Shown: positions 1 through 64,000 of the stretch, one piece after another
How the letters are laid out: each line of letters begins with the position of its first letter
How positions within the stretch are numbered: position 1 is the first letter of the stretch
Source of the DNA: Williamsia sterculiae
GTDB taxonomy: Bacteria; Actinomycetota; Actinomycetes; Mycobacteriales; Mycobacteriaceae
NCBI RefSeq assembly: GCF_900156495.1
Contig: NZ_FTNT01000003.1
Span: forward strand, 310,001 to 374,000
Length of the DNA: 64,000 bases
Direction of reading: 5' to 3'
Notes under the pieces: model-generated
What the model was told of the DNA's origin: nothing
What the model saw: only the letters and a program-made list of their open reading frames with translations
Database searches by the model: none
Position numbers and translations under genes: made by a program

Positions 1-271
1 CGACCAGCAGGATCCCGATCTCCTCGGCCGATCGGATCAGCGTCAACAGCGCCTCGCTGCCCGCGTCGTCGGACCCGCCACCGAGCCGTGGTCCGGCACC
101 GGTCACCCGGTGGGTGAGTGGACTCGTGTCGCCGACGGTGGTGGCGATCGCCATCGCGTCCAGCACGTCGTCGGGCGCACAACGATCGGACCGCCACGCG
201 GCAGCCCAGGTGCCCAGTGCGGTGATGGCGCCGCGAGCGTCGGCGCGAGCATCGAAGTCCAATTCGGTCAT
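1..271 (-). CDS. Hypothetical protein, N-terminal part, runs off the window
   Basis: Open frame on the minus strand starting at ATG 271 and still open at base 1, giving about 90 residues beginning MTELDFDARADARGAI. The sequence is Ala-rich and acidic and I do not recognise a family. A TACAGT -10-like hexamer lies at 281-286, nine bases upstream of the ATG, which would place transcription start at or just before the start codon. It is divergent from the DUF3097 gene with about 90 bp between the two starts. Function unknown; the reading frame and start are fairly secure because codon third positions are strongly GC in this frame. Confidence 0.6.
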   Translation of the reverse strand, partial: MTELDFDARADARGAITALGTWAAAWRSDRCAPDDVLDAMAIATTVGDTSPLTHRVTGAGPRLGGGSDDAGSEALLTLIRSAEEIGILLV

Positions 272-348
272 GACCGCCCCACTGTAGCGACGCCCGCACT
301 CGAGCGAGGACCACGGCGTGGCACCGGCGCCGCCGCCCGGCCGGGCCC

Positions 349-354
349 TACCGT
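349..354 (+). promoter_or_regulatory. -10 element for DUF3097 gene (leaderless)
   Basis: TACCGT, eight bases upstream of the GTG at 363. It fits the actinobacterial TAnnnT -10 with transcription starting at or very near the start codon. Confidence 0.45.
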
Positions 355-362
355 TGTCCGCT

Positions 363-1211
363 GTGACAAGAGATGACCGGCACGGTCGGACACGAGATGA
401 CCGCTACGGTCGCGACGTCCTGTCCGCCCCACGGCGACCGCGGCGCGAGGTGCCCACCGTCGACGCCGACCGCGACCTGGTGGTCGAGGACGCGGCCACC
501 GGCTTCTGCGGGGCAGTCGTCGGCTTCGAACGCGGATACGACGGCGACCACGTACGCCTCGAGGACCGCCGCGGTGCCACCCGCATCTTCGCGATGCGCC
601 CGGCGGCGTTCCTCATCGACGGCCAGGCGGTGACCCTGCGCAAACCCGTCGTCACGCCCGCGAAGCGGCCCACTCGCACCGCGTCGGGGTCGGTGGCACC
701 GGAGTCGACCCGCGCCCGCGTCGCTCGGGCCGGCCGCATCTTCGTCGAGGGTGTGCACGATGCCGCACTGGTGGAACGGATCTGGGGTGCCGACCTGCGC
801 GCCGAGGGTGTGGTGGTGGTCCCCATCGACGGACTCGACAACCTCGGTGCCGTCCTCGACGAGTTCCGTCCCGGTCCCGACAGCCGAGCCGGTGTGCTGG
901 CCGACCATCTGGTGGAGGGGTCCAAGGAGTCCCGACTCGCCGCCGGACACGGTCCGGACGTCCTCGTCTGCGGGCATCCGTTCATCGACGTGTGGGAGGC
1001 GGTCAAGCCCGCCGCGGTCGGTATCGAGGCGTGGCCGCGGGTGCCCCGTGGCGAGGACTGGAAGACCGGTGTCTGCACCCGCCTCGGTTGGGGCACCCCG
1101 CAGGACGCCTGGCGGCGGGTCTTCGGCTCGGTCACCGATTACCGCGACGTCGATGTGGCGCTGATCCGCGCGGTCGAGGAGTTGATCGACTTCGTCACCG
1201 TCACCGGCTGA
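363..1211 (+). CDS. DUF3097 family protein
   Basis: 282 residues matching the actinobacterial DUF3097 family, recognisable from DRYGRDVLS near the start, VVEDAATGFCGAVV, the central IFVEGVHDAALVERIWG and the C-terminal VCTRLGWGTPQDAW. The middle part resembles a Toprim-like fold (conserved EG and D positions), but biochemical function is not established. GTG 363 was chosen because family members begin just before DRYGRDVLS and because of the -10 at 349-354; an upstream in-frame ATG at 318 adds residues not seen in the family. The N-terminus carries an imperfect tandem repeat, TRDDRHGR then TRDDRYGR. nfeD follows 50 bp downstream on the same strand. Confidence 0.8.
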   Translation: MTRDDRHGRTRDDRYGRDVLSAPRRPRREVPTVDADRDLVVEDAATGFCGAVVGFERGYDGDHVRLEDRRGATRIFAMRPAAFLIDGQAVTLRKPVVTPAKRPTRTASGSVAPESTRARVARAGRIFVEGVHDAALVERIWGADLRAEGVVVVPIDGLDNLGAVLDEFRPGPDSRAGVLADHLVEGSKESRLAAGHGPDVLVCGHPFIDVWEAVKPAAVGIEAWPRVPRGEDWKTGVCTRLGWGTPQDAWRRVFGSVTDYRDVDVALIRAVEELIDFVTVTG

Positions 1212-1261
1212 CGGGATCTCGCGTTCGGTCACGTCCCGGTGACCTCTGGCACACTGGAAGC

Positions 1262-1690
1262 ATGTCCGCGCTGATCTGGGTGATCGCGGCACTGGTCCTG
1301 GTCGGTGCCGAGGCGCTCAGCGGGGAGCTCGTACTGCTGATGCTGGCCGGCGGTGCGGCCGTCGCCGCAGGTGTCGACTTCGCACTGGACACGCCGATCT
1401 GGGTCGACGGCCTGGTCTTCGCGGGTAGTTCCGTCCTGCTGCTGGCCGCGGTGCGGCCCATCGCTCGTGCGCACATGTTCACCCGGCCACGGACGCTGAT
1501 GAACAGTGAGGCACTACCCGGTCGCGAGGCCGTGGTGTTGGAGACGGTCGACCACAGCGGTGGTCGCGTGAGCATCTCGGGCGACGAGTGGTCGGCGCGG
1601 TCGCTGAACACCACGGACACCTTCGAGGCCGGGCGGCGGGTCACCGTGATGGAGATCGACGGCGCGACAGCGGTGGTGTGGAGCGCGTGA
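1262..1690 (+). CDS. NfeD family membrane protein
   Basis: 142 residues. Two or three hydrophobic segments fill residues 1-70 (ALIWVIAALVLVGAEALSGE; LVLLMLAGGAAVAAGV; LVFAGSSVLLLAAVRPIA), followed by a soluble OB-fold-like C-terminal domain containing LPGREAVVLETVDHSGGRV and VTVMEIDGATAVV. This is the short NfeD form that travels with SPFH/stomatin proteins. The next gene is an SPFH protein, so the pair probably forms a membrane microdomain module. ATG 1262 begins right at the first hydrophobic segment. The preceding GGCACACTGGAAGC gives no convincing Shine-Dalgarno site. Confidence 0.85.
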   Translation: MSALIWVIAALVLVGAEALSGELVLLMLAGGAAVAAGVDFALDTPIWVDGLVFAGSSVLLLAAVRPIARAHMFTRPRTLMNSEALPGREAVVLETVDHSGGRVSISGDEWSARSLNTTDTFEAGRRVTVMEIDGATAVVWSA

Positions 1691-1783
1691 TGACCGCCAC
1701 GACAACTCGGCCCCACCAGGGCGGGTCGGTATGTCGTGGCGATGGGAAGAGATGTACGCCGAACCGATGAACGGTGGGAGACG

Positions 1784-3037
1784 ATGGATGCGTCGATGGT
1801 GACCGGACTGATAGTGCTCGCGGTGGTCGTGGTGTTGGCGGTGATCATCGTCGCCCGGTCGGTGGCACTGATACCGCAGGCCGAGGCCGCGGTGATCGAA
1901 CGGCTTGGTCGGTACACCAAGACGGTGTCCGGGCAGCTCACCCTGCTGATCCCGTTCATCGACCGGATCCGCGCGCGGGTGGATCTGCGCGAGCAGGTCG
2001 TCTCGTTCCCGCCCCAGCCGGTGATCACCCAGGACAACCTGACCGTGTCCATCGACACGGTGATCTACTTCCAGGTCACCGTCCCGCAATCGGCGGTGTA
2101 CGAGATCAACGACTACATCGTCGGTGTGGAGCAGCTGACCATCACCACGCTGCGCAACGTGGTTGGCGGGATGACGTTGGAGGAGACGCTGACGTCCCGG
2201 GACTCGATCAACGGCCAGCTCCGCGGAGTTCTCGACCAGGCCACCGGCCGCTGGGGCCTGCGGGTGGCGCGGGTGGAGCTGAAGAGCATCCTGCCGCCGC
2301 CGTCGATCCAGGAGTCGATGGAGAAGCAGATGAAGGCCGACCGCGAGAAGCGGGCGACCATCCTCACCGCCGAGGGGCAGCGGGAGTCGTCGATCAAGAC
2401 CGCAGAGGGCAACAAGCAGAGTCAGATCCTCGCCGCGGAGGGCGCCAAACAGGCCGCGATCCTGGGCGCCGAGGCGGACCGGCAGTCGCGCATCCTGCAG
2501 GCCCAGGGTGACCGGGCGGCCCAGTATCTGCGGGCGCAGGGTGAGGCCAAGTCGATCGAGAAGACGTTCGCGGCGATCAAGTCGGCCAAACCGACCCCCG
2601 AGCTGTTGGCCTACCAATATCTGCAGCAGTTGCCCGAGATGGCCAAGGGCGAGGGCTCCACGGTCTGGGTGGTGCCCAGCGATTTCGGCTCTGCACTCCA
2701 GGGTTTCGCGAAGTCGTTCGGTGTGCAGGGTGACGACGGGGTGTTCCGGTACGAACCGCCCGCCGACGACACCAGCTCGGCCGACGTCGACGAGTCCGAC
2801 ATCAGCGACTGGTTCGACATGGCCACCGACCCCAAGGTGGCCAAGGCGGTGGCCGAGGCCGAGGCGGTGGCCCGCACCCCGGTCGCGACGCAGGATCAGC
2901 TGAGCCCGAGTCGGGTGAGCAAGCAGGTCGAGGCCGATCAGCTCGTCGCCGCTGCCGAGCCGGCCCCCGCGACCTCGGACGAGCCCGCTGCGGATACCGA
3001 GCTGGGTGACGCCGGGCCGGAGTCCGAGACGCGCTGA
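1784..3037 (+). CDS. SPFH / band 7 domain protein (stomatin/QmcA-like)
   Basis: 417 residues. One N-terminal transmembrane helix (about 5-25) is followed by a band 7/SPFH domain (IPQAEAAVIERLGRYTKTVSGQ, RVDLREQVVSFPPQPVITQDN, DTVIYFQVTVP) and then a long charged, Ala/Glu/Gln-rich helical region (about 190-270: REKRATILTAEGQRESSIKT and repeats of AEG.KQ) expected to drive oligomerisation. The C-terminal 120 residues are acidic and low complexity. ATG 1784 is preceded by GGTGGGAG with short spacing; a second ATG at 1796 is possible, and the in-frame ATG at 1736 is too far upstream of the helix. Partner of the NfeD protein at 1262-1690. Role inferred: scaffold of ordered membrane domains. Confidence 0.88.
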   Translation: MDASMVTGLIVLAVVVVLAVIIVARSVALIPQAEAAVIERLGRYTKTVSGQLTLLIPFIDRIRARVDLREQVVSFPPQPVITQDNLTVSIDTVIYFQVTVPQSAVYEINDYIVGVEQLTITTLRNVVGGMTLEETLTSRDSINGQLRGVLDQATGRWGLRVARVELKSILPPPSIQESMEKQMKADREKRATILTAEGQRESSIKTAEGNKQSQILAAEGAKQAAILGAEADRQSRILQAQGDRAAQYLRAQGEAKSIEKTFAAIKSAKPTPELLAYQYLQQLPEMAKGEGSTVWVVPSDFGSALQGFAKSFGVQGDDGVFRYEPPADDTSSADVDESDISDWFDMATDPKVAKAVAEAEAVARTPVATQDQLSPSRVSKQVEADQLVAAAEPAPATSDEPAADTELGDAGPESETR

Positions 3038-3050
3038 CCGCGACTCCGGG

Positions 3051-3614
3051 TCAGTGCGCGATGAGGTACGCGGCCCCTGCCGTGGCCACCGCGTACAACA
3101 CCGATCCGAACGTCCCGATGATGAACTGTTCACCGGCGTGCGCCTCCCGTAGTTCGGGATAACGGGCCAGGCCCTTCACCGCGAGGATGATGGCCAGACC
3201 CTCCGGCCAGCCGACCACGAGGGTCACGGCCACGCCTGCCCGCTCCAGGAAACCGATGATGCGGCCACCCCGCAGCGGTGTCTCCACGTCGTCGTCACCC
3301 GCTCCGTCGTAGCTGACACCGTCCGGGTTCGCGTCGGATGTCCACGGGTCCACCCCGCCGAGCAGCAGTAGGGATCGCACCACGGTGCCGCCGCCGGTCA
3401 CCGCGGCGACGACCGCCGCGCACTGCGCCACGTGTAGGCCCACACCCGTCGCGGGTCCGGCGGTCGCGCCGAGTACGGCCGCCACACCGAGCATCGCGAG
3501 GGTGGAACCCGCCGCGACCGTCAGCGGGATGACGCGGTGCAACCGGGTCAGCGGGTGCAGCGCCACCGGGAACACCGCCAGTGCCGCCAGCAGCGCGATC
3601 GCGGTTCCGGTCAC
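3051..3614 (-). CDS. Membrane protein partnered with SatD, DUF3307-like C-terminus
   Basis: 187 residues from GTG 3614, preceded by a strong GAGGAGGG ribosome site. There are four or five hydrophobic segments (3-25, 34-52, 58-80, 128-148, 165-185). The C-terminal signature GGRIIGFLERAGVAVTLV, ILAVKGLARYPELREAHAGE and IGTFGSVLYAVATAG is the pattern found in the membrane proteins encoded next to SatD (DUF3307-type: G..IG.LER ... KG.AR ... E..IGT..S). It starts 12 bp after the SatD stop, so the two are cotranscribed. Biochemical function is unknown; it sits in the cytoplasmic membrane. Confidence 0.72.
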   Translation of the reverse strand: MTGTAIALLAALAVFPVALHPLTRLHRVIPLTVAAGSTLAMLGVAAVLGATAGPATGVGLHVAQCAAVVAAVTGGGTVVRSLLLLGGVDPWTSDANPDGVSYDGAGDDDVETPLRGGRIIGFLERAGVAVTLVVGWPEGLAIILAVKGLARYPELREAHAGEQFIIGTFGSVLYAVATAGAAYLIAH

Positions 3615-3626
3615 CGGGCACCCTCC

Positions 3627-4250
3627 TCATCCCTCATGTCGTGGCTGTCTGTGTTGATTTTCTGGGTCGATTGGTTCTGCGGCGGCCAAGAGGTCGGTGA
3701 CCAGCAGGCGGCTGTCCTGGTCGAGATCCCACCGGGCGCTGCGCAATCGTTGCGACATCGCCTGCGGGGTGATGCCGAGTGTGGCAGCAGCATCCGACTG
3801 TTGTCCGGCGGTGGACAGTGCGGCGACGGCTTCCCTCCCGGCCGCGCTCCGCGAGATCAGCAGATCACCGAGCAGTCGTGCCGCGGTCTGCGCTCGGCGA
3901 CAGGCATCGGGATGTTCGCCGTGGACCGACACCGGGACGCGGTGGCGTTTGGCGTCCTCCACCGCGGTGCGTGCGTACTCGAACGCCGGCCCACGGCCGG
4001 CCCGGGTGACCAGGGGTAGCGGCTCATCCACCGGACCCGCCCCGATGCCGACGCTCCAGTGCCCGTCGTCGAACAGGGTGGTCAGGGCCTCGACCACCGC
4101 GACCGGATCGTCGAAAACCGCCTGGATCTCGTCGCCCGCCGTCCGATCGAATGCGCGCACCGTGTCGATCGAGGCCAGCATCTCGCGGGTGGCGTCCACC
4201 CGGTCCACGTCGCGGCGACTGCCGCGTTGATCGGCGGTGATGACGTACAT
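3627..4250 (-). CDS. satD: SatD family protein (putative DNA-binding regulator)
   Basis: 207 residues. The N-terminal MYVITADQRGSRRDVDRV matches the SatD family start, and residues about 150-172 (QSDAAATLGITPQAMSQRLR) form a helix-turn-helix. SatD proteins pair with a membrane protein, as here (3051-3614). ATG 4250 is chosen because GAGGTG lies four bases upstream; an ATG at 4277 and a TTG at 4298 are in frame but lack ribosome sites. Upstream lies a good promoter overlapped by a perfect inverted repeat (4279-4300), suggesting autoregulation. The effector is unknown. Confidence 0.75.
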   Translation of the reverse strand: MYVITADQRGSRRDVDRVDATREMLASIDTVRAFDRTAGDEIQAVFDDPVAVVEALTTLFDDGHWSVGIGAGPVDEPLPLVTRAGRGPAFEYARTAVEDAKRHRVPVSVHGEHPDACRRAQTAARLLGDLLISRSAAGREAVAALSTAGQQSDAAATLGITPQAMSQRLRSARWDLDQDSRLLVTDLLAAAEPIDPENQHRQPRHEG

Positions 4251-4278
4251 CGCGCACCTCGACTCGGCCTGCTTCATG

Positions 4279-4326
4279 ACTTGATTCCGACCAATCAAGT
4301 ATGAGGGCTTTATTCCGCAGAATCAA
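4279..4326 (-). promoter_or_regulatory. satD promoter with overlapping inverted-repeat operator
   Basis: Reading the minus strand, TTGATT (4326-4321) and CATACT (4303-4298) form a -35/-10 pair with exactly 17 bp spacing. ACTTGATT-ggtcgg-AATCAAGT (4300-4279), a perfect 8-bp inverted repeat, overlaps the -10 and the expected start site. A third copy of ACTTGATT (4327-4320) overlaps the -35 and the last codons of the upstream TVP38 gene. The region is AT-rich against a high-GC background. Confidence 0.6.
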
Positions 4327-5047
4327 GTTCTAAGGGTTGATGGGAACCGGTGACTGCGGCCACCCGATTCGGGTCCCCGCTCGCACCCCGGTGACGGTCC
4401 AGGTGCAGGTCGACGGCCAGACCGGTCAGCCCGAGGACGAAGAACACCACGGTGAACACCATCATGATCGGCTCCGGACGGCCGGTGAGAGCGTCACCGA
4501 GGAAGACCACCGACGCGGTGCCCGGCGCCATCCCGACCACGGTTCCCAGCAGGTAGGGCCGCCACCGCACCGCGGAGAGGCCGGCGCAGTAGTTGACCAC
4601 CGAGAAGGGGCACGCCGCGATGAGCCGCAGAGAACCCACGGCCAACCACCCCCGGCGCCGCAGCCGGTCCTCGATGGTCGCGATGATCGGGCGCTGCAGG
4701 AAGCCCTGTACCCGTCGCCGCCCCAGTCGCCGGGAGATCGCGAAGGCCAGCAACGCCGCGACGGTCGACGCGATCATCGCCCCGGTGAACCCCACCATCG
4801 GTCCGAACAACACCCCGGATGACACGGTGAAGGCGGTCCGCGGCACCGGCGCGACGGTCACCAGCGTGTAGGCGACGAAGAACAGGATCACGAAACCCGG
4901 ACCCACCGAATCGGCCCAGGTGCGCAGGGCGCCGACCGACGGGATCGGCAGGAAGTAGGTGGCACCGATGACGACCAGCACCACCAGACCCCCGATCGCG
5001 GCCCTGAGCAGCGTGCGGTCGGGTGGCGTGGTCACATCCTCGAGCAT
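4310..5047 (-). CDS. TVP38/TMEM64 family membrane protein (VTT/DedA-like)
   Basis: 245 residues from ATG 5047. About six hydrophobic segments. The VTT-domain core is visible: VAPVPRTAFTVSSGVLFGPMVGFTGAMIAS, the arginine-rich reentrant stretch ISRRLGRRRVQGFLQR, and LRLIAACPFSVVNYCAGLSAVRWRPYLLGTVVGMAPGT. Members are polytopic inner-membrane proteins proposed to move lipids or affect membrane homeostasis. It reads toward satD on the same strand, but the promoter at 4279-4326 gives satD its own transcript. An upstream in-frame start at 5182 would add a basic segment absent from the family. Confidence 0.85.
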   Translation of the reverse strand: MLEDVTTPPDRTLLRAAIGGLVVLVVIGATYFLPIPSVGALRTWADSVGPGFVILFFVAYTLVTVAPVPRTAFTVSSGVLFGPMVGFTGAMIASTVAALLAFAISRRLGRRRVQGFLQRPIIATIEDRLRRRGWLAVGSLRLIAACPFSVVNYCAGLSAVRWRPYLLGTVVGMAPGTASVVFLGDALTGRPEPIMMVFTVVFFVLGLTGLAVDLHLDRHRGASGDPNRVAAVTGSHQPLELDSAE

Positions 5048-5117
5048 ACGAACCGGCGCCGGCAGAACAGAAACAGTGGCAGAACGGACACACCGGAAGA
5101 GCGGGCACACCGTGCCA

Positions 5118-6791
5118 TCAGGCCGTGACCTCGAAGGCCGCCGCCACCGCGGCATCGAGCTCCGCATCCGGTCCCGGTCCACCGCCGGTCTCGCACCGCA
5201 TCCTGGCCAACCGGATCACCGCACGGGATCGCGGGGTCGTCGGATCGGGCACCGGCAACAGGCGCACGTACTGGGTGATCCACCGCCGACGACCCGAGTA
5301 CAACCGGTTGCCGCAGACCTCGTCGTAGAACCGCAAGCCGACCGACGAGTTCGCGACCGCCAGCATCAGCAGCGCGACGTCGTCGTCGAGGTCCGCGGTC
5401 GAGATCCAATAACAGTCGCCGTTGACCACCGCACCGGACCGGTCCCACGCGAAACGGGGGGTGTCGCTGATGTCGGGAAAGACGATCTTCGGCGCGGCCC
5501 ACAGATGCGGCCGCTGCGGCACCCAGATCTCGAACCACTCACGACCTCCCGCGGTCACGTACGTCCGCGATCGCAATCGCTGCTCGTGCCGCTCCAGATA
5601 CCGACGAGTGGCCGGGTACCGGTCCAGATCGACCACCGTGCGGCGGGTCGCGGTGCGGTCGTACGGATAGAGCACCCGGGTCGCGGGTTCCATCACCGAC
5701 CACGCGGTCAGGTCGCGATGGGTGATCAGCGGTGACAACAACGCCGCGTCGGGACCGTCCGAGGCCCACTCTTCCGCGATGAAGACCCGGTCGGCGGTGG
5801 TCTTGATCCCCACCCGCACCCTGCCCAACTCGCCGAACGTCCGCCACGTCCCGCGGCGCACCGCCGCCAGCCAGACCTCGGTACTCGGGTGATCCAGTCG
5901 CCACGGTGCGTCGTCGGTCACCGGGGCCAGCACGCCGACCCGGATCCGCACCCGTCGACCGTCATCGGCCAGCGCCAGGGTGTCACCGCCGGACAGGGCG
6001 GTGAGCAGGTCGGGTTCGCCTGCCGGGGCCTCGACCCGCGTGTCGTCCACCCGGTAGGCCGACACGAAACGAGCCGGTGTCGCGTCGCCGTCGTGCTCGT
6101 CGGGTGCGCGGGCCACCACCACGGCGGGCAGCACCGCGGCGTCGAACGGTCGGGTGTCGCCCAGATCGATCACCGTGCACACCCGGAGGTCGTCGCGGAG
6201 CACCCGGCGCACGTTGACACCGGCGGTGGTGCTGAGGAACCGGTTGGAGCACAACAGCCCGAGGACACCCCCAGGAGTCAACAACCGCGGCGTCAGGGCC
6301 ACGAACAGATGGGTGAGGTCGACCCGCCCCGACAACCCGAGCTGCCGCATCAACCGCCGACGTGGGGCGGTGTCGAGATGCTGCGTCCGCACATACGGCG
6401 GGTTGGTGATGACGGCGTCGAAACGCGCTTTGTCCGCACCCGTCACCGGATCGGCGGCCAGGAAGTCACCCGCGTGCAGGGTCACCGGATGACCGCAGTC
6501 GGCCAACCGCGCGCTCGCCGCGGCCACCGCTGTGGGGTCCACGTCGTAACCCACGACCTCCATCCGTGGCACCGGTGACCGGACCGACAGCGCGAGGACG
6601 AGCGCCGCCAGCAGCTCACCGTCTCCGCAGGCCGGATCCAGGATCCGGAGCCGGGCGCGATCGGGGAGTTCGTTCACGATCTCGCCGGCCAGGAAATCGG
6701 CCAGCCGACTCGGGGTGTAGTGCCTGCCCAGCCGCTTGCGCGCGGCCGCCGCCGACGTCCACGGGCGGTCCGGCGTGTCCATCCCTGGCAT
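5118..6791 (-). CDS. Orphan N6-adenine DNA methyltransferase (Eco57I/TaqI type)
   Basis: 557 residues. GRHYTPSRLADFLAGEIV is the entry motif of type II gamma-class methylases, LDPACGDGELLAAL binds S-adenosylmethionine, VGYDVDP is the acidic loop and FDAVITNPPYVRT contains the NPPY catalytic motif of N6-adenine methylases. The C-terminal half (about 300-557), with WSVMEPATRVLYPYD and YWISTADLDDDVALLMLAVANSS, resembles the target-recognition domain of TaqI/Eco57I-like enzymes. No endonuclease, helicase or specificity gene lies beside it, so it is an orphan methylase or has lost its partner. Start at ATG 6791; an ATG at 6782 is an alternative. Divergent from mutA. Confidence 0.82.
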   Translation of the reverse strand: MPGMDTPDRPWTSAAAARKRLGRHYTPSRLADFLAGEIVNELPDRARLRILDPACGDGELLAALVLALSVRSPVPRMEVVGYDVDPTAVAAASARLADCGHPVTLHAGDFLAADPVTGADKARFDAVITNPPYVRTQHLDTAPRRRLMRQLGLSGRVDLTHLFVALTPRLLTPGGVLGLLCSNRFLSTTAGVNVRRVLRDDLRVCTVIDLGDTRPFDAAVLPAVVVARAPDEHDGDATPARFVSAYRVDDTRVEAPAGEPDLLTALSGGDTLALADDGRRVRIRVGVLAPVTDDAPWRLDHPSTEVWLAAVRRGTWRTFGELGRVRVGIKTTADRVFIAEEWASDGPDAALLSPLITHRDLTAWSVMEPATRVLYPYDRTATRRTVVDLDRYPATRRYLERHEQRLRSRTYVTAGGREWFEIWVPQRPHLWAAPKIVFPDISDTPRFAWDRSGAVVNGDCYWISTADLDDDVALLMLAVANSSVGLRFYDEVCGNRLYSGRRRWITQYVRLLPVPDPTTPRSRAVIRLARMRCETGGGPGPDAELDAAVAAAFEVTA

Positions 6792-6867
6792 CGAAGCACA
6801 CCGCGTCGTACCTTCGCCGGATGCGCACTGTGGCGCGGGTCGCACCTCGGACGGGGGTGTCGGGGAA

Positions 6868-6881
6868 CGAACGATCGTTCG
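6868..6881. promoter_or_regulatory. Perfect palindrome, TetR-type operator candidate
   Basis: CGAACGATCGTTCG is a 14-bp perfect palindrome in the 178-bp gap between the methylase and mutA. It lies just before a TACTGT hexamer (6884-6889) that is a good -10 for mutA, so a bound protein would cover the -35/-10 interval. The shape is typical of TetR operators; no TetR gene is in the window. Confidence 0.5.
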
Positions 6882-6883
6882 GC

Positions 6884-6889
6884 TACTGT
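6884..6889 (+). promoter_or_regulatory. -10 element for mutA
   Basis: TACTGT, immediately downstream of the palindrome at 6868-6881. Start of transcription would be near 6896, leaving a leader of about 74 nt before the mutA ATG. Confidence 0.4.
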
Positions 6890-6969
6890 CGACACCGGTG
6901 TGACGGCCGTCTCGACAGCCCGCACAGCCACGCGCCGCGGTGTGCAACCGCATGAGGAAGGTGGACCCG

Positions 6970-8909
6970 ATGCCCGACGATCCCACGCCGCAGGATGCGT
7001 ACGAGCGCTGGTCCGAGGCCGCCGCGGCGGTGCTCGCCAAAGGACGCCGGATCGAGGTCGGTGAGCTACCGGACACGGCCGAGGCACTGCTCTCGTACAC
7101 GCAGGCCGGTGGGCTCATCGTCCGGCCGTTGTACACCCGACGCGACGAGCTGCCGGAGCCGCCGGTGCCGGGAGTGTTCCCCTACGTCCGCGGCAGCGAC
7201 GGCGCCCGTGACGTGGTGATGGGCTGGCGGGTCACCGAGCGTTTCGGAGATCCCGACGGCGCGCGTGACGCGGAGTCGGTGAACACCGCACTGCTCGCCG
7301 CACTGGAGAACGGGGCCAGCGGCATCTGGTTGGCGGTCGGGGAGTCCGGCGTCGACGTGGCCGATCTGTCCACCGTGCTGAACGGTGTGTTGTTCGATCT
7401 CGTCCCGCTGACCCTCGACGCGGGGGCGTCCGGCGTCGAGGCCGCGGATGCCCTGCTCGACCTGTTGCCCGCCGACCATCGGCAGACCCCCGCGACCACG
7501 GTGTCACTGGGGTTGGCGCCACTGAGTTCAGCGTTCTCCGGCCGACCGGCCGTCTCCGTCGACGACGCCGTCGCGGTGGCCGGTCGGGCCGGTACCCGGG
7601 CCCGCGCGCTCCGGGTGGATGGCACCGACTTCGTCGCCGGCGGAGCCTCCGACGTCCAGGAGGTGGCGTTCGCCGTGGCCGCGGGCGTCGACCTGCTTCG
7701 AGCCCTCACCGACTCCGGTCTCACCGCCGCCGATGCCTTGGCGCAGATCTCCTTCGGCATCACCACCACGGCCGACCAGTTTCTCGCCATCGCGAAGTTC
7801 CGTGCGCTGCGGCGGATGTGGGCGCGGGTCGCCCAGGTCGCGGGTGCTCCCGAGGCGGGTGCGGCCATCAGCCACGCGGTCACCTCGTTGGGTATGTACA
7901 CCCAGCGCGATCCGTGGGTGAACATGCTGCGCTCCACCATCGCCGCGTTCGGTGCCGGGGTGGGTGGTGCCGATCAGGTGACTGTGCTCGGATTCGATGC
8001 GGCACTTCCCGTGTCCGCCCGGACCACCAGCCCCGGTTTCTCCCGCCGGATGGCCCGCAACACCCAACTGCTGTTGCTGGAGGAGTCCAACCTGGGCAAG
8101 GTCCTCGACCCCGCGGGTGGGTCCTGGTTCGTCGAGGCGCTGACCGACGACTTCGCCACTGCGGCATGGTCGTTGTTCCAGACCGTCGAGGCCGCGGGTG
8201 GTTACCGTGCCGCGCTGGGTAGCGGACTCGTCGCCGAACAGGTCACCGCGTCACTGGCCGAACGCGACGACGCCGTCGCCCATCGCACGGTTCCGATCAC
8301 CGGTGTCAGCGAGTTCCCGAACCTCGACGAGAAGCCGATCACGACGGACAGTTCGGCACCGGGACAGACCGCGCCGGAAGCAACCACGACCGACGGGATA
8401 CCCACCGCCACGCCGAACCTCGTACGGGTGGCCCACGCTTTCGAGACGTTGCGCGACCGATCCGACGCCACTCTCGCCGACACCGGCTCCCGCCCGACGG
8501 TGTTGTTGATCCCGGTCGGGCCGATCGCCGAGCACAACGCGCGAACGACCTTCGTCGCCAACCTCCTCGCCGCGGGTGGCATCGCGGTGAGCAACCCCGG
8601 TCCGCTGGACCCGCCGATGGTCGCGGACGCGGTCCGCGCCGCCGGGTCGCCCCGGGTGGCCGTGATCTGTGCCGCCAACGGTCGGTATCGCTCCGACGGT
8701 TCCGCGGCCATCGCTGCCGCGCGCGACGCGGGTGTCCCCACCGTCCTCATCGCCGGACCGTCCTCGGCCTGGCCCGCGGATGCACCCGCACCCGACGGTT
8801 TCGTCGGTCTGGGCGACGATGCCGTGACGCTGTTGACCGACCTGCACGAGCAGATCGACCCCGAACAGACCGACAGGGACACCACCGCCGCAGCCGGAAG
8901 GGCCTCACG

Positions 8910-8913
<4 letters not shown>
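6970..8913 (+). CDS. mutA: Methylmalonyl-CoA mutase small subunit
   Basis: 647 residues. Non-catalytic subunit of the heterodimeric methylmalonyl-CoA mutase that interconverts (R)-methylmalonyl-CoA and succinyl-CoA in propionate and odd-chain or branched-chain catabolism. Recognisable stretches include [75 protein letters not shown] and [24 protein letters not shown]. The C-terminal domain (about 505-640) is the degenerate cobalamin-binding fold and lacks the DxHxxG motif, as expected for this subunit. ATG 6970 is preceded by AGGAAGGTGG at good spacing; GTG 6940 and ATG 6952 are less likely. Its stop overlaps mutB by ATGA. Confidence 0.93.
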
Positions 8914-11188
<2,275 letters not shown>

Positions 11189-11189
<1 letters not shown>

Positions 11190-12178
11190 TGTCGCGACCG
11201 CCCCTGGACCTCGACGCCCTCGCCGAGGCCATCCGAGAGGACCGCCGCTCGGATCTGGCGCGCGCCATCACCCTGGTGGAGTCGAGTCGCGCCGACCACC
11301 GGGACCGCGCGCAGCAACTGCTCCTGGCGTTGGCCGATACCCCCGGCAACTCGCACCGTGTGGGCATCACCGGCGTGCCCGGCGTGGGCAAGTCGACGAC
11401 CATCGAGACCCTGGGGCTCCACCTCATCGAGCGCGGCCACAAGGTCGCGGTGCTGGCCGTGGACCCGTCGTCCACACGGACCGGCGGATCCATCCTCGGT
11501 GACAAGACCCGGATGGGGCAGTTGTCGATGCACCCGGACGCCTACATCCGGCCGTCCCCGACGTCGGGCACGCTCGGCGGGGTGGCCAAGGCGACGCGGG
11601 AGACCATCGTGCTGCTGGAGGCGGCGGGATTCGACGTCGTGCTGGTGGAGACCGTCGGGGTGGGGCAGTCCGAGGTGACCGTGGCCAACATGGTGGACAC
11701 GTTCTGCTTCCTGACGCTGGCCCGAACGGGCGACTCCCTGCAGGGCATCAAGAAGGGCGTCCTCGAACTGGCCGACATCGTGGTGGTGAACAAGGCCGAC
11801 GGAAAGCATCGCAACGAGGCGCGTTCGGCGGCAAGAGAACTGACCAACGCGCTGAAGATGCTGTACCCGCACGACACGCTGTGGCGGCCACCGGTGCTGA
11901 CCATGAGTGCGATGGAGAACGTCGGGGTGCGCGAGTTCTGGGACACCGTGCTCGAGCACGAGAAGACCCTCGCCGAGGCGGGGCTGCTCACGCAGCGGCG
12001 CAACCGGCAGCAGGTGGAGTGGATGTGGGCGATGGTCCGCGACCGGATCCTGGCCCGGCTCACCGAGAGTCCGGACGTGCGGGACATCCGTGACGCCGTG
12101 GAGGACCAGGTGCGCAGCGGTGCGCTGACCCCTGCGCTGGCCGCCGAGCGGATCGTGGAGACGTTCGACGGGAGTTGA
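11189..12178 (+). CDS. meaB: Methylmalonyl-CoA mutase-associated GTPase MeaB
   Basis: 329 residues. G3E-type P-loop GTPase that guards and reactivates methylmalonyl-CoA mutase and gates its adenosylcobalamin loading. Walker A is GVPGVGKST (about 62-70). AVDPSSTRTGGSILGDKTRM, VETVGVGQSE and VVNKADGKH (base-specificity NKAD) are visible. The C-terminal HEKTLAEAGLLTQRRNRQQVEWMWAMV is the MeaB/ArgK dimerisation arm. ATG overlaps the mutB TGA by one base, so translation is coupled. The next gene starts 207 bp downstream behind its own regulatory region. Confidence 0.95.
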
Positions 12179-12221
12179 CCCGAATCCCGTTGCGATGATG
12201 TTTCGTCGGTGCGGCCCGCGC

Positions 12222-12260
12222 GATCGCGCTTTATTCCTTCGGTAACCACTGCGCAACACT
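12222..12260 (+). promoter_or_regulatory. GlnR-like site and shared motif upstream of the nit operon
   Basis: Contains GTAAC-n6-GCAAC (12242-12257), matching the actinobacterial GlnR half-site pair GTnAC-n6-GnAAC (AC-n9-AC). The surrounding stretch GCGCTTTATTCC...AACCAC..CGCAA reappears at 16453-16485 with one indel and a few substitutions. It lies about 140 bp upstream of the nitrilase ATG. Confidence 0.6.
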
Positions 12261-12280
12261 GCGGGAGTGGAATGGGTTCC

Positions 12281-12324
12281 GACGTCGAGAAGACGACGTC
12301 GCACGCACCGCCGCAGTTGCGTGC
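12281..12324 (+). other. Two adjacent stem-loops in the nit operon leader
   Basis: GACGTCG-n6-CGACGTC (12281-12300) is followed with no gap by GCACGCA-n10-TGCGTGC (12301-12324). Both arms pair perfectly. The position between the GlnR-like site and the ATG at 12385 makes them part of the 5' leader. No riboswitch class was recognised. Confidence 0.45.
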
Positions 12325-12384
12325 CAGCGTATCCGCTGACCACTCTCACCCGCCGATCGCGACCTGATCCGCCGAGGAACCACT

Positions 12385-13278
12385 ATGACCACACTTGCCG
12401 CCGTCGCCGCGAACTTCACCCGCGACCTCGAACAGAACTACGCATTGATCGCCTCCCTCGTCGACGAGGCCAGAGACCGGAATGTGGACTTCCTGGTCTT
12501 CCCGGAGGCCGCCATCGGCGGTTACCTCTCCTCGCTGGGCAACCACGGCGACACCGTCCGCAACTCCGATCGCTCTCTGCCGCCGGCGATCTCGCTGGAC
12601 GGAGCCGAGATCCGACGGGTACAGGAGATCGTCGGTGATCTCGTGGTGGCGATCGGATTCTGTGAGATCGACAAGGACGGTGAGACGCGGTACAACGCGG
12701 CGGCGGTTCTCGACGGCACGCAGATCTACGGCTCCTACCGCAAGGTGCACCAACCCCTCGGCGAGAACATGTCCTACTCCGCCGGAGCCGAATACGGCGT
12801 CTTCGACACACCCGTCGGGCGGGTGGGACTGCAGATCTGTTACGACAAGGCCTTTCCCGAGGCGGCCCGATCGATGGCCCTGGACGGTGCCGAGATCATC
12901 GCCAGCCTCTCGGCCTGGCCGGCAGCGCGGACCGCCACCGCCGAGAACCTCCAGGACGACCGCTGGACGTACCGGTTCAACCTCTTCGACATGGCCCGTG
13001 CGCTGGACAACCAGGTGTTCTGGGTGTCCTCCAACCAGTCCGGCACCTTCGGATCGCTACGCTACGTCGGCAACGCCAAGGTCGTCGACCCGGGCGGAAA
13101 CATCTTGGCCACCACCGAACTCGGAAGCGGGATGGCCGTGGCCGAGGTGGACATCGCGGTCACCTTCCAGGCCATGCGGGGCGGCATGTTCCATCTCCGC
13201 GACCGCCGGCCGGACGTCTACACCGCCCTCACCGACCTCGACCACGGTGGCGCCTGGCAGGGACTCGCCCATGCCTGA
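12385..13278 (+). CDS. Nit1C nitrilase (Nit6803/Sll0784 family)
   Basis: 297 residues, carbon-nitrogen hydrolase superfamily. The catalytic triad is intact: Glu41 in FPEAAIGGYL, Lys120 in YRKVHQPLGE and Cys152 in GLQICYDKAFPE. The sequence matches the nitrilase of the nitrogen-starvation Nit1C clusters (Synechocystis Sll0784, mycobacterial homologues), which hydrolyse nitriles to acids and ammonia and are tied to cyanide assimilation in Pseudomonas. ATG 12385 has GAGGAAC five bases upstream. It overlaps the next gene by eight bases. The physiological nitrile is unknown. Confidence 0.88.
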   Translation: MTTLAAVAANFTRDLEQNYALIASLVDEARDRNVDFLVFPEAAIGGYLSSLGNHGDTVRNSDRSLPPAISLDGAEIRRVQEIVGDLVVAIGFCEIDKDGETRYNAAAVLDGTQIYGSYRKVHQPLGENMSYSAGAEYGVFDTPVGRVGLQICYDKAFPEAARSMALDGAEIIASLSAWPAARTATAENLQDDRWTYRFNLFDMARALDNQVFWVSSNQSGTFGSLRYVGNAKVVDPGGNILATTELGSGMAVAEVDIAVTFQAMRGGMFHLRDRRPDVYTALTDLDHGGAWQGLAHA

Positions 13279-13555
13279 GATGACCTTCGCCGTCCGCTGG
13301 CCCGACGGCGAGATCAGCGACTGCTACTCGCCGAGCCTGGTCATCCACGACCACATCCGGACCGGGATCACCTACTCCGTCGCGGATTTCGTGGAACGGA
13401 CCGGCGACGCCCTCACCGAGGCCGGTGAACGCGTCCGGGCCCGGTACGGTTTCGCCTGCACCTCCGCAGCCGCCACCGCAGACCACATCCGCAGTCGCGC
13501 CGATCGTTTCGACGACGACGCACTCGTCCACGTGGTCGCCATGCGCCCGCTCTGA
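13271..13555 (+). CDS. MSMEG_0570 family nitrogen starvation response protein
   Basis: 94 residues starting MPEMTFAVRWPDGEISDCYS. The match is to the small MSMEG_0570 family found only in Nit1C-type clusters; conserved features are FAVRWPDG, CYSPSLVIHDH and VADFVERTGDALTEAGERVRARYGFACT. No catalytic motif or membrane segment is visible. The start overlaps the nitrilase stop by eight bases, giving translational coupling. Role unknown; family association suggests it works with the nitrilase and the flavoenzyme. Confidence 0.82.
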   Translation: MPEMTFAVRWPDGEISDCYSPSLVIHDHIRTGITYSVADFVERTGDALTEAGERVRARYGFACTSAAATADHIRSRADRFDDDALVHVVAMRPL

Positions 13556-13667
13556 TCCCCGGGTATGTCACTCCCCAGCCTGCACTTGTTCGTACTGCAC
13601 GTCATCCTTCTGCACCTGCTCGACGCCTTCTACCCGGCACGAACCCACCCCTCGATCCGAGACAGCC

Positions 13668-14981
13668 ATGAATCCTTCTGCCACAACCACCGCCACTGCC
13701 CATCGACCCCTGCCCAGCCACGTCCCCGTCGTCGTCATCGGCGGCGGCCAGGCGGGTCTGTCGGTCAGCTGGTTTCTCACCGACCGCGACATCGACCACG
13801 TGGTGCTCGAGGCGCAGACCCCCATGCACGCCTGGTCCGACACCCGCTGGGACAACTTCACCCTGGTCACCCCCAACTGGCACTGCCGGCTGCCCGGCTA
13901 CCACTACGCCGATGACGATCCGGACGGCTTCATGACCCGCGACGAGGTCGTCACCTGGCTGCGGGGCTGGTTGGACACCTTCCGTCCGCCCGTGCACACC
14001 CACACCCGGGTCACCCGTCTGCAGCACGCCGCCGACGGCGGGTTCACGCTCACCGCGACCACCGAGAGCGGTGACACCGAGCTGACCTGTGACGAGGTGG
14101 TGATCGCGACCGGCGGCTACCCGATTCCGGTGGTCCCGCCGTTCGCGCCCCGACTCGATCCCGCAGTGACCCAACTGCATTCCGAGCAGTACCGCAACGC
14201 CGACCAGCTCGCCGACGGGGCCGTGCTGGTGGTCGGGTCGGGTCAGTCCGGCGCACAGATCGCCGAGGACCTGCACCTCGCCGGTCGTGACGTCCACCTC
14301 GCCATCGGCAGCGCACCCCGGGTGGCCCGGTTCTACCGGGGCCGTGACTGCATGACCTGGCTCGCGGAGATGGGTCTCTACGAGACCCCCGCGCGCGAGT
14401 ACCCGGGCGGCACGGCGGCGCGGGAGAAGACCAACCACTACGTGACCGGTCGCGACGGCGGTCGCGACGTGGACCTGCGTGCCTTCGCCCGCGACGGGAT
14501 GCACCTCTACGGCACCCTCGTCGACGGCCGGGACACGGCACTGCAGTTCGCGCCCACGCTCACCCGCGCCCTCGATCAGGCGGACGCGGTGTACAACTCC
14601 ATCTGCGCGGACATCGACCGCCACATCGAGTCCCAGGGGATTGTCGCGGGCCCGGCGGCGCGGTATCAGCCGGTCTGGGAACCCAGCACCGACCCCGAGT
14701 CACTCGACCTCGCGGCCGCCGGGATCACCACCATCGTCTGGGCCATCGGCTACCGGCCCGACTACCGGTGGGTCGAGGCCAGTGCCTTCGACGGCGGTGG
14801 ACGGCCGATGCAGACCCGTGGTGTCACCGAGGTCGACGGACTCAGCTTCGTCGGTCTGCCGTGGATGCACACCTGGGGTTCGGGACGGTTCCTCGGCATC
14901 GAGCGCGACGCCCGGCACATCGCCGATACCGTGACCGCACGCCTGCCGCGCGACGAACTGCGCATCGCGGCCGGCGAGTGA
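13668..14981 (+). CDS. MSMEG_0569 family FAD-dependent oxidoreductase
   Basis: 437 residues, FMO-like two-dinucleotide flavoprotein. The FAD Rossmann motif is VVVIGGGQAGLSVSW near residue 15-30; a second GxGxxG, VLVVGSGQSGAQIAEDL, lies near 185-200 for NAD(P)H; VIATGGYPIPVVP is the linking ATG motif. WDNFTLVTPNWHCRLPGY is characteristic of the Nit1C flavoenzymes, which are expected to oxygenate or oxidise a nitrogenous intermediate. ATG 13668 is chosen because residues upstream in the same frame show no homology and overlap the previous gene. The 112-bp gap before it contains three CTGCAC repeats with 15-bp period and no recognisable gene. Confidence 0.85.
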   Translation: MNPSATTTATAHRPLPSHVPVVVIGGGQAGLSVSWFLTDRDIDHVVLEAQTPMHAWSDTRWDNFTLVTPNWHCRLPGYHYADDDPDGFMTRDEVVTWLRGWLDTFRPPVHTHTRVTRLQHAADGGFTLTATTESGDTELTCDEVVIATGGYPIPVVPPFAPRLDPAVTQLHSEQYRNADQLADGAVLVVGSGQSGAQIAEDLHLAGRDVHLAIGSAPRVARFYRGRDCMTWLAEMGLYETPAREYPGGTAAREKTNHYVTGRDGGRDVDLRAFARDGMHLYGTLVDGRDTALQFAPTLTRALDQADAVYNSICADIDRHIESQGIVAGPAARYQPVWEPSTDPESLDLAAAGITTIVWAIGYRPDYRWVEASAFDGGGRPMQTRGVTEVDGLSFVGLPWMHTWGSGRFLGIERDARHIADTVTARLPRDELRIAAGE

Positions 14982-14997
14982 CGGGCCGGGACGGACC

Positions 14998-16449
14998 GTG
15001 CAGCAATCCATCTCGCGCCTGATCACCCGGCGGGCCCGGCAACACCCCGCACAGGTGGTGGTGACCGACGCCGACACCGGGCAGACCCTGACCGCCGACG
15101 CCCTGGACCGCGCGTCCAACCGTCTGGCCCGCGATGTGCTGGACCGCGGAGTCGGTACCGACGACCTGGTCGTCGTGGCGCTGCCCACCTCACCACAGTT
15201 CGTCGTCACGTGCGCCGCGATCTGGAAAGCCGGTGCCACCCCGCTACCGATGGATCCCGACCTGGCGCAAGGCGAGCGCGCCGCGCTCGAACGTCTGGCC
15301 CGCCCCCGGTTGGTGGTCGGCACGCCGCCCGCCGATCCGACGGTGCCCTGGCTACCCGACGGACACCGACCAGACCCCCGCACCCCCGACACCCCGCCGG
15401 CCGACGCCTGGGCGTCGTCGTGGAAGGCGCCCGCCTCGTCGGGGAGCACCGGGACCCCGAAGATCGTCCGGTCCACCACCCCGGCCCGGTTCGACCCCGA
15501 CACCCCGGTCGCGCCGTTCCTGCCGCGCGCGGTCCGCCAGCTCGTCACCGGGCCGCTGTGGCACTCGGCCTCGTTCACCTACGCCTTCCGCGGCTTGATG
15601 ACCGACCACTGCCTGGTGCTGACCCGCCGCAACGACGAAGCCACGGTGGCCCACCTGCTCGGTGCCCACCGGATCGGCTGGACCCTGTTGTCACCGGCCA
15701 TGATCCACCGACTGATGCGACTGCCGGCGTCGCACCGCGACCGCGTGGACACCGCCGCGCTGCGTTCGGTGCTGCACCTCGGGGCTCGCTGTCCGGTGGA
15801 CGACAAACGGGCGCTGATCTCCTGGTTGGGCCCCGACCGCGTGGTCGAGGTGTACGCCGGCACCGAGTCCAACGGGTTGACGATGATCGACGGCGCGGAC
15901 TGGCTCCACCACCCCGGGAGCGTGGGACGCCCGATCGGCGGTACCGAACTGCGCATCCTGCGCGATGACGGACGGACCGCCGAGCCGGGGGAGACGGGGC
16001 AGATCTGGATGCGGCGGCCCGGCCCGGCCCGCTACACCTACCTCGGTCGCACACCCCACCGGGACGACGACGGGTGGGACAGCCTCGGCGACGTCGGATT
16101 CGTCGACGACGACGGCTATCTCACCGTGCGTGACCGCGCCGACGACGCCATCGACTGCGGCGGAGACCCGGTCTACCCCGCGGATCTCGAGCAACGACTG
16201 TCCGACCACGACGCGGTGCGCGACGTGGTGGTGTGCGGATACCGCGACGCCGACACCGACCGGGTCGCAGTGGTTCTCGACATCGCTGACCACGAGGTCG
16301 ATGAGGGGAAACTCCACGACTTCGTCCGCGACCGATTGCCCGGTCACTGCGTCCCCGGTCCGATCGCCCTGCGCCGGACACCGTTGCGCAACGCCGCGGG
16401 CAAGGTGCGCCGCGCCGCGGTGCTGTCGGACACCATCCCGATGATGTAA
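14998..16449 (+). CDS. AMP-dependent synthetase/ligase (ANL superfamily) in the nit operon
   Basis: 483 residues from GTG 14998, 16 bp after the flavoenzyme. Adenylation motifs are present: ASSGSTGTPKIV (A3 P-loop), VYAGTESNGLTMI (A5), LGDVGFVDDDGYLTVRDRADDAIDCGG (A7-A8) and PLRNAAGKVRRA with the catalytic Lys of A10. It resembles bile-acid or carnitine/crotonobetaine-type CoA ligases and would activate a carboxylate as adenylate and probably CoA thioester. An ANL ligase is not part of the classical eight-gene cluster I know of, so its substrate is open: a nitrilase-derived acid is an attractive inference. No carrier protein lies nearby. Confidence 0.78.
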   Translation: MQQSISRLITRRARQHPAQVVVTDADTGQTLTADALDRASNRLARDVLDRGVGTDDLVVVALPTSPQFVVTCAAIWKAGATPLPMDPDLAQGERAALERLARPRLVVGTPPADPTVPWLPDGHRPDPRTPDTPPADAWASSWKAPASSGSTGTPKIVRSTTPARFDPDTPVAPFLPRAVRQLVTGPLWHSASFTYAFRGLMTDHCLVLTRRNDEATVAHLLGAHRIGWTLLSPAMIHRLMRLPASHRDRVDTAALRSVLHLGARCPVDDKRALISWLGPDRVVEVYAGTESNGLTMIDGADWLHHPGSVGRPIGGTELRILRDDGRTAEPGETGQIWMRRPGPARYTYLGRTPHRDDDGWDSLGDVGFVDDDGYLTVRDRADDAIDCGGDPVYPADLEQRLSDHDAVRDVVVCGYRDADTDRVAVVLDIADHEVDEGKLHDFVRDRLPGHCVPGPIALRRTPLRNAAGKVRRAAVLSDTIPMM

Positions 16450-16452
16450 CAC

Positions 16453-16485
16453 GCGCTTATTCCATCAACAACCACAACGCAATTC
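16453..16485 (+). promoter_or_regulatory. Second copy of the nit cluster upstream motif (GlnR-like)
   Basis: GCGCTTATTCC at 16453-16463, then AACCAC and CGCAA at the same spacing as at 12222-12260, beginning three bases after the ligase stop. The half-site pair here is ACAAC-n6-GCAAT (16468-16483), weaker than the first copy. It precedes the MSMEG_0572-type gene and implies a second nitrogen-controlled promoter inside the cluster. Confidence 0.55.
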
Positions 16486-16531
16486 GACACCGATGTACTG
16501 AGGTCACCGCGGGGTGTCGATCCTCGAACTC

Positions 16532-16585
16532 CGGATCGGTGGTCAACGCCGACCACCGATCCGCGGGACCCGACACGACGTCGGG
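16532..16585 (+). other. Strong stem-loop pair between the motif and the MSMEG_0572-type gene
   Basis: CGGATCGGTGGTC-aacgcc-GACCACCGATCCG (16532-16563) has 13 perfectly paired bases per arm. CCCGAC-acgac-GTCGGG (16569-16585) follows. There is no T-run, so this could be a terminator for the upstream ligase, an attenuator, or a leader structure for the downstream gene. Confidence 0.5.
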
Positions 16586-16633
16586 GGTAACACCCATCAC
16601 CGCGCCGGCGCGCGCACCACAGGAGGAAATCCC

Positions 16634-17158
16634 ATGTCCGACTTCGACGCCACCATCACCGAGAACATCGAGGCCTCACTGGCGGAGATACCGCACCCGT
16701 CGTTGCCCAAGGGCTCCAACATCTACGGCGGCACCAAGATCTTTCCCGACTACCAGGCCGAGGACGGCGAGACCTATTTCACGCTGGTCCACGGCATCGC
16801 CCACGAGTCGTCGGTGAGCTTCGTCGCGGTCCTGCAGGCCACCCGCGCCCTGCGCAAGGGTTTCGACTCCGCGCTGTACTTCTACGGCCCCGGATCTATC
16901 AACTGCCTGTCCACCCGCGGCTTCCCGACCACCGGGGACAACGGGTTCCCAGGTGAGCAGAACATCAACGACGCCCTCGAGACGTTCATCGGCGAAGGGG
17001 GCACGGTGTTCTGCTGCCGCTTCGGACTGGCCCTGCACGGTGGCCGCGAGGAGGATCTCATCTCGGGTGTCATCCCGGCGCACCCCCTCGACGTACAGGA
17101 TGCCGTCATCCACTACGCACGCAAGGGTGCGATCATCAACTCGACCTACATGGTCTAG
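16634..17158 (+). CDS. MSMEG_0572/Sll0783 family nitrogen starvation response protein
   Basis: 174 residues with the family's hallmarks: NIYGGTKIFPDYQAEDGETYFTLVHGIAHES, LRKGFDSALYFYGPGSINCLSTRGFPTTGD, ALETFIGEGGTVFCCRFGLALHG. The cyanobacterial homologue Sll0783 is a nitrogen-starvation-induced protein of unknown biochemistry. The fold looks like a DsrE-type small alpha/beta protein, but that is inference. ATG 16634 has an excellent AGGAGG seven bases upstream; earlier in-frame starts are inside the hairpin region. First gene of the second half of the nit cluster, nine bases before the radical SAM gene. Confidence 0.88.
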   Translation: MSDFDATITENIEASLAEIPHPSLPKGSNIYGGTKIFPDYQAEDGETYFTLVHGIAHESSVSFVAVLQATRALRKGFDSALYFYGPGSINCLSTRGFPTTGDNGFPGEQNINDALETFIGEGGTVFCCRFGLALHGGREEDLISGVIPAHPLDVQDAVIHYARKGAIINSTYMV

Positions 17159-17166
17159 GAGTCGAC

Positions 17167-18222
17167 GTGACCGCATCCACCCGAGTGGATCTGGCGTTGC
17201 TCGGAATTCGCGGCAGCCCACCCGTCAGCCGGACGGCAGGCGCCGGTCCCAGTGACGACGGGCACCTGGTCATCGACGGGCTGAACGCGGCGATTCCACG
17301 GAACCCGGACAGCCCTTTCGTTTTCGACGGTGGTCGCGTGCTGTATGACGGCGCCGACACCGGGCTGGACGTGATGGCGGTGGCGCGCCCCGCGTTCTAC
17401 GACCTGTACACCGACGACGGGATCAGGTACGAACGCATCGCGAAGCTGCACGGACGCGACGTGCTGGCGACGACCGTCGTGCAGACCTGTGTCCGCTACC
17501 GCGCGGACCAACGGTGTCGGTTCTGTTCCATCGAGGAGTCGCTGCGCGCCGACCAGACGGAGGCCGTGAAACGTCCCGGGGATCTCGCCGACGTCGCAGA
17601 GGCGGCCGTCCGGCTCGACGGGGTGTCGCAGATGGTGATGACCACGGGTACGTCCGCCGGCCGCGACCGGGGGGCACGCCACCTGGCCCGCTGCGTGCGT
17701 GCGGTGCGCGCCCGCGTCCCCGCCCTGCCCATCCAGGTGCAGTGTGAGCCGCCCGCCGACCTGTCCACCATCACCGAGCTCAGAGATGCGGGCGCAGACG
17801 CGATCGGCATACACGTGGAGTCGCTCGACGACGATGTCCGTCGCGCGTGGATGCCGGGGAAGGCGACGGTACCGATCTCCGACTATCGCGCCGCATGGAC
17901 CGAGGCGGTGCGGGTATTCGGTCGTAATCAGGTGTCCACGTACCTCATCGTGGGTCTCGGTGAGGACATCGACGAACTCGTCGCCGGTGCCGCCGATCTG
18001 ATCGAGATCGGCGTGTACCCGTTCGTGGTGCCGCTGCGTCCGCAACCCGGGACGTTGGCGGTGGATGTCGACGGTGCGCGGGCTCCCGACGCGACGGTGG
18101 TGGAGAAGGTCAGCAGACGGGTCGCCGAGATGCTGGTGGCGGCGGACATGGCTGGGTCAGGTCAGCGTGCCGGATGCGCGGCGTGCGGAGCCTGCAGCGT
18201 GCTCCAGAACGTTGGAGGGTGA
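17167..18222 (+). CDS. MSMEG_0568 family radical SAM protein
   Basis: 351 residues from GTG 17167. The cluster-binding cysteines are Cys108, Cys117 and Cys120 in QTCVRYRADQRCRFCS, a CX8CX2C spacing rather than the classical CX3CX2C but known for this family. TTGTSAGRDRGA, VQCEPPADLSTITELRDAGADAIGIHVES and STYLIVGLGED follow the radical SAM barrel order. The C-terminus carries Cys337, Cys340 and Cys343 in GCAACGACS, which could ligate a second iron-sulfur cluster. Cytoplasmic; the substrate is unknown. The next gene starts two bases after its stop. Confidence 0.87.
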   Translation: MTASTRVDLALLGIRGSPPVSRTAGAGPSDDGHLVIDGLNAAIPRNPDSPFVFDGGRVLYDGADTGLDVMAVARPAFYDLYTDDGIRYERIAKLHGRDVLATTVVQTCVRYRADQRCRFCSIEESLRADQTEAVKRPGDLADVAEAAVRLDGVSQMVMTTGTSAGRDRGARHLARCVRAVRARVPALPIQVQCEPPADLSTITELRDAGADAIGIHVESLDDDVRRAWMPGKATVPISDYRAAWTEAVRVFGRNQVSTYLIVGLGEDIDELVAGAADLIEIGVYPFVVPLRPQPGTLAVDVDGARAPDATVVEKVSRRVAEMLVAADMAGSGQRAGCAACGACSVLQNVGG

Positions 18223-18223
18223 C

Positions 18224-19639
18224 GTGGCCGCACACACCGCCGAGATGTCGATCCTGTCCGGACGCCGTCGCGCCGACGTCACCCCGGGTTTCCTGGTTCG
18301 GCGGGTCGACGGCGGCAGCGAGCTGACCGCCTACCGGCGACTACGCCGCGAGACGTTCGTCGACGAGCAGGGGTTGTTCACCGGTGACGACCACGACGAG
18401 GTCGACGACGACCCGCGCGCCGTCGTCCTGGTCGCGACCGGTGCCGACGACGCGGTGCTCGGCGGGGTGCGACTGTCGCCCCATGGCGTCCCGGACATCG
18501 GTTGGTGGACGGGGTCCCGCCTGGTCGTGGCGCGCGGCGCCCACGCGAGCGGAATCGGCGCGGCCCTGGTGCGTGCGGCCTGTGCCCACGCCCAGGAGCA
18601 CGGGGTGCTGCGTTTCGAGGCCACCGTGCAGCGGCGCCACTGGGCGATGTTCACCCGGCTCGGCTGGACGATACTCTCCGACTGTGAGGTGGCCGGCGTG
18701 GGCCACAGCCGGATGCGGTCGCCCATCGACACCATCCAGTCCGCGACGGACCGCACCAAGTCGTATCTCGCCGAGGTCCTGGCACCGCTGGCCGAGCAGG
18801 CGGGTGGTCTCGGGCCGCCGGGCTTTCGCGGTGACGACGGTGTGCCGGTGCCGGGCGGCGACACCATCGCCGCCTGCGACGCGATCATCCCGTCGATGGT
18901 GGAACGCGACCCGGAGTGGGCCGGATGGTGTTCGGTCCTGGTCAACCTCAACGACCTCGCCGCGATGGGGGCCCGTCCGACCGGACTGCTCGACGCCGTC
19001 GGCGCACCCACCCGCTCGGTGCTCACCCGGATCGTCCGGGGTATCGCCCACGCCGCCGCGGCGTGGGACGTCCCCGTCCTGGGCGGCCACACCCAGGTCG
19101 GTGTGCCTGCCTCGCTCAGCGTGACCGCGCTGGGTACCACCACCCGGCCGATCCGTGCCGGTGGTGCCAGCGTCGGCGATCGGCTCCGGCTGATCGCCGA
19201 TCTCGACGGTCGATGGCGTCCCGGACACCATGGGACGCAATGGGACTCGACTACGGGTCGGTCTGCGGCGGACCTCCGGTCGATGAATCGGGTGGTGGCC
19301 GACCTGTCACCCCGCGCGGCCAAGGACGTGAGCATGGCCGGATTGGCCGGGACCGCGGGCATGCTCGCGGAGGCGAGTGGCGCGGGTGTGGAACTCGACG
19401 TGACATCGATACCGCGTCCGGATGTCGCGGACATGGGGTCCTGGTTGACCTGTTTTCCCGGGTTCGCCATGTTGACCGCCGACCGAGCCGCGGCCGCGTC
19501 CCCCGAGGGGCTGCCGAACGGTGTCCGCTGCGCGGAGGTGGGGGTACTCGTCGACCGGCCCGGTGTGCGTCTGCGCTGGCCCGACGGTGCGACGACGACG
19601 GCGGTGGCGGCGGCCGTCACCGGGCTGGGTCGCGCATGA
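18224..19639 (+). CDS. GNAT N-acetyltransferase fused to AIR synthase-like domain (MSMEG_0567 type)
   Basis: 471 residues from GTG 18224. Residues about 20-165 are a GNAT domain (YRRLRRETFVDEQGLF, RLVVARGAHASGIGAALVRAACAHAQ with the acetyl-CoA loop, QRRHWAMFTRLGW). Residues about 175-471 are an AIR synthase/PurM-like domain (FRGDDGVPVPGGD, NLNDLAAMGARPTGLLDAVG, GGHTQVGVPASLSVTALG), a fold that makes ATP-dependent acyl-phosphate or amidine-type chemistry. In cyanobacteria and pseudomonads these are separate genes (Sll0786 and Sll0787). The fusion implies sequential action on one substrate. It starts two bases after the radical SAM gene. Confidence 0.85.
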   Translation: MAAHTAEMSILSGRRRADVTPGFLVRRVDGGSELTAYRRLRRETFVDEQGLFTGDDHDEVDDDPRAVVLVATGADDAVLGGVRLSPHGVPDIGWWTGSRLVVARGAHASGIGAALVRAACAHAQEHGVLRFEATVQRRHWAMFTRLGWTILSDCEVAGVGHSRMRSPIDTIQSATDRTKSYLAEVLAPLAEQAGGLGPPGFRGDDGVPVPGGDTIAACDAIIPSMVERDPEWAGWCSVLVNLNDLAAMGARPTGLLDAVGAPTRSVLTRIVRGIAHAAAAWDVPVLGGHTQVGVPASLSVTALGTTTRPIRAGGASVGDRLRLIADLDGRWRPGHHGTQWDSTTGRSAADLRSMNRVVADLSPRAAKDVSMAGLAGTAGMLAEASGAGVELDVTSIPRPDVADMGSWLTCFPGFAMLTADRAAAASPEGLPNGVRCAEVGVLVDRPGVRLRWPDGATTTAVAAAVTGLGRA

Positions 19640-19680
19640 CCGGACGCGATGCACCCGCGGCGGTGGCGCCCTCGGGCGCA

Positions 19681-19686
19681 TAGGAT
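19681..19686 (+). promoter_or_regulatory. -10-like element before the nitrilase paralogue
   Basis: TAGGAT, eight bases upstream of ATG 19695. If used it would give a leaderless internal transcript for the pseudonitrilase and glycosyltransferase. Confidence 0.35.
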
Positions 19687-19694
19687 CCGCTGTC

Positions 19695-20546
19695 ATGTCG
19701 CCGATCACCCTGGGAGCCGTCGCGGCCAATTTCGGGCGCGACCTCGACAGGTCCTTGGCCAAGGTCATCGGGATCATGGAGGCCGCGCGCCGCGACGGGG
19801 TCGACCTGCTGGTCTTCCCCGACGCGGCGCTGGGCGGGTACATCGGTGACCTGGTGGACCCGGACACCACGGAGCTGCCACCCGCCCTCGACCCACACGG
19901 TCCCGAGATCGCGGCCGTCATCGCCGCCGCCGGGCCGATGACCGTGTGCGTGGGGTATGCCGAGGCGGCCGACGCCTACCGGTACAACTCGGCGATCTGT
20001 GTGACCGGGGACGGGATCCTGGGTACCCATCGCAAGGTCCATCAACCGATCGGGGAGTCCCTGGCCTACGCCGCCGGCGACGCGTTCCGGGCGTTCGACA
20101 CCCCGGTCGGGCGATTGGGGATGCTGATCGACTACGACAAGACGTTCCCGGAATCCGCGCGGACCCTCGCCCTCGACGGTGCGGTGACGATCGCGGCGTT
20201 GTCGGCGTGGCCGGCGAGCGTGACCGATCGCGCCTCCCGACTGCCCGCGGACCGGCAGTCGCGGCTCTTCGACCTGTACGACGCGGCACGGGCCGCCGAG
20301 AACCAGGTTGTGGTGGTGTCCGCGAATCACACCGGGGTGATGGGCAGCCTGCGCTTCCTCGGACAGGCCAAGATCGTCGGACCCGGGGGTGAGGTGTTGG
20401 CGACCACGAGGTCCAAGGGCGGACTGGCGTCCGTCGCCATGGACATCGACGCCGAGATCGCCCGCGCACGAAGAACTCTGAGCCACCTCACCGAACGGCG
20501 TAGCGCGACCTACGATCTCGAACGCGGACCGACGGTGACGTCGTGA
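19695..20546 (+). CDS. Nitrilase paralogue with replaced catalytic residues (putative pseudoenzyme)
   Basis: 283 residues, clearly a duplicate of the nitrilase at 12385-13278: shared blocks include LGAVAANF/LAAVAANF, RKVHQP, FDTPVGR and the LSAWPA and AENQV/LDNQV regions. The catalytic Cys is replaced: LIDYDKTFPES has Asp146 where the active enzyme has ICYDKAFPEA. The catalytic Glu is also changed to Asp43 (FPDAALGGYI). Only Lys114 of the triad remains. The frame is intact with no stop or frameshift, so the protein is kept for another purpose, perhaps as a structural partner of the active nitrilase in its spiral oligomer or for binding without hydrolysis. Overlaps the glycosyltransferase by four bases. 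Confidence 0.85.
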   Translation: MSPITLGAVAANFGRDLDRSLAKVIGIMEAARRDGVDLLVFPDAALGGYIGDLVDPDTTELPPALDPHGPEIAAVIAAAGPMTVCVGYAEAADAYRYNSAICVTGDGILGTHRKVHQPIGESLAYAAGDAFRAFDTPVGRLGMLIDYDKTFPESARTLALDGAVTIAALSAWPASVTDRASRLPADRQSRLFDLYDAARAAENQVVVVSANHTGVMGSLRFLGQAKIVGPGGEVLATTRSKGGLASVAMDIDAEIARARRTLSHLTERRSATYDLERGPTVTS

Positions 20547-21658
20547 ACCCGGGACCCCGGGTCGCCTTGATCACCTACTCCACCAAACCGCGCGGTGGTG
20601 TGGTGCACACCCTGAATCTCGCCGAGGCGCTGGCGGACGCCGGAGCCGAGGTCACCGTGTGGTCGCTGGCCCGCGCGGGTGACGTCGGATTCTTCCGTGC
20701 CGTGGATCCACGAGTCCGCCTGCGACTGGTCGACTTCCCGGTGCGCGAGGACGAGTCCGTCACCGATCGCATCATCCGCTCCATCGACACCCTGCGCGCC
20801 GCGTTCACCCCCGACGACCATGACGTGGTGCACGCCCAGGACTGCATCAGCGCGAACGCCGTGGGAGCGTGTATCCGCACCATCCACCACCTCGACGAGT
20901 TCACCACCCCGGTCCTGGCCGACTGTCACGAGAAGGCGGTCGTGGAACCGTACGCGCGGATCTGCGTCTCCCGTGCGGTGGCGGACGAGGTGACCACGGG
21001 ATGGGGTCTGTCGCCGACCGTGATACCCAACGGTGTGGTCGCTCGGCGGTTCGCCGATGCGGCGTCGTGGGCGCCGCCCGCGGTTGCGGGACGGGCGCGG
21101 TGGCGGGATCGATTGGGTGCGTACGTACTCGCCGTCGGTGGTATCGAGCCACGCAAGGGCAGTATCGATCTGATCGAGGCCTATGCGCGTCTGCAGTGCG
21201 ATCATCACGGCGTGTCCCTGGTGTTCGCTGGTGGCGAGACGCTGTTCGACTACCGCGCATATCGATCCGAGTTCGACCGTCGTGCACGGGAACTAGGGGT
21301 GACGCCGGTGGTCCTGGGGCCGGTCGACGACGATGCGTTGCCCGCGCTGGTGGCGGCCTCCGACGCGTTCGCGTTCCCGTCGACCAAGGAGGGTTTCGGG
21401 CTCGCCGCGATGGAGGCGCTCGCCGCGGGACGGCCGGTGGTGGCCCGCGACCTGCCGGTGTTGCGCGAGGTGTTCGGCCCGACCGTGCGGTACGGCTCGG
21501 ATCCGAGGGGTTTCGCTGCCGAGTTGTCCGCAGCACTGGACGATTCCGGTGACGGGTCACGTGCCGACGCGGGACGGCGGCTGGCCGCGTCGCTGACCTG
21601 GCAGAGCGCGGCGGCCGCGCACCTGCGCTTCTACGCCGAGAACCCGCTGCGCCGCTGA
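20543..21658 (+). CDS. MSMEG_0565 family glycosyltransferase (GT4)
   Basis: 371 residues from GTG 20543, overlapping the previous stop by GTGA. GT-B fold: the N-terminal half starts RVALITYSTKPRGGVVHTLNLAEAL, and the C-terminal half has YVLAVGGIEPRKGSIDLIEAYARL and the nucleotide-sugar site PSTKEGFGLAAMEALAAGRPVVARDLPVLREVFG. It is the last gene of the nit cluster and points to a glycosylated small molecule or glycosylated intermediate as product. The donor and acceptor cannot be read from sequence. Its 3' end overlaps the convergent nucleoside hydrolase gene by 28 bp. Confidence 0.85.
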   Translation: MNPGPRVALITYSTKPRGGVVHTLNLAEALADAGAEVTVWSLARAGDVGFFRAVDPRVRLRLVDFPVREDESVTDRIIRSIDTLRAAFTPDDHDVVHAQDCISANAVGACIRTIHHLDEFTTPVLADCHEKAVVEPYARICVSRAVADEVTTGWGLSPTVIPNGVVARRFADAASWAPPAVAGRARWRDRLGAYVLAVGGIEPRKGSIDLIEAYARLQCDHHGVSLVFAGGETLFDYRAYRSEFDRRARELGVTPVVLGPVDDDALPALVAASDAFAFPSTKEGFGLAAMEALAAGRPVVARDLPVLREVFGPTVRYGSDPRGFAAELSAALDDSGDGSRADAGRRLAASLTWQSAAAAHLRFYAENPLRR

Positions 21659-22686
21659 GTGCCGACGGCGGCCGCCAGTCGCGCCACCGTGGTCACGAGG
21701 TCGTCGAAGAACGCATCGGGGTCGGTGCGGGTTGCGATCTCCGCGTTGGGCGGACGACCCCACATCCCGCGTTCGTCGGCGACGGTGGTGCCGCGGGTGA
21801 GGGTGCCGTCGAGTTCGACGTCCACACAGGCCGGCCGGGTCCGCACGATGGACGGGTCCAGGGCCACCGCGGCGGCGAACGGGTCGTGCATGTGCGCGAT
21901 GTAGCCCTCGTCGTGGGCGGCGTGGAATTCGAAGTAGAAGCGGATCGCGTCGGTCAGCGCGGCGACGACGGGATTGTCGGCGACCGAACGGGTACCCGGG
22001 TCGTCGACCGGTGACGGGGTCTCCACCGGGGTGCTGTCCGCGGCCGCGGCCAACCGCGCCAGGTGGTCAGGGGTCATCACGATGGTCTCGGTGAGATCGA
22101 GCGGACAGAGGACGGGGGCGGGTGCGCCGCCGGTGCCGAAGGCGGTGAGTACCTCGTGCGCCGCCTCCGGGTCGACGGCGACGTTCCACTCGGTGGTCGG
22201 GGAGGTGTTACCGGGGTGATAGAACACACCGCCCATGATCACCAACCGGCGCAGGCGCGACGGTAGCGCGGGGTCCTGACGGATGGCGAGGGCGAGGTTG
22301 GTGGTCGGGCCGGTGACCAGGCCCACAAGCTCGCCGGAGTACCGCTCCGACAACGCGATCCAGGCATCGGCGGCGGTGTCGCGAGAGGCGGTCGAGGTGG
22401 TGGCAGGGAGATCGGCGTAGCCGACTCCCAGTGGTCCGTGGGTGTCCTCGGTGGTCCTCAGGGGTGCGGCCAGCGGTTGCTCCGACCCGGTGTGGACGGG
22501 GATGTCGTCGCGGCCACACAGTCCGAGCCAGGCCAGGTTGTTCGCGGTCACCACGTCGACCGGCACATTGCCCGCGGTGGAGACGACGGCGCGCAGGTCG
22601 ACCTCGGGGTGGGCGAGCAGATACAGCAGCGCCAGCGAGTCGTCGATACCGGTGTCGCAGTCGAACAGCAGGGGGAGGTCGCTCAC
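21631..22686 (-). CDS. Inosine-uridine type nucleoside hydrolase
   Basis: 351 residues from GTG 22686. The N-terminal LLFDCDTGIDDSLALLYLL carries the DxDxGxDD calcium- and ribose-binding motif; VMGGVFYHPGN and the C-terminal HMHDPFAAAVALDP (His/Asp active-site region) are conserved. It would cleave nucleosides to base and ribose in salvage. It is convergent with and overlaps the glycosyltransferase by 28 bp, so the two transcripts are antisense at their ends. It could conceivably serve nitrogen scavenging beside the nit cluster, but that is only suggested by position. Confidence 0.87.
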   Translation of the reverse strand: MSDLPLLFDCDTGIDDSLALLYLLAHPEVDLRAVVSTAGNVPVDVVTANNLAWLGLCGRDDIPVHTGSEQPLAAPLRTTEDTHGPLGVGYADLPATTSTASRDTAADAWIALSERYSGELVGLVTGPTTNLALAIRQDPALPSRLRRLVIMGGVFYHPGNTSPTTEWNVAVDPEAAHEVLTAFGTGGAPAPVLCPLDLTETIVMTPDHLARLAAAADSTPVETPSPVDDPGTRSVADNPVVAALTDAIRFYFEFHAAHDEGYIAHMHDPFAAAVALDPSIVRTRPACVDVELDGTLTRGTTVADERGMWGRPPNAEIATRTDPDAFFDDLVTTVARLAAAVGTQRRSGFSA

Positions 22687-22808
22687 CGGTCGATCCTGTC
22701 ACGGGTGGCCTGCGCGTGACGGGAACGAGCGCCCGGTCGAGTCGGATATCGGCCCGCTCGAGGCCGACCACGGCCCGCTCGACGTGGATGACGGCACGAT
22801 CGACGGGA

Positions 22809-22840
22809 AACGGCCGACATCGTTGTCGATGTCGGCCGTT
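22809..22840 (-). terminator. Hairpin terminator downstream of tRNA-Leu
   Basis: AACGGCCGACATCG-ttgt-CGATGTCGGCCGTT forms a perfect 14-bp stem with a four-base loop. It begins eight bases past the tRNA 3' end in the tRNA direction and is followed by TTTCCC. The remaining 120 bp toward the nucleoside hydrolase start show no gene. Confidence 0.75.
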
Positions 22841-22847
22841 GCTCCGG

Positions 22848-22933
22848 TGTCCGAGGGGGGACTTGAACCCCCACGCCCGTTAATAGGGCACTAGCACCTC
22901 AAGCTAGCGCGTCTGCCATTCCGCCACTCGGAC
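22848..22933 (-). tRNA. tRNA-Leu (anticodon GAG)
   Basis: 86 nt without an encoded CCA. The acceptor stem is GTCCGAG/CTCGGAC with discriminator A. The anticodon stem CTAGC/GCTAG encloses loop TTGAGGT, giving anticodon GAG (Leu, CUC codons). The long variable arm (TGCCC...GGGCG) and the T arm GGGGGTTCAAGTCCCCC are typical of tRNA-Leu. Confidence 0.95.
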
Positions 22934-23053
22934 ATACGACACGCGGTCCGTCGAGACCCGCGGTCAGCGAGGGATAACACTAGCCGACGGCCGGTCGGCA
23001 TCCCAAATCACCATCTCGGCGGGCACACGTCCGACGGTGCTAACAATGACAAG

Positions 23054-24415
23054 GTGAGCGACCACAACGATCGTCCAGACAGCCCGAACAGCCCGCGCGC
23101 CACCGACGAGGTCGTCGACCTGGTCAGCCGGCTGATCCGCTTCGACACCAGCAACACCGGTGAGCTGGCGACAACCGTCGGCGAGGCCGAGTGTGCTCGA
23201 TGGGTGGCCGAACAACTCGAGGAGGTGGGGTACACCACCGAATACGTCGAATCCGGCCAGCCCGGCCGCGGCAACGTGTTCGCCCGCCTCGAGGGCGCCG
23301 ACCGCAGTCGCGGGGCGCTCCTGTTGCACTCCCACCTCGACGTGGTCCCGGCCGAGGCCGCCGACTGGAGCGTGCACCCGTTCTCCGGATCCGTCTCTGA
23401 TGGCTACATCTGGGGTCGCGGGGCCATCGACATGAAGGACATGGTCGGCATGGCCATCGCCCTGGCCAGACAGTTCCGCCGCGACGGCACCGTCCCGCCC
23501 CGTGACATCGTATTCGCGTTCCTCGCCGACGAGGAGGCGGGTGGTCGGTGGGGTTCGCACTGGCTGGTGGATAACCGTCCCGACCTGTTCGAGGGGATCA
23601 CCGACGCGGTCGGGGAGGTCGGCGGGTTCTCGCTGACCGTGGACACACCGAGTGGTGACCAACGTCGGCTGTACCTGGTGGAGACGGCGGAGAAGGGCAT
23701 CGCCTGGATGAAGCTGACCGCCACCGCCAAGGCCGGACACGGATCGTTCCTGCACGCCGACAACGCGGTCACCCTGATCTCCGAGGCCGTCGCAGCGCTG
23801 GGGCGGCACACGTTCCCGCTGGTGATGACCGAGTCGGTCGAACAGTTCCTGGCCGTCGTGTCCGAGGAGACGGGGCTCGACTTCTCCCCGGATGCGCCCG
23901 ATCTGGACACCACACTGTTCAAACTGGGCAGCATCGCCCGGATCGTCGGTGCCACCCTGCGCGACACGGCGAACCCGACGATGCTGCAGGCGGGTTACAA
24001 GGCCAACGTGATCCCACAGACCGCCAGCGCCGTCGTGGACTGCCGGGTGCTGCCCGGTCGTCAGGCCGCCTTCGAGGCCGAGGTGGATGCCCTCATCGGA
24101 CCCGACGTCACCCGCGAATGGGTGACCAAACTCGACTCCTATGAGACCACCTTCGACGGACATCTGGTGGACGCGATGAACGACGCGGTGCTCGCCTTCG
24201 ACCCGAACGGCCGAACCGTGCCGTACATGTTGTCCGGTGGCACCGACGCCAAGGCTTTCGCCAGGATCGGCATCCGTTGCTTCGGGTTCGCACCGTTGCG
24301 GTTGCCGCCCGAACTCGATTTCGCCGCGCTGTTCCACGGCGTGGACGAGCGGGTCCCGGTCGACGCGCTGCTGTTCGGCACCGACGTCCTCGAACACTTC
24401 CTGCTGCACATCTGA
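23054..24415 (+). CDS. M20 family metallopeptidase (Rv2141c-like)
   Basis: 453 residues from GTG 23054. Zinc-ligand motifs are LLHSHLDVVPAEAADWSVHPFSG (first His and the catalytic Asp), WGRGAIDMKDMV (bridging Asp) and FLADEEAGGRWGSHWLV (catalytic Glu and the Glu ligand). The final MLSGGTDAKAFARIGIRCFGFAP supports a complete M20/M25/M40 dipeptidase or deacylase of the ArgE/DapE type. Substrate unknown. A degenerate -10 (AACAAT, 23042-23047) lies six bases before the start. Gene order with tRNA-Leu and PEBP matches the M. tuberculosis region. Confidence 0.87.
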   Translation: MSDHNDRPDSPNSPRATDEVVDLVSRLIRFDTSNTGELATTVGEAECARWVAEQLEEVGYTTEYVESGQPGRGNVFARLEGADRSRGALLLHSHLDVVPAEAADWSVHPFSGSVSDGYIWGRGAIDMKDMVGMAIALARQFRRDGTVPPRDIVFAFLADEEAGGRWGSHWLVDNRPDLFEGITDAVGEVGGFSLTVDTPSGDQRRLYLVETAEKGIAWMKLTATAKAGHGSFLHADNAVTLISEAVAALGRHTFPLVMTESVEQFLAVVSEETGLDFSPDAPDLDTTLFKLGSIARIVGATLRDTANPTMLQAGYKANVIPQTASAVVDCRVLPGRQAAFEAEVDALIGPDVTREWVTKLDSYETTFDGHLVDAMNDAVLAFDPNGRTVPYMLSGGTDAKAFARIGIRCFGFAPLRLPPELDFAALFHGVDERVPVDALLFGTDVLEHFLLHI

Positions 24416-24500
24416 GCGGGCCGGGACGCACCCGTCCAACCCCAGCGGGCGGGCATGATGGACGAGCACAGCGAGAACACCTTCTCCCGAGAGGAATCAC

Positions 24501-25043
24501 GTGGCACCGACACCAGACCCTTACGCAGCGCTTCCCGCACTTCCGGGTTTCACCCTGACCTCCGACAGCGTCACCGACGGTGAACCACTCGGCAATGCGC
24601 AGGTCAGCGGGATCATGGGTGCGGGCGGGCACGACGCGTCGCCGCAGTTGACCTGGTCCGGTTTTCCCGAGGGCACCAAGAGTTTCGCGGTCACCGTCTT
24701 CGATCCGGACGCTCCCACGGTGTCCGGCTTCTGGCACTGGGCCGTCGCCGACATCCCGGTGTCGGAGACGTCGCTTCCCGAAGGAGCGGGTGACGACGAG
24801 GGCAGCGCCCTCCCCGCCGGTGCGGTGCAGTTGCGCAACGACTCCGGCAAGGCAGGCTATGTGGGTGCCGCACCGCCGCCCGGACACGGCCCGCACCGCT
24901 ACCTCGTGGCCGTGCACGCAGTCGACGTGGAGTCCCTGGAGCTGCCGGAGGGGGCGACACCGGCGTTCCTCGGATTCAATCTCTTCAGCCACGCCATCGG
25001 ACGTGCTGTCATCGTCGGCACCTACGAGCAGCCGGAGGGCTGA
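24501..25043 (+). CDS. YbhB/YbcL family Raf kinase inhibitor-like (PEBP) protein
   Basis: 180 residues from GTG 24501, with GAGAGGA seven bases upstream. The PEBP fold is shown by [40 protein letters not shown] (ligand-pocket DPDAP and HW) and [21 protein letters not shown] (GxxPPxGxGxHRY). It corresponds to M. tuberculosis Rv2140c. It binds small anionic or lipid ligands; the biological role is not settled. No signal peptide, so cytoplasmic. Confidence 0.9.
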
Positions 25044-25051
25044 GGGGGCGG

Positions 25052-25092
25052 CTCAGCTGTCCATCTCGACTCAGTTGTACATCTGGACTCAG
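25052..25092. repeat. 18-bp tandem repeat between PEBP and pyrD
   Basis: CTCAGCTGTCCATCTCGA (25052-25069), then CTCAGTTGTACATCTGGA (25070-25087), then CTCAG (25088-25092). The pyrD stop codon falls in the third, partial unit. Confidence 0.7.
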
Positions 25093-26225
25093 CCGGGCGC
25101 CGCGCACCCACCGGGGTCGCGGCGTTCGGTGTCCGCGCCGCTGCCGACCGCGTCACCCAGCGACCCGAACCCACCGGCACGCAGCCGTTCGGCGATGCCG
25201 CGGTGGATTTCCGACGCCCAGAGCGGACCGCCGTAGATGAATCCCGTGTAGCCCTGGATCAGCGAGGCTCCCGCGCGGATGCGTTCCCAGGCCTGATCTG
25301 CGGTCTCGATCCCGCCGACCGACACGATGGTCAACCGGTCGCCGACGCGTCCGTACACCCGCCGTAGCACCTGCAGCGACCGCTCGTTCAATGGCGCGCC
25401 CGACAGTCCGCCCGCACCCATCGCGGAGACCTCCGACGCCGGGGTGCGCAGCCCGTCCCGGGCGATGGTGGTGTTGGTGCACACGATGCCGGCCAACCCG
25501 AGTTCCACGGCCAGATCGGCAACGGCGTCGATGTCGTCGTCGGCGAGGTCGGGGGCGATCTTCACCAGCACCGGGATCCGCACCTCGGCGACCACCGCGC
25601 CCAGCAACGGACGCAACGACGACACCGCCTGCAGGTCGCGCAGGCCGGGGGTGTTGGGCGAACTGACGTTGACCACCAGATAGTCGGCGTGCGGCGCCAA
25701 CAGGCGGGCGCTGTACAGATAGTCGTCCACGGCGTCGGCCGGTTCGACGAGCTTGGTCTTGCCGATGTTGATCCCTATCGGCACCGACCCGACCGGGCGT
25801 TGCGCCCGCAATCGGGTGACCACCGCGTCGGCACCGTCGTTGTTGAAACCCATCCGGTTGACGATGGCCCGGTCGCCGGGTAGTCGGAACATCCGTGGCG
25901 CCGGGTTGCCGGGCTGCGCGCGTCCGGTCACCGTACCGAGTTCGGCATAACCGAAACCCAGTGCGCCCCAGGCGTCGACGGCGGTCGCGTTCTTGTCGAA
26001 CCCGGCGGCCAATCCGAGGGGGGCGGGAAAGTCGATGCCGAACACCCGTGATCGCAGGATCGGGTCGTGGGTGCCGAGCAGGTGGGTACCGAGCCGGCGC
26101 AGCGGGGCCAGGCGGCCGACACCCGCGATGACGGCGGCGGCGACGGTATGTATCCGCTCGGGTGGCAGCAGGAACATCAACCGCAGCAGCCACGGGTAGA
26201 CCGCGGTCGACAACCTGTCGATCAT
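25089..26225 (-). CDS. pyrD: Dihydroorotate dehydrogenase (quinone), class 2
   Basis: 378 residues from ATG 26225. Membrane-associated flavoprotein that oxidises dihydroorotate to orotate with quinone in pyrimidine synthesis. The N-terminal helix ([19 protein letters not shown]) is the membrane/quinone segment of class 2. [62 protein letters not shown] (with the Ser base of class 2) and [32 protein letters not shown] are all present. It overlaps DUF5703 by ATGA and is the last gene of the lppL-DUF5703-pyrD operon. Confidence 0.95.
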
Positions 26226-26479
26226 GCGCTGAGCTCGGTGTCGCCGCGTCGTGGGATGCGACGTTTGAGCAGCACCTTGCGGGTGCCGTCGGAGTACAGC
26301 CGCACCCGGGAGATCTCCCACCCGCTGAACTCGGCCTCGATCGACAACCGGATCGACGCGGTGAGACGGGTCACGTCCGGGGGCAGACGCAACGGCAGGA
26401 ACTCGTAGCCGTCGGCGGTGATGGTGTCCCACTCCCGGGGGAACCCGCGCGTCGTGCCCCCGCGTGCTGTCTTCCTCAC
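26222..26479 (-). CDS. DUF5703 family protein
   Basis: 85 residues from GTG 26479. The core [58 protein letters not shown] fits the small actinobacterial DUF5703 family (pattern [10 protein letters not shown]....L...AE..GWE..R.RLY.DG.R.V.L.R). Function unknown. The first 15 residues are basic and less conserved, so a later start is possible. It lies 42 bp after the lipoprotein gene and overlaps pyrD. Confidence 0.72.
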
Positions 26480-26521
26480 CGCGTCATCACCGGTCCTCGT
26501 GCTCGTCGTGCGTGCCGCGCG

Positions 26522-27589
26522 TCACCCGAATGCAGCCGCGTTCGCCTGCTCGTCCGCCGTGACCACCTGCACCCCGGCACCGTTCGCCGAGAGCAGGTAC
26601 AGCGAGTGGTCGCGTGGGTCGACGACCATGTGGTCGGCCTGGCTGACCGTGGTCAGCCGATGCCGCAGCACCGGCACCCCCGAGGCCAGGTCGTATCCGC
26701 GCGCCACACTGTCACCGGTGGACGACACCCATGCCAGCGCGTGGGCGTCGTCGTAGTCTACGGCGTACGGTCCACCGGCCACCGGGAAGCGGAACCGCAT
26801 GATCATCGGGTCGCCGGCGAAGCCGAGGAGCTCGCCGTCGCGGGTGTTGGCGACCAGGAAGCGGCCGTAGTGGTCGACCGTCAGCGTGGTCGCACCGTTA
26901 CCCGCACGCAGGGACAGGCCCATCGTGCCCGCGTCCACGTCGACGGCACTGACCGACGACTGGGCGCGGTCCAGGGCCAGGACCTGCGGCGCGGCCCCGT
27001 CGCGGGGGTGGACCGCGAGGTCGTCGGCCCGGACCAGACCGGAGATGTCGTGCTGGACCTCGCCGTCGACGCCCACCACGACCACGTGCCCGGTGTCGGT
27101 CCCGATCACGGCGCGACCGTCCGGCAACCACCGAGCACTCAGCGGCGTGCCTGCGGGGAGGTCGCCGCTGGTCACCGCACCCGACGCCACGTCGAGGGTC
27201 ATCAGGGCGTGCGGTCCGGCCAGGAGTACGCGACCGTCGCGAACGTCGCTCATCGCGGTCGCTGCCGAGGGCAGTGTCGCCGTGACCGCGCCGACCACCG
27301 TGTCCAGCGACGACGCGGCACGCACCCGATCGGTCGGCAGCAACGACACCCGGGTACCCGCGGTGTTCAGGACGGCGAGCCGATCGTCACCGACCGCCAG
27401 GGACGACCCGAACCCCGGTGCCGCGACCGTGTGGCCCGCCGCCGGACCGGGTGACGTGGCGGGTGCGGCAACGGCCGTCGCCGGGGCCACTGTCGCCACG
27501 TCGGGGGAGTTTCCGGATTTTCCGCCGCCACAGGCTGCGATCAGCACCATGGACAGCACAGCGGCGCACACCACCGCGAACCTGCGCAT
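26522..27589 (-). CDS. lppL: LppL-like lipoprotein, beta-propeller
   Basis: 355 residues from ATG 27589. Lipoprotein signal [23 protein letters not shown] with lipobox IAAC (Cys20), so the mature protein is anchored to the outer face of the membrane. A low-complexity Ala/Pro linker follows, then a WD40/YncE-like propeller with repeated blades ([80 protein letters not shown]). It occupies the lppL position next to pyrD. Ligand and role unknown. Confidence 0.8.
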
Positions 27590-27661
27590 GCGATCAATAC
27601 TGCCGCAGGACCCGGCGGGTGACGCCCGGCGGTGTGTTCGGCCGTCGGGGTTCTCGCCCCG

Positions 27662-27667
27662 TACGAT
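27662..27667 (+). promoter_or_regulatory. -10 element for uppP (leaderless)
   Basis: TACGAT, eight bases before GTG 27676. Confidence 0.45.
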
Positions 27668-27675
27668 GTGGCGCC

Positions 27676-28518
27676 GTGACGGATTCCATGACGTGGGCGC
27701 AGACGCTGGTGCTCGGCGCGGTGCAGGGGCTCACCGAGTTCCTCCCCATCTCCTCCTCGGGGCACCTGCGGATCGTCTCGGAGGTCTGGTTCGGCGACGA
27801 TGCGGGTGCCTCGTTCACCGCGGTGACACAGCTCGGCACCGAGGCCGCGGTACTGCTGTACTTCTTCCGGGACATCGTGTCGATCGTCGTGGCCTGGTTT
27901 CGCGGACTGTTCGACGCGAGTCGTCGCGACCTCGACTATCGCATCGGCTGGTACGTGATCTTCGCGACCATCCCCATCGGCATCCTGGGCATCGTCTTCA
28001 AGGACGTGATCCGCACCGGTGCGCGCAACCTCTGGGTGATCGCGACCATGCTGATCGTGTTCGCGCTGGTCATCGCGGTCGCCGAGCGGGTGGGTGCCAA
28101 GCAGCGTCCGCTCGAGCAGTTGACGTTGCGCGATGGCCTGGTCATGGGTGCGGCACAGTGCCTCTCGCTGATCCCCGGGGTGTCGCGCTCGGGTGCGACG
28201 TCCAGCGCGGGTCTGTTCCTGGGGTTGCAGCGCGAGGCGGCGGTGCGGTTCTCGTTCCTGTTGGCCATTCCCGCGGTGTTGGCGTCGGGGTTGTTCAGCC
28301 TGCCCGACGCGTTCACGCCCAGCGGTGAGGGGTTACAGGCCAGCGGGGTCCAGTTGCTGGTCGCCACCGTGGTGGCCTTCGTCCTCGGGTACGCGTCGAT
28401 CGCCTGGCTGTTGCGGTTCGTGTCCGCACATTCGTTGAACTGGTTCGTCGGCTACCGGATCGCCGTCGGCGTGCTGGTACTAGGCCTGCTTGCCGGCGGG
28501 GTGATCAACGCCACCTGA
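27676..28518 (+). CDS. uppP: Undecaprenyl-diphosphatase (bacitracin resistance, BacA type)
   Basis: 280 residues. Dephosphorylates undecaprenyl (here probably decaprenyl) diphosphate at the membrane to recycle the lipid carrier for peptidoglycan. Motifs: [18 protein letters not shown] (glutamate-rich and PISSSGH) and [22 protein letters not shown] (PGxSRSGAT catalytic segment). About seven transmembrane helices. GTG 27676 is used because the family starts right at [17 protein letters not shown] and a -10 precedes it; an in-frame start at 27418 would overlap the divergent lipoprotein gene. Confidence 0.94.
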
Positions 28519-28622
28519 GCGACGGCGCGTTCGGCGGGTGGGGACGTCGTGTGGACCGTTGTTGCGATCGAGTGGACCGGCGTCGAACGTGTGCCCGGAC
28601 CGGGGCCCTCGGCCACGCCGCC

Positions 28623-28628
28623 TAGAGT
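28623..28628 (+). promoter_or_regulatory. -10 element for the phosphatase gene (leaderless)
   Basis: TAGAGT, seven bases before GTG 28636. Confidence 0.45.
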
Positions 28629-28635
28629 GAGAGCA

Positions 28636-29355
28636 GTGACCGTCATCCTCGTCCGCCACGGCCGTTCGACCGCCAACACCTCCGGGGTGCTGGCCGGGCG
28701 TTCGGAAGGCGTGCAGCTCGACGAGAAGGGTGCCGAGCAGGCGGCGGGCCTGGTGGAGCGGCTGGCCGGAGTCACCGACCTCGCCGCCATCGTCCGGTCA
28801 CCTCTGCTGCGGTGCGCGCAGACCGTGGCCCCGCTGGTGGATGCGGTTCACGTCGACGAGATCGTCGATGACCGGCTGGCCGAGGTCGACTACGGCGAAT
28901 GGACCGGCAAGACGATCAAGGAGTTGGTCTCCGAACCGCTGTGGCGCACCGTGCAGCAGCACCCGTCCGCGGCGGTGTTCCCCGGTGGCGAGGGTCTGGC
29001 CGCGGTGCAGACCCGCGCGGTCGCCGCGATCAGGGAATACGATCGGAAGTTCTCCGCGGCCGCAGGCGAGGGGCGCGACGCGGTGTGGATCGCGTGTTCC
29101 CACGGTGATGTCATCAAGTCGGTGGTCGCCGACGCGATGGGCTGTCACCTCGACTCCTTCCAGCGGGTCGTCGTCGACCCGGCGTCGATCACGGTGATCA
29201 GGTACGGCGAGACACGGCCATATGTGCATACGGTGAACAACACGGGCCACCGACTGACCGTGCCCCGTCCGCCCCCCGCGAAGGAGGCGCAGGCGACCGC
29301 GGGCACCGACGACGCGGTGGTGGGCGGTTCGACCGGGACGGAACCGCAGCCATGA
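28636..29355 (+). CDS. Histidine phosphatase family protein (MSMEG_4193/Rv2135c type)
   Basis: 239 residues from GTG 28636. The phosphohistidine motif is VILVRHGRSTANTSGVLAGR at the N-terminus. IVRSPLLRCAQTVAPL supplies the second Arg, LAEVDYGEWTGKTIKELV the acid, and VWIACSHGDVIKSVVADAMG the second catalytic His. The C-terminus ends in a Pro/Ala-rich tail. Substrate unknown; it corresponds to Rv2135c, upstream of DUF3090 and downstream of uppP as in mycobacteria. Confidence 0.88.
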   Translation: MTVILVRHGRSTANTSGVLAGRSEGVQLDEKGAEQAAGLVERLAGVTDLAAIVRSPLLRCAQTVAPLVDAVHVDEIVDDRLAEVDYGEWTGKTIKELVSEPLWRTVQQHPSAAVFPGGEGLAAVQTRAVAAIREYDRKFSAAAGEGRDAVWIACSHGDVIKSVVADAMGCHLDSFQRVVVDPASITVIRYGETRPYVHTVNNTGHRLTVPRPPPAKEAQATAGTDDAVVGGSTGTEPQP

Positions 29356-29396
29356 CCCGCATGCGACGGGCCGACTCACGCCGTCGGGCGCGGGGG

Positions 29397-29402
29397 ATAA
29401 TG
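29397..29402 (+). promoter_or_regulatory. -10 element for the DUF3090 gene
   Basis: GATAAT, a near-consensus hexamer. Transcription would start near 29409, leaving a short leader that contains GGAAGGAGGT before ATG 29425. Confidence 0.45.
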
Positions 29403-29424
29403 ACTTCGATGGGAAGGAGGTGCC

Positions 29425-30078
29425 ATGTCACGAGCGATCCATGTGTTCCGGAGTCCTGATCGGTTCATCGCGGGCACCGTCGGCCATCCCGGCGACCGGA
29501 CCTTCTATCTGCAGGCCATCCACGAGTCGCGTGTGGTGAGCGTGTTGCTGGAGAAGCAGCAGGTGCAGATCCTCGCCGATCGCATCGGTGCCCTGCTCGA
29601 GGAGATCCATCGGCGGTTCGGTACCCCGCTGCCGCCGGACGCCGAGGGTGTCGGCGACCTGAGCCCGTTGGTCATGCCGGTGGATGCCGAATTCCGGGTG
29701 GGGACCATGGGACTGGGCTGGGACGCCGAATCGGAGGCGGTGGTGGTGGAACTGTTGGCCATCACGGAAGGTGAGTTCGACGAGAGCGTGGTCCTCGACG
29801 ACACCGAGGAGGGACCCGACGCGGTTCGCGTGTTCCTCACCACGGGCGCGGCGCGCGATTTCGCCGATCGGTCGAGCCGAGTGATCTCCGCGGGTCGGGA
29901 GCCTTGCCCGCTGTGCGCCGAACCCCTGGATCCGTCCGGACACATGTGTGTGCGCACCAACGGGTACAAGCGCGGAGCCGAGCTGGACAAGTCCCTCGAC
30001 TTCATCGACCCGTCGGTCCTCGACGACCCCGGTCTGCGTCAGGACGATGACGATGACGACGAAGCCTCGGGAGACTGA
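29425..30078 (+). CDS. DUF3090 family protein (Rv2134c/SCO1663 type)
   Basis: 217 residues. MSRAIHVFRSPDRFIAGTVGHPGDRTFYLQA is the family start. The C-terminal REPCPLCAEPLDPSGHMCVRTNGYKR carries a four-residue zinc-ribbon pattern (CPLC...H.C) followed by an acidic tail. Strong ribosome site GGAAGGAGGT four bases before ATG 29425. The gene is paired with the SCO1664-family gene three bases downstream, an arrangement conserved across actinobacteria. Function not established. Confidence 0.9.
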   Translation: MSRAIHVFRSPDRFIAGTVGHPGDRTFYLQAIHESRVVSVLLEKQQVQILADRIGALLEEIHRRFGTPLPPDAEGVGDLSPLVMPVDAEFRVGTMGLGWDAESEAVVVELLAITEGEFDESVVLDDTEEGPDAVRVFLTTGAARDFADRSSRVISAGREPCPLCAEPLDPSGHMCVRTNGYKRGAELDKSLDFIDPSVLDDPGLRQDDDDDDEASGD

Positions 30079-30081
30079 TCG

Positions 30082-30924
30082 GTGAGCGTCGGCGCCGTGC
30101 CGGAGGCCGGTGGTGCGGACCCGGGCGCGGTGCTGGCGGGCGGTGAGTTGGAGATCCTGGGGCGAATCCCCACGGCCAGCAATGCCACCCTGGTGTGCGA
30201 TGCCGTGCTCGGTGATCGTCGCGAGCGATGTGTCTACAAGCCGGTGCGTGGCGAGCAGCCGCTGTGGGATTTTGCCACCGGGACCCTGGCCGGTCGCGAG
30301 GTCGCGTCGTACGAGATCTGCCGGGCTCTGGGGTGGGATGTGATCCCGACCACCCTGTTGCGGGACGGCCCGTTCGGCGCGGGCATGGTCCAGCGATGGA
30401 TCGACACCCCCGACGAGGTGGAACACGCCCGGGGTCGGCTCGACGTGGTGGACCTGTGTCCGGAGGATGCGGTCCCCGACGGGTGGCGTTCGATCCTGCG
30501 CGCACTCGACGCCGACGGCGACCGGGTGGCGCTGGTGCACGCCGACGACCCACGACTGCAACGGATGGCCGTACTGGACGTGCTGATCAACAACGCCGAC
30601 CGCAAGGGTGGCCATGTGCTCGAAGGAGTGGACGGTCAGATCTACGGCGTCGATCACGGGATCTGCCTGCACCACGACGACAAATTGCGAACCGTGTTGT
30701 GGGGGTGGGCCGGGGAACCGATCCCGGCGCACCTCATCGCCGACATCGAGCACTTCGCCGACGATCTGGCCGGAGCGCGCGGGACGGACCTCCGCGACCG
30801 GCTGCGCCCGTTGATCTCGGCCGAGGAGGTCGCGGCCCTCCGCGACCGCGCCGAAACGCTGGTGTCGGACCCGGTCATGCCCACACCGGACCGGGCGCGG
30901 CCGATCCCGTGGCCCGCGTTCTGA
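30082..30924 (+). CDS. SCO1664 family protein (PI3/PI4-kinase-like fold)
   Basis: 280 residues from GTG 30082. GELEILGRIPTASNATLVCDAVLGDRRERCVYKPVRGEQPLWDFATGTLAGREVASYEICRALGWD is the diagnostic N-terminal region, with Lys in VYKP in the position expected for ATP contact. MAVLDVLINNADRKGGHVL (NxxDRxxxN-like catalytic loop) and IYGVDHGICLHH (Asp-containing metal loop) follow the phosphatidylinositol-kinase-like order. Substrate unknown; acts with the DUF3090 protein by conserved neighbourhood, just upstream of mshC. Confidence 0.88.
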   Translation: MSVGAVPEAGGADPGAVLAGGELEILGRIPTASNATLVCDAVLGDRRERCVYKPVRGEQPLWDFATGTLAGREVASYEICRALGWDVIPTTLLRDGPFGAGMVQRWIDTPDEVEHARGRLDVVDLCPEDAVPDGWRSILRALDADGDRVALVHADDPRLQRMAVLDVLINNADRKGGHVLEGVDGQIYGVDHGICLHHDDKLRTVLWGWAGEPIPAHLIADIEHFADDLAGARGTDLRDRLRPLISAEEVAALRDRAETLVSDPVMPTPDRARPIPWPAF

Positions 30925-30992
30925 GGCCCCTGTTCCGAGGCCGTCACGGCCACGAACGCGACCTCCGGTCACGGCCGTCGATCGGCGAACCC

Positions 30993-30998
30993 TAGGCT
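30993..30998 (+). promoter_or_regulatory. -10 element for mshC (leaderless)
   Basis: TAGGCT, six bases before ATG 31005. Confidence 0.5.
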
Positions 30999-31004
30999 GA
31001 GGGC

Positions 31005-32243
31005 ATGCAGTCGTGGTCCGAACCCGCCGTGCCCGAGATCAGCGGCACCGGTCCTCAGCTCCGCCTCTACGACACCTCCCGCGGGGAGGTGGCCCCGGTC
31101 ACACCCGGTCCGACGGCGACGATGTACGTCTGTGGCATCACCCCCTACGACGCCACCCACCTCGGGCATGCCGCGACCTACCTGGCCTTCGACCTGGTGA
31201 ACCGGCTGTGGCTCGATCTCGGGCACGACGTGCACTACGTGCAGAACGTGACCGACGTCGACGACCCGCTGTTCGAACGGGCCGACCGTGACGGCGTGGA
31301 CTGGCGCGACCTCGGTCGGCAGGAGACCGACCTGTTCCGCGAGGACATGACCGCGTTGCGCGTACTGCCCCCGCGTGACTACATCGGCGCCGTGGAATCG
31401 GTGGACGAGGCCGCCGAGATGGTCGGCGCACTGCTCGCGTCGGGTGCCGCCTACACGGTCGACGACGCCGCGCACCCCGACATCTACTACCGCACCGATG
31501 CGACCCCGCAATTCGGTTACGAATCCCGCTACGACCGGGCGACGATGGTCCGGTATTTCGCCGAGCGCGGCGGGGATCCCGACCGCGTGGGAAAGCGCGA
31601 CGAACTCGATCCGGTCATCTGGCGGGCGGCCCGCGACGGTGAGCCGTCGTGGTCCTCGCCGAACGGTCCCGGCAGGCCCGGCTGGCACATCGAGTGTTCG
31701 GCCATCGCGGTGAACCGGCTCGGAATGGAATTCGACATCCAGGGCGGCGGCAGTGACCTCATCTTCCCGCACCACGAGTTCTCTGCCGCACACGCCGAAT
31801 CACTCACCGGGACACGGCGTCTCGCTCGGCACTATGTGCACACCGGGATGATCGGCCTGGACGGCGAGAAGATGTCGAAGAGCCGCGGCAACCTGGTGCT
31901 GGTGTCGAAGTTGCGCGAACGGGGTGTGGATCCGGGAGCGATCCGGCTCGGTCTGTTCGCCGACCACTACCGTGCCGACCGCTTCTGGACCGACGACGTG
32001 CTGCACACCGCGCAGCACCGTCTCGACCGCTGGCGTCACGCGATGCATGCCGAGCGCGGTCCCGCCGCCGAACCCGTCATCGACCGGCTGCGCACCCACC
32101 TCGCCGACGACCTCGACACACCGAAAGCGCTGGTCGCCGTGGACGCCTGGACCGACGACACCCTCGACGGCGTCGGTTCGGTGACAACCGCGCCCGGCGA
32201 GCTGGCCAGGGCGGTCGACGCTCTGCTCGGGATCGCGGTGTGA
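31005..32243 (+). CDS. mshC: L-cysteine:1D-myo-inositol 2-amino-2-deoxy-alpha-D-glucopyranoside ligase
   Basis: 412 residues. ATP-dependent ligase of mycothiol synthesis, a paralogue of cysteinyl-tRNA synthetase. [23 protein letters not shown] contains the zinc Cys and the HIGH-like motif. [13 protein letters not shown] and [20 protein letters not shown] supply the other zinc ligands. [15 protein letters not shown] is the KMSKS motif. The length near 412 and absence of the long tRNA-binding C-terminal domain separate it from CysS. The M. tuberculosis neighbour cysQ is not present between it and the SCO1664 gene. Confidence 0.94.
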
Positions 32244-32293
32244 GCGGCCGACCCGCACGCAGGTCTGACCCGTTCGCCGGACCGGCGGCTGGG

Positions 32294-32299
32294 TACAGT
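32294..32299 (+). promoter_or_regulatory. -10 element for the gene at 32306 (leaderless)
   Basis: TACAGT, six bases before GTG 32306. Confidence 0.5.
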
Positions 32300-32305
32300 T
32301 ACGCC

Positions 32306-32614
32306 GTGGCGCACGCAGATCAGCTCGAGCCGGACACCACCGAGGGTGTCTGGACGGTGGTGACCCGGACCTCGACCTACCTTCTGGACTTCGACGAGAT
32401 GACGCTCCTGCGAGCTCCGGGGGTCGGCAGCTCCGACGACGAGTCCTGGGCGATCAGCCAGCTCCGTCGTGATTCCGAGGACATCCCGCTGCTCGGCGTG
32501 AAGTCGTGCCGGGTGGGGGAGTCGGCCCAGTTCTGGGTCCGCGCCACCGACGATCCCGATGTGCGTACCTGGCGCATCACCACTCCGGTCGTGAGCATCG
32601 AACGCATCAGCTGA
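32306..32614 (+). CDS. Conserved hypothetical protein
   Basis: 102 residues from GTG 32306, starting VAHADQLEPDTTEGVWTVVTRTSTYLLDFDEMTLLRAPG. No known domain is recognised; the composition (WTVVTRTSTYLLDFD, CRVGESAQFWVRATDD, WRITTPVVSIERI) suggests a small beta-rich cytoplasmic protein with no membrane segment. The leaderless -10 decides the start; an upstream in-frame GTG at 32240 overlaps mshC. It is convergent with nirD, 13 bp apart at the ends. Confidence 0.65.
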   Translation: MAHADQLEPDTTEGVWTVVTRTSTYLLDFDEMTLLRAPGVGSSDDESWAISQLRRDSEDIPLLGVKSCRVGESAQFWVRATDDPDVRTWRITTPVVSIERIS

Positions 32615-32627
32615 CCACTCGGCGCCC

Positions 32628-32960
32628 TCAGAAAGCCACCTCGATGATCCCGTCGACCACCCGCGCCGGGTAGACCGGCAGCGATCGCACCGACGGGTCG
32701 GTACACCGCCCGTCGGCGAACGCGAACAGGTACTGATGCAGGGGGCACATCACCCGGTCGAGGTCGATCTGTCCGTCGGCGATCGGGCCGCCACGGTGTG
32801 GACATTGCGCCGACGTGGCCCGCACCGACCCGTCACCGAGTCGGAACACCGCGATCTGGACACCCCCGACCACGTAGGTGCGACCCTCGCCGGGGGTCAT
32901 GTCCTCGATGCTGCCGACCGCGACGAACCCGGTACCGGCGTCCACGACCTCGGCGGTCAT
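32628..32960 (-). CDS. nirD: Assimilatory nitrite reductase small subunit
   Basis: 110 residues. Rieske-type domain with CPHRGGP and CPLHQYLF (spacing C-x-H ... C-x2-H), binding the 2Fe-2S cluster, preceded by FVAVGSIEDMTPGEGRTYVVGG. Partner of NirB in NADH-dependent reduction of nitrite to ammonium in the cytoplasm. GTG/ATG start overlaps the nirB stop by four bases. Confidence 0.93.
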   Translation of the reverse strand: MTAEVVDAGTGFVAVGSIEDMTPGEGRTYVVGGVQIAVFRLGDGSVRATSAQCPHRGGPIADGQIDLDRVMCPLHQYLFAFADGRCTDPSVRSLPVYPARVVDGIIEVAF

Positions 32961-35431
32961 CGAACCGGCACCTGGGGCAGCGGCAGCAACGGCAGCGCCG
33001 AGGTGAACTGGGCAGGCGACGTGGGTTCACGTCGGTCCCGCCAGGGGTCGCGGTACCCGGCGACCGCGTCGTCGATCCGTTCCTGCAGACCCGCGACCGA
33101 CCCGTCGCGGTCGTCGACCACGACAGCCCGCAGCTCCTCGATACCGATCCGCGGGACGAAGGCGTAGGTGCGTTCCAGCCACTTGGCGTGTTCGCGGTAG
33201 TACTGGATGAACAGCCCGCACAGCCGGACGACCTCGTCGGCGGAGTCGACGGTGGCCAGCAGGTCACCCTTGCGGATGTGCGCGCCCGCCGCGCCGCCCA
33301 CGTAGATCTCCCACCGCCCGTCGCCGATCGCCACCACCCCGAAGTCCTTGCACAACGCCTCGGCGCAGTTGCGCGGACAACCCGTCACCGCGAGCTTCAG
33401 TTTGGCGGGCGACTCCAGCCCCTGGAAGCGGTCCTCGATCGCGATACCCAACGCGGTGGAATCGCCGAGGCCGAAGCGGCAGTAGTCCGTGCCCACACAG
33501 GTCTTCACGGTCCGGAAGCTCTTGCCGTAGGCGTACCCGGACGGCATGTCGAGGTCCTCCCACACCCTGGGCAGGTCCTCCTTGCGCACCCCGAGCAGAT
33601 CGATCCGCTGACCACCGGTCATCTTCACCATCGGAATGGAGTACTTGTCGGCGACGTCGGCGATGCGTCGCAGCTGATCGGGGTTGGTCACCCCGCCCTT
33701 CATCTGCGGGACCACCGAGAACGTGCCGTCGCGTTGGATGTTCGCGTGTACGCGGTCGTTGATGTACAGGGCACCGGGCTCGTCCTCCCAGTCGCGACCC
33801 CACACCACCCGCAACAAGGAGGCCAGCGGCATCTTCGCGGTGGCGTCCGGACCGTCGGGCGCCAACGCCTCGAACACCGCCGACACCGACCGCAGGTTGC
33901 TGATCCGGACCGCGCCGATCAGCTCGGGTTTGGTCATCGGGATACACGGCACGTACCAGTTCACCGACGGGTCCTCGGCCAGGTCGCCGCCCGCGGCCCA
34001 GGCCACGATGTCGGCGACCAACCCTTTACACGACCCGCACCCCTTCCCGGCGCGGGTGGCCGCGACCACGGCACCCACCGTGGACGCCCCGTCGCGAACG
34101 CGCTCGACGATCTGACCCTTGCTGACGCCGTTGCAGTTGCACACCTGGGCGTCGTCGGCGAGCTCGGCGGCCCCGGCCTGTTCCGACGGGGCGCCGAGGT
34201 CGAACAACATGCCGATGCGCTCGTCGGGGAGCGGCACCTTCTCGTCGAAGGCCTGGGTCAGGAACCCCACCTTGCTGACGTCGCCGAGCAGGGTCGCACC
34301 AATCAGCTTGTTGTCCCGGACCACGACGTTCTTGTAGACGCCGGTACGGGGTTCGTAGAACTGCACGAACTCGTCGGTCTCACGCTCGGGACCCTGCACA
34401 CCCATCGCGGCCACGTCCACACCCGCGACCTTGAGCTTGGTGGTCAACCGCGACCCGTGGTACTCCGCGGCCGGGTCGGTACCGGTGAGCACGTCCGCCA
34501 CCACGGTGGCCTGCTCCCACAGTGGCGCGACGAGCCCGTACACCTCGCCACGGTGCTGGCAGCACTCGCCGACCGCGTAGATCGAACCCTCGTCCTCGCA
34601 CCGCATCTGATCGTCGACGACGACGCCGCGTTCCACCACCAACCCCGCCGCCCGGGCCAGGTCCACGTTGGGTCGGATACCCGCGGTGACCACCACCATG
34701 TCGGCGGGCAGGCTGCCGCCGTCGCGGAAACCGACTCCGGTCACCGCACCCGCGTCGTCGCGCAGCACCGCGGTGGTGCGGGTGGCCGTGTGCACACCCA
34801 CACCCATCGCCTCGATGGTGGTGCGCAGCACCCGGCCGCCGCGCTCATCGATCTGTTGGTTCATCAGATGGCCGGGGGAGTGCACCACGTCCACGTCGAG
34901 GCCCTGCGTGCGCAGCCCGTGCGCGGCCTCCAGGCCGAGGAGTCCGCCACCGATCACCACCGCGCGCAGACCGTCGCCCGACGCGGCCATCTGCAGCATC
35001 CCGTTGGTGTCGGCGATCGTCCGGAAGCCGAACACCCCCCGGCCCAGCCGGCCGTCGGGTTCCCGCAGACCGTCCATGTTGGGGAAGAACGTGTTGCTGC
35101 CGGTGGCGAAGATCAGTGTGTCGTACCCGATGACGCGGTCACTCTCGCAGGTCACGGTCTTGGCGAAGCGATCGACCGCGACGGCCCGGTCACCCGCGTA
35201 TAGGGTCACGCCGTTGTCCCGATACCACCCCATCGGGTTGAGCATCAGGTCCTCGTCGTCGAGGGCTGTCTCACCGGACAGCACATGCGACAGCATGATG
35301 CGGTTGTAGTTGCCGTAGGGCTCGTCGCCGATGACGGTGATGTCGAAGGCGTCTCGGTCGCGTTCCAGGATCTCCTCGACGGTGCGTACCCCGGCCATCC
35401 CGTTGCCGATGATCACCAGCCGGTTCGCCAT
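32957..35431 (-). CDS. nirB: Assimilatory nitrite reductase [NAD(P)H] large subunit
   Basis: 824 residues from ATG 35431. FAD domain MANRLVIIGNGMAGVRTVEEIL and NAD domain VVIGGGLLGLEAAHGLR. The BFD-like 2Fe-2S domain has VCNCNGVSKGQIVERV and GKGCGSCKGLVADI. The sulfite/nitrite reductase half carries the siroheme-4Fe-4S cysteines in TCVGTDYCRFGLGDS and AVTGCPRNCAEALCKDFGVV. Together with NirD it makes ammonium from nitrite. Start overlaps the stop of the small upstream gene (ATGA), and the leader of that gene has a GlnR-like site, consistent with nitrogen control. Confidence 0.96.
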   Translation of the reverse strand: MANRLVIIGNGMAGVRTVEEILERDRDAFDITVIGDEPYGNYNRIMLSHVLSGETALDDEDLMLNPMGWYRDNGVTLYAGDRAVAVDRFAKTVTCESDRVIGYDTLIFATGSNTFFPNMDGLREPDGRLGRGVFGFRTIADTNGMLQMAASGDGLRAVVIGGGLLGLEAAHGLRTQGLDVDVVHSPGHLMNQQIDERGGRVLRTTIEAMGVGVHTATRTTAVLRDDAGAVTGVGFRDGGSLPADMVVVTAGIRPNVDLARAAGLVVERGVVVDDQMRCEDEGSIYAVGECCQHRGEVYGLVAPLWEQATVVADVLTGTDPAAEYHGSRLTTKLKVAGVDVAAMGVQGPERETDEFVQFYEPRTGVYKNVVVRDNKLIGATLLGDVSKVGFLTQAFDEKVPLPDERIGMLFDLGAPSEQAGAAELADDAQVCNCNGVSKGQIVERVRDGASTVGAVVAATRAGKGCGSCKGLVADIVAWAAGGDLAEDPSVNWYVPCIPMTKPELIGAVRISNLRSVSAVFEALAPDGPDATAKMPLASLLRVVWGRDWEDEPGALYINDRVHANIQRDGTFSVVPQMKGGVTNPDQLRRIADVADKYSIPMVKMTGGQRIDLLGVRKEDLPRVWEDLDMPSGYAYGKSFRTVKTCVGTDYCRFGLGDSTALGIAIEDRFQGLESPAKLKLAVTGCPRNCAEALCKDFGVVAIGDGRWEIYVGGAAGAHIRKGDLLATVDSADEVVRLCGLFIQYYREHAKWLERTYAFVPRIGIEELRAVVVDDRDGSVAGLQERIDDAVAGYRDPWRDRREPTSPAQFTSALPLLPLPQVPVR

Positions 35432-35778
35432 CAGAACTGCACCATGCCGAAGTCGATGACCAGCTCGCCCGTACACCCCTCGGGGGCCGCGAAGACCAGT
35501 TCGAGCACCGAGTCGGCATCGACGTCCTCGACCACCCGCAACGGGATGTTCACCGACCCGCGGGCACCCAGCGGGAACCAGCGCATCGGCGCCTGATCAC
35601 GCAGCAGGGTGACGTAGACCAACTCGTCGGAGCTGTTACCGCCCCGGAAGTAGAGCGGTTGCACGGTCATGCCCTGCGGTACGACGTAACTCAGGGACGG
35701 ATCCAACGGTGCCTGCTTGGTCAACCCGGATCCGGTGAAACCGAAGACACCCTGCAGGAACTTGGGGGTACTGGCCAT
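35431..35778 (-). CDS. Small NirBD-associated protein of unknown function
   Basis: 115 residues from ATG 35778, starting MASTPKFLQGVFGFTGSG. It looks like an all-beta cupin- or fimbrial-like small protein (YVVPQGMTVQPLYFRGGNSSDELVYVTLL; MRWFPLGARGSVNIPLRVVEDVD; ELVFAAPEGCTGELVIDFGMV) with no metal or cluster motif and no signal peptide. First gene of the nirBD operon, stop overlapping the nirB ATG, so it is translated together with nitrite reductase. An assembly or regulatory role is only inferred. Upstream in-frame ATG at 35880 would cross the GlnR-like site and is rejected. Confidence 0.75.
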   Translation of the reverse strand: MASTPKFLQGVFGFTGSGLTKQAPLDPSLSYVVPQGMTVQPLYFRGGNSSDELVYVTLLRDQAPMRWFPLGARGSVNIPLRVVEDVDADSVLELVFAAPEGCTGELVIDFGMVQF

Positions 35779-35779
35779 G

Positions 35780-35797
35780 GACCCGACTATTCGGGTC
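35780..35797 (-). other. Inverted repeat just upstream of the nir operon start
   Basis: GACCCGA-ctat-TCGGGTC, seven-base perfect arms, ending one base before the ATG of the first gene (35778). In the mRNA it would form a hairpin against the start codon. Confidence 0.45.
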
Positions 35798-35812
35798 GGC
35801 GATGAAAAGCGA

Positions 35813-35828
35813 CTTGCGCCGGTGTTAC
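35813..35828 (-). promoter_or_regulatory. GlnR-like half-site pair upstream of the nir operon
   Basis: Minus strand GTAAC-accggc-GCAAG, one mismatch from GTnAC-n6-GnAAC. It lies 35-50 bases upstream of the operon start. NirBD is a known GlnR target in mycobacteria and Streptomyces, so the site is plausible. Confidence 0.5.
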
Positions 35829-35901
35829 GTGTCGATTCGCATGTGCTCACCGGATCGTCGTGACCCGGGTGAGTGCGCACGCGGCACGACGGTGGGAGTG
35901 A

Positions 35902-36783
35902 TCACCCTCCGTAGGTCTCGCCGGGCCCCCGTCGGCGCAGGTATTTCTCGAACTGCGCCGCGAGTGCGTCGCCGTCGATCTCGGCGAGGGTCTCGTCGAG
36001 ATCGACCTCGGCGTCGCCGCGCTCCTCGAGGCCACGCACGTACTCGGCGATCTCCTCGTCGTCGTCGGTCATCTCGGTGACCGCACGCTCCCACTCCTCG
36101 GCCTGGGCGGGCAGCTCGCCGAGCGGAACCTCCACGTCGAGGACCTCCTCGACCCGCTGCAACAGCGCCACCGTCGCCTTGGGGTTGGGTGGGGTGGAGA
36201 CGTAGTGCGGTACCGCCGCCCAGAACGACAGCGACGGGATGGCCGCCTGCACACACTGATCCTGCAGGATCCCGGTGATCCCGGTGGGGCCCTCGTACCG
36301 GCTCTGCTCCACCCCGTACCGCGTGGCCGCCGCCGGGGTGTGCGCGGTCCCGGTCACCGGCACCGGGCGGGTGTGTGGGGCGTCGGCCAGCAACGCACCC
36401 AGGGTGACGACGGTCTGGGCCTGCAGGGCATCGATCACGTCGATGATCTCCTTGCAGAACGAACGCCAGCGCATGTTGGGTTCGATGCCGTGGACCAGCA
36501 CCACGTCGCGCTCGGATCCGGGCGGGCTGCACCACGACACGGTGGTGGTCGGCCACACCACTCGACGCGTCACCCCGTCGACAAGCGCTACGGTGGGGCG
36601 GTTGACCTGGAAGTCGTAGTATTCGTCCGGGTCCATCTCGAACAGTGGCTGAGCATCCCAGACCAGGGCCAGGTGCTCGACGGCGCCGCTGGCCGCGTCC
36701 CCCGCGTCGTTCCACCCCTCGAATGCGGCGATGACCACCGGTTGCCGCAGGGTAGGAAGGTTTGCGACCTGCGAAGCGTTCAC
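35902..36783 (-). CDS. PAC2 family protein (Rv2125 type)
   Basis: 293 residues from GTG 36783. PAC2 (proteasome assembly chaperone 2) fold: VVIAAFEGWNDAGDAASGAVEHLA, VNRPTVALVDGVTRRVVWP, DVVLVHGIEPNMRWRSFCKEI, TVVTLGALLADAPHTRPVPVTG and PSLSFWAAVPHYVSTPPNPKATVALLQRV. The family is named for eukaryotic proteasome assembly but a role in bacterial proteasome assembly is not shown. The C-terminus is acidic. Divergent from metH with 51 bp between starts; TAGGCT (minus strand, 36795-36790) lies six bases before its GTG. Confidence 0.88.
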   Translation of the reverse strand: MNASQVANLPTLRQPVVIAAFEGWNDAGDAASGAVEHLALVWDAQPLFEMDPDEYYDFQVNRPTVALVDGVTRRVVWPTTTVSWCSPPGSERDVVLVHGIEPNMRWRSFCKEIIDVIDALQAQTVVTLGALLADAPHTRPVPVTGTAHTPAAATRYGVEQSRYEGPTGITGILQDQCVQAAIPSLSFWAAVPHYVSTPPNPKATVALLQRVEEVLDVEVPLGELPAQAEEWERAVTEMTDDDEEIAEYVRGLEERGDAEVDLDETLAEIDGDALAAQFEKYLRRRGPGETYGG

Positions 36784-36834
36784 CGACCAAGCCTACGACC
36801 GATCACCGACTGAGAGCGAACTACCCTGATATCC
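36784..36834. promoter_or_regulatory. Back-to-back leaderless promoters for PAC2 and metH
   Basis: TAGGCT on the minus strand (36795-36790, six bases from GTG 36783) and TACCCT on the plus strand (36822-36827, seven bases from ATG 36835). The whole intergenic region is 51 bp, leaving no space for a cobalamin or SAM riboswitch. Confidence 0.5.
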
Positions 36835-40415
<3,581 letters not shown>

Positions 40416-40428
<13 letters not shown>

Positions 40429-40463
40429 GTCCTTCAATGTCTGAGTACGTCGATGTCTGACGC
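40416..40463 (+). repeat. Three 16-bp tandem repeats across the metH stop and HAD start
   Basis: CTTCAATGTCTGAGTC (40416-40431), CTTCAATGTCTGAGTA (40432-40447) and CGTCGATGTCTGACGC (40448-40463). Each unit carries an ATG and a TGA, so the metH stop and HAD start motifs have been duplicated. Confidence 0.75.
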
Positions 40464-41175
40464 GCCCGCCGCAGTCCTCTGGGACATGGACGGCACGCTG
40501 TTGGACTCGGAGAAGTTGTGGGACGTGGCCATCGCCGAACTGGCAGACCGGTTGGGGACCACGATGACCGCCGAGCTGCGGGAATCGACGTTGGGCAATT
40601 CCATGACCGGCGCGTTGACCAAGCTGTTCGCCGCCGCCGGCGAGCCGGTGACCGAAGGCGGGCTGGGTTCGGCCGCGCAGTGGTTGCGCGGGCGGGTGGT
40701 CGAACTGTTCGCCGACGGTGTTCCCTGGCAGCCGGGTGCGCGTGCCGCACTGGAGATGGTCGCCCGCCACGGCATCCCGATGGCACTGGTCACCAACACC
40801 GAGCGCATGCTGACCGAGCACGCGGTGCGCACCATCGGCGCCGAGCGGTTCGCGGTGAGTTTCTGCGCCGACGAGGTGGCCAACGGCAAGCCGGAGCCCG
40901 ACCTGTACCTGGCCGCCGCGGACGCCCTCGGCGTCCGGCCGGAGGACTGCGTGGCCGTGGAGGACTCACCGGCGGGAACCGCCGCCGCGATCGCGGCCGG
41001 GTGTCCGACGCTGGTGGTGCCGTCGGAGGCGCCGGTGCCCGCGGGCCCGGGGCGGGTGTTCCGCGCCGCGCTCACCGGGCTAACCCTGGACGACCTGGTC
41101 GCGGTACGGACGGATGCGACCGTCGCGCGAGGAGTGACCGCAGGACAATCCGTTGGACAGTGCGTGAGAGACTGA
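40453..41175 (+). CDS. HAD family hydrolase (beta-phosphoglucomutase-like subfamily IA)
   Basis: 240 residues from ATG 40453. Motif I is AVLWDMDGTLLDSEKLW (nucleophile Asp), motif II MALVTNT, motif III and IV KPEPDLYLAAADALGVRPEDCVAVEDSPAGTAAA. It has an alpha-helical cap between motif I and II, as in phosphoglycolate phosphatase or beta-phosphoglucomutase types; substrate unknown. It follows metH by 25 bp and precedes hisE by 6 bp on the same strand, so cotranscription is likely. The same gene lies between metH and hisE in mycobacteria. Confidence 0.88.
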   Translation: MSDAPAAVLWDMDGTLLDSEKLWDVAIAELADRLGTTMTAELRESTLGNSMTGALTKLFAAAGEPVTEGGLGSAAQWLRGRVVELFADGVPWQPGARAALEMVARHGIPMALVTNTERMLTEHAVRTIGAERFAVSFCADEVANGKPEPDLYLAAADALGVRPEDCVAVEDSPAGTAAAIAAGCPTLVVPSEAPVPAGPGRVFRAALTGLTLDDLVAVRTDATVARGVTAGQSVGQCVRD

Positions 41176-41181
41176 CACTTC

Positions 41182-41445
41182 GTGAAGACCTTCGATGAAC
41201 TGTTCGCCGAGCTCACCGATCGTGCCGCCGAACGCCCTGCGGGCAGCGGCACCGTCGCGGCCCTCGACTCCGGGGTGCACACGCTGGGCAAGAAGATCAT
41301 CGAGGAGGCCGGTGAGGTCTGGCTGGCCGCCGAGCACGAGAGCGCGGACGCCTTCGCCGAGGAGGTCTCGCAGCTGCTGTACTGGCTGCAGGTGATGATG
41401 ATCAAGCGTGGGGTCACCCTCGCCGCGGTGTACCGACATCTGTGA
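41182..41445 (+). CDS. hisE: Phosphoribosyl-ATP diphosphatase
   Basis: 87 residues from GTG 41182. MazG-like all-alpha pyrophosphatase of histidine synthesis, second step (PR-ATP to PR-AMP). Motifs: [34 protein letters not shown] with the metal-binding EExxE pattern, [20 protein letters not shown]. Six bases after the HAD gene, 51 bp before hisG. Confidence 0.93.
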
Positions 41446-41496
41446 TCCCCGCATCCACCCTTTCTGCTGACTTCTCCCATCTGTGAGGACCTTTCG

Positions 41497-42342
41497 ATGT
41501 TGAGGGTTGCCGTACCCAACAAGGGCGCGCTGTCGGAATCGGCGGCGGCCATCCTGTCCGAGGCCGGATATCGTCGTCGCACCGACGCCAAGGACCTGAC
41601 CGTGCTCGACCCGGCGAACGACGTGGAGTTCTTCTTCCTGCGTCCCAAGGACATCGCCATCTACGTCGGTTCCGGCGAGCTCGATCTGGGCATCACCGGT
41701 CGCGACCTCGCCGCCGATTCGCGTGCCGCGGTCACCGAGCAACTGGCTCTGGGGTTCGGCGGGTCGACGTTCCGCTACGCCGGTCCCGCAGGCGAGCGGT
41801 GGTCGGTCGACGACCTGGCGGGCAGACGGATCGCCACGTCGTTCGCGAACCTGGTGCAGGACGACCTCGAGGCCCGCGGCATCGAGTCGACGATCATCCG
41901 GCTCGACGGTGCGGTGGAGATCTCCATCCAGCTCGGGGTGGCCGACGTCATCGCCGACGTCGTGGGGTCGGGTCGCACGCTGCGTCAGCACGGCCTGACC
42001 GCTTTCGGGGACCCCCTGTTGGAGAGCGAGGCGGTGCTGATCTCCGGTGCGGGCACCGACCTGAGCAAGCCCGCCCGTCAGCTGATCGCCCGTATCCAGG
42101 GTGTGGTGTTCGGTCAGCAGTACGTGATGATCGACTACGACTGCCGCAAGGACCTGCTCGATCGCGCGGTGACGATCACGCCCGGGCTGGAGTCACCGAC
42201 CGTGGCACCGATGGCCGACGAGAACTGGGTCGCGGTACGTGCCATGGTCCCGCGCCACCAGCACCAGAACCTGATGGACGAGCTGGCCGAGCTCGGCGCC
42301 CGGGCGATCCTCGCCTCCGACATCCGCTCCTGCCGGTTCTGA
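41497..42342 (+). CDS. hisG: ATP phosphoribosyltransferase, long form
   Basis: 281 residues. First and feedback-controlled step of histidine synthesis. [81 protein letters not shown] (PRPP loop) and the regulatory ACT-like C-terminal domain (about 210-281: [21 protein letters not shown]), which marks the hexameric long form that needs no HisZ. GAGGAC eight bases before the ATG. The arr gene follows after eight bases. Confidence 0.95.
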
Positions 42343-42350
42343 CGCCGACG

Positions 42351-42758
42351 ATGGAGGACGACGACCAACCGGACGACCAGGGACCGTTCTTCCACGGCAC
42401 CAAGGCGGATCTGCTGCCGGGGGACCTGTTGACCGCGGGATTCCGCTCGAACTATCGGCCGGAGGTGGTGATGAACCACATCTACTTCACCGCACTCCGC
42501 GACGGCGCGGGCCTCGCCGCGGAACTCGCGGCGGGCGACCACGCACCACGGGTGTACTCGGTGGAGCCCACCGGCGCATTCGAGAACGACCCGAACGTGA
42601 CGGACAAGAAGTTCCCCGGGAATCCGACCCGCTCGTACCGCAGTCGCGCACCTCTGAGGATCCTCGGCGAGGTGACCGACTGGACCCGGTTGACCCCGCA
42701 GGCGTTGCAGCAGTGGCGGGATCGGCTCGCGCAGCCACGCGGAGAGATCGTCAACTGA
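42351..42758 (+). CDS. arr: NAD+-rifampin ADP-ribosyltransferase (Arr family)
   Basis: 135 residues. GPFFHGTKADLLPGDLLTAGFRSNYRPEVVMNHIYFTA contains the catalytic-site His and Tyr positions, and VYSVEPTGAFENDPNVTDKKFPGNPTRSYRSRAPLRILGEV is the strongly conserved second half with the acidic residue of the H-Y-D triad region. Length is close to M. smegmatis Arr (about 140). It ADP-ribosylates the rifamycin hydroxyl at C23 and gives resistance. Eight bases after the hisG stop with no clear ribosome site, so translation may depend on hisG. Base composition is like its neighbours; no mobile element nearby. Confidence 0.9.
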   Translation: MEDDDQPDDQGPFFHGTKADLLPGDLLTAGFRSNYRPEVVMNHIYFTALRDGAGLAAELAAGDHAPRVYSVEPTGAFENDPNVTDKKFPGNPTRSYRSRAPLRILGEVTDWTRLTPQALQQWRDRLAQPRGEIVN

Positions 42759-42766
42759 TCCGCACC

Positions 42767-42785
42767 GCCACGCGTTCTACGTGGC
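42767..42785. terminator. Short hairpin between convergent arr and HAD-IIB genes
   Basis: GCCACG-cgttcta-CGTGGC. It overlaps the stop codon of the minus-strand gene and could serve both directions. No T-run. Confidence 0.35.
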
Positions 42786-43553
42786 AGGCTGCGCGTCCAG
42801 GATCGCGGTGAGCCGTCGGAAGGTGTCGTCGTGGTCGGCGACGTGCACCGAGTCGATACCCATCTCCTTGACCGGGTAGTCGTTGCCACCGGGGTCGAGG
42901 CGGTCACCGAAGAACAGGATCTGCTCGGGTCCGATCCCCAGGATGTCGATCAGTTTGCGGGTTCCGTACGCCTTGTCGATGCCCTTGACGGTGATGTCCA
43001 CCGACGTGGACCCGCCACTGCGGACCTCGAGGTCGGGCAGCCGCTCGGCCGCATAGGCCCGGAGCTTCTCCTTCTTGGTGTTCTCGGGATCCCACTGCGA
43101 TTTCTCGGCCACCGGGGCGCTCTGGCCCAGCGCGCTGAACGTGATCTGCGAACCGCGGTCCTCGAGGATCGGACCCCAGGTCTGCTCACTCCACAGACCC
43201 AGTTCCTTGGCCCCGATCTCCAGGACTTTCAGAGCGCGGTACTTCTGGTCGTCGGTCAGGTTCTCGGCATAGACGGTTTCCCAGTCGTCACCGTTCCAGC
43301 GCACGTACTGGGTGCCGCAGGTGGGCATCAGGTGGAAGCGGGCGATGTCGTCGAAACGCCCGAGGCGCGCGAGGACCTGCATCTCGAACTGCTCGTAGCG
43401 ACCGCCGGAGATGATGCAGGCGGCGGTGTGGCCGAGCAGCCGACGCAACAGCGCGGCCATCTCCTCCGACATCGGACTCTTCGACGGAGCCAGGGTGTCG
43501 TCGAGGTCGAACATCACCAGGTCGTAGTTCTTGCCGTCGACCGCAATCCCCAT
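42777..43553 (-). CDS. HAD-IIB family phosphatase (phosphomannomutase-like)
   Basis: 258 residues from ATG 43553. Motif I LVMFDLDDTLAPSKSPMS, ACIISGGRYEQFEMQV, a C2B cap with PTCGTQYVRWNGDDWETVYAENL and GSQITFSALGQSAP (shared with eukaryotic phosphomannomutase), and motif IV region ILFFGDRLDPGGNDYPVKEMGIDSVHV. Likely a sugar-phosphate phosphatase or mutase; substrate unknown. GAGGTGAG eight to nine bases upstream supports this ATG over the GTG at 43565. Confidence 0.82.
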   Translation of the reverse strand: MGIAVDGKNYDLVMFDLDDTLAPSKSPMSEEMAALLRRLLGHTAACIISGGRYEQFEMQVLARLGRFDDIARFHLMPTCGTQYVRWNGDDWETVYAENLTDDQKYRALKVLEIGAKELGLWSEQTWGPILEDRGSQITFSALGQSAPVAEKSQWDPENTKKEKLRAYAAERLPDLEVRSGGSTSVDITVKGIDKAYGTRKLIDILGIGPEQILFFGDRLDPGGNDYPVKEMGIDSVHVADHDDTFRRLTAILDAQPAT

Positions 43554-43670
43554 CTGTCCGCTCACCTCTCACCGCCCCGCAGGACGTCTCGTCGCTCATG
43601 TCATGCCCGGTGCGCCCACCGGCATGTCCGTGACCGCGGGCCCCCTCGCGATGCGTACCGAGGATCTCAG

Positions 43671-44543
43671 TCAGCCGTGTTGCTGTCGACTCAGGAGCGT
43701 GGTCTGTGCGCCACGTCCCACGCAGCCCTGATCGTCGAACAACTCCGAGAAGGTAGCACCGACACCGGTCGGTCCCACCGCCATCCGCGAGTCGATGCCG
43801 AACCAGTCGCCACGGGGCGGACGCACCAGGTGGACGGTGGTGTCGGTGTTCATCCAGCTCCACTCGTCGGGTTGCAGGGTGGTGCCGAGACCGTTGGCCA
43901 CGTCGACCACGGTGAAGAACCGCTGGAGCGGACTGGCGCGCTCGCCGGCGACCAGGTCGACGGTGGGCTGCAGCCAGGTGGCCGCGGTGGCGCCGATCCC
44001 GGTGGGGAGTTGCCCGAACCGCACGGTGCCCACGAAACCGGTGTCACCCCAGCTGACGCCCTCACCCACCTGCGACGAGATCCCCACCTCGGTGGCCACG
44101 TCGTCGGGTCCGGGCCGCAGCGGCGGTGCCACGTCCTCGACGATGGCGGCGGTGTCGGAGGTCATCAGCAGCCACGCCGTCGCGCGGGCCGCCACCCGGA
44201 ACGTGGCGTCGGAACCCTGCGTCTCCAGTTCCGCCTGCACCTGGGCGATCTGCCGTCCCGGCCGGATCATCGTGGCGCACACGCGGTTCACCCCCAACGA
44301 GACGGCGCCCAGGATGTCGATGGTCACGCGGCTGAACTGTTTGCCGGACGCGTCACCGGTGCACCGTTCCAGTGCCCGGACCAACAGAGCGCTCGGTGGC
44401 CCACCGTGCTGGATCTGCGTGGACCACACGCTGACCGTCGACTCCGAGGGCTGGAAGTACTCGTATCCCTGCGCATCCGTCGGATCAGTGGGCAGGCGCC
44501 GGTAGTAGGGCGGTGTCGCAGCAGGCTCGTCGGTCACGGACAT
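43671..44543 (-). CDS. Thioesterase family protein (acyl-CoA thioesterase-like double hot-dog)
   Basis: 290 residues. The first hot-dog half has GYEYFQPSESTVSVWSTQIQHGGPPSALLVRALERC (HGGPPSALL is typical) and ITIDILGAV-type strand VTIDILGAVSLG; the second half has VAGERASPLQRFFTVVDVANGLGTTLQPDEWSWMNTDTTVHLVRPPRGDWFGIDSRMAVGPTGVG. Mycobacterial homologues are annotated as thioesterase or acyl-CoA thioesterase II domain proteins. Substrate unknown. ATG 44543 or the adjacent GTG 44546 could initiate; neither has a ribosome site. 37 bp after the RecB-like gene on the same strand. Confidence 0.8.
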   Translation of the reverse strand: MSVTDEPAATPPYYRRLPTDPTDAQGYEYFQPSESTVSVWSTQIQHGGPPSALLVRALERCTGDASGKQFSRVTIDILGAVSLGVNRVCATMIRPGRQIAQVQAELETQGSDATFRVAARATAWLLMTSDTAAIVEDVAPPLRPGPDDVATEVGISSQVGEGVSWGDTGFVGTVRFGQLPTGIGATAATWLQPTVDLVAGERASPLQRFFTVVDVANGLGTTLQPDEWSWMNTDTTVHLVRPPRGDWFGIDSRMAVGPTGVGATFSELFDDQGCVGRGAQTTLLSRQQHG

Positions 44544-44580
44544 CACGACACCACATCGTCGCGCCCGGGCGGCGAGGAGG

Positions 44581-45471
44581 TCACGGCTCGGGCCACCCGG
44601 GGTACGGGGGTGGGGTGCCGCCGAACTCTGGGCACAGCGACCGGTGGTCGCAGAACGAGCACATACGCGACCGTCGGGGTCGGAAGTCGCCGGTGGTACC
44701 CGCGGTCCGGATGGCCCGCCAGATCGCCGCCAGCGTGCGCCCGAATCGCTCGATCTCGTCCCGGTCGGGGTCGTAGGTCAGTTGCTGCCCGTCGGCGAGG
44801 TACATCAGCTGTAGACGGGTGGGCAGCGTGCCCGTCGTGCGCTGGATGGCCAACGCGTAGAACTTCATCTGGAACAGGGCCTTGGCCTCGAACGCCTCAC
44901 CGGGGCTGCGTCCGGTCTTGTAGTCGACCACGCGGACGCGACCGTCGGGGGCCACGTCGACCCGGTCGACGAAACCCCGCAGCAGCACATCACCGTCGAT
45001 CTCGACCTCGACACGCACCTCGCAGGACTCCGCATCGAACCGGCTCGGGTCCTCCATCCGGAAGTAGGTGGTCATCAGCTTGTGCGCACCCGACAGGAAC
45101 GTCGTGGTCTCGTCCTCGGGGACCAGCTCCCGCAACTCGGGCGCCTGCGCGCAGATCGCGGCCCACGCCCCGTCCACCAGGTCCAGCGCCGCCTCCGGGG
45201 TACGCAACTCCGCGGGGAGGTCGAACAGGTTCTCCAACGCCGCATGCACCAGGGTTCCCCGGGCCTGCGCGGTGGTCGGCGTCTCGGGGATGCGGTCGAT
45301 CGCCCGTAGCCGGTACAGCAGCGGGCACTGTTTGAAGTCCGCGGCCCGCGACGGTGACAGCGCCGGACGATGCCTGGCGGCGGCCTGGCGGTGCGTGGTG
45401 GACCCGGACGGCGCGGTGACCTCCTCGACCACGTCGAGAAGGGTGGGGCGCGTGACGATCCTGCTGCTCAC
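44581..45471 (-). CDS. RecB-family PD-(D/E)XK nuclease with iron-sulfur cysteines
   Basis: 296 residues from GTG 45471 (equivalent of Rv2119). ALSPSRAADFKQCPLLYRLRAIDR opens the nuclease domain and gives the first Cys. GTLVHAALENLF supplies His, GFVDRVDVAPDGRVRVVDYKTGRSPGEAFEAKALFQMKFYALA has the catalytic D...DYK motif, and MCSFCDHRSLCPEF gives the three C-terminal cysteines of the Cas4/AddB-type 4Fe-4S lock. A stand-alone nuclease of unknown pathway, divergent from trmI. The leaderless -10 TACCCT and the short family N-terminus decide the start over in-frame 45741. Confidence 0.85.
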   Translation of the reverse strand: MSSRIVTRPTLLDVVEEVTAPSGSTTHRQAAARHRPALSPSRAADFKQCPLLYRLRAIDRIPETPTTAQARGTLVHAALENLFDLPAELRTPEAALDLVDGAWAAICAQAPELRELVPEDETTTFLSGAHKLMTTYFRMEDPSRFDAESCEVRVEVEIDGDVLLRGFVDRVDVAPDGRVRVVDYKTGRSPGEAFEAKALFQMKFYALAIQRTTGTLPTRLQLMYLADGQQLTYDPDRDEIERFGRTLAAIWRAIRTAGTTGDFRPRRSRMCSFCDHRSLCPEFGGTPPPYPGWPEP

Positions 45472-45477
45472 ACTGGC

Positions 45478-45483
45478 AGGGTA
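45478..45483 (-). promoter_or_regulatory. -10 element for the RecB-like nuclease gene (leaderless)
   Basis: TACCCT on the minus strand, six bases before GTG 45471. Confidence 0.5.
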
Positions 45484-45484
45484 G

Positions 45485-46402
<918 letters not shown>

Positions 46403-46528
46403 GCGACCCCGCGACGAGCGCAGATCCGGACCCGGCGCGGCGACGAATCCCTGGCGGGCCAACGGACAATTAACATGCCGTCAACATCGTGTGATGGTTC
46501 GCGCGAGGCAGATTCGTCATCTCGCCGG

Positions 46529-46534
46529 TAGCGT
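46529..46534 (+). promoter_or_regulatory. -10 element for the ARC/mpa gene
   Basis: TAGCGT, giving a start near 46541 and a leader of about 36 nt that contains GGGAGAGGAG before ATG 46577. Confidence 0.4.
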
Positions 46535-46576
46535 GGACTCCACGGCAGCGTTCGAGGGCCGGGAGAGGAGTCAGGA

Positions 46577-48358
46577 ATGACCGAGTCTGACCGTCACGGA
46601 GCCGCTGGTGGGTCTCCACGTGATCAGGGAGAGGCCGGTCGCCCGGACTCGCCCCCCGAGGTACGCCCGCGCGCCGCACGCGTCGAGGCGGGACGGAGTC
46701 CGTTCGCGCGCGACGACGCCGACCTGCAGGAGAAGGTCGACAATCTCACGACGCGTAACGCGAAGCTGCTGGACACCCTGAAGGAAGCCCGTCAACAGCT
46801 CATCGCATTGCGCGAGGAGGTCGACCGCCTCGGTCAACCGCCGAGCGGTTACGGGGTGCTCCTCGAGGTCCACGAGGACGAGACCGTCGACGTGTTCACC
46901 TCCGGACGCAAGATGCGGCTGACGTGCTCGCCCAACATCGACATCGATCAGCTCAAACGCGGCCAGACGTTGCGACTGAACGAGGCCCTGACCGTGGTCG
47001 AGGCCAGCGGTTACGACTCGGTGGGCGAGATCAGCACCTTGCGTGAGGTACTCGGAGACGGTGATCGCGCCCTGGTGGTCGGGCATGCCGACGAGGAGCG
47101 TGTGGTGTGGTTGGCGGACCCGCTGACCGTTGAGATGGACGTGGAGGGGGAGAGCCGCAAGCGCCTGCTGCGACCCGGTGACTCGCTGCTCATCGACACC
47201 AAGGCCGGGTTCGCCTTCGAGCGCGTCCCCAAGGCCGAGGTCGAGGATCTGGTGCTCGAAGAGGTGCCGGACGTCGGGTACGAGGACATCGGCGGCCTGG
47301 GACGGCAGATCGAGCAGATCCGCGACGCGGTGGAACTGCCGTTCCTGCACAAGGATCTGTTCCGCGACTACGCGTTGCGTCCGCCCAAGGGTGTGCTGCT
47401 GTACGGGCCGCCCGGATGCGGTAAGACCCTCATCGCGAAGGCCGTCGCCAACTCGCTGGCCAAGAAGATCGCACAGGCCCGGGGTGACGACGCCCGCGAG
47501 GCCAAGTCGTACTTCCTGAACATCAAGGGCCCGGAGCTGCTGAACAAGTTCGTCGGCGAGACCGAGCGTCACATCCGGCTGATCTTCCAGCGAGCCAGGG
47601 AGAAGGCATCCGAGGGCACCCCGGTGATCGTGTTCTTCGACGAGATGGACTCGATCTTCCGCACCCGCGGGTCCGGTGTGTCCTCCGACGTGGAGACCAC
47701 GGTGGTACCGCAGCTGCTGAGCGAGATCGACGGTGTGGAGGGCCTCGAGAACGTCATCGTCATCGGCGCCTCCAACCGCGAGGACATGATCGACCCGGCC
47801 ATCCTGCGGCCCGGACGTCTGGACGTGAAGATCAAGATCGAGCGTCCCGACGCCGAGTCGGCGATGGACATCTTCTCGAAGTACCTCACCACGGAATTGC
47901 CCGTACACGCCGAGGACATCGCCGAGTTCGGCGGTGACCGCAACGCGTGCGTGCAGGCGATGATCGAGCGGGTGGTCGAGCGGATGTACGCCGAGAACGA
48001 CGACAACCGGTTCCTGGAGGTGACCTACGCCAACGGTGACAAGGAGGTCATGTACTTCAAGGACTTCAACTCCGGCGCGATGATCCAGAACGTGGTGGAC
48101 CGCGGCAAGAAGTATGCCATCAAGTCGCAGTTGGACACCGGTCAGCCGGGTCTGCGCGTGCAGCATCTTTTCGACTCGATCCTCGACGAGTTCGCCGAGA
48201 ACGAGGATCTGCCGAACACCACCAACCCCGACGACTGGGCGCGGATCTCGGGCAAGAAGGGGGAGCGGATCGTCTACATCCGCACCCTGGTCACCGGCAA
48301 GAACGCCGGCGCCAACCGGGCTATCGACACCGAGACCAACACCGGCCAGTACCTGTAG
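46577..48358 (+). CDS. arc: Proteasome-associated ATPase (ARC/Mpa)
   Basis: 593 residues. N-terminal coiled coil (about 46-88: [36 protein letters not shown]) captures Pup; two OB-fold segments follow (about 90-245); AAA domain with [16 protein letters not shown] (Walker A) and [19 protein letters not shown] (Walker B) and [21 protein letters not shown]. The extreme C-terminus NTGQYL is the proteasome-docking GQYL motif with penultimate Tyr. It unfolds pupylated proteins and feeds the 20S core. Start with good ribosome site GGGAGAGGAG. A strong hairpin follows the gene. Confidence 0.97.
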
Positions 48359-48372
48359 AGGTCTGCGGCGTT

Positions 48373-48410
48373 CACCCGGATCACCCCGAGTACATGGGGT
48401 GGTCCGGGTG
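48373..48410 (+). terminator. Hairpin terminator after ARC
   Basis: CACCCGGATCACCCC-n8-GGGGTGGTCCGGGTG, 15-base arms with a single mismatch, starting 15 bases after the ARC stop. No T-run, as is common in high-GC actinobacteria. Confidence 0.65.
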
Positions 48411-48455
48411 AATGGTTTCCGGTCGATGACCCGGACCGTTGTCCGATCCGGGCCC

Positions 48456-48461
48456 TACACT
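48456..48461 (+). promoter_or_regulatory. -10 element for the FHA-ABC gene (leaderless)
   Basis: TACACT, seven bases before GTG 48469. Confidence 0.5.
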
Positions 48462-48468
48462 TCTCCGG

Positions 48469-50781
48469 GTGAACGCACCGTCGGCGGGGCCCGCTCTGCG
48501 GCTCGCGGTGGACGGCGTGGAACAGCAGGTTCCCCCGGCCGGTCCCATCACCGTCGGCCGCACCCCGGAGAACTCCGTCACCGTCGTCCACCCGCTGGTC
48601 TCGCGGCGGCATCTGGTGATCGAGTGGCGCCACGACACCTGGATCGTGGTCGACACCGACAGCACCAACGGCTTCTTCCTCGACGGATCGCGACACCATT
48701 CGGTTCCGATCACCGGCCGGTGCCGGTTGCGCCTCGGCGACCCGACCACCGGCCCGGTCGTCGACCTGCAACCCGTCGGTGGGGTGCGGCGACCCGTCGA
48801 CCACGTCGTGCCCGCTGCACCTCACCTCCAGGCGCTGCCCGGTGACCCGTCGGCACCCATCCCGGTGGTCGGGGTCGCGACCATCGGCCGTACCCCCGAC
48901 AACGACGTGGTGGTCGGCGACGTGCTCGCCTCCCGCACGCACGCCCGTGTCCAGGTCTGCCCGACGGGCCTGGTCATCGAAGATCTGGGGAGCGTGAACG
49001 GCACCTTCGTCGATGGCACCCGGGTCGAGCGGCACCTGTTGCGCGACGGCGCGGTGGTCACCATCGGCAACAGCGACTTCGTGGTCACCGGACACGCGTT
49101 GCGGCCGGGGCCGCCGCCGGCGACCACCGCCGACGGGTCCCCACCGCGCGGGCTGCAGGTGTCGGGGATAGGCGTGACCGTGGACAACCGACCGTTGGTA
49201 CAGGACGTCGGCTTCGACGCGGCGGTGGGCACTCTCACCGCGATCATCGGACCGTCCGGGGCGGGTAAGTCCACGGTGTCCCGGGTGGTCGCGGGGTTGG
49301 TGGCGCCGACGGTCGGCACCGTCCACTTCGAGGGGCGTGGGGTGCACGCCGACTATCAGGCGCTGCGCACCCGCATCGGGATGGTCCCGCAGGACGACGT
49401 GCTGCACCGGCAGCTCACCCTCGTCCAAGGACTGCGCTACGCCGCCGAGTTGCGATTGCCCCCGGATATGACTGCCGCCGACCGTGAACGCGTGGTCGCC
49501 GGGGTGTTGGCCGAACTGCAGCTCACCGAGCACGCCCACACCCGGGTCGACCGATTGTCCGGCGGTCAGCGCAAACGGGCGTCGGTGGCGACGGAGCTGC
49601 TCACCGGGCCGTCACTGCTCATCCTGGACGAGCCGACCTCCGGACTCGACCCGGCCCTGGACCGACAGGTGATGACCATGCTGCGACGTCTGGCCGACGC
49701 CGGTCGTGTGGTGCTGGTGGTCACCCACTCGGTGAGCCATCTCTCGATGTGCGATCAGGTGGTGTTGCTCGCCGCCGGTGGTCGGACCGCCTTCTGTGGA
49801 CCACCGCGCACGGTCGGCGTGGCGATGGGCACCGATGACTGGGCCGAGATCTTCGCCTACGTCACCGCTCGTCCCGACGACGCGCATCTACGCCATCGCA
49901 ATCGTCTGCGGCCGCCCCCGGCACCGCCGCCGGAATCCCCCGACGGGCCGCCGACACCCACGCCGCAGACGGGGGTGCTGCGCCAGGCCTCGACGGTCGC
50001 GCGGCGGCAACTGCGCTTGGTGCTGGCCGACCGCGGTTATCTGATCTTCCTGACCGCGCTGCCCGTGGTGTTGGGTGCGCTGTCACTGGTGATCCCCGGC
50101 CACGCCGGATTCACGGTGAACGGTGCCGACAGCGCCGGCGAATCGGTGCAGGTGTTGGTGGTCCTGGTGGTGGGAGCCGCGTTCATGGGGACCGCGCTCA
50201 CCGTGCGTGACCTGGTGGGCGAGCGCCCGATGTTCGAACGCGAGCGCGCGGTCGGGCTGCGGGTCGGGTCGTATCTACTGGCGAAGGCTGTCGTGTACGG
50301 CGTCGTCGCAGGGGTGCAGGTCGGGGTGATGGTCGTCATCGCCTACCTGGGCCGGGGTATTCCGGGTCCGGGGGTGCTACTTCCCGGTCCGGTGGAGTTG
50401 TTCGTCGACATCGGCCTCCTCGCCTGCGTCGGCGTCGCGGTGGGTCTGGCCATCTCCGCCGTCGCCCGTTCGGCCGAGCAGACCATGCCACCGCTGGTAC
50501 TGGTGGTGATGGTGCAGTTGGTGTTCTGCGCCGGCTTGTTCCCGATCGCCGGTAGGCCGGGATTGGAGCAGGTGTCGTGGCTGTTCCCGACTCGCTGGGG
50601 GTATGCGTCCGCGGCGGCGACGGTGGACCTGCGTCGGCTGTCACCCCTGTCACCGCCGACGGCACACGAGGCGTTGTGGGATCACCGGGTGGCGACGGTG
50701 CTGGTGGCCTGGCTGGTCCTGGCGATCATGGGGTCGGCGTTGCTCGGCTTCACCTGGGGTCGGTTGTGTCGCACCCGGTGA
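48469..50781 (+). CDS. FHA-domain ABC exporter (Rv1747-like), ATPase and permease in one chain
   Basis: 770 residues. Two forkhead-associated phosphothreonine domains (about 22-90, VGRTPENSVTVVHPLVSRRHLVIE and STNGFFLDG; about 135-205, IGRTPDNDVVVGDVLASRTHARV and GSVNGTFVDG). ABC ATPase about 225-450: IIGPSGAGKST (Walker A), VDRLSGGQRKRASVATELL (signature), LLILDEPTSGLDPALD (Walker B). ABC2-type permease about 510-770 with six hydrophobic segments. The architecture matches Rv1747, an exporter controlled by Ser/Thr kinases. GTG 48469 is set by the -10 and by the FHA start. It sits unusually between ARC and dop. Confidence 0.9.
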   Translation: MNAPSAGPALRLAVDGVEQQVPPAGPITVGRTPENSVTVVHPLVSRRHLVIEWRHDTWIVVDTDSTNGFFLDGSRHHSVPITGRCRLRLGDPTTGPVVDLQPVGGVRRPVDHVVPAAPHLQALPGDPSAPIPVVGVATIGRTPDNDVVVGDVLASRTHARVQVCPTGLVIEDLGSVNGTFVDGTRVERHLLRDGAVVTIGNSDFVVTGHALRPGPPPATTADGSPPRGLQVSGIGVTVDNRPLVQDVGFDAAVGTLTAIIGPSGAGKSTVSRVVAGLVAPTVGTVHFEGRGVHADYQALRTRIGMVPQDDVLHRQLTLVQGLRYAAELRLPPDMTAADRERVVAGVLAELQLTEHAHTRVDRLSGGQRKRASVATELLTGPSLLILDEPTSGLDPALDRQVMTMLRRLADAGRVVLVVTHSVSHLSMCDQVVLLAAGGRTAFCGPPRTVGVAMGTDDWAEIFAYVTARPDDAHLRHRNRLRPPPAPPPESPDGPPTPTPQTGVLRQASTVARRQLRLVLADRGYLIFLTALPVVLGALSLVIPGHAGFTVNGADSAGESVQVLVVLVVGAAFMGTALTVRDLVGERPMFERERAVGLRVGSYLLAKAVVYGVVAGVQVGVMVVIAYLGRGIPGPGVLLPGPVELFVDIGLLACVGVAVGLAISAVARSAEQTMPPLVLVVMVQLVFCAGLFPIAGRPGLEQVSWLFPTRWGYASAAATVDLRRLSPLSPPTAHEALWDHRVATVLVAWLVLAIMGSALLGFTWGRLCRTR

Positions 50782-50812
50782 GTACCCGCGCCGATCCGCA
50801 CGCAGCGGGCTG

Positions 50813-51367
50813 TCAGCCGGACGCCACCTGATCCCACTGCACGTCTCGCAGCATTGCGCGGGTGTCGGGCACGAAGTCGGAACCCGAGTCCGCGATGGCG
50901 GCCGCGAGTTCGGCCGCCGACCACCACCAGGCGTCGGCGATCTCGGACGCCTGCCACCGGAACGGACCGTCGTGATCGACGACGAAGGCGGTCAGATGGC
51001 ACCGGATGGTCGCGTCGCCGCTGCGGCCCTCCCACCGACCGCTGGTCAGCGGGGTCATCACCCCGTCGACGGTCACGCCCAACTCCTCGGCGAGTTCGCG
51101 CCGCGCGGCGGTCTCGACGCTCTCACCCGGGTCGATCACCCCACCGGCCAGGCAGTCGATCAACCCGCCGAACACCGCCTTCTGCCGTGTGCGTCGATGT
51201 ACGTACAGCCGACGTCGATCGGTGGAGCGGATCAGTACCCCCGCGCTCGCATGCCACAGACCGTCGGCGTACACCGTGGCCCGATCCGCGGTGCCCGTCA
51301 CCCGGCCACCGGCGTCGTATACGGCGACCTGCTCGGCTCCGGCTCGGGATGATGCGGGTTCGGGCAT
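50813..51367 (-). CDS. NUDIX hydrolase
   Basis: 184 residues from ATG 51367. Nudix box GGVIDPGESVETAARRELAEELGV fits Gx5Ex7REUxEExGU. The leading region YDAGGRVTGTADRATVYADGLWHASAGVLIRSTDRRRLYVHRRTRQKAVFGGLIDCLAG resembles IPP isomerase-like Nudix proteins of the YfcD type. Substrate unknown. TAGGGT on the minus strand six bases upstream makes it leaderless. It is divergent from dop, with 100 bp between starts, and convergent with the FHA-ABC gene. Confidence 0.85.
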   Translation of the reverse strand: MPEPASSRAGAEQVAVYDAGGRVTGTADRATVYADGLWHASAGVLIRSTDRRRLYVHRRTRQKAVFGGLIDCLAGGVIDPGESVETAARRELAEELGVTVDGVMTPLTSGRWEGRSGDATIRCHLTAFVVDHDGPFRWQASEIADAWWWSAAELAAAIADSGSDFVPDTRAMLRDVQWDQVASG

Positions 51368-51373
51368 CCGTCC

Positions 51374-51379
51374 ACCCTA
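51374..51379 (-). promoter_or_regulatory. -10 element for the NUDIX gene (leaderless)
   Basis: TAGGGT on the minus strand, six bases before ATG 51367. Confidence 0.5.
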
Positions 51380-51455
51380 GTGGCCAGCGCCGCCCCGGCC
51401 CGGCCCCGTGGCGAACGTCGGCGGCCCTACAAACAAGCGTCTGCGCTGTCACCTC

Positions 51456-51461
51456 TACGCT
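51456..51461 (+). promoter_or_regulatory. -10 element for dop (leaderless)
   Basis: TACGCT, six bases before ATG 51468. Confidence 0.5.
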
Positions 51462-51467
51462 CGACAC

Positions 51468-52967
51468 ATGCAGCGCATCATCGGAACCGAGGTCGAATAC
51501 GGTATCTCCGCACCCAACGACCCCACCGCGAATCCGATCATGACCTCGACCCAGGCCGTACTCGCCTACGCCGCCGCGGCCGGGCTCCCGCGGGCCAAGC
51601 GCACGCGCTGGGATTACGAGGTGGAGTCACCGCTGCGCGACGCCCGCGGTTTCGACCTGGGTCGCAGCTCCGGTCCGGCACCGATCATCGATGCCGACGA
51701 GGTGGGTGCGGCGAACATGATCCTCACCAACGGGGCGCGGCTCTACGTCGACCACGCACATCCCGAGTACTCCGCGCCCGAGGTCACCGACCCCATGGAC
51801 GCGGTGATCTGGGACAAGGCGGGGGAGCGGGTGATGGAGGCCGCGGCCCGTCACGTGGCCAGTGTGCCGGGGGCCCCGCGGTTGCAGTTGTACAAGAACA
51901 ACATCGACGGCAAGGGCGCGAGCTACGGCACCCACGAGAACTATCTGATGGCCCGCTCCACCCCGTTCACCGCGGTGATCACCGGGCTCACCCCGTTCTT
52001 CGCCTCCCGCCAGGTCATCTGCGGGTCCGGACGGGTGGGCATCGGCCAGTCCGGGGACGAACCCGGATTCCAGCTGTCCCAGCGGGCCGACTACATCGAG
52101 GTCGAGGTCGGACTGGAGACCACCCTCAAGCGGGGCATCATCAACACCCGCGACGAACCGCACGCCGACCCGGAACGCTATCGACGGTTGCACGTCATCC
52201 TGGGGGACGCCAACCTCGCCGAGACCGCCACCTACCTCAAGGTCGGAACGACTTCGCTGGTCCTGGACCTGGTGGAGTCCGGGGTCGACCTGTCCGACCT
52301 CGAACTGGCGCGCCCGGTCCAGGCCGTGCACACCATCTCCCACGACCCCACACTGACTGCGACGGTCGCACTGGTCGACGGCCGGGAGATGACCGGCTTG
52401 GCGCTGCAGCGCATCTACCACGAGCGCTGCGCGCGTCATCAGGAGCAGAGCGGTGCCGACGACCCGCGCGCGCAGCACGTGCTCGACACCTGGGCCGAGG
52501 TACTCGACCGGCTCGAGCGTGACCCGATCGGATGTGCAGACATCCTGGACTGGCCCGCCAAGCTGCGGTTGCTGGAGGGGTTTCGCAGTCGCGAGGGGCT
52601 GGGCTGGTCGGCGCCGCGCCTGCAGTTGGTGGACCTGCAGTACTCCGACGTCCGGTTGGACAAGGGACTGTACAACCGACTGGTCGCCCGCGGCTCGATG
52701 CAACGCCTGGTCTCGGAGAACGAGGTGATCGCCGCGGTGACCACCCCGCCGGAGGACACTCGTGCCTACTTCCGGGGTGAGTGCCTGCGGCGGTTCGGGG
52801 CCGACATCGCCGCCGCGAGCTGGGATTCGGTCATCTTCGACCTCGGCGGGGACTCACTGGTGCGCATCCCCACGCTGGAACCGCTCCGCGGCAGCCGCTC
52901 ACACGTGGGAGCACTGCTCGACTCGGTCGACTCGGCCGCCGAACTGGTCGATCAACTGACCACCTGA
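51468..52967 (+). CDS. dop: Depupylase/Pup deamidase Dop
   Basis: 499 residues, carboxylate-amine ligase fold. [27 protein letters not shown] is the Dop start (metal Glu in TEVEYG); [15 protein letters not shown] holds the catalytic Asp; [23 protein letters not shown] covers the Dop-specific loop region; [21 protein letters not shown] and [23 protein letters not shown] are shared with PafA. Converts the Pup C-terminal Gln to Glu, where needed, and removes Pup from substrates. This Pup ends in Gln, so Dop is required. Leaderless; the in-frame upstream ATG 51408 is not needed. Confidence 0.96.
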
Positions 52968-53028
52968 CCGCCGGGGCACGGCGGCGGACCATCGCCTCGG
53001 CCGCGCCCCCGGGCGAGTCGGTCACCGG

Positions 53029-53034
53029 TAGGGT
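53029..53034 (+). promoter_or_regulatory. -10 element for the pup-prcB-prcA operon
   Basis: TAGGGT, giving a start near 53041 and a leader of about 50 nt with GGAGG six bases before the pup ATG. Confidence 0.4.
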
Positions 53035-53090
53035 GTTCCTACGGACCTCGACTAGTGCGTCGAGGCTGGGAGGCTCTACAGGAGGCAGCG

Positions 53091-53282
53091 ATGGCGCAGG
53101 AACACACCAAGCGCACCGGTGGTGGCGACGACGACAGCGAAGCCGGCGCCGAGGCGGGCGGCCAGGAACGACGCGAGAAGCTCGCCGACGACACCGATGA
53201 CCTGCTCGACGAGATCGATGACGTGCTCGAAGAGAACGCCGAGGACTTCGTCCGCGCCTATGTGCAGAAAGGCGGCCAGTGA
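53091..53282 (+). CDS. pup: Prokaryotic ubiquitin-like protein Pup
   Basis: 63 residues starting [15 protein letters not shown] and ending in GGQ, the deamidated-on-demand C-terminus. The helix that binds the ARC coiled coil is [33 protein letters not shown] is the invariant tail. Attached to protein lysines by PafA after Dop deamidates Gln63. ATG 53091 has AGGAGGCAGCG upstream. Overlaps prcB by four bases. Confidence 0.97.
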
Positions 53283-54088
53283 GCGATCGGATCACCTCAC
53301 TCGGGCGTGACATCTCCTCCTTCTCCGACTATCTCCGCACCACCGCCCCAGAGTTGCTGCCCGCCAACCGCTCCGACGGTTCGGTCGGTGACCTGATCCC
53401 GCACGGCACCACCATCGTCGCCATCAGTTTCCCCGGTGGCGTGGTGCTCGCAGGTGACCGCCGGGCGACGATGGGCAACATCATCGCCACCCGCGACGTC
53501 CAGAAGGTGTTCATCACCGACGAGTACTCCGCGGCAGGGATCGCGGGTACCGCGGGTGTGGCCATCGAGATGGTGCGGCTGTTCGCGGTGGAGCTCGAGC
53601 ACTACGAGAAGATCGAGGGCGTCCCGCTCACCCTGGATGGCAAGGTGTCCCGACTGGCCTCGATGGTCCGATCCAACCTCGGTGCCGCGATGCAGGGGCT
53701 GGCGGCGGTCCCGCTGCTGGTCGGGTACGACATCGACCACACCGATCGCACCGAACGCGGTCGCATCTTCAACTTCGACATCGCCGGTGACCGGCACGAG
53801 GAGACCGGCGGATACCAGGCCATCGGGTCGGGTTCGATGTTCGCCAAGTCGTCGCTGAAGAAGCTGTACCGTGACGACCTCGACGCCGCGGGTGCGGTGT
53901 CCATCGCTGTGGAAGCGCTGTACGACGCCGCCGACGATGACTCCGCCACCGGTGGGCCGGACGTGATCCGCAAGCTCTACCCGACGGCCGTGATCGTGGG
54001 AGCCGACGGCGCGGAGGTCGTCACCGAGGAGCAGGTGGTGGCCGCCACGGACGCGATGATCCGTCGACGCAGCGAGGACGGCCGATGA
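53279..54088 (+). CDS. prcB: Proteasome beta subunit
   Basis: 269 residues from GTG 53279. A propeptide of 43 residues ends at HG and is cleaved before Thr44, the catalytic nucleophile, in [52 protein letters not shown] and [17 protein letters not shown] are typical. Forms the inner rings of the 20S core. Starts inside the pup stop and overlaps prcA, so the three are translationally coupled. Confidence 0.97.
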
Positions 54089-54891
54089 CCTTCCCGTATT
54101 ACGCCAGTGCCGAGCAGATCATGCGGGATCGGTCGGATCTCGCACGCAAGGGCATCGCCCGCGGGCGCAGCGTCGTGGTCCTGACCTACGCTGACGGCGT
54201 CCTGCTGGTCGCCGAGAACCCCTCGACCACCCTGCGCAAGGTCAGCGAGATCTATGACCGCATCGGATTCGCCGCGGTCGGCCGGTACAACGAGTTCGAG
54301 TCGCTGCGCAAGGCCGGCATCCAGCACGCCGACATGCGCGGATACAGCTACGACCGCGCCGATGTGAACGGGTTGTCGCTGGCCAACGCCTACGCCAACA
54401 CCCTCGGTGCGGTGTTCACCGAGCAGCCCAAGCCCTACGAGGTGGAGCTGTGTGTCGCGGAGGTCAGCAAGTTCGGTAAACCGGCCGCGTCCCAGCTGTA
54501 CCGCATCACCTACGACGGTTCGATCACCGAGGAGTCGGCGTTCCTGGTGATGGGTGGTTCCAACGAGTCGATCTCGACGGCGATGCGGGCCGCCCATGAT
54601 CCCGACGCCGATCTGCAGACCGCGGTCCGTGCAGCCGTCGCCGCCCTCGGCACGCCGGCGACCTCCACCAACGGGTCGCAGTCCACCGGCACAGCCGAGA
54701 AGCCGCGGGTGCTGACCCCCGACGACCTCGAGGTCGCGATCCTGGACCGCAACCGGCCCCGGCGTGCCTACCGGCGCATACAGACCCAGGGTCTGGCCGA
54801 CCTGCTGCCACCGGTTGACGCGGCGACAGCCGATCCGGACAGCGCCGCCGGGCACGGCGCGGACACCGAAGGGGACTCGGCCTCGTCCTGA
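54085..54891 (+). CDS. prcA: Proteasome alpha subunit
   Basis: 268 residues, overlapping prcB by [49 protein letters not shown] is the gate and H0 helix region. [52 protein letters not shown] is conserved. The C-terminal 60 residues are low complexity. Forms the outer rings that dock ARC through its GQYL tail. Confidence 0.97.
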
Positions 54892-54926
54892 CCGGCGGGT
54901 GAACCACCTGTGACACGCCACACCGG

Positions 54927-54932
54927 TACTGT
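54927..54932 (+). promoter_or_regulatory. -10 element for pafA (leaderless)
   Basis: TACTGT, seven bases before GTG 54940. Confidence 0.5.
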
Positions 54933-54939
54933 GAACGGT

Positions 54940-56298
54940 GTGCAACGACGAATCATGGGTGTGGAAACCGAATTCGGCGTGACGTGCACCTTTCACGGGC
55001 ATCGACGTCTCAGTCCCGACGAGGTCGCGAGATACCTGTTCCGGCGCGTCGTGTCCTGGGGGCGGTCGTCCAACGTGTTCCTGCAGAACGGGGCGCGGTT
55101 GTATCTGGACGTGGGTTCGCACCCCGAGTACGCGACCGCCGAATGCGATGGTCTGATCCAGCTGATCAACCACGACCGCGCCGGCGAACTGGTGCTGGAG
55201 GACCTGTTGGTCGATGCCGAACGGCGCCTGGCCGAGGAGGGTATCGGCGGCGACATCTTCCTGTTCAAGAACAACACCGACTCCGCGGGCAACTCGTACG
55301 GTTGCCACGAGAACTACCTGGTGGTCCGGGCGGGGGAGTTCTCCCGGATCTCCGACGTCCTGTTGCCGTTCCTGGTCACCCGTCAGCTGATCTGCGGCGC
55401 AGGCAAGGTGCTGCAGACCCCCAAGGCCGCGACCTTCTGCCTGTCGCAGCGGGCCGAGCACATCTGGGAGGGCGTCTCCTCGGCGACCACCCGCTCCCGC
55501 CCCATCATCAACACCCGCGACGAGCCACACGCCGACGCGGAGAAGTACCGCAGGCTGCACGTGATCGTCGGCGACTCGAACATGGCCGAGACCACGACCC
55601 TCCTCAAGGTCGGCACGGCGGCACTCGTGCTGGAGATGATCGAGGCGGGCATCTCGTTCCGCGACTTCGCCCTCGACAACCCGATCCGTGCGATCCGTGA
55701 GGTCAGCCACGACGTCACCGGGACCCGCCCGGTGCGCCTCGCGGGCGGCCGCCAGGCCAGCGCCCTGGACATCCAGCGCGAATACCACGGCCGCGCGGTG
55801 GAACACCTGCGCAACCGTCACCCGGATCCGGAGATGGACCTGGTGGTGGACCTGTGGGGCAGGATGCTCGACGCCGTCGAGACCCAGGATTTCTCGAAGG
55901 TCGACACCGAGATCGACTGGGTGATCAAGCGCAAGCTGTTCCAGCGGTACCAGGACAAGTACTCTATGGATCTGTCCGATCCCAAGATCGCACAGCTCGA
56001 TCTGGCCTATCACGACATCAAACGCCACCGCGGGGTCTTCGACCTGATGCAACGTCGCGGTCTCGTCCGGCGCGTCACCACCGACGCCGACATCGCCGCC
56101 GCGGTCAACGAACCCCCGCAGACCACGCGGGCGAAGCTCCGTGGTGACTTCATCTCCGCGGCCCAGAAGGCAGGTCGTGACTTCACCGTCGACTGGGTGC
56201 ACCTCAAGCTCAACGACCAGGCGCAGCGCACCGTGTTGTGCAAGGACCCGTTCCGCAACGTCGACGAGCGCGTCGATCGATTGATCGCCTCGATGTGA
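54940..56298 (+). CDS. pafA: Pup-protein ligase PafA
   Basis: 452 residues, the same length as the M. tuberculosis enzyme when started at GTG 54940 ([25 protein letters not shown]). Metal-binding Glu9 in VETEFG and catalytic Asp57 in [38 protein letters not shown] and [31 protein letters not shown] are family signatures. Joins the Glu side chain of Pup to substrate lysines using ATP. An in-frame GTG at 54910 lies before the -10 and is rejected. Its last codons are duplicated just after the stop. Confidence 0.96.
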
Positions 56299-56325
56299 CG
56301 GATCGGCTCATCGCCTCGATGTGAC
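56275..56325 (+). repeat. 26-bp tandem duplication at the pafA 3' end
   Basis: ATCGCCTCGATGTGAC occurs at 56284-56299 (containing the pafA stop) and again at 56310-56325, with similar flanking GATCG. The second copy is non-coding. Confidence 0.7.
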
Positions 56326-56364
56326 CTGACGGCGACGTTGCCGCTTGCGGACCACTCCGGCCAC

Positions 56365-56370
56365 TAGTCT
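56365..56370 (+). promoter_or_regulatory. -10 element for pafB (leaderless)
   Basis: TAGTCT, six bases before GTG 56377. Confidence 0.5.
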
Positions 56371-56376
56371 GTTCGG

Positions 56377-57375
56377 GTGGCCACGGCAAAAGTCGAGCGT
56401 CTGATGAACCTGGTGATCTGCCTGCTCTCCACGCGACAGTTCCTGTCCGCCGAGCAGATCCGCACGAGTGTGGCCGGCTACCAGGACTCCCGGTCCGACG
56501 AGGCGTTCAACCGGATGTTCGAGCGTGACAAGACCGAACTCCGCGACCTGGGGATCCCGTTGGAGACGGGGCGGACGTCGGGCTGGAGTCAGGTCGACGG
56601 ATACCGGATCAACCGGGACGCCTACGAACTTCCCGACGTCGACCTCGACGCCGACGAGGCCGCCGCCGTCGCGATGGCCGCGGCCCTGTGGTCGACTCCC
56701 GAACTGAGCACCGCATCGCAGAGCGCGGTGATGAAGCTCCGCGCCGCGGGTGTGGACATCGACGCGGACACCGACGTCGGGGGTACCGCGGTGACCGGCG
56801 CACCCCGCGCGCTCGGGTCCGAGTCGGTGTTCGGGGCCGTGCTCACCGCGATCAACGCCGGCCGCGCGGTGCGGTTCCGTCACCGTTCCACCCGCGACGG
56901 TCGGGCCACCGACCGCACACTGGAACCATGGGGTGTGGTGACCCACGACGGTCGGTGGTACCTCGTCGGCCACGATCGCGACCGCAACGAGCCACGCACT
57001 TTTCGGCTGTCCCGGGTGTCGGGTCCGGTCACCGACGCCGGCCGCGCCGGTGACGTGGCCCGGCCCGCCGACGCCGACCTCCGCGGCATCGTCGCAGCCG
57101 CGGTGACCTATTCCGAGCCGTCCGGCCCGTCGCAGACCGCGCAGGTCTGGGTGGCCGAGGGGAAGGCCGCCGGACTGCGGCGGATGGCACGTGATTCCCG
57201 GCCGACCAGCCTCGACGGCCGCTCGGGCAGTGTGCTGGACATCGAGATCCGGTCATTGGACACACTCACCCGGCAGGTCCTGGGCGCTGGTCCGGACGCC
57301 CGGGTCATCGAGCCCGAGGCGCTGCGCGATCGCGTGGTCGCCGGGTTGCGGCGTCTGGCCGGGGTGAGCACGTGA
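56377..57375 (+). CDS. pafB: WYL-domain transcriptional regulator PafB
   Basis: 332 residues. N-terminal winged helix (KVERLMNLVICLLSTRQFLSAEQIRTSVAGYQ; DEAFNRMFERDKTELRDLGIPLETG), then a WYL domain (about 150-230: AINAGRAVRFRHRSTRDGRATDRTLEPWGVVTHDGRWYLVGHDRDRNEPRTFRLSRV) and a C-terminal WCX extension. With PafC it forms the ligand-responsive activator of the mycobacterial LexA-independent DNA-damage response. Despite its position it is not part of the pupylation machinery. Overlaps pafC by four bases. Confidence 0.94.
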   Translation: MATAKVERLMNLVICLLSTRQFLSAEQIRTSVAGYQDSRSDEAFNRMFERDKTELRDLGIPLETGRTSGWSQVDGYRINRDAYELPDVDLDADEAAAVAMAAALWSTPELSTASQSAVMKLRAAGVDIDADTDVGGTAVTGAPRALGSESVFGAVLTAINAGRAVRFRHRSTRDGRATDRTLEPWGVVTHDGRWYLVGHDRDRNEPRTFRLSRVSGPVTDAGRAGDVARPADADLRGIVAAAVTYSEPSGPSQTAQVWVAEGKAAGLRRMARDSRPTSLDGRSGSVLDIEIRSLDTLTRQVLGAGPDARVIEPEALRDRVVAGLRRLAGVST

Positions 57376-58385
57376 GCGCGGAGAACCGACTCAACCGGTT
57401 GTTGGCCACGGTCCCGTATTTCCAGGCCCACCCGGGGGCCAGCGCCGCCGAGGCCGCGGCAGCGTTGGGCACCACCGAAAGTCAGGTGATGGCCGACCTC
57501 AACCAGTTGTGGATGTGCGGGCTACCCGGATATTCGCCCGGTGATCTCATCGACCTCGAGTTCACCGAGAGTGGTGTGTCGGTGATCTTCGCGGCCGGTA
57601 TCGACCGGCCGCTGCGGCTGACCGCGACGGAGGCGGCGGCATTGCTGGTCGCACTGCGGGCCCTGATCGAATCCGGCGGTGCCGTGGACCGTTCCGCCGC
57701 GTTGCGGGCCATCGCCAAGGTGGAGACGGCGGTCGGGTCGTCCTTGGTCACCACGGCGGTCGACGAACCGGCGACCGACGACACCGCTGAGGCGGTGGAG
57801 TCGCCGACGGTGCAGACCCTGCGTCGCGCCGACCGTGAACACCGAGCGGTGTCCATCAGTTACTACTCGGCGTCACGGGACACGGTCAGCGACCGGGCGG
57901 TCGACCCCATCCGGGTGCTGGTGATCGATCAGCAGACGTATCTGGAGGGATGGTGTCGCACCAGCGGCGGTGTGCGACTGTTCCGCTTCGACCGGGTGGA
58001 ACGCGCCGAACTCCTCGATGAGCCCAGCGCCCCGCCGCCGGAGGCCCGGAGCGGTGACCATCTCGCACTGTTCGAGGCCGATCCGTCGGTACCGACGGCG
58101 CTCATCGAGATCGACGCGTCCGAGCTGTGGGTGATGGACTACTACCTCATCGAGCCGATCGGTGACACCCAGACCGGTGACAACCAGACCGGCGAGGACC
58201 GCCCCGCGGCCCAGGAGCACACCGACGCGGCGGTCGGACCGGTACGGGCCACGATGACCTACGGGTCGCAGGAGTGGCTGACCCGGTTCCTGCTCGGTTT
58301 CGGCGGTCGCATCAGGCTGCTCGATGAACCCGCGGTGAATGCGAGGACAATCGAACGTGCCAGGTCGGCGCTCGACCTGTACTGA
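57372..58385 (+). CDS. pafC: WYL-domain transcriptional regulator PafC
   Basis: 337 residues from GTG 57372. HTH ([55 protein letters not shown]), WYL domain (about 155-225: [52 protein letters not shown]) and WCX domain. Partner of PafB. Between the WCX parts is a hydrophilic insertion [15 protein letters not shown] encoded by a 15-bp tandem repeat (58161-58190), a likely slippage product in a loop. Confidence 0.93.
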
Positions 58386-58431
58386 GAGGTCGGACGGCTA
58401 GCGGTGGGGCGAATCCCTTCCGCCTCTCGGG

Positions 58432-58437
58432 TAGCAT
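58432..58437 (+). promoter_or_regulatory. -10 element for tatA
   Basis: TAGCAT, giving a start near 58444 and a short leader with GGAGGTGGGAG ahead of ATG 58469. Confidence 0.4.
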
Positions 58438-58468
58438 CGGGATGAGATCAAACGGAGGTGGGAGACTC

Positions 58469-58726
58469 ATGGGCGCAATGTCGTGGTGGCACTGGGCGAT
58501 CGTGCTCGTTGTCCTGGTGGTGCTCTTCGGTTCGAAGAAGTTGCCGGAGGCAGCGCGCGGTCTCGGTCGTTCGATGCGCATCTTCAAGAGCGAGATCAAG
58601 GAGATGCAGAACGACGGGAAGTCGGATGCCGAGAAGGCGACCACCGACGAGACCCCGCGTCAGATCTCCCCGACCCCGGAGTCGGACATCAAGCGCGACC
58701 ACCAGGCCGAACGCAAGTCCGCGTGA
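58469..58726 (+). CDS. tatA: Twin-arginine translocase subunit TatA
   Basis: 85 residues. One transmembrane helix ([43 protein letters not shown]) followed by the amphipathic helix beginning at FGSKKLPE, then a charged tail. The FG hinge is intact. Strong ribosome site GGAGGTGGGAG. With TatC it exports folded proteins; a tatB gene is not adjacent, as in mycobacteria. Confidence 0.96.
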
Positions 58727-58849
58727 TCACCGCGCCGCGACGTGTGACGATCGCGGCTCGCTGACCCGGCGCCCGGTACGCCGCGGACCTCGGCGGTCTG
58801 CGGCGTCGGAATCGGGTGCCTCCCGCGTCTAGTTGCCGAAGAGTGTGCC

Positions 58850-59827
58850 GTGCGAATTGCTCTCGACCCACGCCGCCGGAAACGTCATGCCAATCCGGAC
58901 GGCACCATGTCCCTGGTCGAACATCTCTACGAGCTGCGGACCCGACTCCTGATAGCCATCGCCGGCATCGTGGTGACCACGATATTCGGCTTCATCTGGT
59001 ACTCGTACGGATTCCTGCACATCCCCTCGCTGGGTGACCTGCTGAAGGATCCGTACTGTTCGCTGCCCGCCTCGTCACGGGCCACCCTGTCGCCGGGCGA
59101 CCAGTGCCGGTTGCTCGCGACCGGTCCGTTCGACCAGTTCATGCTGCGTCTCAAGGTGGCACTGACCGCGGGTGTCGTGCTCGCCTGTCCGGTGTGGCTC
59201 TACCAGATCTGGCAGTTCGTCACACCTGGTCTGCACGCCAACGAACGCCGGTACGGCATGTCGTTCGTGAGTTGCGCGGCGGTGCTGTTCGTCGCGGGCG
59301 CGGTCCTGGCCTACCTGGTGGTCGCGAAGGCATTCCACTTCCTGCTCAGCGTCGGCAACAACGTACAGATCACCGCCCTGGCCGGCGACCAGTATTTCGG
59401 TTTCATGATCCATCTGCTGATCATCTTCGGCGTCAGTTTCGAACTGCCGTTGCTGGTGGTCGCGTTGAACCTCATCGGCGTCCTACCGCACGCGAAGCTG
59501 CGGGCGTGGCGCCGCGGACTGGTGTTCGCGTTGTTCGTCTTCGCCGCCGTGGTCACCCCGGGTTCCGATCCCTTCACGATGCTCGCCCTCGCGCTGGCTC
59601 TGACCGTGCTGTTCGAGATCGCGGTACAGTTCGCCCGGGTGCACGATCGCCGCAAGGCGAAGCGGCAGGTCGACGCCTGGGGCGACGTTCCCGACGACCA
59701 GGCCTCGGTGTTGGCGCACCGTCCGCGACCGGTCACGGCCGCCGCCCCCGTCGGCGCACCACAGTCGGTGACCCACCCGAGTGAGGTGGGCCGTCCCGAA
59801 CCAGCGCACTTCGACGATGTCCTCTGA
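58850..59827 (+). CDS. tatC: Twin-arginine translocase subunit TatC
   Basis: 325 residues from GTG 58850. [22 protein letters not shown] is the signature cytoplasmic N-terminus and first helix. [39 protein letters not shown] is the second and [12 protein letters not shown] the conserved Glu region. Six transmembrane helices, then a hydrophilic tail. Receptor for twin-arginine signal peptides. 123 bp separate it from tatA; TCTAGTTG near 58838 is a weak -10. Overlaps helY by 11 bases. Confidence 0.95.
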
Positions 59828-62627
59828 GCCGTCGCTGTCCGGACCGGTACCCGATGACACCCGGCCCGACAGCCACCCGGAACTGGCACGCTTCGCCGCG
59901 AGCCTGTCCTTCGGTCTCGACGAGTTCCAGCGCGCGGCGTGTGCTGCCCTGGAGGACGGTCATGGCGTCCTGGTGTGTGCACCGACCGGTGCGGGCAAGA
60001 CGGTGGTCGGGGAGTTCGCGGTCCATCTCGCGCTGATGGGCGGCACCAAGTGCTTCTACACCACCCCCATCAAGGCATTGAGCAATCAGAAATACGCCGA
60101 CCTGGTGGCCGTGCACGGTGTCGAGTCGGTGGGGCTGCTGACCGGTGACAGCTCCATCAACGCCGATGCGCCGATCGTGGTGATGACCACCGAGGTGGTC
60201 CGCAACATGATCTATGCGAACTCGTCCGCGCTGAACGGGTTGTCCTACGTCGTGATGGACGAGGTGCACTACCTCGCCGACCGCTTCCGCGGTGCGGTGT
60301 GGGAGGAGGTCATCCTGCACCTCGATCCCGCGGTCCGGTTGGTGAGCTTGTCCGCGACGGTCTCCAATGCCGAGGAATTCGGTGACTGGATTCAGGCGGT
60401 CCGCGGCGACACCACGGTCATCGTCGACGAACACCGGCCGGTCCCGTTGTGGCAGCACATGCTGGTGGGTAACCGCATGTTCGACCTGTTCGACGGGTCC
60501 GCGCCGAACGACGGTCGGCGGGAGGTGAACCCGGCGCTGGCTCGGTATATCCGGCAGCGGGAGGTGGTGGATCTCAGCGGTCCCGGACGCGGGCATCGCG
60601 GTCGGTCCGAGCGCGGCGGCGGCCCGCCGGTCTCGCGGCCGGAGCTGATCCGCCGACTGGATGCCGACGGTCTGCTACCGGCCATCGACTTCATCTTCTC
60701 CCGCGCGGGATGTGATGCCGCCTTGGCGCAGTGCCGTCGCTCGGGGCTGGACCTGCTCGGCCCGGAACGGGCGGCCGCGGTCGACGAGGTGGTGGACCGG
60801 TTCGTCGCCGATCTGGCTCCCGACGACCGGGACGTCCTGGGTGTCGACGACTGGCGGACGGGGCTGCGCCGCGGTTTCGCCGCCCACCATGCCGGGATGC
60901 TGCCCGCGTTCCGCCACGCGGTGGAGGAGTTGTTCGTCCGCGGTCTGGTGCAGATGGTCTTCGCCACCGAGACCCTCGCGCTGGGCATCAACATGCCCGC
61001 CCGGTCGGTGGTGTTGGAACGGTTGGTGAAGTACAACGGCGAGGCGCACGTCGACCTCACCCCGGGGGAGTTCACCCAGCTCACCGGCCGGGCGGGACGG
61101 CGGGGGATCGACATCGAGGGTCACGCCGTGGTGGTCTTCGCCCCGGGAATGCAGCCCGCACAGGTGGCCGGCTTGGCCGGCGCCCGGACGTTCCCGCTGC
61201 GATCGTCGTTCGCGCCGGAGTACAACATGGCGGTGAATCTGATCCGACGGGTCGGGCTGAACGGTTCACGCGAGCTGCTCGACCGTTCGTTCGCGCAGTT
61301 CCAGGCGGACAAGTCGGTGGTCGGTCAGTCCCGCCAGATCGACGCCGTCACCCGCAAGCTGCGCAAACTCGACGTCGAACTCGAGGAGTTGGCCGGCCGA
61401 CGCGACATCGGACTCGGGGGTGCTCGGGCCGGCGACGCTACGGAGGAGGGGGAGTTCGCCGGGTTCCTCGGCTACATGCGGCTGCGTGAGCTGATCCGGA
61501 CACGGGAGCGTGAACTCAAGTTCGAGAAGCGGATGTCGCTGCAGAACAGCGTGGTCGAGGACCTCTTCGCGCTGAAGCGCGGCCAGGTGATCGGACTGTT
61601 CGGTGGGCGACATCGTGGTCTCGCCGTGGTCCTCGAGCCCGCGAGCGACCGTCGCGATCCCAAACCGCTGGTGCTGGTCGACGACGCGTGGGCGGGCCGC
61701 GTCGGCGTCAAGGATTTCCTCAACCCGCCCGAAGTGTTGGGCAACCTGCGCCTGGCCAAGACCGTGGATCGACGCACTGGTCGCGGGCGTCGAGATCTGG
61801 CGTCGGCGCTGCGGTCCAGCGGTATCGAGTTGCCGCGCCGCAAGCAGTCCCGTCGCTCCGCAGCCGCCGACGACAACGAACTGGTCGATCTGCGCAGGCA
61901 ACTGCGTGCGCACCCCGCGCACGGGTTACCGGATCACGATGAGTTGTTCCGGGCGGCCGAACGACGTACCCGCCTCGTTCGCGAGATCGACGCCCTGGAA
62001 CAGTCCATAGCCGACCGCACCGCGACGCTGCGCGCGGACTTCGACCGCATCGTGGCCATCCTCGAGGAGCTGGGTTATCTGGTGCCCGGACCCGACGGCC
62101 CCACGGTGGCGCCACCGGGTGATCTGCTGACCAGGATCTACAGCGAGAGCGACCTGCTGATCTGTGAATGCCTGCGATCGGGGGTCTGGGACGGGCTGCA
62201 GCCGCCGGAGTTGGCCGGTGTGGTGGCCGCCGTCGTCTACGAATCTCGCCGTGACGCGTTCGCCGGCCCCGATCTCGCGGTGTCGGTGCCCCCGCTGCGG
62301 ACCGCGCTGGTGGAGACACACCGTCGATGGCGGGACCTCAGCCGATTGGAGATGCGTCACTCGCTGGATCCGACCCGTGAGCCCGACGCCGGATTCTCGA
62401 TGTCGATCCACCTGTGGGCGTCGGGACGCAGTCTGCCCGAATGCCTGGCCGTCGCCGGTGATCGCGGCAGGCCGCTGCCCGCGGGCGACTTCGTGCGCTG
62501 GAGTCGCCAGGTCATCGACCTGCTCGAGCAGATCCGCATCGGCGCGGGGGAGGGTGACCTGGCCCGGACGGCCCGTCGGGCCGTGTCGGCGATCCGCCGC
62601 GGGGTGGTCGCCGTGGAGCTCGGCTGA
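59817..62627 (+). CDS. helY: DEAD/DEAH-box RNA helicase HelY (Ski2-like)
   Basis: 936 residues from ATG 59817. [10 protein letters not shown] (about 54-62, Walker A), [15 protein letters not shown] (Ia), [15 protein letters not shown] (DEVH box), [15 protein letters not shown] (SAT motif), [46 protein letters not shown] and [15 protein letters not shown] (motif VI). The C-terminal half matches the DSHCT domain of Ski2/Mtr4-like helicases. Expected role is RNA remodelling. Its start lies inside tatC, so it is coexpressed with the Tat genes; the in-frame ATG at 59781 is an alternative. Confidence 0.93.
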
Positions 62628-62776
62628 GCGCAGCCGGATCCCGGTGGCTCAGCGCGCCGCCGTGATCGCACCTCCGGGGCGGCGTAAGTTCGACTCCGGC
62701 GCTCGGACGGTCGGGGTTCGACACGATCATGGACCTGAGCGGGGCCGACGACGGCAAGACGACGTGGAGGTGCGTG

Positions 62777-63628
62777 GTGAGTGGACCGCAGGAACCAGGT
62801 CGGCCCGACGGCGCGTCCGACGGGTCCCAGCATGCCGAACCCACCCAGCAGCGCCGCCCGGAGTCCTCGGCGGGCACACCTCAGGGCGAGGTTCCCGGTT
62901 CCAGCCCCTGGCAGGCCGCCCCTGGCGATCACGAGCCCACCCAGCCCGTCACACCTCAGACCGCCCCGCACCCAGGGCTCGGGCAAGGCCAGTACGGACA
63001 AGCGCCGTACGAGCAGCCACCCCAATTCGGACAACCCACCTATGGGCAATCGCAGCAGTACGGGCAGACGCAGGCCTGGCCGCAGCCCCAGTACGGACAA
63101 GCCGCGTACGGAGATCCGCAGTACGCACAAGCGGGTCCATGGCAGGGTCAGGCTCCGCCTCCGGGTCAGCAGTACGTCGGGTCTCCGCAGGGGTGGGGCC
63201 AGCAGTCCTACGGCCCGCCGCACCAGCAGGGCCAGCCGTCGTACTCGCCGCAGCAGCCTCCCGGTGACGACAAGTTCGCGGCGATGGGGGTGTCGCAGAA
63301 GCGGAAGCGCACGCCGCTGCTCATCGCCGCCGCCGCGTTGCTCACGGTGGCTGTCGTCGCGTTGCTGATCACGGCGTTCTGGGCGCCGGGCTTTGCGGTG
63401 AGCAAGGAATTGAGCGACACGGCTGCCCAGAATGGTGTGAAGACCGTGTTGCAGAACGACTATCAGGCCGCCAACGTCAGCGACGTCAGTTGCCCGTCCG
63501 GTCAGAAGGTCAAGAAGGATGCATCGTTCTTCTGCAAGGCAACCATCGACGGCGCGCAGCAGAACGTGAAGATCACGTTCCTCGACGACGACGGCAAGTA
63601 CGAGGTGTCGCGGCCCAGCGCCGGTTGA
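62777..63628 (+). CDS. DUF4333 membrane protein with Gln/Pro/Tyr-rich N-terminus
   Basis: 283 residues from GTG 62777, with GGAGGTG upstream; ATG 62729 is an alternative. Residues 1-165 are low-complexity and rich in Gln, Pro, Gly, Tyr with repeated YGQ units (GQGQYGQAPYEQPPQFGQPTYGQSQQYGQ). One transmembrane helix (about 185-210: LLIAAAALLTVAVVALLITAFW). The extracytoplasmic C-terminus (about 215-283) is a DUF4333 domain with two Cys (VSCPSGQKVKKDASFFCKATIDG) likely disulfide-bonded. Role unknown; it occupies the Rv2091c position after helY. Confidence 0.82.
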   Translation: MSGPQEPGRPDGASDGSQHAEPTQQRRPESSAGTPQGEVPGSSPWQAAPGDHEPTQPVTPQTAPHPGLGQGQYGQAPYEQPPQFGQPTYGQSQQYGQTQAWPQPQYGQAAYGDPQYAQAGPWQGQAPPPGQQYVGSPQGWGQQSYGPPHQQGQPSYSPQQPPGDDKFAAMGVSQKRKRTPLLIAAAALLTVAVVALLITAFWAPGFAVSKELSDTAAQNGVKTVLQNDYQAANVSDVSCPSGQKVKKDASFFCKATIDGAQQNVKITFLDDDGKYEVSRPSAG

Positions 63629-63647
63629 TCGCCGACCTGATCGGTCA

Positions 63648-64000
63648 CTACTGGGCTCTGTCGGCGCCCGACCAGCCCAAAGCCGTTGCCAGACGGCCGA
63701 TCGAACTCCCGATGGCCAACTCCTCGGCGAGTCGATCGAGTTCCGTCTTGTCGGCAGGTCCGGTGGGCAACGCATCATCCGCGGAATCCCAGTCGCGTCG
63801 GGTGACCCAGCCGTGGTCGGTTCGGCCCTCCACGTCGGCGTCGGTGCGGACGAACACCACGGTTCGGGCGGCGCGCAGATAGTCGGCCGAGTCGAGAATC
63901 GACGTGCGAATACGTGGGGAGATCGATGCATTGCCGTCCCGCGCGGCGTGTTCCACCCCATCGAGGTCGCCGAACTCGGTGATCAGTCTGGCGCCGGTCT
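63648..64000 (-). CDS. 5'-3' exonuclease (polymerase I N-domain type), C-terminal part
   Basis: C-terminal part of a gene entering from beyond the window end. The first visible residues, KTGARLITEFGDLDGVEHAA, are the helix-3-turn-helix DNA-binding segment of FEN/5'-3' exonucleases, followed by SPRIRTSILDSADYLRAARTVVFVRTDADV and a 60-residue tail ending at the TAG 63648. It fits Rv2090, which lies next to Rv2091c and helY in mycobacteria. It should process 5' flaps in DNA; the catalytic acidic residues lie outside the window. Confidence 0.85.
   Translation of the reverse strand, partial: TGARLITEFGDLDGVEHAARDGNASISPRIRTSILDSADYLRAARTVVFVRTDADVEGRTDHGWVTRRDWDSADDALPTGPADKTELDRLAEELAIGSSIGRLATALGWSGADRAQ

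Follow-up and report, generated by a model that had tools for sequence, protein, structure and literature searches.

The window, i.e. the whole stretch of 64,000 nucleotides that was analysed, contains a forward-strand gene cluster with two paralogous genes of the carbon-nitrogen hydrolase family. One of them encodes a protein with the catalytic residues intact, including Cys at the nucleophile site (C-form), while the other has Asp at this site (D-form). The genes of the cluster and the codons at the former active site of the D-form are:

12385-13278, + strand: C-form paralogue with intact E-K-E-C, at the position of MSMEG_0571 (PF00795; position by gene order)
13271-13555, + strand: MSMEG_0570 family nitrogen starvation response protein (TIGR04042, 121.9 bits, cut-off 79.85)
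13668-14981, + strand: MSMEG_0569 family flavin-dependent oxidoreductase (TIGR04046, 635.3 bits, cut-off 498.35)
14998-16449, + strand: AMP-binding (acyl-CoA synthetase-like) ligase, an insert in the cluster that is optional in relatives (PF00501; gene orders of relatives)
16634-17158, + strand: MSMEG_0572/Sll0783 family protein (TIGR04044, 250.8 bits, cut-off 109.85)
17167-18222, + strand: MSMEG_0568 family radical SAM protein (TIGR04043, 497.5 bits, cut-off 303.7)
18245-19639, + strand: MSMEG_0567 fusion of a GNAT and an AIR-synthase-like part (TIGR04045 and TIGR04050, both over cut-off)
19695-20546, + strand: D-form nitrilase-fold gene at the position of MSMEG_0566 (open frame; PF00795, 1.9e-29; AlphaFold2 model; PDB matches)
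19821-19823, + strand: codon 43, GAC, Asp at the catalytic Glu site (128 orthologues: Asp 113, His 8, Gly 7, Glu 0)
20034-20036, + strand: codon 114, AAG, catalytic Lys kept (128/128 orthologues)
20055-20057, + strand: codon 121, GAG, further conserved Glu kept (127/128 orthologues, one Asp)
20130-20132, + strand: codon 146, GAC, Asp at the catalytic Cys site (128/128 orthologues)
20543-21658, + strand: MSMEG_0565 family glycosyltransferase (TIGR04047, 458 bits, cut-off 259.85)

The 0572, 0570, 0569, 0568, 0567 and 0565 families, all over their NCBIfam cut-offs within 13271-21658, match six of the eight gene families of the gpr operon of Mycolicibacterium smegmatis (MSMEG_0565-0572). The two carbon-nitrogen hydrolases were matched by position, and the equivalence of the D-form with MSMEG_0566 is therefore one of gene position, not of sequence comparison. 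Compared with gpr, the cluster in the window has the ligase as an extra gene. It lies between the flavoprotein and the MSMEG_0572-like genes, and among the best 80 loci of the named-genome scan described below a relative of it was found inside the cluster in 15 cases and after it in one. The MSMEG_0565 glycosyltransferase gene directly follows the D-form gene at the 3' side, in the window as well as in all 80 of these loci (best 80 of 501 matches).

The preliminary description had assigned the gene to a Nit1C cluster. This label suits the neighbouring genes, as radical SAM, GNAT, AIRS and flavoprotein genes and two small proteins are, by their NCBIfam names, common to the window and to Nit1C in the portions of PMC1199592 considered. 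It does not suit the two paralogues. According to the same portions, Nit1C of Podar 2005 contains one subfamily-1 nitrilase, whereas the window has two carbon-nitrogen hydrolase paralogues, and both of these (28.6 bits for the D-form, 40.4 bits for its neighbour) remain far below the cut-off of 502.6 for TIGR04048, which describes the Nit6803-type nitrilases. A subfamily-1 nitrilase was hence not found in the cluster, and since neither paralogue is a Nit6803-family nitrilase, we apply the name Nit1C to the neighbouring genes only.

In the excerpts of the M. smegmatis literature that were available, the gpr operon is described as GlnR-dependent and as required for peroxide resistance under nitrogen starvation (PMC6039565). 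MSMEG_0566 is listed with 2.96-fold in nitrogen limitation and named an aliphatic amidase in an excerpt of PMC4617892; it is given as 8.94-fold in nitrogen-starved wild type over a glnR deletion in an excerpt of PMC4222082, which likewise uses the name aliphatic amidase and, in the passages covered, does not mention the triad. The authors of PMC6039565, in the part considered, suggested that a UGA in MSMEG_0571 is a selenocysteine codon that fuses MSMEG_0571 with MSMEG_0569. In the window, the C-form gene and the MSMEG_0569 gene are separated by the MSMEG_0570-like gene, the start of which overlaps the 3' end of the C-form gene; in our view, this makes ordinary termination of the C-form more likely than a selenocysteine fusion.

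The D-form gene is an open frame of 283 codons and a stop codon, encoding a protein of 283 amino acids. It is separated by 55 bases from the MSMEG_0567-like gene upstream and overlaps the glycosyltransferase gene by four bases at its 3' end, in line with the earlier view of an open frame inside a tightly packed operon. With 103.2 bits for PF00795 (CN_hydrolase) it clearly exceeds the gathering score of 23.2, as does its C-form neighbour, which with 49% identity is its closest relative in the genome. In the alignment of the two proteins, Asp43, Lys114, Glu121 and Asp146 of the D-form stand against the E-K-E-C of the neighbour. The exchanges of Cys for Asp and of Glu for Asp, with Lys kept, were thus correctly read at the outset, and so were the codons around Asp146 (ATC GAC TAC GAC), which give no support to a misread frame. 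The Glu-Lys-Cys triad of the catalytic nitrilase superfamily is therefore absent, with both the Glu and the Cys site replaced. The neighbour had been called an active nitrilase; what its sequence shows is an intact triad, and its activity is putative.

To place these exchanges in a wider context, the residues were tabulated over the paralogues, as the preliminary description had recommended. The orthologue set was drawn from the family matches and from relatives at the level of class and phylum; 226 matches minus 33 duplicates and two weak ones left 191, comprising 128 D-forms and 63 C-forms. As D-forms were defined by Asp at the Cys site, the count of 128/128 at this position holds by definition. 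Lys is kept in all and the further Glu in all but one of the distinct D-forms, while the Glu site is occupied by Asp, His or Gly, and never by Glu. EKEC was found in 62 of the 63 C-forms; the remaining one is truncated and shows a gap where the Glu should stand. What counts is that, within the family sample, each of the 107 intact best orthologues carries Asp at the Cys site. An independent scan of named genomes used two peptide patterns that leave out sites 43 and 146 but contain D-form-type residues at sites 188 and 191, so that it is designed to pick up D-form relatives. Among its 501 matches, the best 80 all had Asp at the Cys site, with Asp (76) or His (4) at the Glu site. The genera among these 80 loci include Mycolicibacterium, Gordonia, Williamsia, Nocardia, Rhodococcus, Millisia and Dietzia. 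Since all 128 distinct orthologues and all of the best 80 named loci share it, Asp146 is neither a chance event nor a read error. The original statement that two of three catalytic residues were lost is right in that both have changed, but it understates the pattern, because the Cys site is fixed as Asp and only the Glu site drifts.

The framework around these sites is largely shared between the two forms. Of 70 sites with at least 95% conservation in C-forms, 55 are kept at this level in D-forms, and several of the other 15 narrowly miss it. Clearly lost are Glu43, Cys146, Phe216 and Asp267 (kept in 0/128), Trp207 (12/128) and Gly93 (52/128). Conversely, Asp146, Gln188 and Leu191 are specific to the D-forms and found in 128/128, and Thr150 and Arg179 in 127/128. 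Three residues of the C-form, R176 (57/63), W188 (54/63) and R191 (59/63), are possibly substrate contacts, judging from the alignment. They are replaced by V, I or L, by Gln (128/128) and by Leu (128/128), respectively, in the D-forms, for which reason the D-form may bind another ligand or make no use of the pocket. Cys85, which is invariant in 25 aligned D-forms, was considered as a candidate for a nucleophile that has moved. A metal site in place of the triad, as the Asp/His exchange at site 43 might indicate, was dropped because seven orthologues have Gly there.

The AlphaFold2 model of the D-form, built with 45 sequences (pLDDT 90.4, pTM 0.90), confidently predicts the alpha-beta-beta-alpha nitrilase fold. 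Its best matches in the PDB are 6ypa (Z 35.3) and 1j31 (Z 34.8), both of the PH0642 amidase of Pyrococcus horikoshii; 6ypa superimposes with an rmsd of 1.6 over 255 residues at 29% identity. This entry is a C146A variant, in which the exchanged residue occupies the position of Asp146 of the D-form. PH0642 works as an amidase with a Cys; the D-form, in contrast, has Asp in place of both Cys and Glu. In the model, Asp146 lies at a strand-helix turn between strand 141-145 and helix 146-150, while the changes R191L and W188Q fall in helix 187-203. Which residues contact a ligand in the D-form pocket we infer from the aligned sequences, and these contacts are putative.

In the family sample, 401 genomes were searched at 1e-30 and 109 of them matched the D-form. 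In 107 the match was a D-form, and all 107 have at least two matches at this threshold. The radical SAM family TIGR04043 was counted over 381 genomes, taken as the first 381 of the 401; it occurs in 102, and the same 102 carry a D-form. The two non-D matches are a broken relic in G193 and a C-form in G217. The relic is 82.6% identical to the D-form and 56.7% to the C-form; at this locus (L267) it is accompanied by a glycosyltransferase fragment, and no radical SAM match was found in the genome. In G217, which is 85% complete, the C-form lies beside the 0572, 0570 and 0569 genes, with no D-form match and a weak radical SAM match. One genome of the class sample, G966 (L091), has a lone D-form: no cluster genes were found within 15 kb, the genome gave no radical SAM match, and the protein deviates at several positions that are conserved in the other rows.

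The class sample is less uniform. TIGR04043 was found in 44 of 296 genomes. A D-form is present in 27 of them, 12 contain only a C-form, and five gave no match at 1e-45. Each of these 27 has two matches at 1e-45; a C-form was read in 25, and in the other two the second match has 49-51% identity. Whether the pair occurs in all actinobacterial clusters, a question raised at the outset, can thus be answered: the D-form accompanies the radical SAM gene in 102/102 family genomes, each with a second homologue at 1e-30, but in only 27/44 of the class sample, so that the pair is not universal in actinobacteria. As 17 of these 44 clusters are without it, the D-form is not needed everywhere. The gene orders of the relatives revealed no rule by which another cluster gene would explain its absence. 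The five genomes without a paralogue match at 1e-45 (G965, G984, G999, G1116 and G1123) have divergent radical SAM genes (E about 1e-111 to 1e-118) and may hold another nitrilase type. In a genome of another class, G763, D-form and C-form lie side by side; a search around it at class level at 1e-45 matched one of 198 genomes, G763 itself.

With three trait columns removed and the root unsettled, a tree of 25 D-form and 31 C-form rows sets the D-form clade against the C-forms of the cluster. The D-forms make up one side of a branch with a support of 100/93, recovered in 99% of 200 bootstrap trees; another thinned tree contained 35 D-form, 50 C-form and two outgroup rows. As the D-forms form one clade, the duplication seems to be older than their spread over many actinobacterial families. 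Alternatively, the pair can have been transferred between families as a unit, which a plasmid copy on pLP1 (see below) would allow. For 71 genomes with both forms, a dS range of 0.1 to 1 left 767 of 2485 pairs, over which the median dN/dS was 0.190 (D-form) and 0.164 (C-form). The dN/dS calculation that had been proposed for the paralogue therefore shows that the D-form clade is under purifying selection. A conserved clade without the catalytic residues and under purifying selection has the sequence hallmarks of a pseudoenzyme, and we describe the D-forms as a conserved pseudo-nitrilase or repurposed nitrilase clade, which is more general than the window alone shows. A recent pseudogene is ruled out by the dN/dS of about 0.19 and the single D-form clade.

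Because the Cys site is Asp in every relative compared, the D-form is probably repurposed and not simply broken. If only hydrolysis had been lost, variation would be expected at the former Cys, as is seen with Asp, His and Gly at the Glu site. The fixed Asp, together with the remaining Lys and further Glu, instead favours a retained pocket with a specific role of Asp146. The preliminary description had argued that a function was retained, and a function probably other than thiol hydrolysis agrees with the strict conservation, the single clade, the purifying selection and, in the family sample, the exact co-occurrence with the radical SAM gene. We consider it moderately probable that the D-form is a repurposed nitrilase fold that binds a gpr intermediate and perhaps also acts on it, though not by thiol hydrolysis. 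In this view the D-forms, an old sister group of the C-form, would have abandoned hydrolysis by Cys and Glu. Asp became fixed where the nucleophile had stood, whereas Lys, the further Glu and the greater part of the conserved framework were retained. We infer this loss of hydrolysis, binding in the pocket and a step in the MSMEG_0565-0572 pathway, the ligand being perhaps an amide- or nitrile-type intermediate. The AIR-synthase-like fold of the MSMEG_0567 protein includes ATP-using, amide-activating enzymes such as HypE, which makes an amide or nitrile plausible; the match of this part to the HypE model itself is weak (21.1 bits, cut-off 251.6). The D-form would then belong with the radical SAM, GNAT-AIRS and glycosyltransferase genes (0568-0567-0565), and would not be a regulatory subunit of the C-form.

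The relation to the C-form was evaluated by distance correlations, which reflect shared inheritance and linkage besides function, in two sets: 66 of the best 80 named loci in which all seven proteins are present, and 37 loci consisting of 36 relatives and the window. In the first set, the raw correlation between D-form and C-form was 0.76, while the D-form correlated with 0565 and 0567 at 0.87, with 0568 at 0.89, with 0569 at 0.82 and with 0572 at 0.71. The partial correlation between D-form and C-form dropped to 0.05 (66 loci) and 0.03 (37 loci), and that between the C-form and 0569 was 0.89 and 0.54. In 300 subsamples of the 37-locus set, the 5-95% ranges were -0.08 to 0.14 and 0.40 to 0.66, respectively. 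For the D-form, partial correlations in the 66 and 37 loci were 0.29 and 0.26 with 0565, 0.28 and 0.16 with 0567, 0.11 and 0.25 with 0568, and 0.11 and 0.28 with 0569. As the 37 loci also give 0.27 between the C-form and 0567, exceeding the value of the D-form, the modules are not sharply separate. The C-forms split into two subtypes of 47 and 19 loci, the distances of which track the flavoprotein MSMEG_0569 and not the D-form. In five genomes (G142, G105, G010, G039 and G308), the D-form locus is separate from that of the C-form, which shares about 80% identity with the C-form of the window and is adjoined by the flavoprotein gene in all five and by the 0572 gene in four. In three of them (L051, L246 and L221), the D-form locus is a reduced cluster, 0572-0568-0567-0570-D-0565, without C-form and flavoprotein. 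From these loci, C-form and flavoprotein tend to move as a unit while the D-form stays with 0568, 0567 and 0565.

The unlinked loci and the near-zero partial correlation speak against a dedicated heteromer of the two forms, and the proposed role as a regulatory partner within nitrilase filaments gains no support and is not favoured. A related alternative, which we think unlikely, is a prozyme-like function: a non-catalytic D-form would join the C-form in one assembly, as its activator, stabiliser or cap, and its pocket would be kept for fold or allostery. Proteins of the nitrilase superfamily oligomerise, a second homologue exists in every searched D-form genome with the cluster (family sample at 1e-30, class sample at 1e-45), and the D-form-specific R191L and W188Q changes share one helix. 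There is a precedent in the AdoMetDC prozyme of trypanosomes, as far as the abstracts of PMC5201418 and PMC6221367 indicate, where a dead paralogue is retained beside its active relative; a complex of D-form and C-form would be putative, and co-evolution does not point to one. Such a partnership fits poorly with the partial correlations, with C-form subtypes that follow the flavoprotein, with C-forms at a separate locus in five genomes and with the 12 of 44 C-form-only clusters of the class sample, and it leaves the fixed Asp at position 146 unexplained.

Catalysis by a new set of residues would be in keeping with this Asp, as simple loss does not require an Asp fixed in 128/128. Asp146, Lys114 and Glu121, the latter two being kept in 128/128 and 127/128, could together catalyse a step on a pathway intermediate, for instance by direct water activation, acyl transfer or a lyase or cyclase step. 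The tolerance of the Glu site for Gly and His weighs against this, and a natural Asp-based enzyme with the nitrilase fold was not met in a literature search conducted largely at the level of titles and abstracts; we regard this possibility as distinctly improbable. The boldest reading makes the D-form an enzyme whose thiol nucleophile gave way to an invariant Asp. It would process, without hydrolysis, an amide or nitrile intermediate on which the radical SAM and AIR-synthase-like proteins also work; we consider this somewhat less doubtful, but still unlikely. The same search, with its title- and abstract-level coverage, met no description of a Cys-to-Asp change in a nitrilase-fold clade or of Asp-for-thiol non-hydrolytic chemistry in the superfamily.

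A decaying, functionless duplicate, to which the two changed catalytic residues, the isolated copy in G966 and the damaged relic in G193 might point, has a negligible probability and is, in our view, already refuted for the clade as a whole by 128 distinct orthologues in one ancient clade with a dN/dS of about 0.19 and by the D-form in 102/102 radical-SAM-positive family genomes. The orphan and the relic both come from genomes that gave no radical SAM match.

The probably repurposed D-form concerns a cluster that is widespread in actinobacteria, nitrogen-regulated and linked to peroxide resistance in M. smegmatis, and the literature passages covered contain no identification of its product. 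The fixed Asp in place of Cys offers a sharp handle on one component of gpr, and Asp-for-thiol chemistry, if true, would help to reveal the product of the Nit1C/gpr pathway. Labels such as 'carbon-nitrogen hydrolase family protein' and 'aliphatic amidase' imply a hydrolysis that the D-form clade probably cannot perform in the usual way; the former is given to both paralogues in the record of plasmid pLP1.

Two D-forms that are 74-77% identical to that of the window come from records titled Kitasatospora arboriphila (L246) and Acidobacteriaceae isolate BOG_194 (L203). Both resemble the D-forms of the window's family, and the records are likely mislabelled or mis-binned. On pLP1 of R. qingshengii (L285, 1-11422), two IS3 transposase genes that share the protein accession WP_231783803.1 flank the cluster, which comprises eight genes including both paralogues, as if it could move as one unit; the plasmid is typed as mobilizable.
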